Assembly (NCBI RefSeq): GCF_004965515.1
Contig: NZ_SSHH01000002.1
Span: forward strand, 144,840-208,839
Length of the DNA stretch: 64,000 nt
Source: Alteraurantiacibacter aquimixticola
Lineage (GTDB): Bacteria > Pseudomonadota > Alphaproteobacteria > Sphingomonadales > Sphingomonadaceae
Reading direction: 5' to 3'
Under the pieces are notes generated by a model. That model worked only from the letters and a program-made list of their open reading frames with translations, did not search any database and had not been told where the DNA came from. Within the stretch, counting starts at the first letter, position 1. Each line of letters begins with the position of its first letter. The translations under genes and the position numbers were made by a program. Shown one piece after another: positions 1-64,000 of this stretch.

Positions 1-1432
1 CCTTCAGCTGCTCGACCACCTTATCCAGCGTCTCGCCACTCGGCTTCGACCATTCGACTTCGACCCAGCCCGGATAGCGCTTGTCCTCGGCGAAGTGCGC
101 CGCGACCTCGTCCATGCTGGTGACGCCGCGCGTAATGTTCGCATCGCGACGTTCGCGCGCCTCGGCAAACAGCGCCTGCTGGATCTCGCCCAGCATGTCC
201 GCTGCGCCACCGATGAAGGCATCGCGGTCGGCGAAGTCGAAATTGGGCTTGCCGTTGTCAGGATTCCACAGCCGGTCGCGGCGCAGCACGGCGAGCTTGC
301 CGTTCTCCATGTCGCGCGGACCGACTTCGACGATGATCGGCGCGCCCTTGCGGACCCAGTCCCAGCGCTTGCCCGCCGCCTTGCCCGGCGTCTTGTCGAG
401 CAGCACGCGCATCGGTTCGCCCAGCGCGGACTGGTCGGCGAGAGCGGCGCGTACTTCCTCACAATAGGCGAGCACGGCCCCATCCTCGGGCTTGTCGCGC
501 AGCATGGGAAGGATGACGATCTGATGCGGCGCGATCTTCGGCGGCACGCGCAGCCCGTCATCGTCGCCATGCGTCATGATGATGCCGCCGACGAGGCGCG
601 TGGAGACGCCCCAGCTGGTCGTGTGGCAGAACTGCTCGCCGCCTTCCTTGTCCTGATACTTGATGCCCGCCGCATGGGCGAAATTGGTGCCGAGATAATG
701 GCTGGTGCCGGCCTGCAGCGCCTTGCCGTCCTGCATCATCGCCTCGATCGACCAGGTTTCGTCCGCGCCCGGAAAACGCTCATTCTCCGGCTTCTCGCCA
801 GCGATCACGGGCATGGCGAGGTCATCCTCGGCGCAAGCGCGATACATTTCCAGCGCGCGGTGCGTTTCTTCCAGCGCATCCTCTCGGGTCGCATGGGCGG
901 TATGGCCTTCCTGCCAGAGGAATTCGCTGGTGCGCAGGAACATGCGGGTGCGCATTTCCCAGCGCACGACATTGGCCCACTGATTGGTCAGCAGCGGCAG
1001 GTCGCGCCAGCTCTGGATCCAGCGCGCCATGGCATCGCCGATGATCGTTTCGGAGGTCGGGCGCACCACCAGCGGCTCTTCCAGCTTGGCTTCGGGATCG
1101 GGGATCAGCCCGCCCTTGCCGTCAGCGATCAGGCGGTGATGCGTCACCACGGCCATTTCCTTGGCAAAGCCTTCGACATGCTCCGCCTCACGCTCAAAAT
1201 TGGCGAGCGGGATGAAGATCGGGAAATAGCAGTTCTGCACGCCTGCCGCCTTGATCCGGTCATCCATCAGGCGCTGGATGCGTTCCCAGATGCCATAGCC
1301 CCACGGCTTGATAACCATGCAGCCGCGCACACCCGACTCCTCGGCCATGTCGGCGGCGGAGATCACCTCCTGGTACCAGGCGGCGAAATCGTCTTCGCGC
1401 TTCGTGTTCAAGGCGTGGCGGATGGCGGACAT
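1..1432 (-). CDS. proS: Proline--tRNA ligase, C-terminus cut by window start
   Basis: Charges tRNA-Pro with proline in the cytoplasm. The frame opens at the ATG at 1430-1432 (protein begins MSAIRHALNTKREDDF) and stays open for 477 codons to the window edge, so about 30 C-terminal residues are missing if the protein has the roughly 510 residues usual for this form. The N-terminus (VIKPWGYGIWERIQ), the class II motif 2 region (RWEMRTRMFLRTSEFLWQEG) and the HTTSWGVSTR segment fit the compact archaeal/eukaryote-like ProS that lacks the editing insertion and is common in alphaproteobacteria. A long plus-strand open frame over the same bases is an antisense shadow. The product call is firm; the C-terminal end cannot be seen. 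Confidence 0.95.
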   Translation of the reverse strand, partial: MSAIRHALNTKREDDFAAWYQEVISAADMAEESGVRGCMVIKPWGYGIWERIQRLMDDRIKAAGVQNCYFPIFIPLANFEREAEHVEGFAKEMAVVTHHRLIADGKGGLIPDPEAKLEEPLVVRPTSETIIGDAMARWIQSWRDLPLLTNQWANVVRWEMRTRMFLRTSEFLWQEGHTAHATREDALEETHRALEMYRACAEDDLAMPVIAGEKPENERFPGADETWSIEAMMQDGKALQAGTSHYLGTNFAHAAGIKYQDKEGGEQFCHTTSWGVSTRLVGGIIMTHGDDDGLRVPPKIAPHQIVILPMLRDKPEDGAVLAYCEEVRAALADQSALGEPMRVLLDKTPGKAAGKRWDWVRKGAPIIVEVGPRDMENGKLAVLRRDRLWNPDNGKPNFDFADRDAFIGGAADMLGEIQQALFAEARERRDANITRGVTSMDEVAAHFAEDKRYPGWVEVEWSKPSGETLDKVVEQLK

Positions 1433-1555
1433 GGCGGTGGCAATTACCCTGCTGAAATGACAATCGCCCTCCCCTTGCCGCCATGGGGGCGACAAGTCGA
1501 GGGCTGAGTTGTGTGGATTGTAGGTGGCTGGAGGCTGGAGGCTGGCCGGGGCGGC

Positions 1556-2107
1556 TCAGTCGCCCATCTTGTCCAGCTTGTCCTGCATCGCCTTCATCTG
1601 CGCGCGCAGTTCGTCCAGATCATCATCGTCGCCGGCAGCGGGCTTGGCCGCCTTGCCGCCCTTGGGGATGAAGGCTTCGGCCGCGGCCTGGAACATCGCC
1701 ATGTTGGTTTCGGCCATCTTGGCAAAGGCATCGGGGCCCATGCTCGATTTAAAGGCTTCCTGCAGATTGGCCTGATTGGCGCGGAAATTGTCCATCGTCG
1801 CTTCGAGATAGGACGGCATCATCGCCTGCATCGAATTGCCATACATGGAGATCAGCTGGCGCAGGAAGCTGACGGGCAGCATCTGCTCTCCGCTCGCCTC
1901 TTCCTCCATGATGATCTGGGTCAGGATGGCATGGGTGATGTCGCTGCCGGTCTTGGCGTCCAGCACCTGGAAATCCACGCCTTCGCGCGTCATCCGCGCC
2001 AGATCGTCCAGCGTGATGTAGCTGGAGGACTGGGTGTTGTAGAGGCGCCGGTTGGCGTATTTCTTGATAATGATGGGCTCGTCGCCCTTGTCGTTCTTGG
2101 AGGCCAT
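1556..2107 (-). CDS. phaR: Polyhydroxyalkanoate synthesis repressor PhaR
   Basis: A 183-residue regulator of PHA storage. Residues about 11-70 form the PHB/PHA accumulation regulator DNA-binding domain (IIIKKYANRRLYNT, YITLDDLARM), and the PHB_acc region follows (ILTQIIMEEE, FLRQLISMYG, MMPSYLEATM). The tail is charged and coiled-coil-like (DDDDLDELRAQMKAMQDKL), which would suit granule or phasin contact. In characterised homologues PhaR represses phasin and its own gene and is displaced by nascent PHA. No phaC or phasin gene lies in this window, so it acts elsewhere. A perfect 16-bp palindrome sits 28 bp upstream of its ATG and is a candidate autoregulatory operator. Confidence 0.93.
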   Translation of the reverse strand: MASKNDKGDEPIIIKKYANRRLYNTQSSSYITLDDLARMTREGVDFQVLDAKTGSDITHAILTQIIMEEEASGEQMLPVSFLRQLISMYGNSMQAMMPSYLEATMDNFRANQANLQEAFKSSMGPDAFAKMAETNMAMFQAAAEAFIPKGGKAAKPAAGDDDDLDELRAQMKAMQDKLDKMGD

Positions 2108-2134
2108 GGCCGACGCTTCCCTGCTTTTTGCGAT

Positions 2135-2150
2135 TGCTAAGCGCTTAGCA
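2135..2150. promoter_or_regulatory. Perfect 16-bp palindrome upstream of phaR
   Basis: TGCTAAGCGCTTAGCA is identical to its reverse complement and lies 28 bp before the phaR start in an otherwise short intergenic stretch. PhaR proteins autoregulate and bind TGC/GCA-bounded dyads, so an operator is plausible. No binding evidence is available from sequence alone. Confidence 0.45.
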
Positions 2151-2194
2151 CCTGCAACATCGGCATGGCAATCATGGACATTCGCCTGTGCGAT

Positions 2195-3247
2195 TCAGGT
2201 ACAGCGATCGAAGCGCGATCCCAAGGTCGTGAGCAGCTCATATTGCGACAGGCCCGATGCAGCGGAGACCTGCGGCAAAGCAAAGGGAATGGCGAGGAAA
2301 TCGCCTTCGCGCAGGGTTTCGCAGGTGCTGCAATCCACCACGATCATATCCATCGAAACGCGGCCGATCACGGGAAGCGGGTGGCCTTCAAAGTGCAGCA
2401 TTGTGCCCGGCCCGCGCGAACGCAGGAAGCCGTCGGCATAGCCGATGGAGACGGTGGCGACTTCCATCTCTCGTGTTGCCGTGAACAGGGCGTTGTAACC
2501 CACGCTGTCACCCGCCGAGATGCGGCGGCGCTGGATGACCGCGGCTTCGGGAAAAGCGACCTGGCGAATGACGCCTTCCAGTTCTGGCCGCGGGATGCCG
2601 CCATAAAGCGCAAGGCCCGGGCGCGTCAGGTCGAAGGCATAGTCACTACCCAACGCAATCCCCGCACTGTTGGCGAGGCTGAGCGCCTTGTGGGAGATGA
2701 GAGGGGCGACTTCGCTGAAACGCTCCAGCTGCAAGGCATTGAGCAGCACGTCCTCATCGGCGGAGGCGAGGTGCGACATAAGCACGTCGACCTCCAGCGC
2801 GGCAACCGCCGGATCGCCCGCTTCGGACGGGGCAATGCCAAGGCGGTTGATGCCGGTATCGACCATCAGGTGGCAGCGCCCTCCCCCGCTCTCCTGCCAC
2901 AGCGCAGCCTGCTTCAGGCTGTCGATGACGGGGATCGCACCTGTGGCGCGGGCATATTGCGCCTCTTGAGCGGAGCCAACGCCATGCAGCACGGCGACTT
3001 GCCCTGCCGGGACGTGCGGCAACAGTGCGGTCACTTCACCCCAATGCGCGACGAAGAAGATCTCGCAACCGGCATTGCGCAGGGTCGGCACGGCGTGATC
3101 GATACCGATCCCATAGGCGTCGGCCTTCACCGCCGCCCCGGCCTTGGCCTTGCCGGAAAGCCGCGCGAGCGCGCGCCAGTTATCCGCCAGCGCCTCCCGG
3201 TCGATCCGCAGCCGCAGCGTGGCGGGGGGCGGCTCAGCTATGCTCAT
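2195..3247 (-). CDS. alr: Alanine racemase
   Basis: PLP-dependent interconversion of L- and D-alanine for peptidoglycan. The start chosen is the ATG at 3245-3247 (MSIAEPPPATLRLRID), giving 350 residues; the frame is open further upstream but that stretch does not look like Alr. Lys41 in VKADAYG is the PLP-binding lysine, and the SVGYNALFT segment carries the second catalytic base, the conserved Tyr. The C-terminal beta domain has the usual GRVSMDMIVVD motif. The first 14 bases overlap the 3' end of the upstream transporter gene, so the two are probably cotranscribed. Confidence 0.95.
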   Translation of the reverse strand: MSIAEPPPATLRLRIDREALADNWRALARLSGKAKAGAAVKADAYGIGIDHAVPTLRNAGCEIFFVAHWGEVTALLPHVPAGQVAVLHGVGSAQEAQYARATGAIPVIDSLKQAALWQESGGGRCHLMVDTGINRLGIAPSEAGDPAVAALEVDVLMSHLASADEDVLLNALQLERFSEVAPLISHKALSLANSAGIALGSDYAFDLTRPGLALYGGIPRPELEGVIRQVAFPEAAVIQRRRISAGDSVGYNALFTATREMEVATVSIGYADGFLRSRGPGTMLHFEGHPLPVIGRVSMDMIVVDCSTCETLREGDFLAIPFALPQVSAASGLSQYELLTTLGSRFDRCT

Positions 3248-4877
3248 CGGAGAAATCGCGTGGCGGCCCGTCCGGCAGGCCCCACCAGGCCACGACCAGC
3301 CCGAAGGCAACCACCGCCCACGTATACCACAGGCCGGCATAGGCATTGCCGGTCGTCGCGACGATGAAACCGGCGATCAGCGGCAGGAACCCGCCGAGAT
3401 AGCCTGCGCCGATATGATAGGGGATGGACATGGAAGAGTAACGGATCTGCGGCGGAAACATCTCGGTCAGCAGCGCAGCGACCGAGCCATATGTCAGCGC
3501 CGAAAGCATTCCCAGTACCAGCAACAGGGCGATAATTCCCAATATGTTGAGCAGCGGCGGCGTCTGGCGGGAGAAGTCGTACCCCGCCTCCTCCAGCCAT
3601 TGCTGCACCTGACCTCGGCGGGAGACAGCATCGTCCCAAGCGATCGCCCCCTCGCCATTCATTGCATGGCTGGTGGCGCCCACTTGCAGCGCGACGGTTT
3701 CCGATCCCGCATCGGCGATATCATAGGGAATGCCGAGGCTGGTCAGATCCTCCAGCAGCTTGCCGCAATCGCTATCCTGCACCTCGGCAAAAGGATCGAA
3801 GCTGCACTCCGGTCCCGCCACCGTCACCGGAGCCGCCCGCGCGCTTTCCTGCAGGCCTGGATTGGCGAGCGCGCCAATGCCCCAGAAGACCGGGAAGAGC
3901 AGCACCAGGGTCAGCCCCGCGCCCAGCACGATGGGCTTCTTGCGCCCCACCCTGTCCGACCACTTGCCGACGACGATGTAGAAACTCATCGCCACGAGAC
4001 CGGCGATCAGCAGGATCCATTCGACCAGCGAATTCTCCATCCGCATCGGTCCGCGCAGGAAGGAAAGGCCGCTGAAGAAGGCGGTGTACCAGATCGTGGT
4101 CAGGATGCCGGTGATGCCGAACAGCGCGATGAAGATGCGCTTGTGGTTGCCGGGATAGGTGAAGCTTTCCTTGAACGGGTTGGCGGACATCTTGCCTTCC
4201 GCCTTCATCGCCTGGAACACCGGGCTTTCGGACAGCTTCATGCGCATCCACAGGCTGATCAGCAGCAGCACGATGGACAGCAGGAACGGCACCCGCCAGC
4301 CCCAGGCATTGAATTCCTCGGCCGGGATCAGCGTGCGGCAGGCAATCACCACGATGATGGAAAGGACGAAACCGCCCACCACGCTCGCCTGAATGAAGCT
4401 GGTGTAAAGGCCGCGCTTTTCGGCCGGGGCATGCTCGGCAACATAGATCGCCGCGCCACCATATTCGCCGCCCAGAGCAAGGCCCTGCAACACCCGGAAG
4501 AGCAGCACGATGGCGGGTGCCCACAGGCCGATGGTCTCGGCGCCCGGCACAAGGCCAACGCCAGCGGTCGCAATGCCCATCAGCGTCACCGTGACGAGGA
4601 AAGTGTATTTCCGCCCCAGCTTGTCGCCCAGATAGCCGAACAGGATCGCACCCAGCGGACGGAAACCGAAGCCGACCGCGAAACCCGCCCAGACGAGCAG
4701 GATCGACAGCGTCTCGTTATCGGCCGGGAAGAAGGCCTGCCCGATCAGCGTAGCGAGCGTGCCGTAGATGAAGAAGTCATACCATTCGAACACCGTGCCC
4801 GCAGAGGATGCTGCGATAACGAGCCGCACTTCCTTCGCGCTGGGTTCATGCTGCACACCCTGGCTGTCCGTTGCCAT
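3234..4877 (-). CDS. MFS transporter of the metabolite:H+ symporter (MHS) family
   Basis: A 547-residue inner-membrane symporter, about 100 residues longer than ProP/ShiA-type relatives. It shows the MHS N-terminus (AGTVFEWYDFFIYG), the loop 2-3 signature (GYLGDKLGRK), GGEYGGAAIYVAEHAP in the central part, and SDRVGRKKP before TM9. The extra length is a hydrophilic insertion at about residues 341-440 between TM9 and TM10, on the periplasmic side, with two cysteines (about 359 and 372). The ATG at 4877 is preferred because GGGGGA lies just upstream; a GTG one codon earlier also exists. The substrate (organic acid, betaine or proline) cannot be read from sequence. It overlaps alr by 14 bp. Confidence 0.88.
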   Translation of the reverse strand: MATDSQGVQHEPSAKEVRLVIAASSAGTVFEWYDFFIYGTLATLIGQAFFPADNETLSILLVWAGFAVGFGFRPLGAILFGYLGDKLGRKYTFLVTVTLMGIATAGVGLVPGAETIGLWAPAIVLLFRVLQGLALGGEYGGAAIYVAEHAPAEKRGLYTSFIQASVVGGFVLSIIVVIACRTLIPAEEFNAWGWRVPFLLSIVLLLISLWMRMKLSESPVFQAMKAEGKMSANPFKESFTYPGNHKRIFIALFGITGILTTIWYTAFFSGLSFLRGPMRMENSLVEWILLIAGLVAMSFYIVVGKWSDRVGRKKPIVLGAGLTLVLLFPVFWGIGALANPGLQESARAAPVTVAGPECSFDPFAEVQDSDCGKLLEDLTSLGIPYDIADAGSETVALQVGATSHAMNGEGAIAWDDAVSRRGQVQQWLEEAGYDFSRQTPPLLNILGIIALLLVLGMLSALTYGSVAALLTEMFPPQIRYSSMSIPYHIGAGYLGGFLPLIAGFIVATTGNAYAGLWYTWAVVAFGLVVAWWGLPDGPPRDFSDEHS

Positions 4878-4910
4878 CACTTCCCCCCGACTTTCCGTAA
4901 GGAATGGTGC

Positions 4911-5345
4911 CTAGCTTGCAGCGGGTGCGCTGGATAGTGCCGATATGGCGGCCTTCCACGGCAAGATTATTGCGCCGTGGCGCGCCGGATAGTCACGTGC
5001 GGGAGCGATCAGGACGAGGTCGGGCCATTCGGCAATGGGCGCCTCGCCATCCAGCCAGCCCTCGATCCGGTCATGCGCGGCGAGCATTTCTTCAAGGTTC
5101 ATACCCTTGGCATGGCGCGCGAAAATGGCGGCGGAGGCCTGCCCTACCGCGCATGCCCGCACACGCATGCCCAGCGTTTCGATCCGCCCGGTGTCATCCA
5201 GCGACACGTCGAGCGCGAGCGTGCTGCCGCAAGTCGTGGAGCGCGCTTCGCCATGGAACGGCAGGTTCTCCATCGCCGGCCATCCGGCCAGTTCGACAGT
5301 CAGAGCCAGCAATTCGGGCGTATAGAGCTTCTCCGCGCTCATCAT
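4911..5345 (-). CDS. Iron-sulfur cluster assembly scaffold (IscU/NifU N-terminal-like)
   Basis: A 144-residue soluble protein with the IscU/SufU-type fold signature: a cysteine in STTCGS (about residue 39) and the ACAVGQASA segment with a second cysteine (about 65). The third cysteine of true IscU scaffolds is not evident, so the exact role in cluster assembly is uncertain. This shortened form is common in sphingomonads. The start ATG (5345) overlaps the cvpA stop as ATGA, so it is translationally coupled to cvpA. The gene ends 33 bp before the transporter gene begins; radA, cvpA and this gene form a minus-strand run. Confidence 0.8.
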   Translation of the reverse strand: MMSAEKLYTPELLALTVELAGWPAMENLPFHGEARSTTCGSTLALDVSLDDTGRIETLGMRVRACAVGQASAAIFARHAKGMNLEEMLAAHDRIEGWLDGEAPIAEWPDLVLIAPARDYPARHGAIILPWKAAISALSSAPAAS

Positions 5346-5851
5346 CCCTCGCCATTCAGCACCGCGCGCCGCTCCTCGATCAGCTTCACCATCGCCTCTG
5401 CACTGGCATTGACGAAGGGATAGGTGCGCGCGGTCGTCATCCATGCCGGCCTCCCGGCAACGCCCCACGCCGTGTCATAACCCAGCGCCAGCATGGAGAA
5501 GGCCATCACCACGATGATCATGCCCTTCACTGCGCCGAAGCCGAAGCCCAGCACGCGGTCGATCGGGCCGAGCAGCGAATTGCGCGCACCATCACCCGCG
5601 CGCCGGGCGATCATGCGCATGGCGACATAGGGAATCAGCAGCAGGAAGGCGAAGGCCAGAAGCGACGCCGCCACCGGCGTGCCGATATACTGGAAGATCA
5701 GCGCCGTAAGGTCGGTGTGGAGGAAGTAGATCGCGGCAATCGCCACGCCCCAGGCCGCAAGCGAGAGAACCTCCTGCACGAATCCACGCAGGAAACCGCC
5801 AATGGCCGCGATGCCGAGAATAATCAGCACGATAATGTCGAAAGCGTTCAT
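5342..5851 (-). CDS. CvpA family inner-membrane protein
   Basis: A 169-residue protein with four predicted membrane segments, starting MNAFDIIVLIILGIAAIGGF and including GFVQEVLSLAAWGVAIAAIYF and LLGPIDRVLGFGFGAVKGM, the hallmark of CvpA/colicin V production proteins. The family is linked to envelope homeostasis and, in E. coli, to colicin V export, but its biochemical role is not settled. It sits 13 bp downstream of radA and overlaps the Fe-S scaffold gene by 4 bp, so the three genes are likely one transcript. Confidence 0.9.
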   Translation of the reverse strand: MNAFDIIVLIILGIAAIGGFLRGFVQEVLSLAAWGVAIAAIYFLHTDLTALIFQYIGTPVAASLLAFAFLLLIPYVAMRMIARRAGDGARNSLLGPIDRVLGFGFGAVKGMIIVVMAFSMLALGYDTAWGVAGRPAWMTTARTYPFVNASAEAMVKLIEERRAVLNGEG

Positions 5852-5864
5852 GTCGTATTTCAGA

Positions 5865-7232
5865 TTATGCGGTTGCCATCACCCGGTCAACGAGTGCCAT
5901 GAGCCCGGATATTCCCGAATAGCGCAGTTTTGCAACACTCTGCCCGTCATCCGCCGGGCCGCATGCCTGATCGAAGCCGAGCTTGGCCGATTCCTTCACC
6001 CGCAGGTTCGAATGGGCAACGGGGCGAATCTCTCCCGAAAGCGAGACTTCGCCGAACCACACGCTGCGCAGGGGCAGCGGCTTGTCCGCCAATGCCGAGA
6101 CCAACGCGGCGGCCACCGCAAGGTCTGCGGCGGGATCGGACAGGCGATATCCGCCTGCGACATTGAGATAGACCTCAGCCGAGGAAAAATTGAGCCCGCA
6201 GCGCGATTCGAGCACCGCCAGTAGCATGGCAAGCCTGCTCGATTCCCAACCAACCACCGACCGGCGCGGCGTCGCGCCCGATTGCAGCCGCACGATCAGC
6301 GCCTGGATTTCCACAAGTACGGGCCGCGTGCCTTCCAGCGCCGGGAAGACCGCGCTGCCCGCCACCGGCTCCTCACGCCCCGAAAGGAACAGCATTGAGG
6401 GGTTGGAAACCTCGGCCAGGCCGTCGCCTTCCATCGCGAATACGCCGATCTCGTCCACAGCACCGAAGCGGTTCTTGAGCGCACGCAATATGCGGTACTG
6501 GTGGCTGCGTTCACCCTCGAAGCTCATCACAACATCGACCATGTGTTCGAGCACGCGCGGCCCGGCGATGTTGCCGTCCTTGGTGACATGGCCGACCAGC
6601 ACCAGTGCCACGCCGTTTTCCTTGGCGTAGCGGATCAGCTCGAAAGCGGAGGCGCGCACCTGGCTGACCGTTCCGGGCGCGCCTTCGATCATGTCCGAAT
6701 GCATGGTCTGGATCGAATCGACCACCAGCAAGGCAGGCGGCGTACCGTCGGCCAAAGTGGTGAGGATATCGCGCACCGACGTCGCGGCGGCGAGGCGGAT
6801 CGGCGCATCGGCAAGGCCCAGCCGCCCGGCGCGCATGCGCACCTGCCCGGTCGCCTCCTCCCCGCTGACATAGACCGCATCCTTGCCCGCGCGGGCGATG
6901 GCGGCGGCGGCTTGCAGCAGCAGTGTCGACTTGCCGATGCCCGGCTCGCCACCCATGAGGATCGCGCTTCCCGGCACGACCCCGCCACCCAAAGCGCGGT
7001 CGAATTCGGCAAGGCCCGTAGTGGTGCGCGCCAATGGCTTGGTGGGCATGTCGAGCGATTCGAAAATGATCGCCCTGCCCCCGCTGGAAAGGTCATGCTT
7101 GGCGGCGAACTTGGTTTCGGGCGCCTCCTCCACCAGCGTGTTCCATTCCGCGCAATCGGGGCATTGCCCCTGCCAGCGGTGCGACACGCTGCCGCATTCG
7201 GTGCAGACATATTTGCGTTTGGGCTTTGCCAT
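5865..7232 (-). CDS. radA: DNA repair protein RadA
   Basis: A 455-residue RecA-like ATPase that promotes branch migration at recombination intermediates. Start taken at the ATG at 7232 (MAKPKRKYVCTECG). The N-terminal zinc finger uses C10, C13, C24 and C27; Walker A is GEPGIGKS at about 95-102; the RadA-specific KNRFG motif is present (ALKNRFGAVDEIGVF); and the C-terminal Lon-protease-like domain contains GGYRLSDPAADLAVAAALVS. An upstream in-frame extension exists but lacks family similarity. A LexA-type box lies 16 bp before the start, suggesting SOS control. Confidence 0.96.
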   Translation of the reverse strand: MAKPKRKYVCTECGSVSHRWQGQCPDCAEWNTLVEEAPETKFAAKHDLSSGGRAIIFESLDMPTKPLARTTTGLAEFDRALGGGVVPGSAILMGGEPGIGKSTLLLQAAAAIARAGKDAVYVSGEEATGQVRMRAGRLGLADAPIRLAAATSVRDILTTLADGTPPALLVVDSIQTMHSDMIEGAPGTVSQVRASAFELIRYAKENGVALVLVGHVTKDGNIAGPRVLEHMVDVVMSFEGERSHQYRILRALKNRFGAVDEIGVFAMEGDGLAEVSNPSMLFLSGREEPVAGSAVFPALEGTRPVLVEIQALIVRLQSGATPRRSVVGWESSRLAMLLAVLESRCGLNFSSAEVYLNVAGGYRLSDPAADLAVAAALVSALADKPLPLRSVWFGEVSLSGEIRPVAHSNLRVKESAKLGFDQACGPADDGQSVAKLRYSGISGLMALVDRVMATA

Positions 7233-7248
7233 GGTGGACGAATAACCA

Positions 7249-7263
7249 GAACATAGGTGGAAC
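7249..7263 (-). promoter_or_regulatory. Candidate LexA (SOS) box upstream of radA
   Basis: On the radA strand the site reads GTTC, seven bases, GTTC, exactly the direct-repeat form described for alphaproteobacterial LexA. It ends 16 bp upstream of the radA ATG, inside the 70-bp radA/patatin divergent gap, so it could also affect the patatin gene. A single eight-base match can arise by chance. Confidence 0.5.
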
Positions 7264-7302
7264 GCAATTGCCTTTGCTCTTTCCCCGCGCCAGACATGGG
7301 GA

Positions 7303-9615
7303 ATGCGCCAGAAGGAACTCCGCATTGCCCTTATCTGCTACGGCGGGATCAGCCTGGCGGTCTACATGCATGGCGTCACCAAGGAGATCTGGAAGCTGAC
7401 GCGCGCCAGCCGCTCCTTCCATTCCGGTGTGGGGGAGCTGACGCCGGGTGAGCGGATCTATCGCCGGTTGCTGGAGCGGGTGGAGAGCGAGCAGCAGATA
7501 CGGCTGCGCGTTCTGCCCGACATCCTCACCGGGGCGAGCGCAGGCGGGATCAATGCCGTGTTCCTTGCGCAGGCAGTGCATTCGGGCCAGTCGCTCGATC
7601 CGCTGACGGATTTGTGGCTCAAGAACGCTGATGTAGACCGGCTGCTCGACCCCGAAGCACAATTGTGGACCTGGGTGGCAAAATTCTGGGCGCCGCCAGT
7701 CGTGCGCTACCTGCTATCGCGCCCGAACAGCGTGGTGCAGGAGAGCGTCGCGCCCGAAATGCGGCGCGAGGTGCGCAAGAAGCTGGCTCGCTTTGTCCGC
7801 AGCCGCTGGTTCCAGCCGCCTTTTTCCGGGATCGGCTTTTCGGGCCTTTTGGCCGATGCGCTTGCCGCGATGGAGCAGGCTCCGGCGGGTGATCCATTGC
7901 TTCCGGCGGGCCATCCGATGGATTTGTTCGTCACCGCCACCGACTTCCACGGCTATCTGCAAGCGCTGCAACTCCATTCTCCGCCGCTGGTGGAGGAGAG
8001 CGAGCATCGCCTGCCGATCGGCTTCCGCGCCCGCGTTCCGGCGCAATCGGGCATCTCGCTCGCCAATCCGCTGGAGCTGACGCTTGCGGCACGGTCCACT
8101 GCGAGCTTTCCCGGCGCTTTTCCTCCCCTGAAGCTGGAGGAGATCGATCAACTCGCGGACCTGCGCGGCCTTGCCTGGGACAATCGAGCGCAATTCCTGC
8201 AGAGGGTGATGCCGGTTCATGTGCGGGACCAGGAACTGGGCGGCGTGTCGCTGGTCGATGGCTCGGTTCTGGTCAATGCGCCCTTCTCCGAAGCGCTCGA
8301 TGCACTGAAGGACCGCCCGGCCCAGCGCGAGGTGGACCGGCGCTTCGTCTATATCGATCCCACGCCAGACCGGCGCATGCGGACGGGGGCGCGGCGCACC
8401 GATGTCGGCTTCTTCAAGGCGATCCTCGGCTCGGTCTCCTCGATCCCGCGCGAACAGCCGATCCGCGACAATTTGGAAGTGATTCAGAACATGTCGCGCG
8501 AAGCAACGCGCATGGCGCATATCCTTGCCGCCTTGCGTCCGGATGTGGAGCGAGCGGTGGACAGGCTGTTCGGCCGCACCTTTTTCCTCGACCGGCCCAC
8601 GACCAAGCGCCTCGCCAACTGGCGCGAAAAGGCGCAGCAGGCGGCGGCGGAGCAGGCGGGCTATTCCTTCCACTCCTATGCGCAGGCAAAGTTCAGCGGC
8701 ATTCTCGACCGGCTCGCGCGGCTGATCGTCAAATATGGCAATGGCCCGCAGCTATCCGACCACCCGACCATCGCCCGCCGCTTGCGTGCGCATCTGGAGG
8801 CAAATGGCCTCGCCAGCCTCGCCAACCCGAAAGGCGGGGCGAGCGACGAGGCGATTGCCTTCCTGCGCGCACATGATTTGGGCTTCCGCATTCGCCGGTT
8901 GCGCCTGCTCACCCGCCGCCTGTCGCGCGATTGGGAGGATGATGCGGAAATCACCGATGCTGATCGCGACAAGGCGCGAGAAATGCTCTTCCGCGTGCTC
9001 TCGCTCTATTTCGAGAGGGATGGCGAGGAGGCGCTGGGACCGGGCTTTGCCGAGCTGACCGAAAGCGTACTGACCGATCCGGGCGCCGTGCTCGATCATC
9101 TGGCGGAGAAGCGGGACCTCGCCGGCGTGGACATCAAGGCCGAGGAAATCCTCGCCGAGGGGCTGGAGGAGATGTGCCAGCCGCTGCGGCGCAAGATGCT
9201 GCTCGCCTATCTCGGCTTCCCTTTCTACGACGTCGCCACGCTGCCGCTGATGCGCAATGAGGGCCTGACCGAGTTCGACCCGATCAAGGTGGATCGCATC
9301 TCGCCGGACGATGCCAGCGCCATTCGCGGCGGCGGGGCGGAAGCCTGCCTGCGCGGGATCGAGTTCTACAATTTCGGGGCCTTCTTCAGCCGCGCCTATC
9401 GCGAGAACGACTATCTCTGGGGCCGCCTCCACGGCGCCGAGCGAATGGTGGATTTGATCTGCTCCACCCTGCCCGAGCCAATGCCCGATAGCGAATGCCG
9501 TGCAATGAAGCAGGAACTGTTCCTGGCGATATTGGACGAGGAGAAAGAGCGGCTGAGAGCCGATCCCTCGCTCATTTCCGGTATCCGCGCCGAGGTAAAG
9601 GCGATGACGCCCTAG
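7303..9615 (+). CDS. Patatin-like phospholipase-related protein (DUF3376 type)
   Basis: A 770-residue protein matching the long patatin-related family. All patatin elements are visible: glycine-rich oxyanion loop CYGGISLAVYMHG near residues 12-24, nucleophile elbow GASAGG with Ser79, and the Asp of the dyad in VDGSVLVNAPF near residue 320. The remaining roughly 400 residues are helical and typical of the DUF3376 extension. Lipid acyl hydrolase activity is inferred; the substrate is unknown. There is no signal peptide or membrane segment. It is divergent from radA and its stop overlaps the stop of the convergent metallo-hydrolase gene in a CTAG. Confidence 0.9.
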   Translation: MRQKELRIALICYGGISLAVYMHGVTKEIWKLTRASRSFHSGVGELTPGERIYRRLLERVESEQQIRLRVLPDILTGASAGGINAVFLAQAVHSGQSLDPLTDLWLKNADVDRLLDPEAQLWTWVAKFWAPPVVRYLLSRPNSVVQESVAPEMRREVRKKLARFVRSRWFQPPFSGIGFSGLLADALAAMEQAPAGDPLLPAGHPMDLFVTATDFHGYLQALQLHSPPLVEESEHRLPIGFRARVPAQSGISLANPLELTLAARSTASFPGAFPPLKLEEIDQLADLRGLAWDNRAQFLQRVMPVHVRDQELGGVSLVDGSVLVNAPFSEALDALKDRPAQREVDRRFVYIDPTPDRRMRTGARRTDVGFFKAILGSVSSIPREQPIRDNLEVIQNMSREATRMAHILAALRPDVERAVDRLFGRTFFLDRPTTKRLANWREKAQQAAAEQAGYSFHSYAQAKFSGILDRLARLIVKYGNGPQLSDHPTIARRLRAHLEANGLASLANPKGGASDEAIAFLRAHDLGFRIRRLRLLTRRLSRDWEDDAEITDADRDKAREMLFRVLSLYFERDGEEALGPGFAELTESVLTDPGAVLDHLAEKRDLAGVDIKAEEILAEGLEEMCQPLRRKMLLAYLGFPFYDVATLPLMRNEGLTEFDPIKVDRISPDDASAIRGGGAEACLRGIEFYNFGAFFSRAYRENDYLWGRLHGAERMVDLICSTLPEPMPDSECRAMKQELFLAILDEEKERLRADPSLISGIRAEVKAMTP

Positions 9616-10514
9616 CGGTTATGCGCCTCCAGGCTCTGCCACACGGCGGTGACGAAGGCGTCGTCGGCGATGAAGCCGCCATCCACATTGCGCAGCCCCT
9701 CCACCGGACGTGCAGCCAACGCCTGCTCCAGCGTGGAGCCACCATCCTTCAGCGCCTTCACCCGGTCGACGCCGGTCTGCACCATGGTGCGGAAAGCCAT
9801 CAGGTCGCTGCGCGTGGCGATTTCGCCATGGCCGGGAATGATCACGGTTTCGGCATCGGTCATGGCGATCACCTGGCCCAGCGAATTGAGCAGGTGCTCG
9901 ACATTGCCGCCCGATCCCACATCGATGAAGGGCCAGCCGGCATTATGCATGAACATGTCGCCCATATGGACGACGTTCGCATTGCGCCAGCGCACCACGC
10001 TGTCCCCATCGGTATGGCCGCCGCCAAGGAACATGACGTCGATCACGTCGCCATTCAGGTGGAAACTCATCCCCTTGTCATAGGTGACGACTGGCAGCGC
10101 CGCCTTGGGCGCGGGCGGCGTCACATTGCCCAGCACATTGCTGCCATCGGCGAGGCGTTTGCGGACATTGTCATGCGCGACGATCGTCGCCCCGGCATTG
10201 CCGAAGTTCTCATTCCCGCCGGCATGGTCGAAATGGTAATGCGTGTTGACGAGGAAGCGCGTGGGGCTGGCACCCAGATCGGCCACCGCCTGCTGGATCT
10301 TGCCCGAAAGCTCGGCGAACTGGTCGTCCACCAGCACGGTGCCGTCTTCACCATAGGCAACGCCGATATTGCCGCCATTGCCGAACAGCACGGCGATGCC
10401 GGGCGCGACTTCTTGCGCGGTGATTTCCACCTCGCTCATATCCTGCTGCGCCCAGACGGCGGTGGCGCCGACGGCAGCACTGGCGAACAAGGCGATACGG
10501 GCGACATTGCGCAT
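9612..10514 (-). CDS. Secreted MBL-fold metallo-hydrolase
   Basis: A 300-residue protein with an N-terminal signal peptide (MRNVARIALFASAAVGATAVWA, cleavage probably near AQ at 22-23). The metal site is intact: HYHFDHAGG gives H92, H94, D96 and H97, with a GGGHTDGDSVV histidine and a C-terminal IIPGHG histidine. It resembles the 'cyclase'/subclass B3-like secreted hydrolases often annotated as MBL fold proteins; a beta-lactamase role is not demonstrated. Its Shine-Dalgarno GGGGAG lies within a potential 6-bp hairpin (10523-10544). Its 3' end overlaps the patatin gene by four bases. Confidence 0.9.
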   Translation of the reverse strand: MRNVARIALFASAAVGATAVWAQQDMSEVEITAQEVAPGIAVLFGNGGNIGVAYGEDGTVLVDDQFAELSGKIQQAVADLGASPTRFLVNTHYHFDHAGGNENFGNAGATIVAHDNVRKRLADGSNVLGNVTPPAPKAALPVVTYDKGMSFHLNGDVIDVMFLGGGHTDGDSVVRWRNANVVHMGDMFMHNAGWPFIDVGSGGNVEHLLNSLGQVIAMTDAETVIIPGHGEIATRSDLMAFRTMVQTGVDRVKALKDGGSTLEQALAARPVEGLRNVDGGFIADDAFVTAVWQSLEAHNR

Positions 10515-10522
10515 GGTTGATC

Positions 10523-10544
10523 CTCCCCATCTTTTGGCGGGGAG
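10523..10544 (-). promoter_or_regulatory. Hairpin that could mask the ribosome site of the metallo-hydrolase gene
   Basis: On the gene strand CTCCCC, ten bases, GGGGAG form a 6-bp stem whose 3' arm is the Shine-Dalgarno, eight bases before the ATG. Whether the transcript includes the 5' arm is unknown. Confidence 0.35.
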
Positions 10545-10582
10545 ACTAACGCGGCAGCGTCACCCTGTCGATTCGCGAGATC

Positions 10583-11713
10583 CTAGCCGGAAAAGGCGTC
10601 CTTCAGCCGGTCGAAGAAACCGCGGCTTTCGGGGCATTCGTCGCCCGTCTCGGTTTCCTTGAACTCGCGCAGGATTTCCTTCTGGCGGGCGGAGAGCTTG
10701 GTCGGCGTTTCGACCGCCACTTCCACCACCAGGTCGCCGCGCCCCCTGCCCTGCAGCACGGGCATGCCCGCGCCACGCTTCCGGAGCTGGCGGCCCGACT
10801 GGATACCGGCGGGAATATCGATGCTATGCGTCTCGCCATCGAGGCCGGGGATTTCCACGCAGCCGCCAAGGGCTGCCGTGGTGAAGCTGATCGGCATGCG
10901 GGTGAACAGCGCGGTTCCCTCACGCTCGAACACTGTGTGCGGGCGGACATGGATGAAGATGTAGAGATCACCCGGAGGCGCGCCCATCGGCCCCGCCTCG
11001 CCCTTGCCGCCAAGGCGAATGCGCGTGCCATTGTCGACGCCCGGCGGGATTTCGATATCGAGCCGCTGGAGCTGGTCCACCCGTCCCTCGCCCCGACAAT
11101 CGGAGCATGGCTGCTCCAGCACTTCGCCATGACCGTGGCAGACCGGGCACGGCCGCTCGATCACGAACAGGCCCTGCTGCGCGCGCACCTTGCCATGACC
11201 GTTGCAGGTATTGCAGCCGCGCTTGGACGTACCCGGCGCGGCGCCGCTGCCCGAACATGTGTCGCAGGCGGTGGCAACTTCCACTTCGATCTCGGCATTC
11301 TTGCCATGGAAGGCCTCTTCCAGGCCGATCTCCATGTCATAGCGCAGGTCCGCCCCGCGCCGCGGGCGCGCACGCCCGCCGCCGCCACCGAAGGCGCTGC
11401 CAAAAATGGTCTCGAAAATATCACCCAGGTCGCCGAAATCGGCGCCGCCGCCCGGCCCGCCGCCACCGCCGGCCATGCCGCTGGTGAAGGCCTCGTGGCC
11501 ATAGCGGTCATAGGCGGCGCGCTTTTGCGGGTCCTTCAGGCAATCATAGGCGACGCTGATCGCCTTGAAACGCGCTTCGCATTCGTCATCGCCCGGATTG
11601 CGGTCCGGGTGGTACTTCATCGCCAGCTTGCGATAGGCACGCTTGATGGTGTCGCCATCGGCATCGCGGCTGACTTCGAGAAGAGAGTAGAAATCGACTT
11701 CGGTCGCAGACAT
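10583..11713 (-). CDS. dnaJ: Chaperone DnaJ
   Basis: A 376-residue Hsp40 co-chaperone. The J domain holds H35-P36-D37; a glycine/phenylalanine-rich linker (GGGGGPGGGADFGDLGDIF) follows, then four zinc-binding CxxCxGxG repeats (CDTCSGSG, CNTCNGHG, CPVCHGHG, CSDCRGEG) and the C-terminal substrate domains. It stimulates the DnaK ATPase and delivers unfolded clients. It lies 71 bp downstream of dnaK, separated by a strong hairpin that probably tunes dnaJ expression relative to dnaK. Confidence 0.98.
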   Translation of the reverse strand: MSATEVDFYSLLEVSRDADGDTIKRAYRKLAMKYHPDRNPGDDECEARFKAISVAYDCLKDPQKRAAYDRYGHEAFTSGMAGGGGGPGGGADFGDLGDIFETIFGSAFGGGGGRARPRRGADLRYDMEIGLEEAFHGKNAEIEVEVATACDTCSGSGAAPGTSKRGCNTCNGHGKVRAQQGLFVIERPCPVCHGHGEVLEQPCSDCRGEGRVDQLQRLDIEIPPGVDNGTRIRLGGKGEAGPMGAPPGDLYIFIHVRPHTVFEREGTALFTRMPISFTTAALGGCVEIPGLDGETHSIDIPAGIQSGRQLRKRGAGMPVLQGRGRGDLVVEVAVETPTKLSARQKEILREFKETETGDECPESRGFFDRLKDAFSG

Positions 11714-11732
11714 GCGGCCCCCTCAAAACCCG

Positions 11733-11764
11733 ACCGCCACCGATGCGGGGGCATCGGTGGCGGT
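11733..11764 (-). terminator. 14-bp hairpin between dnaK and dnaJ (attenuator-like)
   Basis: A perfect 14-bp stem with a GGGG/CCCC tetraloop lies between dnaK and dnaJ. On the transcript it is followed by CGGGTTTTGAGG, a poor U-tract, so partial termination or RNA processing is more likely than full termination. Such intercistronic structures are known to lower dnaJ relative to dnaK in other bacteria. Confidence 0.6.
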
Positions 11765-11784
11765 GCTGGTTTGCATCTGGGTAA

Positions 11785-13719
11785 TCAACCCTTGTTGTTG
11801 TCTTCGTCGACTTCGGAGAACTCGGCGTCGACAACGTCCTCGTCATCGGAGGAAGCATCGGCATTTGCGCCGGCGTCACCACCTTCGGACTGGGCCGCGG
11901 CCTGTTCCTTTTCGTAGATCTGCTGGCCCATCTTCATGGCCGCTTCGGTCAGCGCCTGCGCCTTGGCATTGATGGCATCGACATCGTCGCCTTCCAGCGC
12001 GGTCTTCGCCTCGGCCAGGGCAGCCTCGACGGCAGCCTTGGTATCGGCATCGACCTTGTCGCCGTTTTCTTCGAGCTGCTTCTCCGTCGTGTGCACCAGG
12101 CTATCGGCCTGGTTGCGCGCTTCGGCGGAGGCGCGGCGCTTCTTGTCTTCCTCGGCGAACTTCTCGGCGTCCTGGACCATCTGGTCGATATCGGAATCGG
12201 ACAGGCCGCCCGATGCCTGGATCTTGATGGTCTGTTCCTTGCCGGTGCCCTTGTCCTTGGCGGCCACCGACACGATGCCGTTGGCATCGATATCGAAAGT
12301 CACCTCGATCTGCGGCACGCCGCGCGGCGCGGGCGGGATGCCGACGAGGTCGAAATTGCCCAGCAGCTTGTTGTCAGCCGCCATCTCGCGCTCGCCCTGG
12401 AAGACCTTGATCGTCACCGCGTTCTGGTTGTCCTCGGCGGTGGAGTAGGTCTGGGTCTTCTTGGTCGGGATCGTGGTGTTGCGGTCGATCATGCGGGTGA
12501 ACACGCCGCCCAGTGTCTCGATACCCAGCGAAAGCGGGGTCACGTCGAGCAGCAGCACGTCCTTCACGTCACCCTGCAGCACGCCGGCCTGGATGGCAGC
12601 ACCCATGGCGACGACTTCATCGGGGTTCACACCGGTATGCGGCTTGGCTTCGAAGAACTTCTCCACCACTTCGCGCACCTTGGGCATGCGGGTCATGCCG
12701 CCGACGAGGATCACCTCGTCGATCTGGTCCTTGGTGACGCCCGCGTCCTCGAGAGCCTTCTTGCACGGCTCCAGCGTGCGCTGGATCAGCTTGTCGACCA
12801 GCTTTTCGAGGTCCGCACGGCTGAGGGTCTCCACCAGGTGCAGCGGGGTGGACGAGCCACCTTCCATGCGCGCGGTGATGAAGGGCAGGTTCACTTCGGT
12901 CGACTGCGAGCTGGAGAGCTCGATCTTGGCCTTTTCCGCAGCTTCCTTGAGGCGCTGCAGGGCCAGCTTGTCGGTCCGGAGGTCCATGTTCTCCTTCGAC
13001 TTGAACTGGTCCGCCAGATATTCGACGATCGCGCCGTCGAAATCCTCACCGCCCAGGAAGGTGTCGCCATTGGTCGACTTCACTTCGAACACGCCGTCAC
13101 CGATTTCGAGGACGGAGACGTCGAAGGTACCGCCGCCAAGGTCGTAAACGGCGATGGTCTTGCCGTCTTCCTTGTCCATGCCATAGGCGAGCGCCGCGGC
13201 AGTCGGTTCGTTGATGATGCGCAGCACTTCAAGGCCCGCGATCTGGCCGGCATCCTTGGTCGCCTGGCGCTGCGCGTCGTTGAAGTAGGCAGGGACGGTG
13301 ATGACCGCCTGCGTCACGGTTTCGCCGAGATAGCTTTCGGCGGTTTCCTTCATCTTCTGCAGGATGAAGGCGGAAACCTGGCTGGGAGAATAGTCTTCGC
13401 CGCCGGCCTTGACCCATGCATCGCCATTCTTGCCCTTGACGATGTCATAGGGGACGAGTTCCATGTCCTTCTTGGTCATGGGATCGTCGAAACGGCGGCC
13501 GATCAGGCGCTTGATCGCGAAAAGCGTATTGTCTGGATTAGTCACGGCCTGGCGCTTTGCAGGCTGGCCGATCAGGCGTTCGCCGTCCTTGGTGAAGGCG
13601 ACGATGGAGGGCGTCGTGCGCGCACCTTCCGAATTTTCGATAACCTTGGGCTTGCCGCCGTCCATCACGGCGACACAGGAGTTGGTCGTACCAAGGTCGA
13701 TACCGATAACTTTGCTCAT
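11785..13719 (-). CDS. dnaK: Chaperone protein DnaK (Hsp70)
   Basis: A 644-residue Hsp70. The nucleotide-binding domain opens with [18 protein letters not shown] and has the phosphate-2 loop [17 protein letters not shown]; the linker [18 protein letters not shown] leads into the substrate-binding domain, and the acidic C-terminal lid ends [12 protein letters not shown]. It folds nascent and heat-damaged proteins with DnaJ and GrpE, both encoded in this window. A promoter of RpoH (sigma-32) type lies about 100 bp upstream. A 570-codon plus-strand open frame over it is an antisense artefact. Confidence 0.99.
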
Positions 13720-13821
13720 GGATTCCCCACTCTTTCCTTACGTTGGACGCCGCACAGCCGGTTTCCCATGTCCCACGGCAAAACCTCTTGGCGGCTCGAA
13801 TAAGAACAGATCGTTCGAGGG

Positions 13822-13852
13822 CGGATATAGGTGCGCTTTTTTGCCGGACAAG
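13822..13852 (-). promoter_or_regulatory. RpoH-type heat-shock promoter of dnaK
   Basis: On the dnaK strand CTTGTC (13852-13847) is followed after 15 bases by CCTATATCCG (13831-13822). This matches the alphaproteobacterial RpoH pattern CTTG...CYTATNTNNG at every fixed -10 position. The predicted leader is about 95 nt. Confidence 0.7.
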
Positions 13853-13928
13853 GGATGCGCGCCACTTGGCAGTATGCTGTCCCCGCAATAGGATGCATGA
13901 CAATGAACAAAAGGGGGAAAGACCCGAA

Positions 13929-14420
13929 ATGAGACGTATTCTTGCCAGCCTCGCCGCCTCCGCACTCGTGGTTGGCCTCGCCGCCTGCAGCAGCGAGCCT
14001 GAAGCGCCGGTCCAGACCGCTCCCGAAGCGCCCGAAGGCATTTCGGTCACCGACGGGCGGATGAACCTGCCTGCCGTGGCCGGCAATCCCGGCTCGGTCT
14101 ATTTCACGATCACCAATGAGGGCAGCGAAGACCAGATGCTGCGCGCCGCCAGCGTGATCGGCGCCGACAGCGCGACATTCCACGAGACTGCCGAATGGAG
14201 CGGTCAGATGGACATGCAGGAACTGTTGCAGGTACCCGTCCCTGCCGGCGAGAGCGTCACCTTCGAGCAGGGCGGCAAGCATGTGATGGTGTTCGGCCTG
14301 CCCGAGGGTCTGGAAGCCGGTGAAGAGCTCGAAGTCACGCTCAGCTTCGTGCGCGGCGACAAGGTCAGCTTCCCGGTCACGCTGCTCGCGCCCGGCGAAG
14401 AATACGAAGCAGGCGAATAA
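13929..14420 (+). CDS. PCu(A)C family copper chaperone lipoprotein
   Basis: A 163-residue periplasmic Cu(I) carrier, DUF461/PCuAC family. The start ATG follows AGGGGGAAAGACCCG. The N-terminus is a lipoprotein signal (LASLAASALVVGLAAC, lipid Cys20). The copper site pattern is visible: His85 in TFHETAE, Met94/Met96 (QMDM), and His118-x-Met120 in GGKHVMVFG. Family members deliver copper to the CuA site of cytochrome c oxidase. The downstream HEMTH-protein frame begins at or just after its stop, so the two are likely coexpressed. Confidence 0.9.
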   Translation: MRRILASLAASALVVGLAACSSEPEAPVQTAPEAPEGISVTDGRMNLPAVAGNPGSVYFTITNEGSEDQMLRAASVIGADSATFHETAEWSGQMDMQELLQVPVPAGESVTFEQGGKHVMVFGLPEGLEAGEELEVTLSFVRGDKVSFPVTLLAPGEEYEAGE

Positions 14421-14422
14421 CA

Positions 14423-14920
14423 CTGGACGCGCCAACGCAATCCTGCCCCGTCGGTGGCGAGCGGCCGCTGAGCGAAGGCGAGGTTGCGCTGGCGCGCTCC
14501 GTCTTCGGCGGTGCGATCTCCTATGAGAAGGTGATGATCCGGCGCCGTAAGTGGTTTCCCTTCCACCCCAGGAAGGTGACCATGGCGCCGCGCGGTCACC
14601 TGCACTTCCATCCACATGGACAGTCCTATTGTGAGGACTTTGCGACGGCCGCGCTCCACAGCCAGGCGCATTTCATCCATGAGATGACACATGTCTGGCA
14701 GACGCAGACGCGCGGGGACTGGTACCTCGTCCTCCACCGCCATCCCTGGTGCCGCTACGATTACAGCCTGAAGCCTGGCTGGCCGCTCACCCGCTATGGG
14801 ATCGAACAGCAGGCGGAGATCGTCAAACACGCCTTCCTGCTGCGCAAGGGAGCCAAGATTCCCGGAGCCGCGCCATATGAAACCTATGCCGGCATTCTTC
14901 CCTTTGCTTCGTCCAGTTAA
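14423..14920 (+). CDS. HEMTH-motif 'vgr-related' protein, non-standard start
   Basis: Matches a small sphingomonad family usually labelled vgr-related. It contains HFIHEMTHVWQ, a zinc-metallopeptidase-like HExxH variant (HEMTH), and conserved flanks KWFPFHPRKVTMAP and IEQQAEIVKHAFLLR. Family-like sequence (RPLSEGEVALARSVFGGAISYEKV, read in frame from about 14462) continues upstream of the first conventional start, a GTG at 14531. The open frame reaches back to 14324 but offers no ATG, GTG or TTG, so translation probably begins at CTG 14423 (used here) or ATA 14417, directly after the copper chaperone stop. If only the GTG is used the protein has 129 residues. No function is established. Confidence 0.7.
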   Translation: MDAPTQSCPVGGERPLSEGEVALARSVFGGAISYEKVMIRRRKWFPFHPRKVTMAPRGHLHFHPHGQSYCEDFATAALHSQAHFIHEMTHVWQTQTRGDWYLVLHRHPWCRYDYSLKPGWPLTRYGIEQQAEIVKHAFLLRKGAKIPGAAPYETYAGILPFASSS

Positions 14921-15057
14921 ACCACCCCGCATATGACGAACACCGTATAGGCTCACTCAGGTCCTTGAAATGGGTGAACGATAGGGTAATCGCCGTGGTC
15001 GCAAGGTTGCCCTTATGCCGAGAGGAACGGCGGGCACTGAAATCAGGGGGTTTATCG

Positions 15058-15531
15058 ATGAATACCGTATTCAAGATCGCGGCAATGGCCGCAATGACTG
15101 TTGCTGCCCATGCGATTCCGGCAGCGGCACAAGACACGGGCGGCACCCCCGCCTATGGCGAGATCGATCTAAGCTCGGGCTTCACGCCAGACCCGTACTC
15201 CGTCAACCTCCAGTCGGGCGGCAGCGTTGCCGCCAGCGAACTCGGCAGTTCGTGCAGCGGGTTTATCGCCAACAATCCTGATTTCCGATTGCGCTATTCG
15301 AGCGGCAGCCTGCCGCTGATCATCTCGGTCGCCTCCGATGCGGATACGACGCTGGTCATCAACGCCCCGGACGGGCGTTGGTATTGCAACGACGATGGTG
15401 GCGAAGGCCTGAACCCGTCACTGCGTTTCGAAAAACCCATGAGCGGTCGTTACGAGATTTGGGTTGGGACCTATTCCGATAGTTCCTTTGAAACCGCCAC
15501 GCTGCAGATTTCCGAACTCGTCAGCGAATAG
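15058..15531 (+). CDS. Secreted protein with PPC-like (pre-peptidase C-terminal) domain
   Basis: A 157-residue exported protein; the ATG at 15058 is preceded by AGGGGG. The signal peptide is MNTVFKIAAMAAMTVAAHAIPAAAQ. The mature part resembles PPC domains: LIISVASDADTTLVINAPDG, WYCNDDGGEGLNPSLRF with a Ca-binding-like acidic loop, then GRYEIWVGTY and a final LQISE strand. Two cysteines may pair. The role is unknown; PPC domains usually help secretion or binding. An intrinsic terminator follows. Confidence 0.75.
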   Translation: MNTVFKIAAMAAMTVAAHAIPAAAQDTGGTPAYGEIDLSSGFTPDPYSVNLQSGGSVAASELGSSCSGFIANNPDFRLRYSSGSLPLIISVASDADTTLVINAPDGRWYCNDDGGEGLNPSLRFEKPMSGRYEIWVGTYSDSSFETATLQISELVSE

Positions 15532-15595
15532 CCGCGACAGGGCACCCGCCGCTTAGGCGCGGTGTCCCCGCCGTTCGCCTTGGCCACAACCATCG

Positions 15596-15627
15596 CAGCC
15601 GGGACATTGCGTCCCGGCTGTTTCCCT
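15596..15627 (+). terminator. Intrinsic terminator after the PPC-like gene
   Basis: Arms CAGCCGGGAC and GTCCCGGCTG form a perfect 10-bp stem with loop ATTGC, followed by TTTCCCT. A second imperfect hairpin (GGGCACC ... GGTGTCCC) lies just upstream. It separates this transcript from the convergent grpE gene. Confidence 0.65.
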
Positions 15628-15631
15628 ACGG

Positions 15632-16231
15632 TCAGTCCGGCTTCTTCGCCACGCCGACCATGGCGGGGCGCAACAGGCGGTCCTTGATCATGTAGCCGCT
15701 CTGCATTTCCTGCACGATCGTGCCGGGTTCGGCATCATTGGTGGGAATTTCCATCATCGCCTGGTGCTGGTTGGGGTCGAGCGGCAGGCCCATGGCGGCG
15801 ATGCGGCTAATGCCGTGCTGGCCGAAGACCTTGTCGAGCTCGCGCTGCGTCGCCTCGATACCGGCGACGAGGCCTTCCAGCTTGGAATGCTCGCGCATTT
15901 CTTCCGGCACGGCCTGCAATGCGCGGGCGAGATTGTCCGCCACGGAGAGGATATCGCGGGCAAAGCCGGTCGCGGCATAGGCGCGCGCATCGGCAACGTC
16001 CTTCTCCATCCGGCGGCGCACGTTCTGCGTTTCGGCGCGGGCATAGAGGACCTGCTGCTTGGCTTCTTCCAGCTCGCCGCGCAGCATAGCCAGCGCATCC
16101 TCGTCTTCTTCCGGGAAGCCTTCGCCCTCGGGATACCCTTCCCCTTCGAGAAACTCTTCGGGCACGCCTTCCAGTTCCTTTTCGACTTCGGGATCCTGCT
16201 TCCGGCCGTTTTCGCTATCGTTCTCGTTCAT
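15632..16231 (-). CDS. grpE: Nucleotide exchange factor GrpE
   Basis: A 199-residue ADP-release factor for DnaK. The acidic N-terminal tail (EGVPEEFLEGEGYPEGEGFP) is followed by the long coiled coil (LRGELEEAKQQVLYARAETQNVRRR) and the C-terminal beta domain with the family motif GTIVQEMQSGYMIKDRLLRPAMVGV. It is encoded 12 bp downstream of hrcA as a two-gene operon, apart from dnaKJ but within 2 kb of them. Confidence 0.97.
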   Translation of the reverse strand: MNENDSENGRKQDPEVEKELEGVPEEFLEGEGYPEGEGFPEEDEDALAMLRGELEEAKQQVLYARAETQNVRRRMEKDVADARAYAATGFARDILSVADNLARALQAVPEEMREHSKLEGLVAGIEATQRELDKVFGQHGISRIAAMGLPLDPNQHQAMMEIPTNDAEPGTIVQEMQSGYMIKDRLLRPAMVGVAKKPD

Positions 16232-16243
16232 CGACTTTTCTGA

Positions 16244-17287
16244 CTATCCAATTCTCTTGCCCAGTGACTGGGCGGTAAAATCCACCATGGGCACCACGCG
16301 CGCATAGTTGAGGCGCGTCGGCCCGATAACCCCCAAAACGCCGACCACCCTGCCCTCGCGGTCGCGATAGGGGGCGGCGATAACGGAGGAACCCGACAGG
16401 GCAAATAGGCGATTTTCCGCGCCGATAAAGATGCGCGTCGCCTCCGCCTCCTTCGCACTGTCGAGAAGATCGGCAATTGTCTGTTTGTTTTCAAGGTCAT
16501 CGATCAGGGATCGAATACGCTCGATATCGCCCAGCGCGCTTTCGTCGAGCAGGTTGGCCTGCCCGCGCACGATCAGCACCTTGCGCCGCGCGGCATCCTC
16601 GCTCCAGGTCACGATGCCGCGTTCGACAAGGTCGCGGCTCGCATCGTCGAGCGCGCTCTGACCGCTGCGGATTTCGGTCTCGATCGCCCTCACCGCCTCC
16701 GGCAATGTGCGACCGGCAAGCCTTGCGGTCACGTAATTGCTCGCCTGCTGCAGCGCCCCGCTGGCGATCCCCGCCGGCAGGTCGAGCACGCGGTTTTCCA
16801 CATGCCCGTCTTCACCCACCAGCACGACAAGCGCGCGCCCGGCATCGAGCGGGACGACATTCATCTGCGTCAGGCGCGGTTCGCGTTGCGGCACCATCAC
16901 CATACCCGCCGCGCCGGACAGGTCGGAGAGGAGCGTGCTGGTATTCTCCAACGCTTCCTCGATCGGGCCGGGCCGCGCCAGCTGCGCCTCGATCGCAGCG
17001 CGTTCCTGCGCCGTGGGCTCCGCCACCTGCATCATGCCGTCAACGAAAAGGCGCAGGCCAGTCTCGGTCGGCATGCGCCCCGCGCTGGTATGCGGCGCGG
17101 CGAGCAGGCCCAATTGCTCGAGGTCGCTCAGCACCGAACGGATCGAGGCGGGCGAGAGGTTGAGGCCGCCGCGCGCGGCCAGGGTCTTCGATCCCACCGG
17201 CTGCCCGCTCGCCAGATAATCCTCCACCACCAGGCGGAAGACATCGCGCGCACGGGTCGTCAATTCAGTGATCGGTGGAGATGCCAT
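16244..17287 (-). CDS. hrcA: Heat-inducible transcription repressor HrcA
   Basis: A 347-residue repressor. The N-terminal winged helix (VVEDYLASGQPVGSKTLAARG, SPASIRSVLSDLEQLGLL) is followed by the GAF-like and inserted domains with AGRALVVLVGEDGHVENR and the conserved end VIGPTRLNYARVVPMVDF. HrcA binds CIRCE elements, usually before groESL; I see no CIRCE (TTAGCACTC dyad) before hrcA or dnaK here, so its targets are probably outside the window. It leads the hrcA-grpE operon and is divergent from rph with 65 bp between them. Confidence 0.97.
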   Translation of the reverse strand: MASPPITELTTRARDVFRLVVEDYLASGQPVGSKTLAARGGLNLSPASIRSVLSDLEQLGLLAAPHTSAGRMPTETGLRLFVDGMMQVAEPTAQERAAIEAQLARPGPIEEALENTSTLLSDLSGAAGMVMVPQREPRLTQMNVVPLDAGRALVVLVGEDGHVENRVLDLPAGIASGALQQASNYVTARLAGRTLPEAVRAIETEIRSGQSALDDASRDLVERGIVTWSEDAARRKVLIVRGQANLLDESALGDIERIRSLIDDLENKQTIADLLDSAKEAEATRIFIGAENRLFALSGSSVIAAPYRDREGRVVGVLGVIGPTRLNYARVVPMVDFTAQSLGKRIG

Positions 17288-17352
17288 GACATCGCCCTAT
17301 CTAGGCGCTAGGGCCGCGCTGGCAATATCGAGTCCCATTATCGGAGAATTCC

Positions 17353-18066
17353 ATGCGACCTTCCGGCCGCGCCGCAGACGAAATGCGCGCCATCACTATC
17401 GAAACCGGTTTCACCAAGCACGCCGAGGGCAGCTGCCTGATCAGCTTCGGCGATACGCGCGTGCTGTGCACCGCCAGCGTGGAAGAGCGCGTGCCGCCGT
17501 GGATGCGCGGCAAGGGTTCGGGCTGGGTCACCGGCGAATATTCGATGCTCCCGCGCGCAACCCACACCCGCGGCAGCCGTGAGGCGGCAAAGGGCAAGCA
17601 GAGCGGGCGCACGCAGGAAATCCAGCGCCTGATCGGCCGCAGCTTGCGCGCCGTGTGCGACCTCAACAAGCTCGGCGAGCGGCAGATCACCTTGGATTGC
17701 GACGTGCTCCAGGCCGATGGCGGCACGCGCACCGCCTCGATCTCCGGCGCTTGGGTGGCGCTGCGCATGGCGGTGAACAAGCTGATGGAGGCCGACGCGA
17801 TCAAGCATGACCCCATCACCGCGAAGATCGCCGCCATTTCCTGCGGCATCTACCAGGGCAACCCGGTGCTCGATCTCGACTATGACGAGGACAGCTCTGC
17901 CGATGCCGATGCCAATTTCGTACTGATCGAAGGCGGCCAGATCGCCGAAGTGCAGGCGACGGCCGAAGGCGCGACTTATGACGAGGAAGGCCTGCTGCGC
18001 CTGCTGCGCCTCGCCAATATCGGTTGCGGACAGATCTTCACGGCTCAGGGCACCGCAGTGAAATGA
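17353..18066 (+). CDS. rph: Ribonuclease PH
   Basis: A 237-residue phosphorolytic exonuclease that trims tRNA 3' ends. It has the PNPase/RNase PH fold signatures: [19 protein letters not shown] at the start, [14 protein letters not shown], the phosphate-binding segment [18 protein letters not shown], and [19 protein letters not shown]. The stop overlaps the rdgB start (ATGA), giving translational coupling. The rph-rdgB-hemW order next to hrcA is typical of alphaproteobacteria. Confidence 0.97.
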
Positions 18067-18692
18067 CCCGGAAAATCGGTTCGGGAAAGCTGGTGATCGC
18101 CACGCATAATGCGGGCAAGCTGAAGGAAATTTCGGCCTTGCTCGCGCCTTATGGGCTGGATTGCATCTCCGCCGGGTCGCTGGGCCTTCCCGAACCGCCC
18201 GAGACGGGCACGACCTTCGTCCAGAACGCGCTGATCAAGGCGCGCGCGGCGGCGGAGGCTTCGGGCCTCCCCGCCCTCGCCGATGATAGCGGGTTGTCGG
18301 TCGCCGCGCTCGATGGCCGCCCCGGCGTCTATACTGCCGACTGGGCGGAGACGCGTCATTTCGAAGGACCTCCCGGGCGCGACTGGTACATGGCCATGGG
18401 CAAGGTCGAAGGCATGTTGCAGGCCAAGGGCGCAGATGTGCCGCGCGATGCGTGGTTCTCCTGCGTCCTCGCGCTCGCCTGGCCCGATGGGGAGCATGCG
18501 GTCTATGAAGGCCGGGTGGACGGCACGCTGACATGGCCTCCGCGCGGGGAAATGGGCTTCGGCTACGACCCGGTCTTCGTTCCAGCCGGTCGCGAGCAGA
18601 CCTTTGCCGAGATCGCTCCGGAGGAAAAGCACCGCATCAGCCACCGCGCCGATGCCTTTGCCAAGCTGGTGGCCGACCAGTTCGGCGTCTAG
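18063..18692 (+). CDS. rdgB: RdgB/HAM1 non-canonical purine NTP pyrophosphatase
   Basis: A 209-residue house-cleaning enzyme that hydrolyses dITP, XTP and ITP to monophosphates, preventing mutagenic incorporation. Motifs: [14 protein letters not shown] near the N-terminus, [20 protein letters not shown], and [15 protein letters not shown] near the C-terminus with [13 protein letters not shown]. The ATG at 18063 overlaps the rph stop by four bases. The gene ends one base before the convergent CAP-domain gene. Confidence 0.96.
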
Positions 18693-18693
18693 C

Positions 18694-19218
18694 TCAAAGC
18701 GGGGTACGACCGTACCAATTGCCCGCAGGCCAATAGCGGCAGACGACGAAATCATGCGCATCGTTGCGTGCCACCGCGCAGCCCAGTTGCTGCGTCTCGC
18801 GCCAGATCACCTGCGTATAATGGCCGACATCGCGCCAGCGTCCGGTGCGCGAGACATTGGGGAAGCTCCCGTTCATGAAATGGCGCTTTTCGGCGACAAA
18901 TGTGCTGAAAATGGTGCGCGCGCTATAGAGCGCGGCGGTCCCCATCCAGAGGTTCTCGCCTTTGTCCCCACGCTCGTCGCGGCTGGCGTGCTGGAGGCGC
19001 CCCTGGCGAGCGAGGCGGCGTGCCCAAGCATGCGCTTCCTCGGCCAGCTCGTCACTCCAGGCGAGCGGCGGGACACCGGCATCGCGGCGTTCCTCATTAT
19101 GCGCGGTCAGGAATTCGTGTTCGAAGGCGCTGGCAGGCTGGTCCTGCGCGCCCAGCGGCGCGGCAATGCCCAGCGCAGAAGCCGCCAGAGCGGCGCAAAG
19201 CTTGCGAACCCGTCCCAT
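18694..19218 (-). CDS. Secreted CAP (SCP/PR1) domain protein
   Basis: A 174-residue exported protein with a signal peptide ending near LGAQDQ. The CAP domain spans almost the whole mature chain: FLTAHNEERRDAGVPPLAWSDELAEEAHAWA, then GENLWMGT, GHYTQVIWRETQQLGCAVA and VVCRYWPAGNW. These are the CAP signature 1 and 2 regions with the cavity histidines and glutamates. Bacterial CAP proteins lack a uniform function; lipid or metal binding has been proposed. It is convergent with rdgB and divergent from hemW. Confidence 0.92.
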   Translation of the reverse strand: MGRVRKLCAALAASALGIAAPLGAQDQPASAFEHEFLTAHNEERRDAGVPPLAWSDELAEEAHAWARRLARQGRLQHASRDERGDKGENLWMGTAALYSARTIFSTFVAEKRHFMNGSFPNVSRTGRWRDVGHYTQVIWRETQQLGCAVARNDAHDFVVCRYWPAGNWYGRTPL

Positions 19219-19259
19219 AAGCGCGAGATTGCAGAAGTTGTTTTAACGAAATCTGAAGC

Positions 19260-20414
19260 ATGATGGCGCGCGCGCTCTACATCCACTGGCCCTTCTGCCT
19301 GAAGAAATGCCCCTATTGCGACTTCAACTCGCATGTGCGCGATGGCGTGGATGTGGCGCGCTGGCAGGCGGCGCTGGTCGCCGACATGCGGGCGGAGGCG
19401 GCGCTTGCGAGCGGCGAGAAGCTGAGCTCGATCTTCTTTGGCGGCGGAACGCCCTCGCTGATGCCCCCTGCCCTCGTCGAAGCGCTGCTGCGAGAGGCGG
19501 AGGCGCTGTGGGGATTTGCCGAGGGGATCGAGATCACGCTGGAGGGCAATCCCTCCTCGGTCGAGGCGCGGAATTACGCCGATCTGGCGAGTGCAGGCGT
19601 CAACCGCGCCTCGCTCGGCCTGCAGGCGCTCGACGATGCGAAGCTGCGATTCCTGGGGCGGCTACACAGTGCGGAAGAGGGGCTGAGAGCGCTCGAGACG
19701 GCACAGAACGTGTTTGAGCGGGTCTCATTCGACCTCATCTATGCCTTGCCCGGTCATACGCCGGAGGAATGGCGGGCGGAGCTATCGCGCGCGCTTGGTT
19801 TGGGCACGTCGCACCTCTCGCTTTACCAGCTGACCATCGAGCCGGGGACCAAGTTTGCCACCATGGTGCGGCAGGGCGATTTCGCGCCGCTCGACGACGA
19901 TGCGGCTGCGGACCTCTATTCGCTGACGCAGGAGCTGACTTCGGCGGCGGGGCTGCCCGCCTACGAGATCAGCAACCATGCGCGACACGGCGAGGAAAGC
20001 CGCCACAACCTCACCTATTGGCGATACCAGGACTATGTCGGCATAGGCCCCGGCGCGCATGGGCGTCGTAGCGGAATGGCGACGCAGCGGCATCGCAAGC
20101 CGGAGAACTGGCTCTCGGCGGTCGAAGAGCGCGGATCGGGCTGCCAGCATGAGCTTGCCATTCCTGTACCCGAGCAGGCCTCCGAAGCGCTGCTGATGGG
20201 GCTGCGGCTGGCCGAGGGGCTGGACATCGCCGCCCTCGCCCGCCGTTTCGCTCTTCCCGAAGAACAGCTGGTCGATTTCGCCGAACTGGAGCAGCTTGCG
20301 TCCTACGGCCTCGTCACCCGCGAAGCCTCGCATATCACCGTCACCCCCGCCGGAATGCCGTTGCTCGATGCCATCCTGCCGCGCGTGGTGGCGGACGGGC
20401 TGGTTGCCGCATGA
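19260..20414 (+). CDS. hemW: Radical SAM heme chaperone HemW
   Basis: A 384-residue radical SAM protein. The 4Fe-4S cysteines lie in CLKKCPYCDF (C13, C17, C20); FFGGGTPSLM and ITLEGNPSSVE are the SAM-binding and HemN-like motifs, and the C-terminal HemN_C domain follows. HemW lacks coproporphyrinogen oxidase activity and is thought to hand heme to respiratory enzymes. The start is an ATGATG pair 41 bp from the divergent CAP gene; the stop overlaps xerC as ATGA. Confidence 0.94.
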   Translation: MMARALYIHWPFCLKKCPYCDFNSHVRDGVDVARWQAALVADMRAEAALASGEKLSSIFFGGGTPSLMPPALVEALLREAEALWGFAEGIEITLEGNPSSVEARNYADLASAGVNRASLGLQALDDAKLRFLGRLHSAEEGLRALETAQNVFERVSFDLIYALPGHTPEEWRAELSRALGLGTSHLSLYQLTIEPGTKFATMVRQGDFAPLDDDAAADLYSLTQELTSAAGLPAYEISNHARHGEESRHNLTYWRYQDYVGIGPGAHGRRSGMATQRHRKPENWLSAVEERGSGCQHELAIPVPEQASEALLMGLRLAEGLDIAALARRFALPEEQLVDFAELEQLASYGLVTREASHITVTPAGMPLLDAILPRVVADGLVAA

Positions 20415-21307
20415 GCAAGCCTGATTTGCTCGAGGCCTGGGGCGACCACCTGACCAATGCCCGCCGCCGATCGCCGCATACGGTGCGCGCCTATCTCGGC
20501 GCGGCGACGCGGCTGCTCGACCAGACGGGGGCGGAAAGCTGGGCGGATGTGGCGCGACTGGAAGCGGGCGCGCTGCGGCTGCAGATGGCGCGGCGGCGCT
20601 CCGAAGGGCTCGGCAATGTCTCTGCCGCGCGCGAACTCTCCGCACTCAAGGGCTTCCTCGCCTTCGCCCGCGAGCAATTGGGCGAGGACGACGCCGCCGC
20701 CCCGCGCCTGCGCGGCCCGCGCGTGAAGAAGGGCCTGCCGCGCCCCGTAACGCCGGACGATGCGACCAACATGGCCGACCTGGTGGAAGGCCTCGCCAGC
20801 GATCACTGGATCGGCGCGCGCGACCGGGCGGTGCTGCTGCTGATGTATGGCGCGGGCCTGCGCATTGCCGAGGCGCTCTCGCTGACAGGCGCGGATGTGC
20901 CGCTGGGCGAAGTGCTGACGGTCACCGGCAAGGGCGGCAAGCAGCGCGTCGTCCCGCTCATCCCGATCGTGCGCGAGGCGGTGGGCGAATATGCCAAGCT
21001 CTGCCCTTGGCCGATCACCCCCACTGGCCCGCTGTTCAAGGGCGCCAAGGGCGGCGCGCTGGGGCAGGGCATGGTGCAAAAGGCGATGGCCAAGGCGCGG
21101 AAGGCGCTGGGCCTGCCCGCCAGCGCCACGCCGCATGCGCTGCGCCATTCCTTCGCCACGCACCTCCTTGGCGCGGGCGCCGATCTGCGAACGCTGCAGG
21201 AACTGCTCGGCCATGCCAGCCTCGGCTCGACGCAGATCTATACGAAGGTCGATGCGGCCACGCTGCTGGAAACCTATCGCGGCGCCCATCCGCGCGAGAA
21301 GGACTAG
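20411..21307 (+). CDS. xerC: Tyrosine recombinase XerC
   Basis: A 298-residue site-specific recombinase that with XerD resolves chromosome dimers at dif. The N-terminal SAM-like core-binding domain is residues about 1-90. The catalytic set is visible: Arg in LMYGAGLRIAEALSL, Lys in TGKGGKQR, His/Arg in HALRHSFATHLL, His in LLGHASLGSTQ and the nucleophile Tyr in QIYTKV. No dif-like site is seen in the window. It is coupled to hemW (4-bp overlap), and its stop overlaps the convergent dedA stop through CTAG. Confidence 0.95.
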   Translation: MSKPDLLEAWGDHLTNARRRSPHTVRAYLGAATRLLDQTGAESWADVARLEAGALRLQMARRRSEGLGNVSAARELSALKGFLAFAREQLGEDDAAAPRLRGPRVKKGLPRPVTPDDATNMADLVEGLASDHWIGARDRAVLLLMYGAGLRIAEALSLTGADVPLGEVLTVTGKGGKQRVVPLIPIVREAVGEYAKLCPWPITPTGPLFKGAKGGALGQGMVQKAMAKARKALGLPASATPHALRHSFATHLLGAGADLRTLQELLGHASLGSTQIYTKVDAATLLETYRGAHPREKD

Positions 21308-21915
21308 TCCTCGCTCGGCTCCCGCGGGTGCCATGTCAGCACACGGTAGAGATAGCCTACCGCTCCCAGCACGACGAAACCGATGATCAGCCAGCCGATG
21401 ATGTGCTCGGATTCGGCGAGATAGCCCGCCAGCCATTCCCCGCCCTTGATCAGCCCGGCATTCCAGATCAGCGATCCGGCGAAGGTGAAGAAGAGGAACT
21501 TCACCTTGGGCATATGTGTCAGGCCCGCCGGCAGCGAGATGATCGTACGCAGGAAGGGCGAGAAACGCAGGAAGAAGATTACCCAGTGGCCGTGCCTGGC
21601 GAAAAAGACCTGCGCCCTGACCAGCTGCTCCCAGTCCACGGTCAGCCAGCGGCCCCAGCGATCGATAAAGGGCTCAAGCCGCTCGAACCCCCATTTGTCG
21701 CCGATCCAGTACCAGAAATAATTGCCAACGACAGTCCCGGCAGTGCCGATCAGCAGCAGCGGCCAGAACTGCATCTCGCCGCGCTCCACCAGCAGGCCGC
21801 CAATGCCCATGATCACTTCGCTGGGCACGGGCGGGACGACATTTTCCAGCACCATCAGCAGGAAGATGCCGACGTAGCCGCCCTGGCGGATCGCCTCGAT
21901 GATCAACTGTTCCAT
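21304..21915 (-). CDS. DedA family membrane protein
   Basis: A 203-residue inner-membrane protein with the VTT/SNARE-associated domain: GGYVGIFLLMVLENVVPPVPSEVIMGIGG, then RHGHWVIFFLRFSPFLRTIISLPAGL with the essential arginines, and hydrophobic C-terminal helices. DedA proteins are linked to undecaprenyl-phosphate or phospholipid flipping and proton-motive-force homeostasis. It is monocistronic, convergent with xerC (CTAG overlap). Confidence 0.93.
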   Translation of the reverse strand: MEQLIIEAIRQGGYVGIFLLMVLENVVPPVPSEVIMGIGGLLVERGEMQFWPLLLIGTAGTVVGNYFWYWIGDKWGFERLEPFIDRWGRWLTVDWEQLVRAQVFFARHGHWVIFFLRFSPFLRTIISLPAGLTHMPKVKFLFFTFAGSLIWNAGLIKGGEWLAGYLAESEHIIGWLIIGFVVLGAVGYLYRVLTWHPREPSED

Positions 21916-21973
21916 GAAAGCCTAACGCATGGCGCCGGCGGAGGGTTCACCGGATTTTCCACAATAGCTCAAC

Positions 21974-22942
21974 TTAACTTGAGCTCGCCACCATGGCGGC
22001 GTGCCGACGCTCCAAAGCATCCCAGATCCGGCCCGGCGTATCGGTGCCGTTGAACTGGTCGATCGCGACGATGCCGGTGGGGCTGGTGACGTTGATTTCG
22101 GTGAGCCATTTGCCGCCGATCACGTCGATTCCCACGAAGACGAGGCCGCGCCGCTTCAAATCCGGGCCCATGGCGGCACAGATCGCCTCTTCCTCCGGCG
22201 TCAGCTCCGCCGCTTCGGCATAGCCGCCCTGCGCAAGGTTGGAGCGGAACTCCCCTTCCCCCGGCTTGCGGTTGATCGCACCGGCAAACTCGCCATCGAC
22301 CAGCACGATGCGCTTGTCGCCCCGTTCAACCTCGGGAAGGAAAGGCTGGACCATATGCGGTTCGGGCCAGGTCCAGTTGAACACTTCGAACAGGGCGGAG
22401 GTGTTGGTGCCCTGCTCATCGATCTTGAAGATCGCCTTGCCGCCATTGCCATGCAGCGGCTTCACCACCACCGAGCCATGCTTGGCCTGGAACTCGCGCA
22501 CATCTTCCAGATGGCGCGCCACCAGCGTCGGCGGCATGAATTGCGCGTAATCGAGGACGTACATCTTCTCCGGCGCGTTCACGACTTCACGCGGATCGTT
22601 GGAGACGAGTGTGGTGCCCTTCAGCCGGTCGAGCAGCAACGCCGTGCTGATATAGCCGAGGTGGAAGGGCGGATCCTGCCGCATCAGCACCACGTCGATA
22701 TCCGTGGCGAGGTCGATCTTGCGCAGCTCCCCCTTGGTGAAGTGATCGCCGACGACGCGCTGCACGGTGACGGGCGAGGCCCAGGCGGTGATACGCCCAT
22801 CCTCATAAGCGATGGTCGACACATCATAATGCCAAACCTTGTGCCCGCGCGCCTGCGCCGACAGCATCAGCGCGAAGCTGGAATCGCCTGCGATATTGAT
22901 GGTCTCGATCGGGTCCATCTGGACGGCGACGCGTAGGGACAT
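21974..22942 (-). CDS. gshB: Glutathione synthase
   Basis: A 322-residue ATP-grasp enzyme joining gamma-glutamylcysteine and glycine. It begins LRVAVQMDPIETINIAGDSSFALML, with DVVLMRQDPPFHLGYISTALLL, VVVKPLHGNGGKAIFKI (ATP-grasp glycine loop) and FVGIDVIGGKWLTEINVTSPTG near the C-terminus. It follows rsmI and yraN on the minus strand, the usual alphaproteobacterial order, with a 35-bp gap that holds a dispersed short repeat. Glutathione supply links it loosely to the GST encoded later. Confidence 0.97.
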   Translation of the reverse strand: MSLRVAVQMDPIETINIAGDSSFALMLSAQARGHKVWHYDVSTIAYEDGRITAWASPVTVQRVVGDHFTKGELRKIDLATDIDVVLMRQDPPFHLGYISTALLLDRLKGTTLVSNDPREVVNAPEKMYVLDYAQFMPPTLVARHLEDVREFQAKHGSVVVKPLHGNGGKAIFKIDEQGTNTSALFEVFNWTWPEPHMVQPFLPEVERGDKRIVLVDGEFAGAINRKPGEGEFRSNLAQGGYAEAAELTPEEEAICAAMGPDLKRRGLVFVGIDVIGGKWLTEINVTSPTGIVAIDQFNGTDTPGRIWDALERRHAAMVASSS

Positions 22943-22954
22943 AAGAATTCTCCG

Positions 22955-22980
22955 CTCATCCTGAGCTTGTCGAAGGGTCA
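22955..22980. repeat. Dispersed short repeat (CCTGAGCTTGTCGAAGG type)
   Basis: The core CCTGAGCTTGTCGAAGG between yraN and gshB recurs with one mismatch inside ppdK (44271-44287). This motif is known to me as a frequent intergenic repeat in sphingomonad genomes; its function is unknown. Confidence 0.6.
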
Positions 22981-23328
22981 GGGCTGCCAGGCATTGGTGA
23001 TGTGGCGAGGGAATGTGCGCGGCGCAAGGAGGATCACGTCAACGCTGATATCCTCCCCCTCGCGCGCATATTGGTGCGCCACCGCTTCGGCCGCTGCGGC
23101 CACGCGGCGCAGGCGGTAGGCGTCGATCGCATGGTCGAGGTCCTCCGCCTTGCTGCGCCACTTCACCTCCACAAAGGCGACGAGGCCGCCGCGTTTGGCC
23201 ACGATATCGATTTCTCCCACCGGGGTTTTCACGCGCGTATCGATGATGTGCCAGCCTTTCAGCCGCAACCACGCAGCAGCGCGCGCTTCGCCCTGCCGCC
23301 CGCGTTTTTCCGCCTTCTGGCGCTTCAC
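22978..23328 (-). CDS. YraN family (UPF0102) endonuclease-like protein
   Basis: A 116-residue protein with the restriction-endonuclease-like fold of UPF0102. Motifs: GRQGEARAAAWLRLKGW, GEIDIVAKRGGLVAFVEVKWRS (the D-ExK nuclease-type core) and RRVAAAAEAV. The biological role is unproven. The start is a GTG (23328) overlapping the rsmI stop as GTGA, consistent with coupling in the rsmI-yraN-gshB operon. Confidence 0.92.
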   Translation of the reverse strand: MKRQKAEKRGRQGEARAAAWLRLKGWHIIDTRVKTPVGEIDIVAKRGGLVAFVEVKWRSKAEDLDHAIDAYRLRRVAAAAEAVAHQYAREGEDISVDVILLAPRTFPRHITNAWQP

Positions 23329-24173
23329 TGGCCCTTCAGCTCCATCGCGCGGGTATAGAGCATGCGGCGTTCCAGCCCGGTGATCTTGGCCACTTGCGAG
23401 GCGGCCTGGCTGGGCTTGGCGGTCTCCATCGCATCCATCAGCAAGGTATCGATATCGAACTTGCCCGGATGGGGCTCGACCGGCGGGCCGACCAGCAGCA
23501 CGATCTCCCCCTTGGGCGGATGGTCGGTGTAATGCGCGACCAGATCATGGGCGCTGCCGCTGCGGCATTCCTCATGCAGCTTGGTCAATTCGCGCGCGAC
23601 GGCGATCTCGCGTCCGGGCAGCTGCTCGCCAATGGCGGTGAGCGACTTGGTGAGGCGCGGCGCGGTCTCGAAGAAGATAAGCGTGCTGCGGATCGGCGCG
23701 AGTTCAGCCAACAGGTCCGCCCGCGCCTTCTCCTTTACCGGCAGGAATCCTCCGAACAGGAAGCGGTCATTGGGCATGCCCGACATGGCAAGGGCGAGGA
23801 GCGGCGCGCTCGCCCCGGGCAAGGCGGTGACGGGAATTCCCGCCGCGCGTGCTTCGCGGACGAGGCGGTATCCCGGATCGGACACCAGCGGCATGCCGGC
23901 ATCGCTCACCAGTGCAATCGCCTGATCCTGCATCGCGGCCAGCAAACGCTCGCGATCGGCTTCGGAAGCATGGTCGTCATAGCGCCACAGCTTGTTGGAT
24001 ATACCCAGCAGCTTCAGCAGCTTGCCGGTCACCCTTGTATCCTCGCAGGCGATCGCGTCACATCGCTCCAGCACCTCCTTTGCCCGCAAAGTCATATCCC
24101 CGAGATTGCCAATCGGGGTCGCCACTATATAGAGGCCGGGATCAAGTCTTTCGGTATGGGGCGCCTGTGTCAC
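23325..24173 (-). CDS. rsmI: 16S rRNA (cytidine(1402)-2'-O)-methyltransferase RsmI
   Basis: About 282 residues; methylates the ribose of C1402 in the decoding centre. Signatures of the tetrapyrrole methylase fold: GLYIVATPIGNLGDMTLRA, CDAIACEDTRVTGKLL, LVSDAGMPLVSDPGYRLV and FGGFLPVKEKAR. The GTG at 24173 is chosen as start because GAGG lies just upstream and the product then matches the family length; an upstream TTG (24209) would nearly abut the divergent lipoprotein start. It heads the rsmI-yraN-gshB operon. Confidence 0.93.
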   Translation of the reverse strand: MTQAPHTERLDPGLYIVATPIGNLGDMTLRAKEVLERCDAIACEDTRVTGKLLKLLGISNKLWRYDDHASEADRERLLAAMQDQAIALVSDAGMPLVSDPGYRLVREARAAGIPVTALPGASAPLLALAMSGMPNDRFLFGGFLPVKEKARADLLAELAPIRSTLIFFETAPRLTKSLTAIGEQLPGREIAVARELTKLHEECRSGSAHDLVAHYTDHPPKGEIVLLVGPPVEPHPGKFDIDTLLMDAMETAKPSQAASQVAKITGLERRMLYTRAMELKGQ

Positions 24174-24211
24174 GGCCCCCTCATGAACCAGATTGAGTGG
24201 AGGCAGCAAGC

Positions 24212-25369
24212 ATGTTCGGCAATTGGAAGCGCGGACTGGCCATTGTGCTGGGAAGCATGGCGCTGGCGGCGTGCCAGGTCATCCCCGGCGGCGAAGGCGG
24301 TCCGGTCACCGGCCCTGTTACGGGACCGGTCGAAGTGCCGGACGATACGGTATTGCCGCAGGATGCCGGCCGCCACCGCATTGCGCTGCTCGTGCCGCTG
24401 AGCGGGGCGAACGGACAGGTCGGCCAGTCGATCGCCAACGCCACCACCATGGCGCTGCTCGATACCAATGCGGAGAATATCCGCATCACGACCTATGACA
24501 CGTCCAATGGCGCGGGCACTGCTGCCTCGCGCGCGGTGCAGGATGGCAATGCGCTGATCCTTGGCCCCCTGATCCGCGAGGATGTTTCTGCCGTGCTGGC
24601 ACAGGCGCGCCCGGCGGATGTGCCGCTGATCACCTTTTCCAACGATACGGGCGTTGCCGCGCGAGACGTCTTCGTGATGGGCCACGTGCCCGAACAGTCG
24701 ATCGAGCGGACCGTGCGCTTCGCCATCGATCAGGGTGCGCGCCGCTTTGCGGTGCTGGTGCCCAATGGCGAATACGGCCAGCGCGCCGCCGCCGCACTGC
24801 AACGCGCGGTGGACGCCAATGGCGCGACGCTTGTCGATGCGGAGACCTATGACCGGGGCAATACCTCCATCGTCAGCGCCGCCACCCGGCTGAACGGGCG
24901 CGGCGGGTTCGATACTGTGCTGATCGCCGATGGCGCGCGCCTTGCAGCCATGGCCGCAGGCGAGTTGAAGGAAGCGGGCGAGGCCCTGCCCTCCATCATC
25001 GGCCCCGAATTGTGGAGCGGCGAGACGACGCTCACCCGCGCGGACGCAATGGAAGGCGCGTGGTTCTCCGCCGTTTCGGATGGACGCTATCGCCAGTTCG
25101 CCAATTCCTATGAATCGCGTTTCGGCGCGCAGCCCTATCGCATCGCCACGCTCGGCTATGACGCGGTGCTGCTGACGCTGCGTATCGCGCGCAACTGGGA
25201 TCCGGGCGAGGATTTCCCGATCCGCCAGCTTGCGGATGAAGGCGGTTTCCTCGGCCTAGACGGCGCATTCCGCTTCCGCAGCGATGGCGTGGGCGAGCGG
25301 GCCTTCGAGGTGCGCGAAGTGGGCGATGGCGACGTACGCGTGGTCGATGCCGCGCCCTCGCAGTTCTGA
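24212..25369 (+). CDS. Penicillin-binding protein activator, LppC family lipoprotein
   Basis: A 385-residue outer-membrane lipoprotein. The start follows GGAGGCAGCAAGC; the lipobox LAAC places the lipid on Cys21. The mature part is a periplasmic binding-protein fold (HRIALLVPLSGANGQVGQSIANATTMAL, LILGPLIREDVSAV, LVPNGEYGQRAAAALQ), like the C-terminal domain of LpoA, the activator of PBP1A; the TPR-like N-terminal domain of LpoA is absent. It is divergent from rsmI, the common arrangement. Confidence 0.88.
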   Translation: MFGNWKRGLAIVLGSMALAACQVIPGGEGGPVTGPVTGPVEVPDDTVLPQDAGRHRIALLVPLSGANGQVGQSIANATTMALLDTNAENIRITTYDTSNGAGTAASRAVQDGNALILGPLIREDVSAVLAQARPADVPLITFSNDTGVAARDVFVMGHVPEQSIERTVRFAIDQGARRFAVLVPNGEYGQRAAAALQRAVDANGATLVDAETYDRGNTSIVSAATRLNGRGGFDTVLIADGARLAAMAAGELKEAGEALPSIIGPELWSGETTLTRADAMEGAWFSAVSDGRYRQFANSYESRFGAQPYRIATLGYDAVLLTLRIARNWDPGEDFPIRQLADEGGFLGLDGAFRFRSDGVGERAFEVREVGDGDVRVVDAAPSQF

Positions 25370-25443
25370 CGCGCTTCCCAGACAGTCGATAAGTTCGCCC
25401 TGCCTGCTTGTATCCGCGGATTCCGCGGGCCTATAGCTGGTAT

Positions 25444-27444
25444 ATGAGCGACGACCTGTTCGAAAACGCCTCCGCCACCAGCGGCGATTATGATTCCTCC
25501 TCGATCGAGGTGCTGGAGGGGCTCGAGCCCGTCCGCCGCCGCCCCGGCATGTATATCGGCGGCACAGATGACCGCGCGCTGCACCACCTCGCCGCCGAAG
25601 TGCTCGACAATGCGATGGACGAGGCGGTCGCCGGCCATGCCAACCGCATCGAAATGGTGCTGGAGGAAGAACCTGGAACTCCTGGGCGCCTGACCATCAC
25701 CGATAATGGCCGCGGCATCCCGGTGGACGAGCATCCCAAGTTCCCCGGCAAGTCCACGCTCGAAGTGATCCTCACCACGTTGCATTCGGGCGGCAAGTTC
25801 TCCGGCAAGGCCTATGCCACCAGCGGCGGCCTGCACGGCGTGGGCGTTTCCGTTGTAAACGCGCTTTCCAGCGACACACGCGTGGAAGTGGCGCGCAATA
25901 AGGAAGTGTTCGCGCAGAGTTTCTCGCGTGGGCTGCCGCAGGGCGGGATCGAGAAGGTTGGCACCACGCCCAATCGGCGCGGCACCAGCGTGACCTTCGT
26001 GCCCGATACGGAGATTTTCGGCGACCGGCAGTTCAAACCCGCACGGCTGTTCAAGCTCGCCCGCTCCAAGGCCTATCTTTTCGCCGGCGTCGAGATTCGC
26101 TGGAAATGCGCGCCCTCGCTCGCGTCGGACGATGTGCCGCAGGAAGCGACCTTCCAGTTTCCCGGCGGACTTGCCGATCACCTGAAGGAAGAGGTCGGCA
26201 CGCGCGAATGCGTCACCACCGACTTCTTCGCCGGTAGCCAGGATTTCCCGGAGGCGGACGGCCAGCAGCAGGGCCGCGTCGAATGGGCAGTCGCCTGGCC
26301 GTTATGGTCGGACGGCTCGACCAGCTGGTATTGCAACACCGTGCCCACACCCGATGGCGGCACGCATGAGCAGGGCCTGCGCGCCGCGCTCACCAAGGGA
26401 TTGCGCGCTTTCGGTGACCTCACCGGGCAGAAGAAGGCGAACCAGATCACTGCGGACGACGTGATGACGGGGTCGGAGATCATGCTCTCCGTCTTCATCC
26501 GCGATCCGCAATTCCAGAGCCAGACCAAGGACCGGCTGACCAGCCCCGAAGCCGCGCGCCTCGTCGAAAACGCCGTGCGCGACCATTTCGACCATTTCCT
26601 TGCCGACAATATGGACCGCGGCCGCGCGCTGCTGGGCGCGGTGATGGAACGCATGGACGAGCGGCTGAAGCGCAAGGCCGAGCGCGAGGTGAAGCGCAAG
26701 ACCGCCACCAATGCCAAGAAGCTGCGCCTGCCCGGCAAGCTGACCGATTGCAGCGGCGAGACCGACGCCGAGACCGAAATCTTCATCGTCGAAGGCGATT
26801 CCGCAGGCGGCAGCGCCAAGCAGGCGCGCGACCGCAAGACGCAGGCGATCCTGCCCATTCGCGGCAAGATCCTGAACGTCGCATCGGCCAGCGCCGACAA
26901 GATCCGCGCCAATAGCGAAATCGCCGATCTCGGCCTCGCGCTCGGCTGCGGCACGCGCAAGGATTGCGATCCGGAAAACCTCCGCTACGACCGCGTCGTG
27001 ATCATGACCGATGCAGACGTGGACGGCGCGCATATCGCCACGCTGCTGATGACCTTCTTCTTCCAGGAAATGCCCGAGCTGGTGCGCAAGGGGCATCTCT
27101 ACCTCGCGCAGCCGCCGCTCTACCGCCTCACCGCCGGCAAGGAGAGCCGCTACGCCCGCGACGACGCGCATCGGGCCGAGCTGGAGGAAACGGTGTTCAA
27201 GGGCAAGAAGGTCGAAGTCAGCCGCTTCAAGGGCCTTGGCGAAATGAACCCGCAGCAATTGCGCGAGACCACGATGAGCCCGGCCACACGCAGCCTCATC
27301 CGCATCACCCTCCCCGCCGAGCACGAACAGCGTTTCGCGGTGAAGGAACTGGTCGACCAGTTGATGGGCCGCAATCCCGAACACCGGTTCAATTTCATCC
27401 AGAACCGGGCGGGCGAACTCGACCGCGACCTGATCGACGCGTGA
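25444..27444 (+). CDS. parE: DNA topoisomerase IV subunit B
   Basis: A 666-residue type II topoisomerase ATPase subunit that decatenates daughter chromosomes with ParC (not in window). The GHKL ATPase motifs are LDNAMDEAV, DNGRGIPV and TSGGLHGVGVSVVNALS; the transducer follows; the TOPRIM domain shows EGDSAGGSAKQARDRK and TDADVDGAHIATLL. The ParE assignment over GyrB rests on the YDSSSIEVLEGLEPVRRRPGMYIGG opening and the compact C-terminus. Start at ATG 25444 (MSDDLFENAS). Confidence 0.94.
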   Translation: MSDDLFENASATSGDYDSSSIEVLEGLEPVRRRPGMYIGGTDDRALHHLAAEVLDNAMDEAVAGHANRIEMVLEEEPGTPGRLTITDNGRGIPVDEHPKFPGKSTLEVILTTLHSGGKFSGKAYATSGGLHGVGVSVVNALSSDTRVEVARNKEVFAQSFSRGLPQGGIEKVGTTPNRRGTSVTFVPDTEIFGDRQFKPARLFKLARSKAYLFAGVEIRWKCAPSLASDDVPQEATFQFPGGLADHLKEEVGTRECVTTDFFAGSQDFPEADGQQQGRVEWAVAWPLWSDGSTSWYCNTVPTPDGGTHEQGLRAALTKGLRAFGDLTGQKKANQITADDVMTGSEIMLSVFIRDPQFQSQTKDRLTSPEAARLVENAVRDHFDHFLADNMDRGRALLGAVMERMDERLKRKAEREVKRKTATNAKKLRLPGKLTDCSGETDAETEIFIVEGDSAGGSAKQARDRKTQAILPIRGKILNVASASADKIRANSEIADLGLALGCGTRKDCDPENLRYDRVVIMTDADVDGAHIATLLMTFFFQEMPELVRKGHLYLAQPPLYRLTAGKESRYARDDAHRAELEETVFKGKKVEVSRFKGLGEMNPQQLRETTMSPATRSLIRITLPAEHEQRFAVKELVDQLMGRNPEHRFNFIQNRAGELDRDLIDA

Positions 27445-27508
27445 TTTCTCGCGTGGCGCGGTGACACATGCCGCGCCTGGGAGACTACCGGGTCACAAGC
27501 CTCTCAGC

Positions 27509-27536
27509 TTGACCTATTTAGCCAAATGGCTAAATA
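27509..27536 (+). promoter_or_regulatory. Promoter overlapped by 22-bp palindromic operator
   Basis: TTGACC (-35, 27509-27514) and TAAATA (-10, 27531-27536) are 16 bp apart. The spacer and -10 consist of arms TATTTAGCC and GGCTAAATA around AAAT (27515-27536), a perfect inverted repeat, so a bound repressor would block RNA polymerase. The expected transcript starts about 15-20 nt before the GGAGG of the beta-lactamase-like gene. The dyad resembles ArsR-type operators as I recall them. Confidence 0.65.
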
Positions 27537-27562
27537 ACATCGCTCCCGATGGAGGAATGCCC

Positions 27563-28831
27563 ATGCGCCGCCTTGTCCTGTACGCCCTCGCCCTGTTCGC
27601 CATCCTGAGCACACCAGCCACAGCACAGGACAGCGGGACGATCGAGCAGCGCGCACAGGATGTGGTTGCGGTATTGCAGGGCGAAGCAGCTTTCGAGGAG
27701 GTCTTCGCCCCCGCCTTCGTTGCTGCCGTTCCCGAGGCGCAGTTCCTCGCCGTCAAGGGCCAGCTCGAAGCCCAGCTCGGCCCGCTAGTCGGCCTCGAAA
27801 GCGTGGAGCCGGCCGGCGCACCCGGCGCAGCCACTATCGCCATCCGTTTCGAGAATTCCATCGCCAGCGGGCCGATGCAGCTCGCGGCCGAAGAGCCGTG
27901 GAAGATCGCCGGACTGCTGCTCAACAGCTTCGTTCCCGTGGGCGAAGAGGAGCTGTCGGCGCTTGAGCAATTGCAGGCCCTGCCCGGCACCACCAACCTG
28001 CTCTTCGCGAAGCTGGACGGATCGGAAGTGCTGGCGAGCCACAATGCCGACATGCCGCTCGGCATCGGTTCCACCTTCAAGCTCTACGTTCTCTCGGCCC
28101 TCGCTCGCTCCATCGCCAATGGCGAGCGCGACTGGGACGATGTCGTGCCTCTCACAGAGCGCAGCTTTCCCAGCGGGCAATTGCAGAATTGGCCGGAAGG
28201 CTCCCCGCTGACGCTGCATTCGCTGGCGACGCTGATGATCTCGATCAGCGACAATACCGCCACGGACCAGCTGATCGTGGAACTTGGCCGCGAGGCGGTG
28301 GAAGCGGAGGTCATCGCATCGGGCCATGCGGACCCCGAAGCGACTTTCCCCTTCCTCACCACGCGCGAGACCTTTCTGCTCAAGCTGACTGAGGATGAAG
28401 CAGCGCGCGCCTATATCGATGCGCCGCTGGATGTTCGGCGTGTCTCGCTGGACGGGCTCCGGGATCGCGAACTCGACCTCAACGATGCCAGCCGCGTCTT
28501 TGCCAATGGGCCGCGCCTGCTGGAGATCGAATGGTTTGCCAGCCCGGCCGACATTGCCGGTATCTTCACACGGCTGGCGGAAGACCCGGTCGCGCGCGAG
28601 ATCATGGCTGTGAACACGGGGATCGGGACCGAGCCCTTCGCTGATTGGGACTATGCCGGCTACAAGGGCGGGTCCGAACCCGGCGTACTCAATTTCAGCT
28701 GGCTGCTACGCGACGATGCGGGCGCCTATTGGGTGCTGACCATGGGATGGAACGACCCGCAAGCTCCGGTGTCGGACCTGCGCTTCATCTCCATCGCACG
28801 CGGATTGCTGGCAGAGGCTGCCGAGAACTGA
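27563..28831 (+). CDS. Secreted class A beta-lactamase-like serine hydrolase
   Basis: A 422-residue exported protein. Start ATG 27563 is chosen because GGAGG lies seven bases upstream. After the signal peptide (MRRLVLYALALFAILSTPATA) comes an N-terminal domain of about 120 residues, then the transpeptidase-like domain: Ser170-x-x-Lys173 in GSTFKLYV, SDN at 229-231 and YKGG in place of KTG near residue 368. The long N-terminal domain and KGG triad separate it from true penicillinases, so beta-lactam hydrolysis is uncertain; the esterase or peptidase alternatives remain open. It carries its own repressor-type promoter. Confidence 0.88.
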   Translation: MRRLVLYALALFAILSTPATAQDSGTIEQRAQDVVAVLQGEAAFEEVFAPAFVAAVPEAQFLAVKGQLEAQLGPLVGLESVEPAGAPGAATIAIRFENSIASGPMQLAAEEPWKIAGLLLNSFVPVGEEELSALEQLQALPGTTNLLFAKLDGSEVLASHNADMPLGIGSTFKLYVLSALARSIANGERDWDDVVPLTERSFPSGQLQNWPEGSPLTLHSLATLMISISDNTATDQLIVELGREAVEAEVIASGHADPEATFPFLTTRETFLLKLTEDEAARAYIDAPLDVRRVSLDGLRDRELDLNDASRVFANGPRLLEIEWFASPADIAGIFTRLAEDPVAREIMAVNTGIGTEPFADWDYAGYKGGSEPGVLNFSWLLRDDAGAYWVLTMGWNDPQAPVSDLRFISIARGLLAEAAEN

Positions 28832-28838
28832 GGCCTGA

Positions 28839-30236
28839 TCAAACCAGGTAGGAAATCTCGAAATCGCCCCAGCGGCGGCCGTTGATCACGATCGGCACGC
28901 TGGCAAGGCGCACCACCTTATAGTCCTCACCGCCGCACTCGTGGCGATAAACCCCCATCGAATAGGGAGCGTCGTTGCTCTTGATGCGCCGGTCGATGGC
29001 ATGGAAGATAATCCGGCCGTTGCGGCAATATTGCAGGTCGTGGTCGTAATCGCCGGTCGGCTTGCGCGAGCTATCGGCATGGTGCGTGGGCAGGAAGCCG
29101 TTGCGGTCGTCGCAGACGCAGGCGACGATGCGCGGATCGGATGCCTTCACCCGGTCCATGATCGGCCGCCAGTTGTCATCGGCCCAGTCGCTCATGCGCG
29201 AGCGGTAGAGCGGCGGGTTGGTACCGGGGACTTCGACATAGTTTTCGTCGAACAGGTCATCCACGCTGATGGAGCCATCGGCGATCGCATCTTCTGCAAC
29301 CTGTACCACCTCGCGGCAGGCTTCCGTCGTGCGTTCGACCATGACGTTGTCATCGGGAGACAAGCCTGCGTGGACGATCTTGTCGAACATCAGGCTGCCC
29401 ATTTCCTCGACATTGGCCATGCGGCGAACTGCCAAAGCAAGCTTTTCTTCGGTTTGCTGGGTCGCCCCTTCGAATGCTTCGAGCACGTCGCCGACGCGGC
29501 CGACATGCCCGGCCATGGTGGCGCTGACGCGGGCGATCTGGTCGTTCTGGTTGTCGACCTCCTGCACCATCTCCACCACATCGGTGATCGTTCCCTCGAT
29601 CTTGCCGATCGAACTCTTGGCGCGCTCGCTGATTTCGGTGCCGGAGGTAATCTCGTCGATCACCATATTGGCGTTGGTCTCCAGCGCATTCATCGTGCGG
29701 GTGATCTCGTCCGCGGCCTTTTGCGCCTGCGTTGCCAGTTCCTTCACCTCGGTCGCCACCACGGCGAAGGGGCGCCCCGCCTCACCGGCGCGCATCGCTT
29801 CGATATTGGCGTTGAGGGCGAGGATGTTGGTGACCTGCGCGATCTCGTCGATATCGATGGAGGACTTGCGCACCTGGGTGATCGCGGCGCCGAAATCGGT
29901 CACCTGGCGGCCGAGTTTCTCGACCACTTCCACCAGATTGGCGATGTCGGCCAGCGAGCCTTCGATCATGGCGGTGCTGCGATTGAGCTGTTCGATCGCC
30001 TTGCCCGAGAGCAGGCGCGATTCCTCGCAGGCATCGCCAACATTGGCCTGGTCCTGCTCCATCTCCGCAACAGTGCCCTTCAGGGACTGATGCTCCGCGC
30101 GCAGTTTTGTCGATGTCTCAATAACTTGCTCAAGGATGCCCGAAACGTCCGAACACCCCACCGTGACCTCACCGCAGGTCACCGGAAGGGAATCGAGCGC
30201 ACGCGCGCTCTTCTGATCGACAGCTTCCATCTTCAT
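28839..30236 (-). CDS. Soluble methyl-accepting chemotaxis-like protein, C-terminal sensor-like domain
   Basis: A 465-residue protein without membrane segments. Residues about 30-270 form a coiled-coil MCP signalling domain; the tip region reads [29 protein letters not shown]. The C-terminal 170 residues form a separate domain with [17 protein letters not shown] and a cysteine-containing CRNGRIIF, reminiscent of Cache/PAS-like sensor modules found C-terminal in some cytoplasmic receptors. No other chemotaxis or flagellar gene is near, so its partner array is unknown. An ATG two codons later (30230) is also possible. It ends 7 bp from the convergent hydrolase gene. Confidence 0.85.
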
Positions 30237-30277
30237 CAGCCACCACCTTACCCAGTCTGACGCAGGCAGGAGCTAAC

Positions 30278-30294
30278 AGTTTAGGGTAAACTGC
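30278..30294. promoter_or_regulatory. Inverted repeat upstream of the chemoreceptor gene
   Basis: CAGTTTA, GGG, TAAACTG is a perfect 7-bp dyad 42 bp upstream of the chemoreceptor start. A second hairpin (ACGGAA, AGC, TTCCGT; 30303-30317) follows the GST gene and may be a weak terminator. Operator versus RNA hairpin cannot be decided from sequence. Confidence 0.35.
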
Positions 30295-30325
30295 GTATTA
30301 AGACGGAAAGCTTCCGTGACGAGTC

Positions 30326-31051
30326 CTAGAACTCGCGCGGAACGTTGGCGAACACCCGCTGCACATTGGGCCGTTCGCTGATCTGCTCTATCCAGCGCAG
30401 CAAGTGCGGCGTGTCTTCCTTGTTCACCAGGTCGCTGAAGCCGAACTGCATCCCGTTGGCGATGGAGAAATTGCAGATATCGGCCAGCGAATAGACGCCG
30501 CCAGCCAGCCACTCATTGTCGGCCAGGTGATCGTCCAGCTTGCGCACCGACACGCCGATCTTGCGCATTTCCTCGTCGAGCAGGTCCTGCGGGAAACCCT
30601 CGCGCGCACGGCGCCATTTCACCTGCTGTTCGGGGATCGGCACGCGGGTGACCATCTCCTCGAATTCCTCGTCCGAAAGGCCCTTCACCATCTTGCTGAC
30701 ATGGTTGTGCCAGCCGATGGTGGAGACGCACCAGCAGAAATATTCGTCCACCCACTTGGTCCAGATGCGCATCTGCGCCACGTCAAAGGGATCGGCGGGG
30801 CGCAGCTTCACCTCGGTCGGGTGCGCATCTTCGAGATATTCGCAGATCACCGTGCTTTCGGTGACGATTCGGCCATTATCGTCGAGCGCCGGGACCTGCC
30901 CGCGCGGATTGACCTTCTTGTACCACTCGGCGTGATGCTCGAACTTGGCAGGATTGAGCAGCTTGTGCTCGAATTCCAGCTCCTTTTCATAGAGTGCCAG
31001 CATGGGTTTCAGCGAGTTGGCACCGGGGCCGAAGCTGTAATATTTGAGCAT
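30326..31051 (-). CDS. Glutathione S-transferase, LigF beta-etherase-like
   Basis: A 241-residue GST starting at ATG 31051 (AGGGAGAGACA upstream). The thioredoxin-fold domain is YYSFGPGANSLKPMLALYEK ... NPRGQVPALDDNGRIVTEST, and the helical domain contains RIWTKWVDEYFCWCVSTIGW and GVYSLADICNFSIANGMQF. From memory these segments match Sphingobium LigF, the glutathione-dependent enzyme that cleaves beta-aryl ethers of lignin dimers, far better than generic GSTs. No other lignin-catabolic gene (ligD, ligE, ligG, ligAB) is in the window, so the true substrate is uncertain. Confidence 0.85.
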   Translation of the reverse strand: MLKYYSFGPGANSLKPMLALYEKELEFEHKLLNPAKFEHHAEWYKKVNPRGQVPALDDNGRIVTESTVICEYLEDAHPTEVKLRPADPFDVAQMRIWTKWVDEYFCWCVSTIGWHNHVSKMVKGLSDEEFEEMVTRVPIPEQQVKWRRAREGFPQDLLDEEMRKIGVSVRKLDDHLADNEWLAGGVYSLADICNFSIANGMQFGFSDLVNKEDTPHLLRWIEQISERPNVQRVFANVPREF

Positions 31052-31079
31052 TGTCTCTCCCTGTGATGCCCGGTTTGTC

Positions 31080-32300
31080 TCAGTAAAGCAGTATGTCCGC
31101 CACGTCTCGGCGCCATTGCGCTTCGTCAATCGCGGCGATGCTTTCCAGATCCCCGGCTTCTCCAGCCGGATCGTCCACCCATTCGCGCAAGGCCGGGCCG
31201 CCATTGATCACATCGATGGCGAGCACGTCCTCGGTATATTCGTATTTGAAATCCTTGCCGCGCCAGATCGGATAATCGGGCCAGAGCGAGCGGATCGCCT
31301 TGAAGGCCAGCGCCTGCAGCCGCCACGGGCGGAAGGCTTCGTGATCGTAGAACGATCCTTCGGCATGGATCATCAGCGCATTGCAAAGCTTGCCCTGGTG
31401 CTTGTGGAAGGTTGGCTCGAACCAGCAATCGCGCAAGGCGCAACCGGCCAGCCATTCAGGCGCGAGGCGCTGCATCTCGGCATGCACGGCCTTGGCGTCC
31501 ACATCGGGCGCGCCGAACAGAACTTCGAGCGGGCGAGTGGTGCCCCTCCCCTCGCTCAGTGTCGCGCCTTCGATCATCACCGTCCCGGCATAGGCGCGCG
31601 CCATGTTGAGGCTGGCGGCATTGGGGCTCGGGTTGATCCAGATGCGGTCCTCCGGCCAGCCGAAGCCGCCCATATGAGACTTGGGCCCAGCCTCGGGCAG
31701 CCAGTCATGCATGGTGACCACGCGGTAATCGACGTCGAGCCCACAATGGCGGATGAACCACTGGCCCATCTCGCCCATGGTAAGCCCGTGGCGCATCGGC
31801 ATGGGTGCCGCGCCGACGAAGCTTTCATGCCCCGGCACCAGCAAAGTGCCTTCCACCGGGCGGCCGGCGGGATTGGGCCGGTCGAGCACCCACACGCTCT
31901 TGCCGTGCTTCGCCGCTTCTTCCAGCAGATAGAGTAGCGTGGTGACGAAGGTGTAGATGCGGCAGCCGAGATCCTGCAGGTCGAACAGGAAGACGTCGGC
32001 GGACGACATCATCTGTCCGGTCGGCCGCCTCACTTCGCCATAGAGCGAGAAGACGGGGATGCCGTATTGCGGATCCACCTCGTCCGGCGTCTCCACCATA
32101 TTGTCCTGCTTGTCGCCCTTCAGCCCGTGCTGCGGGCCGAAGGCTGAGGTGACGTTGATCCCCGCCGCTACCAGCGCATCGAGCGAATGGGTCAGGTCAG
32201 CGGTCACCGAAGCCGGATGCGCCACCAGCGCCACGCGCCGGCCTTCCAGTTCCGCCTGCAATTCCCGTTCCGCCAGCAGGCGGTCTATCCCGAATTTCAT
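31080..32300 (-). CDS. DUF1343 / NamZ-like exo-beta-N-acetylmuramidase
   Basis: A 406-residue protein of the DUF1343 family, whose characterised member NamZ removes terminal N-acetylmuramic acid from peptidoglycan fragments. Visible family blocks: GRRVALVAHPASV, FGPQHGLKGDKQDNM, FDLQDLGCRIYTFV, VLDRPNPAGRPVEG and the catalytic-region EGRGTTRP. There is no signal peptide, so it may act on muropeptides in the cytoplasm. The ATG at 32300 overlaps the stop of the upstream DOMON-like gene (ATGA). Confidence 0.88.
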   Translation of the reverse strand: MKFGIDRLLAERELQAELEGRRVALVAHPASVTADLTHSLDALVAAGINVTSAFGPQHGLKGDKQDNMVETPDEVDPQYGIPVFSLYGEVRRPTGQMMSSADVFLFDLQDLGCRIYTFVTTLLYLLEEAAKHGKSVWVLDRPNPAGRPVEGTLLVPGHESFVGAAPMPMRHGLTMGEMGQWFIRHCGLDVDYRVVTMHDWLPEAGPKSHMGGFGWPEDRIWINPSPNAASLNMARAYAGTVMIEGATLSEGRGTTRPLEVLFGAPDVDAKAVHAEMQRLAPEWLAGCALRDCWFEPTFHKHQGKLCNALMIHAEGSFYDHEAFRPWRLQALAFKAIRSLWPDYPIWRGKDFKYEYTEDVLAIDVINGGPALREWVDDPAGEAGDLESIAAIDEAQWRRDVADILLY

Positions 32301-32839
32301 GGCACTTCGGGTGCAGCAAGCGTTGCGGCAAAGCAAGCCGGATCGTGGAAATCAGGCTTGTCGGGAGAGCCATGCGTCAGCGCCCAATAGGACTTGCGGC
32401 CGGTTTCCTCCTCCACAACCGCAGTCAGCGAGAGCCCGGCGGGCATTTCCGGCAAGTCCGCCAGCGGCACGGCAACATCGAGGATGAACAGGTTGCGGCC
32501 CTTGCGCGGCGTAATCACCGGGTCGTGACTCATACTGCGATCAGCCATCCCCTCGCGCCAGCCGGTGAAGTTGTAGGCGGCCCACGCCTCCGATGGGCTG
32601 AAGTTATATTCGACATATCGCGCACTGTGCATCGGCTGCACAAACACTTCGCAGCAAGTCGTATTCCACAGGCGATCTCCCCGGGAACGGCCCGCAAAAT
32701 GCGGCAAGACGACCTGCCCCGCCCCATCCACGCGCCAGCGCAATTGCAGCCAGGACCCCACGATTCCCCACTTAACCTCCACCGAAGAGACCTGCAGCGG
32801 CGGAAAAGCCGGATGGGCCTGCAGCTGATACGTTTGCAT
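32297..32839 (-). CDS. DOMON-like domain protein
   Basis: A 180-residue protein related to DOMON-like beta-sandwich domains (DRLWNTTCCEVFVQP, YVEYNFSPSEAWAAYNF, LFILDVAVPLADLP), a fold that often binds heme or sugars. The start is the ATG at 32839 with GGGGAG four bases upstream; a GTG four codons earlier is possible. There is no signal peptide. It is translationally coupled to the DUF1343 gene, a pairing that suggests a shared cell-wall sugar pathway, but this is inference. Confidence 0.75.
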   Translation of the reverse strand: MQTYQLQAHPAFPPLQVSSVEVKWGIVGSWLQLRWRVDGAGQVVLPHFAGRSRGDRLWNTTCCEVFVQPMHSARYVEYNFSPSEAWAAYNFTGWREGMADRSMSHDPVITPRKGRNLFILDVAVPLADLPEMPAGLSLTAVVEEETGRKSYWALTHGSPDKPDFHDPACFAATLAAPEVP

Positions 32840-32888
32840 GTCGCTCCCCACGTGCTACGCGCCCGCCCGCCTATAGAACGAGTATGTC

Positions 32889-34121
32889 ATGAGCGAATTC
32901 AGTTCCGATCTTCTCAACCTGCTCAGCGAGCGGGGGTATATCCACCAGGTTACCGATGCCGGCGCGCTGGACGCGTTGGCCGCGAAGGAGATTGTCCCGG
33001 GCTATATCGGCTTCGATGCCACCGCGCCAAGCCTGCATGTCGGCAGCCTGGTGCAGATCATGATGCTGCGCCGGATGCAGCAGACCGGGCACAAGCCGAT
33101 CGCGCTGATGGGCGGCGGCACGACCAAGGTGGGCGATCCTTCGGGCAAGGATGAGAGCCGCAAGATGCTCACTCCGCAAGTGATCGACGACAACATCGCC
33201 TCGATCCGCACCGTCTTCGAAAAACTGCTCAGCTTTGGCGACGGTCCCACCGACGCCGTGATGGTCAATAATGACGATTGGCTGTCCGAGCTCGGTTATA
33301 TCGACCTCCTGCGCGATGTCGGTCCGCATTTCACCATCAACCGCATGCTCACTTTCGATTCGGTCAAATTGCGGCTTGAACGTGAACAACCGCTTACCTT
33401 CCTCGAATTCAACTACATGATATTGCAGGCTTATGACTTCCGCGAGCTGTCGCAGCGCATGGGCTGCCGGTTGCAGATGGGCGGGTCCGATCAATGGGGC
33501 AATATCGTCAACGGGATCGAGCTGACGCGCCGGATGGACGGCAAGGAAGTCTTCGGCCTCACCACCCCCCTGCTGACCACGGCTGACGGCGCCAAGATGG
33601 GCAAGACCGCTGCCGGCGCGGTGTGGCTGAACGAGGCGCAGCTGCCCGCCTATGATTTCTGGCAGTACTGGCGCAACACGGATGACCGGGACGTGGGCCG
33701 CTTCCTCAAGCTTTTCACCGACCTGCCGCTGGATGAAATCGCGCGACTCGAGAAGCTCGAAGGCGCGGAAATCAACGCCGCGAAGACCATCCTCGCCAAC
33801 GAGGTAACCAAGCTGGTGCGCGGCAGGGAAGCAGCGAAGACCGCCGAAGCCACCGCAGCGCAAACTTTCGCCGGCGACGGCCTGGGTGCGGACCTGCCCG
33901 TGCTGGAGGTTCCGTCCGAGGGGATTCGCGCCGGCGCAGCCTGCACGGCACTCGGTTTCACCGCCTCGAACGGCGAGGCGAAGCGCAAGATTGCCGAAGG
34001 TGCGGTGAAGATCGACGGCGAGACCGTCACCGATCCCGGAGTGCTGATTCTGGTCGAAGCCGGAAGCGAGCGCAAACTCAGCCTCGGGAAGAAAAAACAC
34101 GCAATCCTGCGAATGGGATAA
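32889..34121 (+). CDS. tyrS: Tyrosine--tRNA ligase
   Basis: A 410-residue class I synthetase. It has [19 protein letters not shown] (HIGH region), [14 protein letters not shown], the tyrosine-binding [21 protein letters not shown] in place of KMSKS, and a C-terminal S4-like RNA-binding domain ([19 protein letters not shown]). It is divergent from the DOMON-like gene with 49 bp between starts. No T-box or other leader is visible. Confidence 0.97.
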
Positions 34122-34194
34122 GGCTCTTTACCCTTTATCCAGCATTTCCTGCGATCTGGGTTGTCCGACAATCGATAACGGAGGATCGCGAAAC

Positions 34195-34533
34195 ATGGGT
34201 AACGGAGCACAGCTTTCCGTCACCGATATGCGGCGCTCGACGCGCCACCCGGTGGACTACCCTGTGATCGCCGAACATCGCGTTTCGGGCGACCTGAAAC
34301 TCCATATCTGCAATATTTCCGCCCATGGCTTCATGGGCGATGAAAGCCCTGCCGTGGCGCGTGGCGATCGCCTGATCATCCGCTTGCCCGTCGTCGGCCG
34401 GATCGAGGCATATTGCATCTGGACCACAGAGGATCGTGCCGGCTTCCAGTTCGAGCGCATCATCCGTGTGGACGATTTCATGAGCATGATCCGCGAATTG
34501 CAGCCGAACCCGGCCCTTCGCCGCCGCGGCTGA
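34195..34533 (+). CDS. PilZ domain protein
   Basis: A 112-residue single-domain protein. The c-di-GMP motifs are recognisable: RRSTRHPVDYPV fits RxxxR and ICNISAHGFMG fits the [DN]xSxxG box. Such minimal PilZ proteins usually relay c-di-GMP to motility or exopolysaccharide machinery. The start has GGAGG ten bases upstream. It lies alone, 73 bp after tyrS. Confidence 0.88.
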   Translation: MGNGAQLSVTDMRRSTRHPVDYPVIAEHRVSGDLKLHICNISAHGFMGDESPAVARGDRLIIRLPVVGRIEAYCIWTTEDRAGFQFERIIRVDDFMSMIRELQPNPALRRRG

Positions 34534-34609
34534 GGAAGCTCGGTTCGGCTTTGCGGCCACCAACAACTGATTTCTTGGCAAAGCGACCCCGCGCTGTCAT
34601 GGCGCGCGG

Positions 34610-35896
34610 GTGAATACGCCCAAGTCACCCTTCAGCATCGCCAATTTCCGCGCCTTCTGGGTCGCGCGGCTCTGCGCTACGCTGGCGCAATATGCGATGC
34701 TGCTGATCATCGGATGGCAGACCTATAATATCGCCCGCGATGGCGGGATGAGCGTGGGCGGCGCTTCGGGCCAGCTGGCCATCATCGGCCTGCTGCAATT
34801 CGCCCCGCTCTTCTTCCTCACGCCCTTTTCGGGCCTTGCTGCCGACCGGCTTAATCGCCGCAAGCTGGCGCAGGCGACCACGCTGCTGCAGCTAGCCTGC
34901 GCGGCGGTGCTGGGATGGCTGACCTGGAGCGATTCGATTACCCTTCCCGCCATGTACGGCGTCGCTGTGGTGCTCGGCATTGCGCGCGCTTTCTCGGGGC
35001 CTGCCCTTGGTGCGCTGGCGCCCAACCTCGTGCCCGCAGCGATCCTGCCCAACGCCATCGCGCTGTCCTCCATCGCCTGGCAGGCGGGGATGATCGTGGG
35101 ACCGGCGGTGGGCGGCTATTTCTACGATATCCTGCCCTACCTTCCCTACGCCGTATCCTCCGGCCTCTTCGCCATTTCGATCGTCGCGCTGGGCTTTGTC
35201 GGCAAGGTCCCCCGCTCGCCGATCAACGGGGCCAAGGACCCGATCGGCCAGATGAAGGAGGGGCTGGTCTATGTCTGGCAGAACAAGATGGTGCTGGGCT
35301 CGATCACGCTGGACCTCTTCGCCGTCTTCCTCGCCGGGGCGACCGCGCTCTTCCCCGTCTATGCGCGCGACATCTTGCAGGTTGGCTCCACCGGCCTCTC
35401 GCAGCTGGCCATGGCCCCTGCCATCGGCGCGGCGCTGACGGCGCTGTGGTTCTCCTTCAATCCGTTGAAGACCAATGTCGGCCCCAAGATGCTGTGGGCC
35501 GTGGCGATCTTCGGCGTGGCGACGGTGATTTTCGGCCTCTCGACCTGGATGCCGCTGAGCCTTGCCATGCTGTTCATCGTCGGCTGCGCGGACATGTTCA
35601 GCGTCTATATCCGCCAGTCGCTAATCCAGCTGCACACGCCGGACGACAAGCGCGGCCGTGTTTCCTCGGTCAGCCAGATGACGATTTCGGCGAGCAATGA
35701 ATTCGGCGATTTCTTCTCCGGCAGCCTCGCCTACCTCCTCGGCCCGGTGGTGGCCGTGGTGGCGGGCGGCATCGGCGCAGTGGTGACGGTGGCTGCCTGG
35801 TCGCAGGTCTTTCCCGTTCTCAGGACAACCAAGACCTTCGATCCGCCCGATCATCTGCTAAAAGACGACGAGAAGAGAGAATCCGAGGGAGCCTGA
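34610..35896 (+). CDS. MFS transporter (EntS/MFS_3-like exporter)
   Basis: A 428-residue inner-membrane protein with about 12 segments: [50 protein letters not shown] (loop 2-3), and [17 protein letters not shown] in the second half. This set is typical of MFS_3 exporters related to enterobactin exporter EntS. The substrate is unknown. The start is a GTG at 34610 with no good Shine-Dalgarno; an ATG at 34599 is out of frame with it and hits a stop. cysK follows after one base, so they are cotranscribed. Confidence 0.88.
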
Positions 35897-35897
35897 C

Positions 35898-36818
35898 ATG
35901 AAGTTCGACAATGTCCTGCAATCGATCGGCAATACGCCGCACATCCGCCTCGCCAAGCTGTTCCCCGACCATGAGGTGTGGGTGAAGAGCGAGCGGAGCA
36001 ATCCCGGCGGATCGATCAAGGACCGCATCGCGCTCGCCATGGTCGAGGATGCGGAGAAGTCCGGCGCGCTGAAGCCCGGCGGCACGATCGTGGAACCGAC
36101 CAGCGGCAATACCGGCATCGGCCTCGCCATGGTGGCGGCGGTCAAGGGCTACAAGCTGGTCCTCGTCATGCCCGAAAGCATGAGTATCGAACGCCGCCGC
36201 CTGATGCTCGCCTATGGGGCCAGCTTCGACCTGACGCCGAAGGAAAAGGGCATGAAGGGCGCGCTCGAACGCGCGGCCGAGCTGGTCGAATCGATCGATG
36301 GCGCCTGGATGCCGCAGCAGTTCGAGAACCCGGCCAATGTCGCCGTCCATGCGCGCACCACCGCGCAGGAAATCCTGGCCGATTTCAAGGATGCGCCACC
36401 TGCCGTCCTGATCACCGGCGTAGGCACCGGCGGCCACCTGACCGGCTGCGCGGAGGTGCTCAAGGAAAGCTGGCCGGAGATGAAGGCCTTTGCGGTGGAG
36501 CCTACGCTTTCGCCCGTGATTTCCGGTGGCCAGCCCGGCCCGCACCCGATCCAGGGCATCGGCGCGGGCTTCATTCCGGGCAACCTCCACACCCAGTCGA
36601 TCGACGGCGCGATCCAGGTCGATCCGGAGCACGCCAAGGAAATGGCGCGCCGCTGCGCGGCCGAGGAAGGGCTGCTGGTCGGCATCTCCTCCGGCGCGAC
36701 ATTGGCCGCGATTGCCGCCAAGCTGGCGGAGCTTCCCGCGGGCACCCGCGTGCTCGGCTTCAACTACGATACCGGCGAGCGTTACCTGTCGGTGCCGGAC
36801 TTCCTGCCGACCGAGTAG
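35898..36818 (+). CDS. cysK: Cysteine synthase A
   Basis: A 306-residue PLP enzyme making cysteine from O-acetylserine and sulfide. The PLP lysine is in [28 protein letters not shown] binds the substrate carboxylate; [10 protein letters not shown] is the phosphate loop; [12 protein letters not shown] closes the site. It follows the MFS gene by 1 bp and precedes the dienelactone hydrolase gene by 5 bp, so a three-gene operon is likely. No Cys-box or S-box leader is seen. Confidence 0.96.
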
Positions 36819-36823
36819 GCGCG

Positions 36824-37531
36824 ATGGCCGGTTTCACCGAAGTATCATACAAAGATGGCGACACCACGCTGACCGGCCTGCTGACGCGCCCCGCAGGCAC
36901 GCCGCGCGCCGCCGTGCTGGTGTTCCCGACGATCATGAACCCAACGCAGTCCGTGCTCGACAAGGCGCAGGACCTTGCCGCGCAAGGCTACCTCGCCATG
37001 GTCGCGGACTTCTACGGTAAGACACCGGAGAGCTTCGACCAGTCGCGGGAATTCGCGATGGCAATTCGCCAGACGGCGGAGCTTTATCGCCAACGCCTGC
37101 GTGCTTCGCTGAAGGCGCTCGCCACGCTGGAAGAGGCGGCGGGCCTGCCGCTGGCCGCGATCGGTTTCTGCATGGGCGGACAGGCCGTGCTCGAACTCGC
37201 CCGCGAAGGTGCGCCGCTGGTCGCCGCGGTCAGCTTCCATGGCCTGCTCAATACGGACATGCCCGCCGAACCGGGAGCAGTGCGCAGCCGCATCCTCGTG
37301 CTGCATGGCGATGCCGACCCGATGGTTCCGCGCGAGCAGGTGGCGAAGTTCTGGGAGGAGATGGACCGCGCCGGGGCCGACTGGCACTTCCACTCATACT
37401 CCGGCGTGAAGCACGGCTTCACCAACCCCGCACCGACCGAGAACCCGGCCACAGGCTATGATGCCAGCGCCGACCGGCAGAGCTGGGCCGCGATGTATTC
37501 GCTCTTCGACGAGGTGCTGGAAAGCGCCTAG
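36824..37531 (+). CDS. Dienelactone hydrolase family protein
   Basis: A 235-residue alpha/beta hydrolase. The nucleophile is Cys116 in GFCMGGQA, as in true dienelactone hydrolases; Asp in LHGDADPMV and His in GVKHGFTNP complete the triad. DLH acts in chlorocatechol breakdown, but many homologues have unknown esterase roles and no catechol genes are nearby. Start ATG 36824 (MAGFTEVSYK) five bases after cysK. Its stop overlaps the stop of the convergent acyl-CoA dehydrogenase gene through CTAG. Confidence 0.9.
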   Translation: MAGFTEVSYKDGDTTLTGLLTRPAGTPRAAVLVFPTIMNPTQSVLDKAQDLAAQGYLAMVADFYGKTPESFDQSREFAMAIRQTAELYRQRLRASLKALATLEEAAGLPLAAIGFCMGGQAVLELAREGAPLVAAVSFHGLLNTDMPAEPGAVRSRILVLHGDADPMVPREQVAKFWEEMDRAGADWHFHSYSGVKHGFTNPAPTENPATGYDASADRQSWAAMYSLFDEVLESA

Positions 37532-39312
37532 CGCGCGAGCAACTGCTCGGTATCGAGCGCCATCATCGCGCCCGCACCCGCCTTCACCCGGTGGCGCAGC
37601 GCCGTGCAGAGCGGCAATTGCTGCTCGGCATAGAAGCGCGCGGTCGCCAGCTTCGCTTCGAGGAAAGCGGCATCGCCCTCGCCCGCATCGCGCTTTTCCT
37701 TCGCGACCTTGGACAACCGCAGCCACATCCAGCCCACCGCCAGCGTGCCGACCAGCTGCATGAAGGCATAGGCGCCGCCCGCCATATCATTCGGGTCGCT
37801 CGCCGCCTGTTCGACGATCGCCTTGGCCGCCGCCTCGCCATGGTGGATCGCCTTGCCGAGCGGATCGGCGATGAAGGCTAGCGACCCATCCGCCGCCTCA
37901 CACTCGCCCGCGATCATTTGGAAAAAGGCCTGCGCCACCGCGCCGCCATCCTTCGCGGTCTTGCGGCCTGCCAGGTCGAGCGCCTGCACACCGTTCGCGC
38001 CTTCATAGATCATCGCGATACGCGCATCGCGCACGATCTGCTCCATGCCCCATTCGGTCACATAGCCATGCCCGCCGAAAACCTGCTGCATGTTCACCGC
38101 AGTCTCGAACCCGCGATCGCTGCCGAAAGCCTTGATGACGGGGGTGAGGAAGGAGACCAGCGCATCGGCACGCTTGCGCGTCTCGGCATCCTCGCTTCCA
38201 TGCGAGACGTCGATCTGCACCGCGGTCCACATAACCAGCGCGCGGAAGCCTTCGATAAAGGCGCGCGCATCCATCAGCATGCGGCGCACGTCGGGATGCA
38301 CCAGCAGCGGGTCCGCCGCCTGTGAGGGATCGGGCCGCGCACCCATGCCGCGCCCCTGCTTGCGATCCGACGCATAGGCCGCCGCCTTCTGGTAGGAGTG
38401 TTCCGCATGGGCGAGGCCCTGCACGCCCACGGCAAGGCGCGCGGCATTCATCATGATGAACATGGCGCCGAGACCGGCATTCTCCTCACCCAGCAGCCAG
38501 CCCTTCGCCTCGTCGAAATTGAGCACGCAAGTGGCGCTGCCATGCAGGCCCATCTTGTGCTCGATCGAACCGACAGAAACGCCGTTCTTCTCGCCGCTAT
38601 CGGGGAGGATTTTCGGGACCAGGAACAGCGAGATGCCGCGCGAACCGACAGGCGCATCGGGCACGCGCGCGAGGACGAGGTGCACGATGTTGTCCGTCAG
38701 GTCATGGTCGCCGCCGGAGATGAAGATCTTCTCGCCGCTGATCGCATAGCTGCCATCCTTCTGCTTCACCGCCGCGGTCTTCATCAGGCCGAGATCGGTG
38801 CCCGCATGCCCTTCGGTCAGCGCCATGGTCGCCAGCCATTCGCCCGCGACCATCTTCGGTAAGTACTGCTGCTTCAGCTCCTCCGTGGCGGAGGACATCA
38901 CCGTCGCCACCGCGCCGGACATGATGCCCGGATACATCATGAAGCCCGCGCAGGAGGAGTTGAGATATTCCTCGATCACCGTGAACAGCGCATGCGGCAT
39001 GCCCTGCCCGCCGAATTCCTCCGGCTGCGCCAGCGTGCCCCAGCCCGCCTCGCACCAGGCCTGATAGGCTTCGCGAAACCCGTCGGGCGTGGTCACCGAT
39101 CCATCGTCATGGCGGGTGCAGCCCTGCTGGTCCGACACGCGGTTGAGCGGGGCGACCACGCGGGTGCAGAAGCGGCCCGCCTCATGCGCAATGGTCTCGA
39201 TCAGATCCTCATCCACCATGTCGTAATTGGCGGGATCGCTGCGTTCATCGAGGCGCAGCAAGTCCTTCAGGATGAAGGTCACGTCGCGGGCGGGCGGGCT
39301 GTAATCGGTCAT
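37528..39312 (-). CDS. Acyl-CoA dehydrogenase (long, FadE-like form with C-terminal extension)
   Basis: A 594-residue flavoenzyme for the first step of beta-oxidation. Blocks: MALTEGHAGTDLGLMKTAAV, FLVPKILPDSGEKNGVSVGSIE, QQVFGGHGYVTEWGMEQIVRDARI and MIYEGANGVQALDLAGRK with the catalytic Glu, then the extra C-terminal domain typical of this form. The chain-length preference is unknown. hisI ends three bases from its start region (39312 to 39316), so the two genes form a minus-strand pair with hisI first. Confidence 0.95.
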   Translation of the reverse strand: MTDYSPPARDVTFILKDLLRLDERSDPANYDMVDEDLIETIAHEAGRFCTRVVAPLNRVSDQQGCTRHDDGSVTTPDGFREAYQAWCEAGWGTLAQPEEFGGQGMPHALFTVIEEYLNSSCAGFMMYPGIMSGAVATVMSSATEELKQQYLPKMVAGEWLATMALTEGHAGTDLGLMKTAAVKQKDGSYAISGEKIFISGGDHDLTDNIVHLVLARVPDAPVGSRGISLFLVPKILPDSGEKNGVSVGSIEHKMGLHGSATCVLNFDEAKGWLLGEENAGLGAMFIMMNAARLAVGVQGLAHAEHSYQKAAAYASDRKQGRGMGARPDPSQAADPLLVHPDVRRMLMDARAFIEGFRALVMWTAVQIDVSHGSEDAETRKRADALVSFLTPVIKAFGSDRGFETAVNMQQVFGGHGYVTEWGMEQIVRDARIAMIYEGANGVQALDLAGRKTAKDGGAVAQAFFQMIAGECEAADGSLAFIADPLGKAIHHGEAAAKAIVEQAASDPNDMAGGAYAFMQLVGTLAVGWMWLRLSKVAKEKRDAGEGDAAFLEAKLATARFYAEQQLPLCTALRHRVKAGAGAMMALDTEQLLAR

Positions 39313-39315
39313 GTC

Positions 39316-39693
39316 TCAGGCGTCCGTTGGAATGGGGGAAAGGCCGTTTTCATCAAGCTGGCGATAGAAGCAACTGCGCTGTCCGGTGTGGCAGGCAGGG
39401 CCGGCGGGGAGCACTTTCAGCACCAGCGCATCCTGGTCGCAATCGACGAGGATCTGCTGCACGGCGAGCGTGTTGCCGCTCGTCTCCCCCTTCATCCATT
39501 GCTTGCCGCGGCTGCGCGACCAGAAATGCGCCTTGCCGGTCGCGCGCGTCTGTTCCAGCGCGACATCGTTCATGAAGGCGAACATCAGCACCTCGCCCGT
39601 TTCGGCATGCTGGACGATGGCGGCGAGCAGGCCCTGCGAATCGAATTTCGGCATGAAGCTGCCGCCCGTCTCCCGCTCCGCACTGTCGCTCAT
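39316..39693 (-). CDS. hisI: Phosphoribosyl-AMP cyclohydrolase
   Basis: A 125-residue stand-alone HisI that opens the purine ring of PR-AMP in histidine synthesis. Motifs: VLMFAFMNDVALEQT, FWSRSRGKQWMKGETSGN, the metal site DCDQDALVLKV and ACHTGQRSCFYR. Start ATG 39693. It is not fused to HisE, as is usual in alphaproteobacteria, and no other his gene is nearby; it is placed just upstream of the acyl-CoA dehydrogenase gene. Confidence 0.95.
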   Translation of the reverse strand: MSDSAERETGGSFMPKFDSQGLLAAIVQHAETGEVLMFAFMNDVALEQTRATGKAHFWSRSRGKQWMKGETSGNTLAVQQILVDCDQDALVLKVLPAGPACHTGQRSCFYRQLDENGLSPIPTDA

Positions 39694-39759
39694 GACCCGC
39701 CACCTTCTCTGCAATTGCCGATTTACGCCTGCGGGCCATAGCGGCTTGTTGCAGGATCA

Positions 39760-40030
39760 CCACAGCGAATGTGCAAAATCAGGGCAAACTTCGCGAGGCT
39801 GTTTGTTCGGCAACCTTTCAATGGAATGAATGGCACCGCGGCTTGACGGGCCGCCTGTCATTTCGGGACCGTCGAAAGATTGGGCCAAGGAAATGGGAGG
39901 AGCTGGCACTGCCACAGGCAGGCCGTTCATGAGGGTTTGGAATGTCGCTTCCACTGGGGGGTGAAACGTCATTCCAGCGAGATCGTCACGCGAACGCCCG
40001 GGGTGGGGACGCCCCGGGCGTTTTGCTTTT
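39760..40030 (+). ncRNA. Putative orphan small RNA with intrinsic terminator
   Basis: This is the only gap of clearly more than 300 bp (39694-40043), between two minus-strand genes. It holds a strong plus-strand terminator and, just before it, an extended hairpin (39938-39976): arms TGGAATG/CATTCCA, CG/CG and TTC-AC/GTGAA stacked with single mismatches around a G-rich loop. CTGCC/GGCAG is a smaller hairpin upstream. No plus-strand protein gene precedes the terminator, so a short transcript must start in the gap. The 5' end is not determinable; no clear promoter is seen. A 44-codon frame (39830-39964, MAPRLDGPPVIS...) could be a peptide but lacks a convincing ribosome site. I do not recognise the family. 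Confidence 0.5.
39993..40030 (+). terminator. Strong intrinsic terminator, plus strand
   Basis: Arms AACGCCCGGGG and CCCCGGGCGTT form a perfect 11-bp stem with loop TGGGGACG, followed by TTTTGCTTTT. The U-tract exists only in the plus direction; the minus-strand side continues CGCGTGACG, so it does not serve comF. Confidence 0.85.
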
Positions 40031-40043
40031 CACATCTTGAGAA

Positions 40044-40775
40044 TCAGAGCGCTTCGTCCAGCACACGCGCGAAACAGGCGATGCGCACGCGCGCTGCGCC
40101 GGCCTTGCGCAGAGCCTTGAGGCAGGCATCGCTGGTCGCGCCGCTTGTCATGACATCGTCCACCAGCAGGATTTGCGCGCCCTTGATCCGCTCCGCATGG
40201 CGCGGATTGGCGGCGATCGCGCCGGAGAGGACCTTCGCCCGCTCCCCGCGCCCAAGGCCACCGAGCGACGGTGTGGGCTTGCTGCGCACCAGCCCATCGA
40301 CCAGCAATTCATGACCGCGCGCCTTGGCGATCTCACCCGCCAGCAGGGCCGACTGGTTATAGCCGCGCTGCCACAGGCGACGGCGATGCAGCGGGACGGG
40401 CATCACCAGCCACTCGCCTTCCAGCAGCGGCAGGCGCGCCAGCATCAAGCGGCCGAGTAGCTTCGAGAGCGCGATGCGATTGCCGTGCTTGAAGGCGAGC
40501 ACCAGTTTGCGCGACGCATCGTTGTAGAGCGTGCCTGCGCTGATCCCGTCATGCTTCGGCGGATCGGTCATGCAGGCGGCGCAGACGGCCTCCGGCGTCA
40601 GCTCCTCATTGCCGAGCGGGCGTTGGCAGGTCGCGCAACTCGGATCGCCCGGGATGACAAGGTCGTTCCAGCAGGCGAGGCAGAGCGCGCCATGCTCGCC
40701 GATCGCGTCCCCGCAGACCGGGCAGCGCGGCGGGTAGACAAGGTCGATGACGGGGGCGAGCGCCTGTTTCAGCAT
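40044..40775 (-). CDS. ComF family phosphoribosyltransferase-like protein
   Basis: A 243-residue protein. The N-terminal double zinc finger carries CPVC, CLACW, CATC and CAAC; the phosphoribosyltransferase domain has AFKHGNRIALSKLLG, MPVPLHRRRLWQRGYNQSALLA and the PRPP loop ILLVDDVMTSGAT. ComF is required for DNA uptake in naturally competent bacteria; in others its role is unclear. Start ATG 40775 (MLKQALAPVIDLVYPPRC) is preferred to a TTG three codons upstream. Confidence 0.92.
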   Translation of the reverse strand: MLKQALAPVIDLVYPPRCPVCGDAIGEHGALCLACWNDLVIPGDPSCATCQRPLGNEELTPEAVCAACMTDPPKHDGISAGTLYNDASRKLVLAFKHGNRIALSKLLGRLMLARLPLLEGEWLVMPVPLHRRRLWQRGYNQSALLAGEIAKARGHELLVDGLVRSKPTPSLGGLGRGERAKVLSGAIAANPRHAERIKGAQILLVDDVMTSGATSDACLKALRKAGAARVRIACFARVLDEAL

Positions 40776-40843
40776 TGCCGCCAACGCTGCCCGTGGAGCG
40801 GCGCGGAGGCAAGGCCTTGTTGCACAGCGGAGAATGGCAGGGC

Positions 40844-41635
40844 ATGGCGCACGCCATGGCCAGTGCCCCTCCCGTCATCTTTGCCGCCTCTCGCCGCAAG
40901 GCGCTGCGCCAGCGCATGTTGCAGGCGCAGCGGCACGGCGAGGACGCGCCGCGCTTCGTGCTGGAGGACATGATCGAGGACGTGCGCGACCGCCTCTCCT
41001 TCGTCCGCCACGCGCCAGAGCGATCGCTGGTGATCGGCGACTGGACCGGAACGCTGGCGGAGGAATTGGGTGGCGAAGTGGTCGAGGCCGATATGGTCGC
41101 GGATGGTGCGCGAATGGCGATCAACCTCGCCGCGCCCTACCCCGTTTCCGGCTTCGACTTCATCGCCTGCCTCGGCCTGCTCGACACGGTGAACGACCTG
41201 CCCGGCGCGCTGGTGCATATCCGCGAGGCGCTGGCGCCCGGTGGACTTGCTATCGCCAGCTTCGTCGGCGGATCGAGCCTTTCGGCTTTGCGCCGGATCA
41301 TGCTTGCCGCCGATGGTGACAAGCCCGCAGCGCGAGTGCATCCGATGGTCGACGTACGTGCCGGGGCGCAATTGCTCCAGCGCGCCGGATGGGCCGACCC
41401 GGTGGTCGATTCGCACAGTCTGTCGGTGCGTTACGGCTCGCTTGAAAGGCTGGTGGAAGACCTCAGGGCACAGGGTCTCGGTTCCGCCCTCGCCTCCATC
41501 GCCCCGGCACTCGGAAACGCAGGATGGCAACGGGCGCGGGACGCCTTCGCGGCCGAGGCGGACAGCGATGGCCGGGTGACCGAAAGCTTCGAGATCGTCA
41601 CCCTGACCGGCCGCCGCCCCAAGCCGCGCTTCTAG
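40844..41635 (+). CDS. SAM-dependent methyltransferase-like protein
   Basis: A 263-residue protein resembling the BioC/NDUFAF5 group of class I methyltransferases: SRRKALRQRMLQAQRHGEDAPRF at the start (as in 'FDRRLLRRRRDRA' relatives), FDFIACLGLLDTVNDLPGALVHIREALAPGGLAIASF in the catalytic core, and GGSSLSALRRIM. The glycine-rich SAM loop is degenerate (VIGDWTGTLAEEL), so activity is uncertain. Starts at 40844 and 40856 are both possible. It is divergent from comF and its stop overlaps the ppdK stop through CTAG. Confidence 0.82.
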   Translation: MAHAMASAPPVIFAASRRKALRQRMLQAQRHGEDAPRFVLEDMIEDVRDRLSFVRHAPERSLVIGDWTGTLAEELGGEVVEADMVADGARMAINLAAPYPVSGFDFIACLGLLDTVNDLPGALVHIREALAPGGLAIASFVGGSSLSALRRIMLAADGDKPAARVHPMVDVRAGAQLLQRAGWADPVVDSHSLSVRYGSLERLVEDLRAQGLGSALASIAPALGNAGWQRARDAFAAEADSDGRVTESFEIVTLTGRRPKPRF

Positions 41636-44322
41636 TCTGCGAGAGCTGCCTGTGCCGCCGCAAGCCGCGCGATCGGCACGCGATAGGGCGAGGCGCTGAC
41701 GTAATCGAGGCCCACTTCCTCGCAGAACTGGATGCTGGCGGGATCGCCGCCATGCTCGCCGCAAATGCCGAGCTTGAGGTCGGGAAGCGTCTCCCGCCCC
41801 CGCTCCGCTGCGAGGCTGACCAGCTGGCCCACGCCGTCGACATCGAGGCTGACGAAGGGATCGCGTTCATAGATGCCCTTGTCGACATAAGGCGCAAGGA
41901 AGCGCCCGGCATCGTCGCGCGACACGCCCAGCGCGGTCTGCGTCAGGTCGTTGGTGCCGAAGGAGAAGAACTTCGCCTCATGCGCGATCTCACCCGCCAT
42001 CAACGCGGCGCGCGGCAGCTCGATCATCGTGCCGACCATATAGTCGAGCGTCGCACCCTTCTCGGCAAAGACTTCCGCCGCCACGCGGTCGACCAACGCG
42101 CGCAGGATCTCCAGCTCCTTGCGCGTGGCGACCAGCGGGATCATCACTTCGGGCACTACCGGATCGCCGCCCTGCGATGTCACCTCGCAAGCCGCCTCGA
42201 AGATCGCGCGCGCCTGCATCTCGTAGATTTCGGGGAAGGTAATGCCGAGGCGGCAGCCACGATGGCCCAGCATCGGGTTGAATTCGTGCAACTCGCCCGC
42301 GCGGCGCTTCAGGTGGTCGACACCCACGCCCACCGCATCGGCCAGCTCGGCGAATTCCTCGTCGCGATGCGGCAGGAACTCATGCAGCGGCGGATCGAGC
42401 AGGCGGATAGTGCAGGGAAGCCCCGCCATCGCCTGGAAGATTTCCACGAAATCGCTGCGCTGTTCGGGCAGCAGCTTGGCCAGCGCCTTGCGCCGACCGG
42501 CCTCGTCATCGGCGAGGATCATCTCGCGCACGGCCAGGATGCGGTCGGCATCGAAGAACATGTGCTCGGTACGGCACAGCCCAATACCCTCCGCCCCGAA
42601 CTGGCGCGCCATGCGGCAATCGGCGGGCGTTTCCGCATTGGTGCGCACGCGCATGCGGCGGTACTTGTCCGCCCATTCCATCAGCACGCCGAAATCGCCC
42701 GCGAGCTCCGGCTCGATCATCGGCACTTCGCCGGCCATCACCTCGCCGCTCGCACCGTCGAGCGTGATGACGTCGCCTTCCTTCATCTCGCGCGAACCAA
42801 TGCGCAGCGTGCGCGCACCCATATCGATCGAGACAGCCGAGGCACCCGAAACGCAAGGCCGCCCCATGCCGCGCGCGACCACCGCCGCGTGGCTGGTCAT
42901 ACCGCCGCGTGCGGTGAGGATGCCCTTGGCTGCATGCATGCCGTGAATGTCCTCGGGCGAAGTCTCCACGCGGACGAGGATCACCTTGTCGCCCTCATTC
43001 GCCCAGCGCTCCGCCAGGTCCGAATCGAGCGCGATCTTGCCGTTCGCGGCACCCGGCGATGCGGGCAGCGCGCTGGTCAGCACATCGCGCGGCGCATCGG
43101 GATCGAGCGTGGGATGCAGCAGCTGGTCGAGCGCCATGGGATCGACGCGCTTGATCGCCGTCACTTCGTCGATCAGCCCCTCGCCCACCATGTCCACCGC
43201 CATCTTCAGCGCGGCCTTGGCGGTGCGCTTGCCCGAACGGGTCTGCAGCATCCACAGCTTGCCCTGCTGCACGGTGAACTCGATATCCTGCATGTCCTTG
43301 TAATGCTTTTCGAGCAGGTCGAACACGCGGGCGAGCTCGGCATAGGCTTCGGGCATCGCCTCTTCCATGCTCGGCAATTCGGCCCGCGCCGCCTCGCGGC
43401 CGCGCTTGGTCAGATATTGCGGCGTGCGGATGCCGGCGACCACATCCTCACCCTGCGCATTGACCAGCCATTCGCCGTAATAATGCGATTCGCCGGTGGC
43501 CGGGTCGCGGGTGAAAGCGACGCCGGTGGCACTGGTCTCGCCCATATTGCCGAAGACCATGGCCTGCACATTCACCGCCGTACCCCAGTCGCCGGGGATG
43601 TTGTTGAGGCGGCGATAGACCTTGGCGCGATCGGCATCCCAGCTGTCGAACACGGCGCGGATCGCGCCCCACAGCTGCTCGTTCACATCCTGAGGGAACG
43701 GGTGGCCCAGCTCACCTTCCGCGATGACCTTGAATTCGGCGACCAGTTCCTGCCAGTCGGCCGCGTTCATTTCCGTATCGGCGAAATAGCCGCGGTCTTC
43801 CTTGGCGATCTCCAGCGCCTCCTCGAACAATCCGTGATCGAGGCCGAGCACAACGTCCGAATACATCTGAATGAAGCGGCGATAGCTGTCCCAGGCGAAA
43901 CGCATGTCGCCCGACGTGGCGGCAAGGCCTTCCACCGTCTTGTCATTGAGGCCGAGATTGAGGACCGTGTCCATCATGCCCGGCATGGAAACACGCGCGC
44001 CCGAACGGACCGAGACGAGCAGCGGATCGCTCGCATCGCCGAACTTCTTGCCCACCGCCGTCTCGATATGCGCCAGCGCAGAAGCGACTTCGGCGCGCAG
44101 CTCGTCGGAAAAGTCCGCGCCATGCTGCAAATAGCTGACGCATTCCTCGGTGGTGATGGTGAAGCCGGGAGGGACCGGCAGGCCGATCTCCGCCATTTCG
44201 GCAAGGTTCGCGCCTTTGCCCCCGGTGATGGTCTTGTCCTTGGCGCGCGGATCGCTTTCCCCCCGCTCGGCCTGAGCCTGTCGAAGGCCGCCGAATGTAT
44301 AGACCGATTTGCTCATCTTCAT
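41632..44322 (-). CDS. ppdK: Pyruvate, phosphate dikinase
   Basis: An 896-residue enzyme interconverting pyruvate + ATP + Pi and PEP + AMP + PPi. The N-terminal nucleotide domain begins SVYTFGG and resumes TITGGKGANLAEM; the phosphohistidine is in GGMTSHAAVVARGMGRPCVSG; the C-terminal TIM barrel shows GLCRTEHMFF and NDLTQTALGVSRDDA with the catalytic ICGEHGGDP. Between SVYTFGG and GGKGANL it has an unusual LRQAQAERGE stretch encoded by a dispersed DNA repeat. The start may also be the ATG at 44316. It is downstream of glyS on the same strand, 135 bp away. Confidence 0.97.
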   Translation of the reverse strand: MKMSKSVYTFGGLRQAQAERGESDPRAKDKTITGGKGANLAEMAEIGLPVPPGFTITTEECVSYLQHGADFSDELRAEVASALAHIETAVGKKFGDASDPLLVSVRSGARVSMPGMMDTVLNLGLNDKTVEGLAATSGDMRFAWDSYRRFIQMYSDVVLGLDHGLFEEALEIAKEDRGYFADTEMNAADWQELVAEFKVIAEGELGHPFPQDVNEQLWGAIRAVFDSWDADRAKVYRRLNNIPGDWGTAVNVQAMVFGNMGETSATGVAFTRDPATGESHYYGEWLVNAQGEDVVAGIRTPQYLTKRGREAARAELPSMEEAMPEAYAELARVFDLLEKHYKDMQDIEFTVQQGKLWMLQTRSGKRTAKAALKMAVDMVGEGLIDEVTAIKRVDPMALDQLLHPTLDPDAPRDVLTSALPASPGAANGKIALDSDLAERWANEGDKVILVRVETSPEDIHGMHAAKGILTARGGMTSHAAVVARGMGRPCVSGASAVSIDMGARTLRIGSREMKEGDVITLDGASGEVMAGEVPMIEPELAGDFGVLMEWADKYRRMRVRTNAETPADCRMARQFGAEGIGLCRTEHMFFDADRILAVREMILADDEAGRRKALAKLLPEQRSDFVEIFQAMAGLPCTIRLLDPPLHEFLPHRDEEFAELADAVGVGVDHLKRRAGELHEFNPMLGHRGCRLGITFPEIYEMQARAIFEAACEVTSQGGDPVVPEVMIPLVATRKELEILRALVDRVAAEVFAEKGATLDYMVGTMIELPRAALMAGEIAHEAKFFSFGTNDLTQTALGVSRDDAGRFLAPYVDKGIYERDPFVSLDVDGVGQLVSLAAERGRETLPDLKLGICGEHGGDPASIQFCEEVGLDYVSASPYRVPIARLAAAQAALAD
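44266..44289. repeat. Dispersed repeat embedded in ppdK coding sequence
   Basis: CCTGAGCCTGTCGAAGG differs by one base from the intergenic copy near 22955. Read on the ppdK strand it encodes LRQAQAE, which interrupts the otherwise conserved N-terminus in frame. Confidence 0.65.
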
Positions 44323-44354
44323 CCCAGCTATTTTTATCCACGAAGGTGACAGAT

Positions 44355-44440
44355 GTGACAGCGAGTCACTCTGGCTTCCCTGCGATCAATGGGCCGGAAT
44401 GTCGAATGTTTCCCTTGAGAAAGTGCCGGGTGACACTTTC
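44355..44440. promoter_or_regulatory. Two inverted repeats in the glyS-ppdK gap
   Basis: GTGAC-N5-GTCAC (44355-44369) and GAAAGTG-N8-CACTTTC (44419-44440) lie upstream of ppdK and downstream of glyS. The first, 33 bp from the ppdK start, could be an operator; the second lies close to the glyS stop and may be an RNA hairpin, but it has no U-tract. Confidence 0.35.
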
Positions 44441-44457
44441 CCATTTGAAACCTGCTT

Positions 44458-46839
44458 TCAGCCCTCGATTTTCGAGAAGTCCGCCACATTGTGCACCGCA
44501 ACACGGAACTGCGCAAGCAGGTCCAGGCGATGTCCACGCTTGGCCGCGTCCTCGTCGTTCACCGTCACCTCGTCGAAAAAGGCATCGATCGGCGCGCGCA
44601 GGCTGGCGAGCGCGGACATGGCGGCGGCAAAGTCCTCTTGCGCAATCGCTTCTGCCGCACGCGGCTGCGCTTCGGCGAGAGCATCGATCAGCGCCTTTTC
44701 GGCAGGTTCGGGCGTATAGGGAAGCTCGTGCTTGTGGCGCATCGCCATCTTCTCGGCGACGACATCCTTCAGCAGCGGATCGTCAACCTCGGCCAGCGGG
44801 TCTTCCTCGCCAGTCTGCGCAATTTCGCCTTCGAAGCCCAGCCACTCCTCCTTCTTGAGGATATTGGCGGCGCGCTTGTACCCGGCGAGGAGGTTTTCGC
44901 CGTCCTCGGTTTCGACGAAGGCCTGCAGCGCGTGAACGCGGGCGAGCAGGCGGACGAGATCATCCTCCCCGCCAAGCGCGAAGACCGCGTCGATCAGGTC
45001 GTGGCGGACGCCTGCTTCGCGTTGCTGGACCTTGAGGCGGTCGCCAAGGAAACTGTCGAGCTTCTTCGCATTCAATAGACCCGCTTCGATTAACTCCCGC
45101 TGCTTCGCATCCTTCGCCGCGACCGCAGCTTCAGCGAGGCTCGGGCGAATCCTTTCTGCAAAGTCTCGTGATTGAATTGCCCAGAAGTCCTCTTCGAACG
45201 GGATTGCTTCTTGCCAAGCGACATTCTGGATCTGGATAGCCATCGCAATCTGGAAAGGCTCGGAAATGCCGAAGCGCATCTCGTTTTCAATAATCGTACG
45301 CAGAATACCCAACATGGCTCGCCTAAGCGCAAAGGGATCCTTCGACCCAGTTGGATGTTCGCCAATAATGAAAAACCCGACCAACGTATCCAACTTGTCC
45401 GCCAGCGACACCGCCACCGTCACCGGCGCGGTCGGCACGTCGTCGCCCTGCCCCACAGGCTTGTAGTGATCGCGGATCGCGTTGGCGACGGCATCGGGGA
45501 GGCCCTCGGCGCGGGCATAATAGCCGCCCATCAGGCCCTGCAGTTCGGGAAATTCGCCGACCATCTCGGTGACGAGGTCTGCCTTGCACAACCGCGCGGC
45601 CTGTTCGGCCTGGTCGGCGAGCTTCGCGACTTCCTCGTCATTCCCGCGCAGGCGGGAATCCAGTGCGGCCTGGTCGTCCGATCCCCCCTGGACCCCCGCC
45701 TGCGCGGGGGTGACGATTTTCTCTTCGACCAGCCAGCGCGCCAGCTTCGCCACGCGCTCCACCTTGTCGGCCACGGTGCCCAGCTTCTCGTGGAAGGTAA
45801 TCCGCTCCAGCTTCGTCGCATGGTCGGACAACTTGGTCTTGCGGTCGACGTCCCAGAAGAAGCGCGCATCGGACAGGCGCGCGGCGAGGACCTTGCGGTT
45901 GCCGTCCACCACCACGGCGGGGTCCACCGCCTCGATATTGGCGGTGCAGACGAAGGCGTCGGCTAGCGAGCCATCGGGCTTTTCGCAGACGAAATACTTC
46001 TGGTTCACGCGCGCGGTGAGCTGGATCACTTCAGGCGGAACGCCGAGGAAGTCCTCGTCGAACCGGCCGAGCAGCGGCACGGGCCATTCGGTAAGGCCGG
46101 CATTCTCGATGACCAGCCCTTCGTCCTCGACCAGCTTGAGGCCGGCAGCAGTCGCGGCTTCGGCAGCCTTGGCGCGGATCGTGTCCTGCCGTTCCTCATG
46201 GTCGACGATCACATGGGCGGCGCGCAGCTTGACCGCATAATCGTCCGCATTGCCGATGGTGATGTCGCCCGAATGGTGGAACCGATGGCCGAGCGTCACT
46301 GCGCCGGAGGTGACGCCATGCACCTCGCATTCGACCACATCGTCACCCAGCAGCGCGACAATTCCGGAGAGCGGACGCACCCAGCGCAGGCTCTCGGTGG
46401 TGACAGAGTCCGCGCCCCAGCGCATCGACTTGGGCCAGCTGAAATCGCGGATGATCGCGGGGATCGCCTCGGCCAGCAGGTCCCTGGTCGCGCGGCCGGG
46501 GATGTTCTTGACCGCGAAATAGGTCTCGCGGCCCTTCACGTCGCGCACTTCCAAATCGTCGCGCGTCACGCCGTTCTTGCGGCAGAAACCGTCGAGCGCC
46601 TGGTCGGGTGCACCCACCGGCGGGCCCTTGGCTTCTTCGGAGACCGGCTCTGTCGCTTCCGGCAAATCGCGCGCGATCAGCGCAAGGCGGCGCGGGGTGG
46701 ACCAGACGGTGAGCTCGCCAACGGCGACCCCAGCCGCCTCCATCTCGCGGCGGAAGAGCTTCTCCAGCTCCTCGCGCGCGCCTTTCTGCATGCGGGCGGG
46801 GATTTCTTCGGAGCGAAGTTCGAGGAGGAAATCAGACAT
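44458..46839 (-). CDS. glyS: Glycine--tRNA ligase beta subunit
   Basis: A 793-residue subunit of the tetrameric bacterial GlyRS, notably longer than the roughly 690 residues usual. It begins MSDFLLELRSEEIPARMQKGA and has the HD-like block (GSKDPFALRRAMLGILR) and anticodon-binding C-terminus (RLDLLAQFRVAVHNVADFSKIEG). Part of the extra length, residues about 375-402 (VTPAQAGVQ ... LDSRLRGND), is the translation of an 80-bp palindromic repeat inserted in frame. glyQ lies upstream; the 111-bp gap between them is filled by a second copy of that repeat. Confidence 0.96.
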   Translation of the reverse strand: MSDFLLELRSEEIPARMQKGAREELEKLFRREMEAAGVAVGELTVWSTPRRLALIARDLPEATEPVSEEAKGPPVGAPDQALDGFCRKNGVTRDDLEVRDVKGRETYFAVKNIPGRATRDLLAEAIPAIIRDFSWPKSMRWGADSVTTESLRWVRPLSGIVALLGDDVVECEVHGVTSGAVTLGHRFHHSGDITIGNADDYAVKLRAAHVIVDHEERQDTIRAKAAEAATAAGLKLVEDEGLVIENAGLTEWPVPLLGRFDEDFLGVPPEVIQLTARVNQKYFVCEKPDGSLADAFVCTANIEAVDPAVVVDGNRKVLAARLSDARFFWDVDRKTKLSDHATKLERITFHEKLGTVADKVERVAKLARWLVEEKIVTPAQAGVQGGSDDQAALDSRLRGNDEEVAKLADQAEQAARLCKADLVTEMVGEFPELQGLMGGYYARAEGLPDAVANAIRDHYKPVGQGDDVPTAPVTVAVSLADKLDTLVGFFIIGEHPTGSKDPFALRRAMLGILRTIIENEMRFGISEPFQIAMAIQIQNVAWQEAIPFEEDFWAIQSRDFAERIRPSLAEAAVAAKDAKQRELIEAGLLNAKKLDSFLGDRLKVQQREAGVRHDLIDAVFALGGEDDLVRLLARVHALQAFVETEDGENLLAGYKRAANILKKEEWLGFEGEIAQTGEEDPLAEVDDPLLKDVVAEKMAMRHKHELPYTPEPAEKALIDALAEAQPRAAEAIAQEDFAAAMSALASLRAPIDAFFDEVTVNDEDAAKRGHRLDLLAQFRVAVHNVADFSKIEG
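45636..45715. repeat. 80-bp inverted repeat inside glyS, in frame
   Basis: Two 28-bp arms, the left beginning CGTCATTCCCGCGCAGG and the right ending CGCGGGGGTGACG, face each other across a 24-bp spacer. Each arm is itself an imperfect palindrome around GCGCAGGC. The same architecture recurs at 46853-46931. Confidence 0.9.
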
Positions 46840-46852
46840 GCGACACCTCCCC

Positions 46853-46931
46853 CGTCATCCCCGCGCAGGCGGGGATCCAGAGCGGAGCCACCAGGGTCGG
46901 AAGCTGGATTCCCGCCTGCGCGGGAATGACG
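46853..46931. repeat. 79-bp inverted repeat between glyQ and glyS
   Basis: Arms of 28 bp (46853-46880, beginning CGTCATCCCCGCGCAGG, and 46904-46931, ending CGCGGGAATGACG) with a 23-bp spacer fill nearly the whole intergenic gap. This is the same element as in glyS. Comparable GTCATNCCCGCG repeats are familiar across proteobacterial genomes. Confidence 0.9.
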
Positions 46932-46950
46932 AACGGCGAATGGAAGTCGC

Positions 46951-47886
46951 TCATGCCGACCACTCCGGATATTTCTCGGCCCAGACGGGCGCTTCCTTCG
47001 CCATATGCGCCTCGCACGATCCGCGTGCGAGGTCGCGGACGCGGGCCATGTAGCTGGCGCGTTCCTGCACGGAAATCACGCCGCGTGCCTGCAGCAGGTT
47101 GAAGATGTGGCTGGCTTCCACCGCCTGCTCATAGGCGGCGATGGGCACTTCGGCTTCCAGCGAGCGCTGGCATTCGGCTTCGGCCTTGTTGAACAGGTCG
47201 AACAGCGCATCGGTATCGGCGACTTCGAAGTTCCACTTCGACATCTGCTTCTCGTTCTCGAGGAAGACGTCGCCATAGGATACGCGCCTTTCGCGTCCTA
47301 CCGCTTCGCTACTTGAGGACGTGCCCCCGTTGAAATTGAGGTCGTACACATTGTCGACGCCCTGGATATACATGGCGAGGCGTTCGAGGCCGTAAGTCAG
47401 TTCACCCGCGACCGGCTTGCAGTCGAAGCCGCCCATCTGCTGGAAATAGGTGAACTGGGTCACCTCCATCCCGTCGCACCAGACTTCCCAGCCAAGGCCC
47501 CATGCGCCCAGCGTGGGCGATTCCCAGTCATCCTCCACGAAGCGAATATCGTGCTTGAGCGGATCCACACCGATCACCTCAAGGCTCTTCAAATAGAGGT
47601 CCTGGATGTCCGGCGGGCTGGGCTTCAGGATCACCTGGTACTGGTAGTAATGCTGGAGCCGATTGGGGTTCTCGCCATAGCGGCCGTCGGTCGGGCGGCG
47701 GCAGGGCTGAACGAAAGCGGCGTTCCACGGCTCCGGACCCAGCGCGCGCAGGGTGGTGGCGGTGTGGAACGTGCCCGCCCCCATGCGCATGTCATAGGGT
47801 TGCAGGATCAGACAGCCCTGCGCACTCCAGAAATCGTGGAGGGCGAGGATCATGTCCTGGAAGCTCTTTTGCGGCTCGCGTGTCAT
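46951..47886 (-). CDS. glyQ: Glycine--tRNA ligase alpha subunit
   Basis: A 311-residue catalytic subunit with the class II core: [62 protein letters not shown] and [14 protein letters not shown]. The family sequence VYDLNFNG ... [20 protein letters not shown] is split by about 13 extra residues ([13 protein letters not shown]) encoded by a palindromic DNA element. The stop codon overlaps an ATG (ATGA) that opens a relic frame MSDFHSP running into the intergenic repeat. Confidence 0.96.
47279..47325. repeat. Palindromic insertion inside glyQ, in frame
   Basis: CGTCCT (47294-47299) and AGGACG (47316-47321) flank a 16-base loop; the whole roughly 45-bp block corresponds to residues about 188-203 that are absent from typical GlyQ. 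It is unrelated in sequence to the glyS repeat. No second copy is seen in this window. Confidence 0.55.
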
Positions 47887-47994
47887 GCTTTTCCCGTGAA
47901 ATTATGGTGCGCGCCATGGCGTAAGGCGCTTGGAGCGTCAATGCCGCGCATCAGCACATCGTGCTTCCATCACCTGCAATTGGTGTCACTACAA

Positions 47995-48072
47995 CCTGAC
48001 TTCGTGTCAGGTTATATTGACATGGTCAGCGAATCACGACATATAGTCAGGCATACCTGACATATGGTCAGG
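47995..48072 (+). promoter_or_regulatory. Three-operator promoter region of the membrane/HTH module
   Basis: Three 17-bp dyads of form CCTGAC-N5-GTCAGG occur at 47995-48011 (perfect), 48035-48051 (one degenerate arm, CACGAC) and 48056-48072 (perfect). Centres are 40 and 21 bp apart, close to whole helical turns. TTGACA at 48017-48022 is a -35; CATATA (17-bp spacer) or TATAGT (19-bp) is the -10 and overlaps the second dyad. The HTH protein of the same operon is the obvious candidate repressor. Confidence 0.7.
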
Positions 48073-48118
48073 ATCGCATGACGCAAAAAGGGCAGCTAGC
48101 CCGGTGGGATATCAAGAG

Positions 48119-48571
48119 ATGGCATACGAACCGAACACGCCGACGGAAGAAGACCGCTCCCGCGCTTACAGCCTGGTCTGGGCCGGATTTGCAGGGACCA
48201 TTGTCACGATCGGTGCGCGCCTCCTGGAAATTGAGAACATTGCCGTGTCGATCGCGTTCGGTCTTGCGATTGGCGGCTACCTCAACTCCGTCTTCCATCG
48301 TCGTAATGACGACTATTTCAACCAGCTATGCGCCTCCGGCCATCGCTTCGCCGCAACCTTCCTGTGCGTGTACCTCTTCGGCATGTTCATCGCCGAATTG
48401 TACGACGTCTCCTATTCGCTTGGCCGCGCGATAACCGATGGGGGCGAGAGCCAGCGCGAGGTCAGCGGGATCTTCGGCCATTTCAGCGATGGCCCACTCC
48501 TGGCGATGGTGGCGATGCTGACGTTCTATGTCGGCTACACCGTCGCTTACTTTCGGGGCGCGCAGTCATGA
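48119..48571 (+). CDS. Four-helix membrane protein of unknown function
   Basis: A 150-residue integral membrane protein with four predicted segments (SLVWAGFAGTIVTIGARLL, IAVSIAFGLAIGGYL, FAATFLCVYLFGMFIAEL, LLAMVAMLTFYVGYTVAYF). I do not recognise a named family. A GTG 15 bases upstream is an alternative start. It is the first gene of a tight three-gene operon (ATGA overlap with the HTH gene) behind a promoter with three operators. Small membrane proteins next to compact HTH regulators recur in bacteria, but the function here is unknown. Confidence 0.75.
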   Translation: MAYEPNTPTEEDRSRAYSLVWAGFAGTIVTIGARLLEIENIAVSIAFGLAIGGYLNSVFHRRNDDYFNQLCASGHRFAATFLCVYLFGMFIAELYDVSYSLGRAITDGGESQREVSGIFGHFSDGPLLAMVAMLTFYVGYTVAYFRGAQS

Positions 48572-48765
48572 AAAACCGCCTCAAGGTCCTGCGCGCTGAG
48601 CGCAACTGGAGCCAGGCGGAGCTGGCCATGCAGCTCGACGTCTCGCGCCAGGCCGTGAACGCGATCGAGACGGGCAAGCACGACCCTTCCCTGCCGCTCG
48701 CCTTCCGCATCGCCCGCCTGTTCAACATGTCCATCGAGGAGATTTTCGATGACCAATGCGAATGA
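48568..48765 (+). CDS. Compact XRE-family HTH transcriptional regulator
   Basis: A 65-residue protein that is almost entirely a Cro/C1-type helix-turn-helix: MKNRLKVLRAERNWSQAELAMQLDVSRQAVNAIETGKHDPSLPLAFRIARLF, closing NMSIEEIFDDQ. This YozG-like group typically represses its own operon. It overlaps the upstream membrane gene by four bases and the downstream one by 17, so the three products are made together. The repeated CCTGAC dyads upstream are its likely targets. Confidence 0.92.
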   Translation: MKNRLKVLRAERNWSQAELAMQLDVSRQAVNAIETGKHDPSLPLAFRIARLFNMSIEEIFDDQCE

Positions 48766-49414
48766 AAGCCTCCGTGCCGATGGACCTCTGGAAGAGGGGC
48801 CGGCCGGAATGCCCGCATGGCAGCGCTACACGCTCATCGTGCTGTGCTCGCTCGTCGCGATCTTCGCGCTGGCCTATATCGCAGGCGTCACGGCAGCAGG
48901 TATCGAGCACGGCATCCGGCCGCGCACTTTCGGCCTGATCGCCGCTGGCGTGGCGCTGGGCGGAGGCGCGGCATGGCTCGGCTGGAAGCTCTACGCAGGC
49001 CGCCCCATGGAACTGGTCGCGCCGCGTGTGCGCAAGAGCAACCAGGTGATCCTGATCAGCGGCGCAGTCGGCGGCGTGATCGGGCTGGTGCTGGCACTCT
49101 CCACCGTGTCGAGCGATCCATTCGCGCTCTTCACCAACAGTCCGGTGCCACCGGCAGCCGCAGCCTTCGGGATCTTCGCCTGGGTGGCCTGCGTCCCGCT
49201 CCTCAGCTGGATCTGGCTCCGCAATATCGACGAACATGAGGCGAAGGCCAATGCGGACGGCGCGATCGCTGCAATCTACGCCTACCTCCTCATCGCACCC
49301 TGCTGGTGGCTGGGATGGCGCGGCGGTTTCCTGCCGGAGCCGGAGACAATGATCACCTTTATTGTCGTGATGACCGTCTATTGCACCGTCTGGCTGTGGC
49401 GGAAGCAGGCCTGA
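48749..49414 (+). CDS. Six-helix membrane protein of unknown function
   Basis: A 221-residue protein with about six membrane segments (YTLIVLCSLVAIFALAYIAG, TFGLIAAGVALGGGAAWLGW, ILISGAVGGVIGLVLALS, AAAFGIFAWVACVPLLSWIW, YAYLLIAPCWWLGW, TFIVVMTVYCTVWLW). No recognised motif or family. It starts inside the HTH gene (17-nt overlap), so it is translationally linked. It could be a target or effector partner of the regulator; nothing in the sequence shows which. Confidence 0.75.
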   Translation: MTNANESLRADGPLEEGPAGMPAWQRYTLIVLCSLVAIFALAYIAGVTAAGIEHGIRPRTFGLIAAGVALGGGAAWLGWKLYAGRPMELVAPRVRKSNQVILISGAVGGVIGLVLALSTVSSDPFALFTNSPVPPAAAAFGIFAWVACVPLLSWIWLRNIDEHEAKANADGAIAAIYAYLLIAPCWWLGWRGGFLPEPETMITFIVVMTVYCTVWLWRKQA

Positions 49415-49455
49415 ATTCCTATTGTCACTTCAATTCGCGAAAGGATCGCCCCTAA

Positions 49456-50355
49456 ATGAACATCAAGACGAAACTGACCGCTTCCGTGACCGCCATCGGC
49501 CTTGCCCTGGCTGGTTGCGCCAGCACCGCCGGTGCCGAGACTACTGCGGCAGCGGCTCCCACCGGCCCCGCGCTGTGGCAGCTCTCTGACGAGGACACGA
49601 CCGTCTACCTCTTCGGCACCGTCCACGTCCTGCCCGCAAACGTCGACTGGTATGACGCACGGATCGAACGCGCCTTCACCGCATCGGACACGCTGGTGAC
49701 CGAAGTCGACCTGACCGACCAGGCAGGCATGGCGACGATCCTGGCAGAAAAAGCGATGTTTACCGATGGTAGCGCACTGCGCAGCCTGATGAGCGAGGAA
49801 AACCGCGCCGAATATGATGCACTGATGACCACGCTCGGCCTGCCCTCTGCCGCCTTCGATCCGTTCGAACCGTGGTTCGCCGCGCTCAACCTGGGCGTGC
49901 TGCCCCTGTTGCAGGCGGGCTATGACCCGACATCCGGCGTCGAAATGGCCCTGGAAGCGCGTGCTGGCGACAAGACGCGCGATGCGCTGGAATCGATCGA
50001 CCAGCAGATCGCGCTGTTCGACGACATGGACCTCGAATATCAGCTCACCTATCTCGACAGCACCGTCGAAAGTGCCGACGAACTGGTGCCGATGATCGAT
50101 TCCATGGTCGCCGAATGGCTGGAAGGCGATGCCGATACGCTGGCCGAGATGATGAACAGCGAGATGGACGATAGCTATCTCTACAACCGCCTGCTGATCG
50201 ACCGGAACAGCAATTGGGTGGAATGGATCGAACAGCGCATGGATGAACCGGGCACGGTCTTCATCGCCGTGGGCGCAGGCCACCTCGCCGGTGAAGGCAG
50301 CGTGCAGGACCAGCTGGAACAGCGCGGCCACGCGGTGACGCGCATTACCGAGTGA
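49456..50355 (+). CDS. TraB/GumN family lipoprotein (copy 1)
   Basis: A 299-residue exported lipoprotein; lipobox LAGC near residue 20 (MNIKTKLTASVTAIGLALAGC). The TraB/GumN fold is shown by ALWQLSDEDTTVYLFGTVHVLP with the GxxH motif, a central glutamate-rich segment (TLVTEVDLTDQ) and the second GxxH near the C-terminus (FIAVGAGHLAGEGSVQDQL). The family is related to Tiki proteases, but the bacterial function is unproven. It overlaps the next gene (GTGA), a tandem paralogue. Confidence 0.9.
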   Translation: MNIKTKLTASVTAIGLALAGCASTAGAETTAAAAPTGPALWQLSDEDTTVYLFGTVHVLPANVDWYDARIERAFTASDTLVTEVDLTDQAGMATILAEKAMFTDGSALRSLMSEENRAEYDALMTTLGLPSAAFDPFEPWFAALNLGVLPLLQAGYDPTSGVEMALEARAGDKTRDALESIDQQIALFDDMDLEYQLTYLDSTVESADELVPMIDSMVAEWLEGDADTLAEMMNSEMDDSYLYNRLLIDRNSNWVEWIEQRMDEPGTVFIAVGAGHLAGEGSVQDQLEQRGHAVTRITE

Positions 50356-51227
50356 TCCGCAATTTCATCATAACCTTTTTGGGCGCGCTGTGGCTGGCAG
50401 GCTGCAGCGCGCCCGATCCTTTGGCGGACCATGACTGGCCAGAGCCTGGGCCTGCTTTGTGGGAAGTCGAACAGCCCTCCACGGGCAACAAGGCGTGGCT
50501 GTTCGGGACCGTCCATGCCCTGCCCGATGGCGTCGAATGGCAGAGCGAGGCGGTGGAGCCTGCCTTTGCCGAAGCGCGGCTGCTGGTGGTCGAGATTGCC
50601 GGACTGGGCGATAGCGGTCGCGCCGCGGCGGAATTCAACGCACGCGCTTATTCGGACGCGCTGCCGCCGCTGCTAGAGCGCGTCCCTGCCGGGGATCGTG
50701 CGGCGCTTGCCGAGGCGCTTGACGATGCCGGGCTTGAACCGGCGAGCTTCGACCGCACCGAAAGTTGGGCAGTGGCGCTCACGCTCTCTTCCGCCCTGCG
50801 CTCGGGCGATCCCGCCAATGGCGTCGATCTCGCTCTGATGGGCCGGGGCAAGCCGCTGGTGGGGCTTGAGAGCTTTGCGTCGCAATATGCGATATTCGAC
50901 GAGCTGCCCGCCGCCGAACAGGCTGACCTGTTACTCGCCGTGGCGCGCGAGGCTCGCGAAGGCGATCCCGTCAACGGGCTCGAAGCCTGGCTCACCGGAG
51001 ACCTTGCGCGGCTGGAGCAACTGGGCAGAGCAGGCATGCTGGGCGACCCCGAGTTGCGCAAGGTGCTGCTCGATGATCGCAACCACGCCTGGGCCGCCGC
51101 CATCGCCCAAAGGCTGGAGGCGGGCGAAGCGCCCTTCGTCGCCGTCGGCGCGGCGCATATGCTGGGTGAGAGCGGCCTCCCCGCCCTCCTCGCCGATGCC
51201 GGCTACAATGTGCGCCGCATCCAGTAG
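50352..51227 (+). CDS. TraB/GumN family lipoprotein (copy 2)
   Basis: A 291-residue paralogue of the preceding gene, starting at a GTG overlapping its stop. Lipobox LAGC at about residue 18 (FLGALWLAGC). It keeps both GxxH motifs (WLFGTVHALPDGVEW and FVAVGAAHMLGESGLPALL) and the glutamate after the first strand (LLVVEIAGLGD). The low identity to copy 1 outside these motifs indicates an old duplication. The region after it has an imperfect CGCCTCC/GGAGGCG dyad and then rplY. Confidence 0.9.
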   Translation: MIRNFIITFLGALWLAGCSAPDPLADHDWPEPGPALWEVEQPSTGNKAWLFGTVHALPDGVEWQSEAVEPAFAEARLLVVEIAGLGDSGRAAAEFNARAYSDALPPLLERVPAGDRAALAEALDDAGLEPASFDRTESWAVALTLSSALRSGDPANGVDLALMGRGKPLVGLESFASQYAIFDELPAAEQADLLLAVAREAREGDPVNGLEAWLTGDLARLEQLGRAGMLGDPELRKVLLDDRNHAWAAAIAQRLEAGEAPFVAVGAAHMLGESGLPALLADAGYNVRRIQ

Positions 51228-51333
51228 TTGCATTGCGGCGCATTCCTGCTAAAGGCGCGCCTCCCCCGTTATGGTCATCCCTGGAGGCGTGGCGGGCGAA
51301 CCTGACTTAACAGCAATTCGAAAGGCTAGTGAC

Positions 51334-52011
51334 ATGAGCGACGCTCTGACCCTGCCGGCCGAGACGCGCGAACGGGCTGGCAAGGGAGCCTCCCGTGCAC
51401 TGCGTCGCGAAGGCCGCGTCCCCGCCGTGATCTATGGCGGCAAGGAAGAACCCACCCCCATCCATGTGGAGCAGAAGGAACTGGTGCGCCAGCTTGGCAG
51501 CGGCCACTTCATGAACTCCATCGTGATGATCGAGATCGACGGCAAGCAGACCCGCACCCTGCCCAAGGATGTGGCTTTCCACCCGGTTTCCGATCGTCCG
51601 CTGCATGTGGACTTCCTGCGCCTGTCCAAGGACGCGAAGATCGAAGTGGCCATCCCGGTCATCTTCGTGAACGAGGAAGAAAGCCCCGGTCTCAAGAAGG
51701 GCGGCGTGCTCAACGTCGTGCGTCACGAGCTGGAGCTGGTCTGCGAAGCGGACAAGATCCCGAGCGAGATCGCCATCGACGTCACCGGCCTGGAAGTGGG
51801 CGATTCGATCCACATCTCCGCCGTCTCCCTGCCCGCAGGCAGCGAGAGCGCGATCACCGATCGCGACTTCACCATCGCCACCGTTGTGGCTCCGTCCGCG
51901 CTCAAGCGTGCCGAATCCGAAGCCGCGGAAGGCGAGGAAGTGGCAGCTGACGAGGTCGAGGCTACCGCACAGTCCGGCGATGAGGGCGGTGAGGGAGAAG
52001 GCGGCGAATAA
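51334..52011 (+). CDS. rplY: 50S ribosomal protein L25/general stress protein Ctc
   Basis: A 225-residue Ctc-type L25 with the N-terminal 5S rRNA-binding domain ([27 protein letters not shown]) and the C-terminal TL5-like beta domain ([34 protein letters not shown]). The acidic C-terminal tail ([20 protein letters not shown]) is typical of alphaproteobacteria. Start ATG 51334. An intrinsic terminator follows, then pth, the usual neighbour. Confidence 0.96.
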
Positions 52012-52056
52012 GCTGCCCGGCAGGCACGCCCTGCCCCTTCGATACCCGAACAAGCG

Positions 52057-52090
52057 GGGGCCGGCAGCAATGCCGGCCCCTTCTTTTTTT
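52057..52090 (+). terminator. Intrinsic terminator after rplY
   Basis: GGGGCCGGCA, loop GCAA, TGCCGGCCCC, then TTCTTTTTTT. A textbook rho-independent terminator between rplY and pth, so pth needs its own promoter or depends on read-through. Confidence 0.95.
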
Positions 52091-52142
52091 GCCGCCGCGC
52101 TGCTAGCGCCCGGCCTTCCACCCACCCGCAGCAGGACGAACA

Positions 52143-52712
52143 ATGCAAATCTGGGCAGGCCTTGGAAATCCCGGTCCGCGCTATGCGATGCAGCGGCACA
52201 ATGTCGGCTTCATGGTTCTCGACGTGATTGCCGAGATGCACGGATTCGGCCCTATCCAGAAGAAGTTCCAGGGATGGGTGCAGGAAGGCCGTATCGGCAA
52301 TGAGAAGGTGGTGCTGCTCAAGCCCGCCACCTTCATGAACGAGAGCGGCCGTTCGGTGGGAGAGGCGCTGCGCTTCTACAAGCTCGATACCGATGCGCTC
52401 ACCGTCTTCCATGACGAGCTCGACCTCGCCCCGTTCAAGGTGAAGGTGAAACGCGGCGGCGGTCATGCCGGACATAATGGCCTGCGCAGCATCGACCAGC
52501 ACCTCGGCCCCGATTTCCGCCGCGTGCGCATCGGCATCGGCCATCCCGGCCACAAGGACCGGGTGCACGGGCATGTCCTGGGCAATTACGCCAAGGCGGA
52601 GACGGACGACCTGGTCGCCATGCTGGGCGCGATCGGCGCCGAGGCCGAATGGCTGGCCAAGGGAGACGATGCGCGCTTCATGTCCGACGTGGCCCTGCGC
52701 CTGCAGGACTGA
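52143..52712 (+). CDS. pth: Peptidyl-tRNA hydrolase
   Basis: A 189-residue esterase recycling peptidyl-tRNA from stalled ribosomes. Motifs: IWAGLGNPGPRYAMQRHNVGFMVLD with the catalytic His, LLKPATFMNESGRSV, VFHDELDLAPFKVKVKRGGGHAGHNGLRSI with the catalytic Asp, and RVRIGIGHPGHKDRVHGHVLGNY. It follows rplY as in most proteobacteria. Confidence 0.97.
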   Translation: MQIWAGLGNPGPRYAMQRHNVGFMVLDVIAEMHGFGPIQKKFQGWVQEGRIGNEKVVLLKPATFMNESGRSVGEALRFYKLDTDALTVFHDELDLAPFKVKVKRGGGHAGHNGLRSIDQHLGPDFRRVRIGIGHPGHKDRVHGHVLGNYAKAETDDLVAMLGAIGAEAEWLAKGDDARFMSDVALRLQD

Positions 52713-52741
52713 GCCACAAGCCCCCAATATCGTCGGGATTC

Positions 52742-52761
52742 TTGACAAAGCACTTTGTTAA
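52742..52761 (+). promoter_or_regulatory. Upstream inverted repeat, candidate sigma-54 activator site
   Basis: TTGACAAAG, CA, CTTTGTTAA form an 8-of-9 bp dyad centred about 76 bp upstream of the predicted start of the sigma-54 promoter, where enhancer-binding proteins bind. Confidence 0.55.
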
Positions 52762-52800
52762 GATCTTGCATTAACCTTTGTAACCCGCAGAAAACTGCGA

Positions 52801-52818
52801 TTGGCACGCCGTTTGCTT
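52801..52818 (+). promoter_or_regulatory. Sigma-54 (RpoN) -24/-12 promoter
   Basis: TTGGCACGCCGTTTGCTT matches the consensus TGGCACG-N4-TTGC. The GG (52803-52804) and GC (52815-52816) dinucleotides are exactly ten bases apart. The start is expected near 52828, giving a leader of about 46 nt to the PEP-CTERM gene. Confidence 0.85.
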
Positions 52819-52873
52819 ATCGAAAACCCGACAGTCAGTAACCATTGGTATTTGTACTTTGGGGGTTTTTGCC

Positions 52874-53185
52874 ATGTTGAAGAAGACGATCATCGCTGTG
52901 GGCCTCGCCACGGCAGCTTTCGCGGCCGCGCCGGCCTCGGCCACTTTTTACTGGGGTGGTTCCTCGGGCGGCTACAGCACGAGTGGCGGCAACTGGAACG
53001 GATCCTCGGGCGGTCACAGCCACTATCCGGGCTGCGGCCACTCCAGCAGCACCAGCTCGGGCGGTCACACCACCACGACTACCAGCAGCGGCGGCACCAA
53101 GGTTCCCGAACCGGGCATGCTCGGCATGTTCGGCCTCGGCCTCGCGGGCATCGCCTTCGCCCGCCGCCGCCGTCGCCAGGCCTAA
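52874..53185 (+). CDS. PEP-CTERM sorting-domain protein
   Basis: A 103-residue secreted protein. The signal peptide (MLKKTIIAVGLATAAFAAAPASA) is followed by a Gly/Ser/Thr/His-rich low-complexity stretch (SSGGYSTSGGNWNGSSGG, TTTTTSSGG) and a C-terminal sorting signal: VPEPGMLGMFGLGLAGIAFA plus an arginine run. PEP-CTERM substrates are processed by exosortase (EpsH/XrtA) and linked to exopolysaccharide and floc formation; no exosortase gene is in the window. A sigma-54 promoter lies upstream and two hairpins follow. Confidence 0.92.
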   Translation: MLKKTIIAVGLATAAFAAAPASATFYWGGSSGGYSTSGGNWNGSSGGHSHYPGCGHSSSTSSGGHTTTTTSSGGTKVPEPGMLGMFGLGLAGIAFARRRRRQA

Positions 53186-53194
53186 GCAAGACAC

Positions 53195-53259
53195 GATAGT
53201 GGCCTCACGGCCGCTATCTCCGCAGGCGGGTGCCCCCGGGCATCCGCCTGTTTGCGTTT
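53195..53259 (+). terminator. Tandem hairpins terminating the PEP-CTERM transcript
   Basis: First hairpin 53195-53218: GATAGTGGCC, TCAC, GGCCGCTATC with one G-U pair. Second 53223-53250: a 12-bp stem (CAGGCGGGTGCC with GGCATCCGCCTG) and a CCCG loop, followed by TTTGCGTTT. The second is the likely terminator. Confidence 0.75.
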
Positions 53260-53341
53260 ATGGGCGTGCAGCACGCCCCATTGCCAGCGCCCCTCCGGGT
53301 CCCTAAAGCGCGGGTCTTTCCGGTTCTGAAGGACACATAAA

Positions 53342-54442
53342 ATGGGATTCCGCTGCGGGATCGTGGGCCTGCCCAATGTCGGCAAGTCGACCCTCTTCAA
53401 CGCTCTGACCGAGACGCAGGCCGCGCAGGCCGCGAACTACCCATTCTGCACGATCGAGCCCAATGTCGGCCAGGTCGCCGTTCCCGATCCGCGTCTGGAC
53501 AAGATCGCCAAGATCGCCGGCAGCGCCAAGATCATCCACACCCAGCTCTCCTTCGTCGATATCGCCGGCCTGGTGAAAGGCGCGAGCGCGGGCGAAGGCC
53601 TCGGCAACCAGTTCCTCGGCAATATTCGCGAGGTGGATGCGATCGTCCACGTCCTGCGCTGTTTCGAGGATGACGACATCCAGCATGTCGCCAACAAGGT
53701 CGATCCCCTCGCCGATGCCGAGGTGGTGGAGACCGAGCTGATGCTGTCCGACCTCGAAAGCCTCGAAAAGCGCGTCGAGAACGCCAAGCGCCGCGCCACC
53801 AGCGGCGACAAGGAAGCCAAGGCCCTCGCCAGCGTGCTGGGACAGGCGCTGGAGCTGCTGAAGGACGGCAAGCCCGCCCGCCTTGTCGAGCCCAAGGATG
53901 ACGAGGAAGAGCGCCTGTTCGAGCAGGCCCAGCTGCTGACCGCCAAGCCCGTGCTCTATGTCTGCAACGTGGCCGAGGAAGACGCGGCGAACGGCAACGA
54001 CCTGTCCGCCAAGGTCTTCGCCAAGGCAGAGGCAGAGGGCGCGCAGGCCGTGGTCGTCTCAGCCGCCATCGAATCCGAACTGGTCGGCATGGATATGGAC
54101 GAGCGCAAGGAATACCTCGCCGAGCTGGGGCTGGAGGAAACCGGCCTCGCCCGCGTAATCCGCGCCGGTTACGACCTGCTCGGCCTCAAGACCTTCTTCA
54201 CCGCTGGCCCCAAGGAAGCGCGCGCGTGGACCTTCCCCGCTGGCGCCAAGGCCCCGCAGGCGGCGGGCGAGATCCATACCGATTTCGAAAAGGGCTTCAT
54301 CCGCGCCGAAACCATCGCCTTTGACGACTACATCGCCTGCGGCGGTGAAGCGGGGGCCAAGGAAGCCGGCAAGCTGCGCCAGGAAGGCAAGGAATATGTC
54401 GTCCAGGATGGCGACGTGATGCTGTTCAAGTTCAACGTCTGA
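53342..54442 (+). CDS. ychF: Redox-regulated ATPase YchF (Obg-like)
   Basis: A 366-residue TRAFAC ATPase that binds ribosomes. G1 is GLPNVGKST near residues 8-16; G3-like DIAGLVKGASAGEGLGNQFL; the coiled-coil insertion is between about 140 and 210; and the C-terminal TGS domain ends GKEYVVQDGDVMLFKFNV. The modified G4 motif explains the ATP preference of the family. Convergent with the secreted helical-repeat gene; a shared hairpin lies between. Confidence 0.96.
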   Translation: MGFRCGIVGLPNVGKSTLFNALTETQAAQAANYPFCTIEPNVGQVAVPDPRLDKIAKIAGSAKIIHTQLSFVDIAGLVKGASAGEGLGNQFLGNIREVDAIVHVLRCFEDDDIQHVANKVDPLADAEVVETELMLSDLESLEKRVENAKRRATSGDKEAKALASVLGQALELLKDGKPARLVEPKDDEEERLFEQAQLLTAKPVLYVCNVAEEDAANGNDLSAKVFAKAEAEGAQAVVVSAAIESELVGMDMDERKEYLAELGLEETGLARVIRAGYDLLGLKTFFTAGPKEARAWTFPAGAKAPQAAGEIHTDFEKGFIRAETIAFDDYIACGGEAGAKEAGKLRQEGKEYVVQDGDVMLFKFNV

Positions 54443-54464
54443 GCCAACACCTTCGGACAAAAAG

Positions 54465-54504
54465 AAACGGCGCGGAAGGCGATATGCCCTCCGCGCCGTT
54501 CTTG
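54465..54504 (-). terminator. Intrinsic terminator, stronger for the minus-strand gene
   Basis: AACGGCGCGGA and TCCGCGCCGTT make a perfect 11-bp stem. On the minus strand it is followed by TCTTTTTG, a good U-tract for the helical-repeat gene; the plus side (CTTGTCTCGG) is weaker, so ychF termination there is less certain. Confidence 0.8.
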
Positions 54505-54528
54505 TCTCGGCACCAGGCCGCGAGCGGC

Positions 54529-55794
54529 TTAGCCGCCATTGACCTCGGCATAGGTCGACCACAGGCGGGCGATCGCCGCGCGCTCACCGGTCACGCCGGC
54601 CAGCGTCTGTTGCGCTTCGGCGACCTTGCCCTGGTGCACCTGCATCATGCCGGTGCGCAGCGTGGCGAGGTTGGTATCGACGCCGCCTTTTTCCGCAGCC
54701 ATGGCAAACATCGCCTCGGCCCCGGACCAGTCTTCCAGCGTCATCAGCACATTGCCCGCGATCATCGCGCTTTCGCCATTGGCGTCGGCTTCGGCCTCGG
54801 ACACCAGCGAAGGGGCTTCAGCACGGTCACCGGCCATGGCGCGGTCAACCGTGGACTTCACTTCCTGGTAATAGGGATCGTCGGTCTCGAAATGACCGTC
54901 CGCAAGGCCGCGCGCCAGCACGCCCGAAATCTCGTTCGAATAGACGCGCGGGTCGGCCGCAGCGATATAGCGGATGAACTCCTGCGACTGCGTCATCGTG
55001 TCCGTCAGGCGCATCAGGCGTAGCAGGTCGATCCGCACGTCGCCTTCGAACTCACCCAGCGCATTGACCACCTGCAGGCCGTTGAGCCAGCTCTGCTGCA
55101 CCGGATTGGCCTTCACCAGCATGGCAGTCGCATCGACCGAGGCATCGAAATTCTCGGCGTCATAGGCCGTCACCAGGCCGCGCAGGATCCAGTTCGAGTC
55201 GACCTGGCCACCGGCAGCAAGGACCCCGGGAATCTGTTCCTGCAGGTAGGCGAGGCCGCCAACCGCGTCATCGCTCTGCCAATAGGTTTCGGCAATCAGG
55301 CCGACGGGATCGTCCTGGTTCCAGCCCGAAGCAACAGCGGCGCTCAGCGCTGCGCGCGAGGCCATGTAGTCGCCTTCATTGAAGGCGATATTGCCGACGA
55401 ACCACTGGAACTGCGCGACGTTTTCCACCGGGACCTTGCCGCTTTCCAGCATGATTTCCAGTCCGCGGCGCTGCATCGGCTGCTCACCGGTCTTGTTGCC
55501 GGCGATCAGGATCAGGTTGCCCGCGGCATACTTCTCATCCGCATTCTGCGCGAGGCTGACGATGGTATCGAGCTGCGGCACGACCGAAGCGACGTCGCCG
55601 CCTTCGGCATTCACCACGTCGGCGACCGGCTGGTAGGCATCGATGAAAGCGTCGGAATAGTCCTGCGCCTGCACGGTAGCGGGCGCCGCGCCGGTGGCGA
55701 CGGCTGCACCGCCGGCAAGCGCGATGGCCATGGCACAGGCGGAAATGAAACCCTTGGTCGAATTGCCGCGAGTGGAACGGAACATGCGAACCAT
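54529..55794 (-). CDS. Secreted alpha-helical (TPR-like) protein of unknown function
   Basis: A 421-residue exported protein. ATG 55794 is chosen because GGAGAG lies seven bases upstream; the open frame upstream is not protein-like. The signal peptide covers about the first 47 residues (STKGFISACAMAIALAGGAAVATGAAPATVQAQ). The mature part is helical with TPR-like spacing (FQWFVGNIAFNEGDYMASRAAL, ALGEFEGDVRIDLLRLMRL, DWSGAEAMFAMAAEKGGVDTNLATLRTGMMQ). It looks like a lineage-specific periplasmic or surface scaffold; I do not recognise a named family. It is divergent from gyrA. Confidence 0.82.
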   Translation of the reverse strand: MVRMFRSTRGNSTKGFISACAMAIALAGGAAVATGAAPATVQAQDYSDAFIDAYQPVADVVNAEGGDVASVVPQLDTIVSLAQNADEKYAAGNLILIAGNKTGEQPMQRRGLEIMLESGKVPVENVAQFQWFVGNIAFNEGDYMASRAALSAAVASGWNQDDPVGLIAETYWQSDDAVGGLAYLQEQIPGVLAAGGQVDSNWILRGLVTAYDAENFDASVDATAMLVKANPVQQSWLNGLQVVNALGEFEGDVRIDLLRLMRLTDTMTQSQEFIRYIAAADPRVYSNEISGVLARGLADGHFETDDPYYQEVKSTVDRAMAGDRAEAPSLVSEAEADANGESAMIAGNVLMTLEDWSGAEAMFAMAAEKGGVDTNLATLRTGMMQVHQGKVAEAQQTLAGVTGERAAIARLWSTYAEVNGG

Positions 55795-56095
55795 GTAAAT
55801 TCTCTCCAATAGCAAGAGGTGAATGCGCCTCTGCGGGCGCCTGATCTGTCTTGGCTCGCGCCATGCAATAGGATGGGCGAGATTGCAAACCGGTAGTAGG
55901 CGAAGCGGGCTGAATAGCGTTTGAACATGGCTGGATGGCTGTTGTTCAGGCTGCCAGCGCCGAATCCCTCCCAGATGTGGATAAAGCCGCCTGCGAAGCC
56001 GGATGCAGCAGCGCTGCGCTGGCCTCCCTGCCCCCCTTCGCCTAGGGTCCAAACGGTCGAAAACAGGTCATAACAACAGCAGGCGACATTCGCAG
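55795..56095. other. Intergenic region between the helical-repeat gene and gyrA
   Basis: This 301-bp divergent region should hold both promoters. It has the GGAGAG ribosome site of the minus-strand gene and a GC-rich dyad in that gene's leader (GGCGCCCGCAGAGGCGC). No clear -35/-10 pair, LexA box or other operator is recognised. Upstream open codons before gyrA do not resemble GyrA. Confidence 0.5.
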
Positions 56096-58882
<2,787 letters not shown>

Positions 58883-58898
58883 GCTCCCCCTCCCTCCC

Positions 58899-59573
58899 CT
58901 ACTTCACCACCCGCAATTCCGGATCGCGCTTGCGCAGCGTCTGGATCACGCCGGTCGTGATCAGGAACATGCCGAGATAGTAGGTCGGCCAGACCATGTA
59001 TTGCGGCAGGAAGTGGCCCTGCAGCGGACCCATTTCGGCGAAGATCAGCAGGTCGCTGGCGAGGAACAGCATTGCCCCTGCCCCCACGCGGTAACGCGGG
59101 AAATTGCTCGCCCAGGCGCTCGCCGCCATGCCGCCTAGCGCGAGGGCGTAGAAGCCGACCTCCCATGCTGCCTCGCGGTCCGTCGGGAGCATCCACGCGA
59201 TCACGGGGGTGAGGATCAGCGTCAGGCCTGCGACCCAGCTGTCCAACCCCTTCAGCTCAGGCCTGCGGTTGCGCAGGAACACGCCCATGGCGAGCACATG
59301 GAAGAGGAAGAAGAGCATCCCGCCGATGCGGTGGTCGAACTCCAGCGCCATGTCGCCAAGGCAAGCGGCGCCCAACGCCCATGTCAGCAGCCGCGCATCG
59401 GGGCTGGAATGGCGCATGAAGGCATAGAGCGCCAGCAGCGCCACCCCGGCGCCCTTCACCGGGATCAGATAGGCCTCCGGCATCGCCGTCCAGCGCAGGT
59501 AATAGAAGGCCAGCGCCGCCGTGAGGGACAGCAGCAAATAGGGGCGTTGCTCGGCTAGCGCGCGTCTTGGCAT
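58899..59573 (-). CDS. Lysoplasmalogenase (YhhN/TMEM86 family)
   Basis: A 224-residue membrane protein with about seven segments. Family features: YLIPVKGAGVALLALYAF, ALGAACLGDMALEF (conserved Asp), GMLFFLFHVLAMGVFL and GAMLFLASDLLIFAEM with a second conserved Asp. Homologues hydrolyse the vinyl ether bond of lysoplasmalogens; in bacteria that lack plasmalogens the substrate is unclear. Start ATG 59573. It ends 16 bp from gyrA, convergent. Confidence 0.88.
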   Translation of the reverse strand: MPRRALAEQRPYLLLSLTAALAFYYLRWTAMPEAYLIPVKGAGVALLALYAFMRHSSPDARLLTWALGAACLGDMALEFDHRIGGMLFFLFHVLAMGVFLRNRRPELKGLDSWVAGLTLILTPVIAWMLPTDREAAWEVGFYALALGGMAASAWASNFPRYRVGAGAMLFLASDLLIFAEMGPLQGHFLPQYMVWPTYYLGMFLITTGVIQTLRKRDPELRVVK

Positions 59574-59646
59574 CGGGTCCTCCAATGCCCGGTTGGACCA
59601 ATCGGGCCACAACGGCAAGGGCCATCCCCGCCCGACCCACGACTAG

Positions 59647-59689
59647 TTGACTCCATACTTATTTTCCTTATTTCTGTTTTTACAGAAAT
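59647..59689 (+). promoter_or_regulatory. AT-rich promoter with palindromic operator before the desaturase gene
   Basis: TTGACT (59647-59652) is a -35; the poorly matching -10 (TATTTC, 16-bp spacer) overlaps a perfect dyad ATTTCTGT, TTTT, ACAGAAAT (59670-59689). The placement over the -10 suggests repression. The regulator is not identified. Confidence 0.55.
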
Positions 59690-59710
59690 TGAGGACAGGG
59701 AGTCGAGTCG

Positions 59711-60538
59711 ATGCGTAACCTCCCCCATGAAAAGACACCCAGCAGGGCGCATATCCTGCGGCAGGTCAGCTGGCAGGACTTGGTCGCCATGCGCCCTACC
59801 GATGGGATCGTGGAATGCCTCCACCCGCTGCCGTGGTTCGCAGCCAGCATCGCCTTCGCCGCCAATGGCTGGTTCCTCGCCGCCATGCCCTGCACCTTCA
59901 TGTTCTTCCTCACCGGCCTGCGCCTCAATCATGAGGCGATCCATCGCAATCTCGGCTTCGGAAAGGCGGGCCACCATGCGGTGCTCCATGGCCTCAGCAT
60001 GCTGATGCTATGCAGCAATCACAGCGTCGCGTGGAACCACCTCGAGCACCATCGCCATGCGGGCAAGCCGACCGACCTCGAAGGCAAGGCGGGCCGCATG
60101 AACTTCCTGCAGGTGGTCTTCTACGGCCCGCTCTTCGCCTGGGAGACGCATCGCCATGCCTGGGTGAACGGCGGCAGCGAGCAACGGCGGCGCATGCTCG
60201 TGGATGGCGCGGTCAACCTAGTCATACCGGCGCTCGCTTTCACCCTGTGGAGCCCCGCCCTCGCCTATCATCTCGTGATGATGGTGGGCGCGCAGAGCCT
60301 GACCGCCTTCTTCGCCGTCTGGATCACCCATCACGGTTGCGAGGATCACGTGCTCGTTGCTCGCACGCAGCGGAACAGATGGGTCAATCTCGCCAGCTAC
60401 AACATGTTCTTCCACCTTGAGCATCACCTGTTCCCCGCAGTGCCGGTCAAGCGGCTGGCCCTGCTGGCGGAGCGGCTGGATGCGGCTTTCCCCACCATCA
60501 TCGCCCGCACAAGGCGGGTGGTCCCCGGACAGGCGTGA
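59711..60538 (+). CDS. Membrane fatty acid desaturase/hydroxylase family protein
   Basis: A 275-residue membrane di-iron enzyme. The three histidine boxes are HEAIH (LRLNHEAIHRNLGFG), HLEHHRH (VAWNHLEHHRHAGKP) and HLEHH (FFHLEHHLFPAVP), with further histidines in WITHHGCEDH. Hydrophobic stretches lie between the boxes. The family covers acyl-lipid desaturases and carotenoid hydroxylases; the product here is not predictable. The gene has its own promoter/operator and is followed by trmFO after 42 bp. Confidence 0.88.
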   Translation: MRNLPHEKTPSRAHILRQVSWQDLVAMRPTDGIVECLHPLPWFAASIAFAANGWFLAAMPCTFMFFLTGLRLNHEAIHRNLGFGKAGHHAVLHGLSMLMLCSNHSVAWNHLEHHRHAGKPTDLEGKAGRMNFLQVVFYGPLFAWETHRHAWVNGGSEQRRRMLVDGAVNLVIPALAFTLWSPALAYHLVMMVGAQSLTAFFAVWITHHGCEDHVLVARTQRNRWVNLASYNMFFHLEHHLFPAVPVKRLALLAERLDAAFPTIIARTRRVVPGQA

Positions 60539-60580
60539 TTGGATTGCACGATGGCGCACCTCTGCCTATTTGAGCGCCTG

Positions 60581-61930
60581 ATGGCAGATCAGGTACATAT
60601 TATCGGCGGTGGCCTCGCGGGAAGCGAAGCCGCCTGGCAGCTGGCGCAGCGCGGGATACGCGTGCGCCTGTCCGAAATGCGCGGAGGTGGCGGATCGACG
60701 CCCGCGCACCAGACGGACGGGCTGGCGGAGCTCGTCTGCTCCAATTCCTTCCGCTCCGACGATGACGAGAAAAACGCCGTCGGCCTGCTGCATCACGAGA
60801 TGCGGCGGCTCGACTCGCTGATCATGCGCGCGGGCGAAGTGGCCCGCGTGCCCGCCGGCAGCGCCATGGCGGTCGATCGCGACGTGTTCTCCGCCGAAGT
60901 GCAGAAGGCGCTGGAAGACCATCCCAATGTCACCGTGGTGCGCGAGCTGGTGGAGGAACTGCCGTCGGACGGCATGACCATCGTCGCCACCGGCCCGCTG
61001 ACTGCGCAATCGCTTGCACAGAGCATCGTCAAGGCGACCGGCGAGGACCGGCTCGCCTTCTTCGATGCGATCGCGCCCATCGTCCATCACGACACGATCG
61101 ACATGGACATCTGCTGGAAGGCAGCGCGCTGGGACAAGGGCGGCAAGGATTACATCAACTGCCCGATGAGCAAGGAGCAGTATCTCGCCTTCCACCAGGG
61201 CCTGCTCGATGCGGAAAAGGGCGACTTCAAGGAATGGGAGGCCGACACCCCCTATTTCGAAGGCTGCATGCCGATCGAGGTGATGGCCGAACGCGGCGTC
61301 GATACGCTGCGCTTCGGGCCGATGAAGCCGGTCGGACTCGACAACCCGCATTGGGCGACCGAGGAGCATCCGAACGGCCGCTGGGCCCATGCCGTGGTCC
61401 AGCTGCGGCAGGACAACAAGCTTGGCACACTGTGGAACATGGTCGGCTTCCAGACCAAGATGAAATATGGCGCGCAGGTGGAGCTGTTTCGCACGATCCC
61501 CGGCCTCGAGAAGGCCGAATTCGCGCGGCTCGGCGGCATGCACCGCAACACGTTCATCAATTCGCCCATGCTGCTCGACCGGCAGCTGCGGCTGAAAGGG
61601 GCGGAGCATATCCGCTTTGCCGGGCAGGTGACCGGGTGCGAAGGCTATGTCGAAAGCAGTGCCGTGGGCCTGCTCGCCGGCATGATGGCGGCGGCGGAAC
61701 TGGCCGGGGAAAAGTGGGTCGGCCCGCCCGCGACCAGCGCGATGGGCGCCCTCCTCTCCCACATCACCGGCGATGCCGAGGCGAGCGACTACCAGCCGAT
61801 GAACATCAATTTCGGCCTGTTCCCGCCGCTGCGCGATGTGAAGAAAAAGGCGCGCAAGGAAGCCTATACCTCGCGCGGAAAGGCTGATTTCGGCGAATGG
61901 CTGGCGGGGCTGGAGGCCGTTCCCGCCTAA
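60581..61930 (+). CDS. trmFO: Folate/FAD-dependent tRNA (uracil-54-C5)-methyltransferase TrmFO
   Basis: A 449-residue flavoprotein that makes T54 in the tRNA T-loop using methylenetetrahydrofolate. Start ATG 60581 ([20 protein letters not shown]). The FAD-binding [10 protein letters not shown] is near residue 9-18; [20 protein letters not shown] holds a conserved catalytic-region cysteine, and [26 protein letters not shown] and MGALLSHI are family blocks. Its TAA overlaps the stop of the convergent EF-hand gene by four bases. Confidence 0.96.
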
Positions 61931-62370
61931 TTGCGCTTGGGCGCGCTGGTGGCGAATTCGGACTGGCTGAGCCAGCCATTGCCGTCACCGTCCATCTCCG
62001 CAAAGCGATCCGAGGTGGAGACCGCCCATTCCTCGAAGGTGAGCAGATTGTTGCCATCGGTATCGAGGCGGCGGAATGCATCGGTGCGGCTTGACAACAT
62101 TTCGTTGCGGGTGATGCGCCGGTCGCGATTGCGGTCATAGCGGTAGAAGCGCCGCTCCTCGCGCGTCAGTTCCGTGCTTTCGGGCGGGGCCGGACCCTCG
62201 AGGCCGGCGATGTCGGCAAAGGGCAGCTCCTCGGGATCGACCTCCTCTTCCTCGACGACCGGCTCGGGCGGCGGCGCGCCCTCTTCCACTGCCGCGCGTC
62301 CCTGCAGCCAGAACAGGCCCAGCCCGCCCAGCGCGAGCGCCAGAATTGCTCCCAGCAGTATGCGGTTCAT
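61927..62370 (-). CDS. Membrane-anchored EF-hand protein
   Basis: A 147-residue protein. Start ATG 62370 ([22 protein letters not shown]), a single N-terminal anchor, then an acidic Pro/Glu linker ([16 protein letters not shown]) and three EF-hand loops: [24 protein letters not shown] and [12 protein letters not shown]. Loops 2 and 3 have the Asp/Asn spacing for calcium; loop 1 is degenerate. It probably binds calcium in the periplasm; the role is unknown. It follows the phytoene-synthase-like gene by 25 bp. Confidence 0.85.
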
Positions 62371-62395
62371 TGCGACCCCTTTCGTGTCGCCATAT

Positions 62396-63043
62396 CTAGC
62401 GCCCAGTGAGGCCGATCCGCAAGGCCAAGAGACCGGCCGCCGGTCCATCGAGCACCTCGCGGCTGCCTTTCTCCAGCGCCCGCAGCGTCAGGCGATGCAG
62501 CACCGCCAGCGAACGCAGCTTGCGCGGCAGGGGTTGGGTGGTTGCTTGCGCCTCTCCGGGGTAGTCCAAAGCCATGCGCTGCACGCGGTCGCGCTCCTCC
62601 CCTTCGCCCAGATTGATCGCCAGATCGGCCAGCGCCCATTGCCCCGCTGCCCGCGACACCTCCGCGCCATCGGCCAGCTGACTCCATACCAGCACCCGGC
62701 CCTTGGCAAACTCGTGCAGTCCTGCGGGGGAAAGCTCCTCGGCCAGCAGGACTTCCCAGCCATCGACCAGCGGGCCGAGACTGGCTGGCGCAAAGGGCAA
62801 GCTGGATAGCCGCGCGAGCAAGGGTTCCCCCTGCGGCCAGCTCTCCGGGTTCTCGCCCAGCCGATCGCGCCACCAGGCCAGCTTGATCTGCGCGATCATC
62901 GCTTCCCCGCGCTGCTGCAGGATGGAGGCCAGCCGGTTGTCCAGCAACAGCAGCGTGAGGATGGTTTCGCGCGCGGAAACGGGCGCATAGGTAAGCGCCA
63001 GGCGTTGAACCAGCGGCAACATTTCGGCAGACAAGCGGGACAT
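62396..63043 (-). CDS. Squalene/phytoene synthase-like protein lacking catalytic motifs
   Basis: A 215-residue protein with start ATG 63043 (MSRLSAEMLPLVQRLALTYAP); a GTG at 63121 would add 26 residues unlike the family. ILTLLLLDNRLASIL and AQIKLAWWRDRLGENPESWPQGEP fit the squalene/phytoene synthase superfamily and resemble NDUFAF6-type members. The DxxxD prenyl-diphosphate motifs of true synthases are not seen (ADLAINLGE in place of the second), so it is unlikely to make carotenoid precursors; a complex I assembly-like role is a guess. Confidence 0.75.
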   Translation of the reverse strand: MSRLSAEMLPLVQRLALTYAPVSARETILTLLLLDNRLASILQQRGEAMIAQIKLAWWRDRLGENPESWPQGEPLLARLSSLPFAPASLGPLVDGWEVLLAEELSPAGLHEFAKGRVLVWSQLADGAEVSRAAGQWALADLAINLGEGEERDRVQRMALDYPGEAQATTQPLPRKLRSLAVLHRLTLRALEKGSREVLDGPAAGLLALRIGLTGR

Positions 63044-63195
63044 CACCCGCGCGCCATCGCCTTGACCGGTGGGCTGCGTCAAGCCTGTGATCGCAGTGAC
63101 GGGCTGCTGGCCGGCATCCACTAGTAAAAAGTGTAACCAAATTAACCACTCTCGTTGGTCATGCTCTTACACCTGCCATCCTAGGGCGAGGCATC

Positions 63196-64000
63196 ATGGC
63201 CGGTGTCGCACCCTCAATACCAGCCCAAGCGTCGCGCTTCATGAGCCGCCTTGCCCGCGATACGCGCGGCAATGTGATCATGATCGTCGCGGGTTCGGTT
63301 TTCCCCCTGCTCGCCCTCATCGGCAGCGGGATCGACATGGGGCGTGCCTATCTGGCGGAAACGCGCCTGCAGCAGGCATGCGACGCAGGGACGCTGGCCG
63401 CGCGCAAGCGGCTGGGAACGCAAGTCGCGGTGACCGACACGGTTCCCGCCGAAGTGGCCGATACCGGACAGCGCTTCTTCAACATCAATTTCCGCGACAA
63501 CGCCTATGGCAGCGAGAACCGCCGCTTTGCCATGGTGCTGGAACAGGACCATGCCATTTCGGCCACGGCATCGGCGGATTTGCCCACCACCATCATGGGG
63601 GCTTTCGGCGTCGACAGCATCCAGCTCGCAGTCAGCTGCGAAGCGCAGATCGACATGCCCAACACCGATGTGATGATGGTGCTCGACACCACCGGCTCGA
63701 TGCTGATGACCAATCTCGGCGACACGCGGCCGAGGATCGACGCCCTGCGCGATACCGTGGTGAGCTTCCACACGCAGATGGAAGCGAGCAAGGCCCCCGG
63801 TACCCGCATCCGCTATGGCTTCCTGCCCTATTCGACCAATGTGAATGTCGGCCACCTGCTGCAGGGTGACTGGCTGGTAGACGAATGGAGCTACAACTAT
63901 CGCGTGGCCGCGCCCACCGGAAAGACGGAAACGGTGCCGGTCTATGAGACCAACTGGGTCCATGTCGGCGGCACGCGCGTGTCCGGCACGTCATATTACG
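63196..64000 (+). CDS. TadE/TadG-like pilus assembly protein with vWA domain, 3' end cut off
   Basis: The first 268 residues of a longer protein; the window ends inside it. It starts at ATG 63196. FMSRLARDTRGNVIMIVAGSVFPLLALIGSGIDMGRAYLAE is the Tad-type N-terminal membrane anchor with the RGN motif of TadE/G pseudopilins. A von Willebrand A domain begins near residue 150 with the MIDAS motif VMMVLDTTGSM. Such proteins act in Flp/Tad pilus secretion or as surface adhesins. No cpa/tad operon is visible in the window. Confidence 0.88.
   Translation, partial: MAGVAPSIPAQASRFMSRLARDTRGNVIMIVAGSVFPLLALIGSGIDMGRAYLAETRLQQACDAGTLAARKRLGTQVAVTDTVPAEVADTGQRFFNINFRDNAYGSENRRFAMVLEQDHAISATASADLPTTIMGAFGVDSIQLAVSCEAQIDMPNTDVMMVLDTTGSMLMTNLGDTRPRIDALRDTVVSFHTQMEASKAPGTRIRYGFLPYSTNVNVGHLLQGDWLVDEWSYNYRVAAPTGKTETVPVYETNWVHVGGTRVSGTSYY

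Follow-up and report, generated by a model that had tools for sequence, protein, structure and literature searches.

Recurrent palindromic repeats and tRNA 3' ends in one translated loop of the glycyl-tRNA synthetase beta subunit in the Sphingomonadaceae

How does a palindromic repeat of a normally intergenic kind come to be translated within an essential tRNA synthetase, and why should it be kept there? Non-coding palindromic repeats turned protein are known mostly as scattered cases. The glyS gene of Alteraurantiacibacter aquimixticola raises the question: the original prediction, made from a 64,000-nucleotide stretch of its genome (the window), held that such a repeat is read in frame within the gene. 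The features discussed below are as follows (window coordinates).

44458-46839, minus strand: glyS, glycyl-tRNA synthetase beta subunit, 793 amino acids (open reading frame; PF02092, E=1e-186; DALR_1, E=9.1e-8; PDB 7yse, 7eiv)
45636-45715, no strand: CGTC-REP head-to-head dimer, GlyS residues 376-401 (VTPAQAGVQ...LDSRLRGND), site A (repeat search and RNA fold)
45636-45663, plus strand: REP unit 1, CGTC tag, stem ATTCCCGC/GCGGGAAT, loop GCAG
45688-45715, minus strand: REP unit 2, orientation opposite to unit 1
46853-46931, no strand: REP dimer, intergenic copy in the glyQ-glyS gap
45964-45984, minus strand: site D loop, about residues 286-292, no repeat in this genome; some other species have a longer, repeat-like loop
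45052-45267, minus strand: site B, about residues 525-596, extra sequence relative to E. coli, hypervariable and for the most part non-palindromic
44635-44841, minus strand: site C, about residues 667-735, variable; the sequence looks like a repeat in some other species

The element consists of two 28-bp arms, at 45636-45663 (CGTCATTCCCGCGCAGGCGGGAATCCAG) and 45688-45715 (CTGGACCCCCGCCTGCGCGGGGGTGACG), spaced by 24 nt. Each arm is itself a palindrome, with an 8-bp stem, a 4-nt loop and CGTC at one end, so that 45636-45715 is a head-to-head dimer of REP units. Reading inwards from either outer edge of the dimer, each unit starts with CGTC. The outermost bases of the dimer are the third of codon 375 (Ile) and the first of codon 402, and the glyS frame passes through it without a stop, as had been predicted; it follows from the open frame that the REP peptide should be made as part of GlyS, and it is probably present in the mature enzyme. 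A second copy had been claimed for the adjacent gap, and a dimer indeed lies at 46853-46931, between glyS and the adjoining frame at 46951-47886, which from sequence and position we take to be glyQ. One arm of this gap copy is the reverse complement of a coding arm at 29 of 29 bases, and all four occurrences of the exact 14-mer core in the window lie within these two dimers. RNA folding, which covered the window copy, gave -86.2 kcal/mol for 45600-45750 (minus strand); 200 shuffles averaged -63.5 (z=-5.0), and none of them folded as well. GlyS had also been described as about 100 residues longer than usual; this holds against E. coli GlyS as a whole, but only about 30 of those residues lie at site A. 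In a phmmer alignment with 7yse, site A comprises 32 residues versus 2 in E. coli, residues 526-595 amount to 70 versus 25, and residues 668-734 to 67 versus 35.

Searches of the whole A. aquimixticola genome show the REP to be a dispersed, multicopy repeat: a 23-base arm pattern was found at 28 places without mismatch and at 38 with up to three (reversed control, 0), and a looser arm pattern at 35 (control, 0). Two arms in opposite orientation were present at 12 of 18 tabled places, head-to-head dimers thus predominating. A Pfam scan of REP-bearing frames covered glyS and ten open frames from nine of the 18 places. REPs lie within four genes with clear homologues: GlyS (residues 376-401), ValS (478-505; L001), TruB (182-208; L005) and DnaE2 (501-510, a single arm; L008). 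Two further REPs, one in the frame of an aldehyde dehydrogenase and one in that of a periplasmic binding protein, stand ahead of the domain or at its start and may fall outside the true gene; the remaining scanned frames had no Pfam match. The sequence supports the view that a normally intergenic palindrome has become coding in an essential tRNA synthetase.

These elements resemble published CGTC REPs, which have a CGTC end, a stem of 8-9 bp and a loop of 4-5 nt, form predominantly head-to-head dimers, and are described as having no transposase gene association (PMC3733652). The likeness extends from the unpaired CGTC end and the ATTCCCGC-GCAG-GCGGGAAT stem-loop to the head-to-head dimer, the multicopy state and the kinds of host gene. 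Intragenic CGTC REPs were reported in 2013, many of them encoding 20-30 amino acids; the hosts named include DnaE2 and, in E. lithoralis and S. alaskensis, TruB and tRNA synthetases (PMC3733652). RAYT-associated GTAG REPs are likewise short palindromes with a tetranucleotide tag, but the glyS element differs from them in its CGTC tag and in a genome without a PF01797 match. A RAYT encoded by the same genome was rejected as a candidate: a profile search with PF01797 (Y1_Tnp), the sole transposase family covered, found no match here and was positive in 5 of 14 control genomes. A parallel with Rickettsia palindromic elements had been proposed, and it is a good one, in that those too are palindromes in frame within protein-coding genes. 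They belong to other organisms and RPE-1 is longer, our comparison being by description. RPE-4 and RPE-6 have been counted among CGTC repeats, and RPE-1 has been noted in TruB of R. conorii (PMC3733652).

An AlphaFold model of the whole protein had a poor mean pLDDT of 69.8 and was discarded, so we modelled the HD domain as a fragment. The fragment, residues 323-513 with 72 sequences, reached a mean pLDDT of 84.2. The helices flanking the insert have block means of 96-97, while residues 373-400 are modelled as coil with blocks of 72, 48 and 63; mapped onto the structure, the insert is thus predicted to be coil or disordered between two helices. All 13 structural matches to the HD-domain model at E<=0.001 were GlyRS. 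E. coli GlyS residues 341-540 are described as an HD domain in which the HD doublet is replaced by Ser393-Lys394 (PMC8464048). By the 7yse alignment, the insert ends about 16 residues ahead of the aligned Cys418-Lys419.

Is this loop an old feature of the enzyme? A GlyS match was found in 39 of 40 genomes of the same genus, and 30 loci were fetched, our own included. Site A is longer in 11 of them and compact in 19, which rules out an ordinary ancestral loop shared by all close relatives, as does its absence from E. coli. Ten of the 11 longer loops look repeat-derived (L034 is the exception).

A region profile matched 392 of 397 genomes in a family-wide sample, with at least two matches in 159. 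Setting aside one genome whose best match was whole (G092) left 158 in which the match is broken at the HD-domain site, although a few of these breaks may reflect a contig end instead. Five of the 158 were already in the set; the other 153 were fetched, accompanied by three single-match genomes, and the 142 of the 153 that could be parsed were all expanded (11 were unparsed). Some unbroken family matches exceed the compact length of 486-492 bases, reaching 540. A sample of the class matched in 251 of 290 genomes, 246 of them outside the family. Outside the family, inspection covered the double matches, four in number: the best match is almost whole in three of them, and the fourth (G467) is clearly broken, giving one clearly broken site A among 246. 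No stop codon within glyS appeared among the matches listed in the genus, family and class searches. Judged from these sequences, site A is filled in about 40% of family genomes by REPs, other palindromic repeats and tRNA 3' ends.

To describe the contents of the loop, named and genus loci were added and duplicates removed, giving a set of 166 expanded and 88 compact loops that is deliberately enriched for expanded ones. At least one of five motifs was matched in 156 of the 166 distinct expanded loops, two of them by the tRNA motif only; the overlapping counts are GEG 78, REP 60, PVEG 14, tRNA 7 and DLIRG 6. Codon-shuffled inserts matched in 29 cases on average, nearly all via GEG, and same-length upstream windows of the same genes in 1 of 165. 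GEG is a loose motif (28 of 166 shuffled inserts match on average), and counts for that class are therefore soft. When each loop is given one label, the classes are REP 60, GEG 44, SPEGE 19, PVEG 13, PPPRAGE 11, ERSRD 9, DLIRG 4 and other 6, under names that we coined from the peptides and with some classes possibly related; at least four kinds of repeat are distinct by DNA motif. Expanded loops have a mean inverted-repeat score of 17.2, versus 7.2 when each is codon-shuffled once; a score of 12 or more is reached by 131 of the 166 loops and by 1 of the 166 shuffled ones. Ten expanded loops lack any motif, several of which still look palindromic.

The abundance of Gly, Pro, Ser and Arg in the inserts, together with the frequent GEG matches among shuffled inserts, is what one would expect of an ordinary low-complexity loop that merely resembles repeats. 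We regard that explanation as practically excluded, given the excess of palindromes over codon shuffles, the near absence of motifs from upstream windows, and arm matches elsewhere in the genomes, where controls gave 0 or 1. REP arms number 0-292 per genome across 80 genomes (reversed control, 0 or 1); own-genome copy number was determined for REP inserts. A REP at site A is weakly tied to REP abundance (median 8.1 versus 5.0 copies per Mb, p=0.013, n=29 and 47, with 4 of the 80 genomes unusable). Four non-REP inserts compared with plasmid records were found at 18 places in 10 records, 40 in 17, 198 in 26 and 4 in 4; Sphingomonas, Sphingobium and Novosphingobium together account for 8, 11, 25 and 1 of those records. 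Among the best places listed, most lie outside any annotated feature of a gene table that is itself incomplete.

Repeats are not the only occupants. Among ten genomes picked for a tRNA-like site, a 25-nt T-arm and acceptor end closing with CCA is present in eight glyS genes (L037, L191, L217, L225, L226, L238, L242 and L274); the same search gave no match in G334 and a match outside glyS only in G062. All nine non-glyS matches to the 25-nt end are tRNA-Met(CAT) genes. The 25 nt in glyS match the genome's own tRNA exactly in G417 and G226 and differ from it in the remaining six. In glyS, CCA is followed by a repeat-like stretch that does not follow it in the tRNA genes; the idea that the repeat was copied from sequence 3' of a tRNA gene was dropped, since none of the nine tRNA-Met loci shows that repeat directly after CCA.

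Occupants of site A also differ between near relatives, congeners with flank identities of 87-92% carrying different repeats. In one genus (g7; flank identity 0.89-0.92), L177 has a REP, L181 GEG, L209 PVEG, and L215 a DLIRG-like arm with a REP-like second arm, the last being counted as REP in the one-label scheme. Different in-frame repeats at one loop of such close relatives make the loop seem a landing place where repeats come and go, and from these differences we infer that the insertion is recent.

We accordingly prefer, at a probability of roughly 0.6, to see site A as a permissive, disordered HD-domain loop at which repeats arrive and are exchanged, the peptide being a tolerated passenger and the element selfish or neutral in a safe harbour. 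The connection between two HD-domain helices would have room for inserts that are long and disordered; CGTC REPs and other palindromes abundant in those genomes, some of them joined to a tRNA 3' end, would arrive there repeatedly; because the gene is essential, only in-frame, stop-free copies would survive; and in closely related species one repeat would later be swapped for another. The inserts are probably tolerated rather than beneficial. Under pure tolerance old loops should often lose their palindromes, yet only 10 of 166 are without a motif, which counts against tolerance alone. This scarcity of palindrome-free expanded loops is the weak point of the preferred reading; rapid turnover, exchange of alleles or hairpin selection could each account for it. 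The weak link of REP inserts to REP abundance and the end residues common to expanded loops likewise weigh against the preferred reading.

Selection might keep a hairpin or flexible linker, as an mRNA stem for pausing or stability or as an HD-domain spacer, with any palindrome able to serve. The seldom-missing palindrome, the strong fold of the window copy (z=-5.0) and the filling of one place by different kinds of repeat would all agree with this, but more than half of the family genomes have no broken match, the E. coli loop is compact, and repeats also occur elsewhere, in further loops of GlyS as well as in TruB, ValS and DnaE2, so that no single position is special. We consider such selection unlikely.

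Allele exchange can be judged from the phylogeny of GlyS, built with FastTree and with the insert removed. Repeat-family labels look shuffled on this tree (88 changes; shuffled mean 92.6, minimum 85). The expanded or compact state requires at least 47 changes versus a shuffled mean of 72.7 (minimum 63), and therefore does carry tree signal. Leu and Ala stand seven and six residues ahead of the end of the expanded loop in 162 and 164 of 166 loops, respectively, which suggests one ancestral expanded scaffold with an exchanged centre and not many independent insertions. The tree signal and this common scaffold (LAD.AEQ) favour one ancestral insertion whose expanded allele spread between species by short-tract homologous recombination, with fewer new insertions and much of the seeming turnover due to alleles changing hands, as does the finding that, at matched far identity and within 60 bp of the site, the similarity of expanded pairs exceeds that of expanded-compact pairs by about 1 to 5 points. 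That excess is slight and could reflect constraint, the tree basis is a FastTree topology, and the variety of repeats still demands many separate arrivals; we rate this history as quite improbable. A bias in reading frame (first-arm phases 46/9/0 for REP and 12/0/0 for PVEG) was discarded as a sign of peptide-level selection and is not used as evidence, because in 18 of 55 first arms the CGTC tag lies on native ATC GTC codons, which fix the frame.

A bolder form of the idea of repeated arrival deserves mention as a tentative, somewhat doubtful proposal: site A might be an active, renewable docking site for any hairpin-forming DNA (REPs, other palindromes, CCA-closing tRNA 3' ends), using a hairpin-dependent route untied to one transposase, and truB and related tRNA-enzyme genes might behave alike. 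If so, an essential tRNA synthetase gene would be continually re-decorated with new translated peptides.

Translated REPs, including those in tRNA synthetases of two sphingomonads, were already known; what appears to be new is a single site that is multi-family in content and family-wide in occurrence. In the earlier account, different REPs at about one site are a single case (recB of two Xanthomonas species), other insertions being at different sites (PMC3733652), whereas here one glyS site holds several repeat kinds and tRNA 3' ends. We found no description of multi-family repeat turnover at one site in the open-access literature. Site A of glyS, sampled here across hundreds of species, offers a natural experiment on the movement of repeats without a known transposase, the tolerance of an essential enzyme and the origin of new peptides, and many GlyS sequences in databases contain repeat-derived peptides.

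Other loops of GlyS vary as well. Site D, usually 6 or 7 residues, has at least 17 in 17 of 157 parsed genes, the long ones being repeat-like by eye, and site C is repeat-like by eye in about 13 of 179 genes. At site B (45052-45267), 209 parsed glyS genes yielded 150 stretches of at least 45 amino acids, which fall into 106 clusters (81 singletons). The palindrome signal there is slight (mean score 7.8 versus 7.3 shuffled, 75 examined), and among five clusters shown one is PVEG-like. For TruB, 33 genomes of the same genus were searched and 30 genes fetched, of which 29 were readable; 6 of these have repeat-like inserts, of about three kinds, at one loop. ValS gave no sign of being a hotspot: 26 of 30 loci were readable, and a repeat was present in our own gene only.

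A PVEG-type motif (GAGCCTGTCGAAG) also lies in frame at window 44260-44300, near the N-terminus of pyruvate phosphate dikinase (ppdK, 41632-44322, minus strand; LRQAQAERG), where the alignment with the best PDB match starts at ppdK residue 27, equivalent to residue 13 of the match. A further PVEG-type motif occurs at window 22963.
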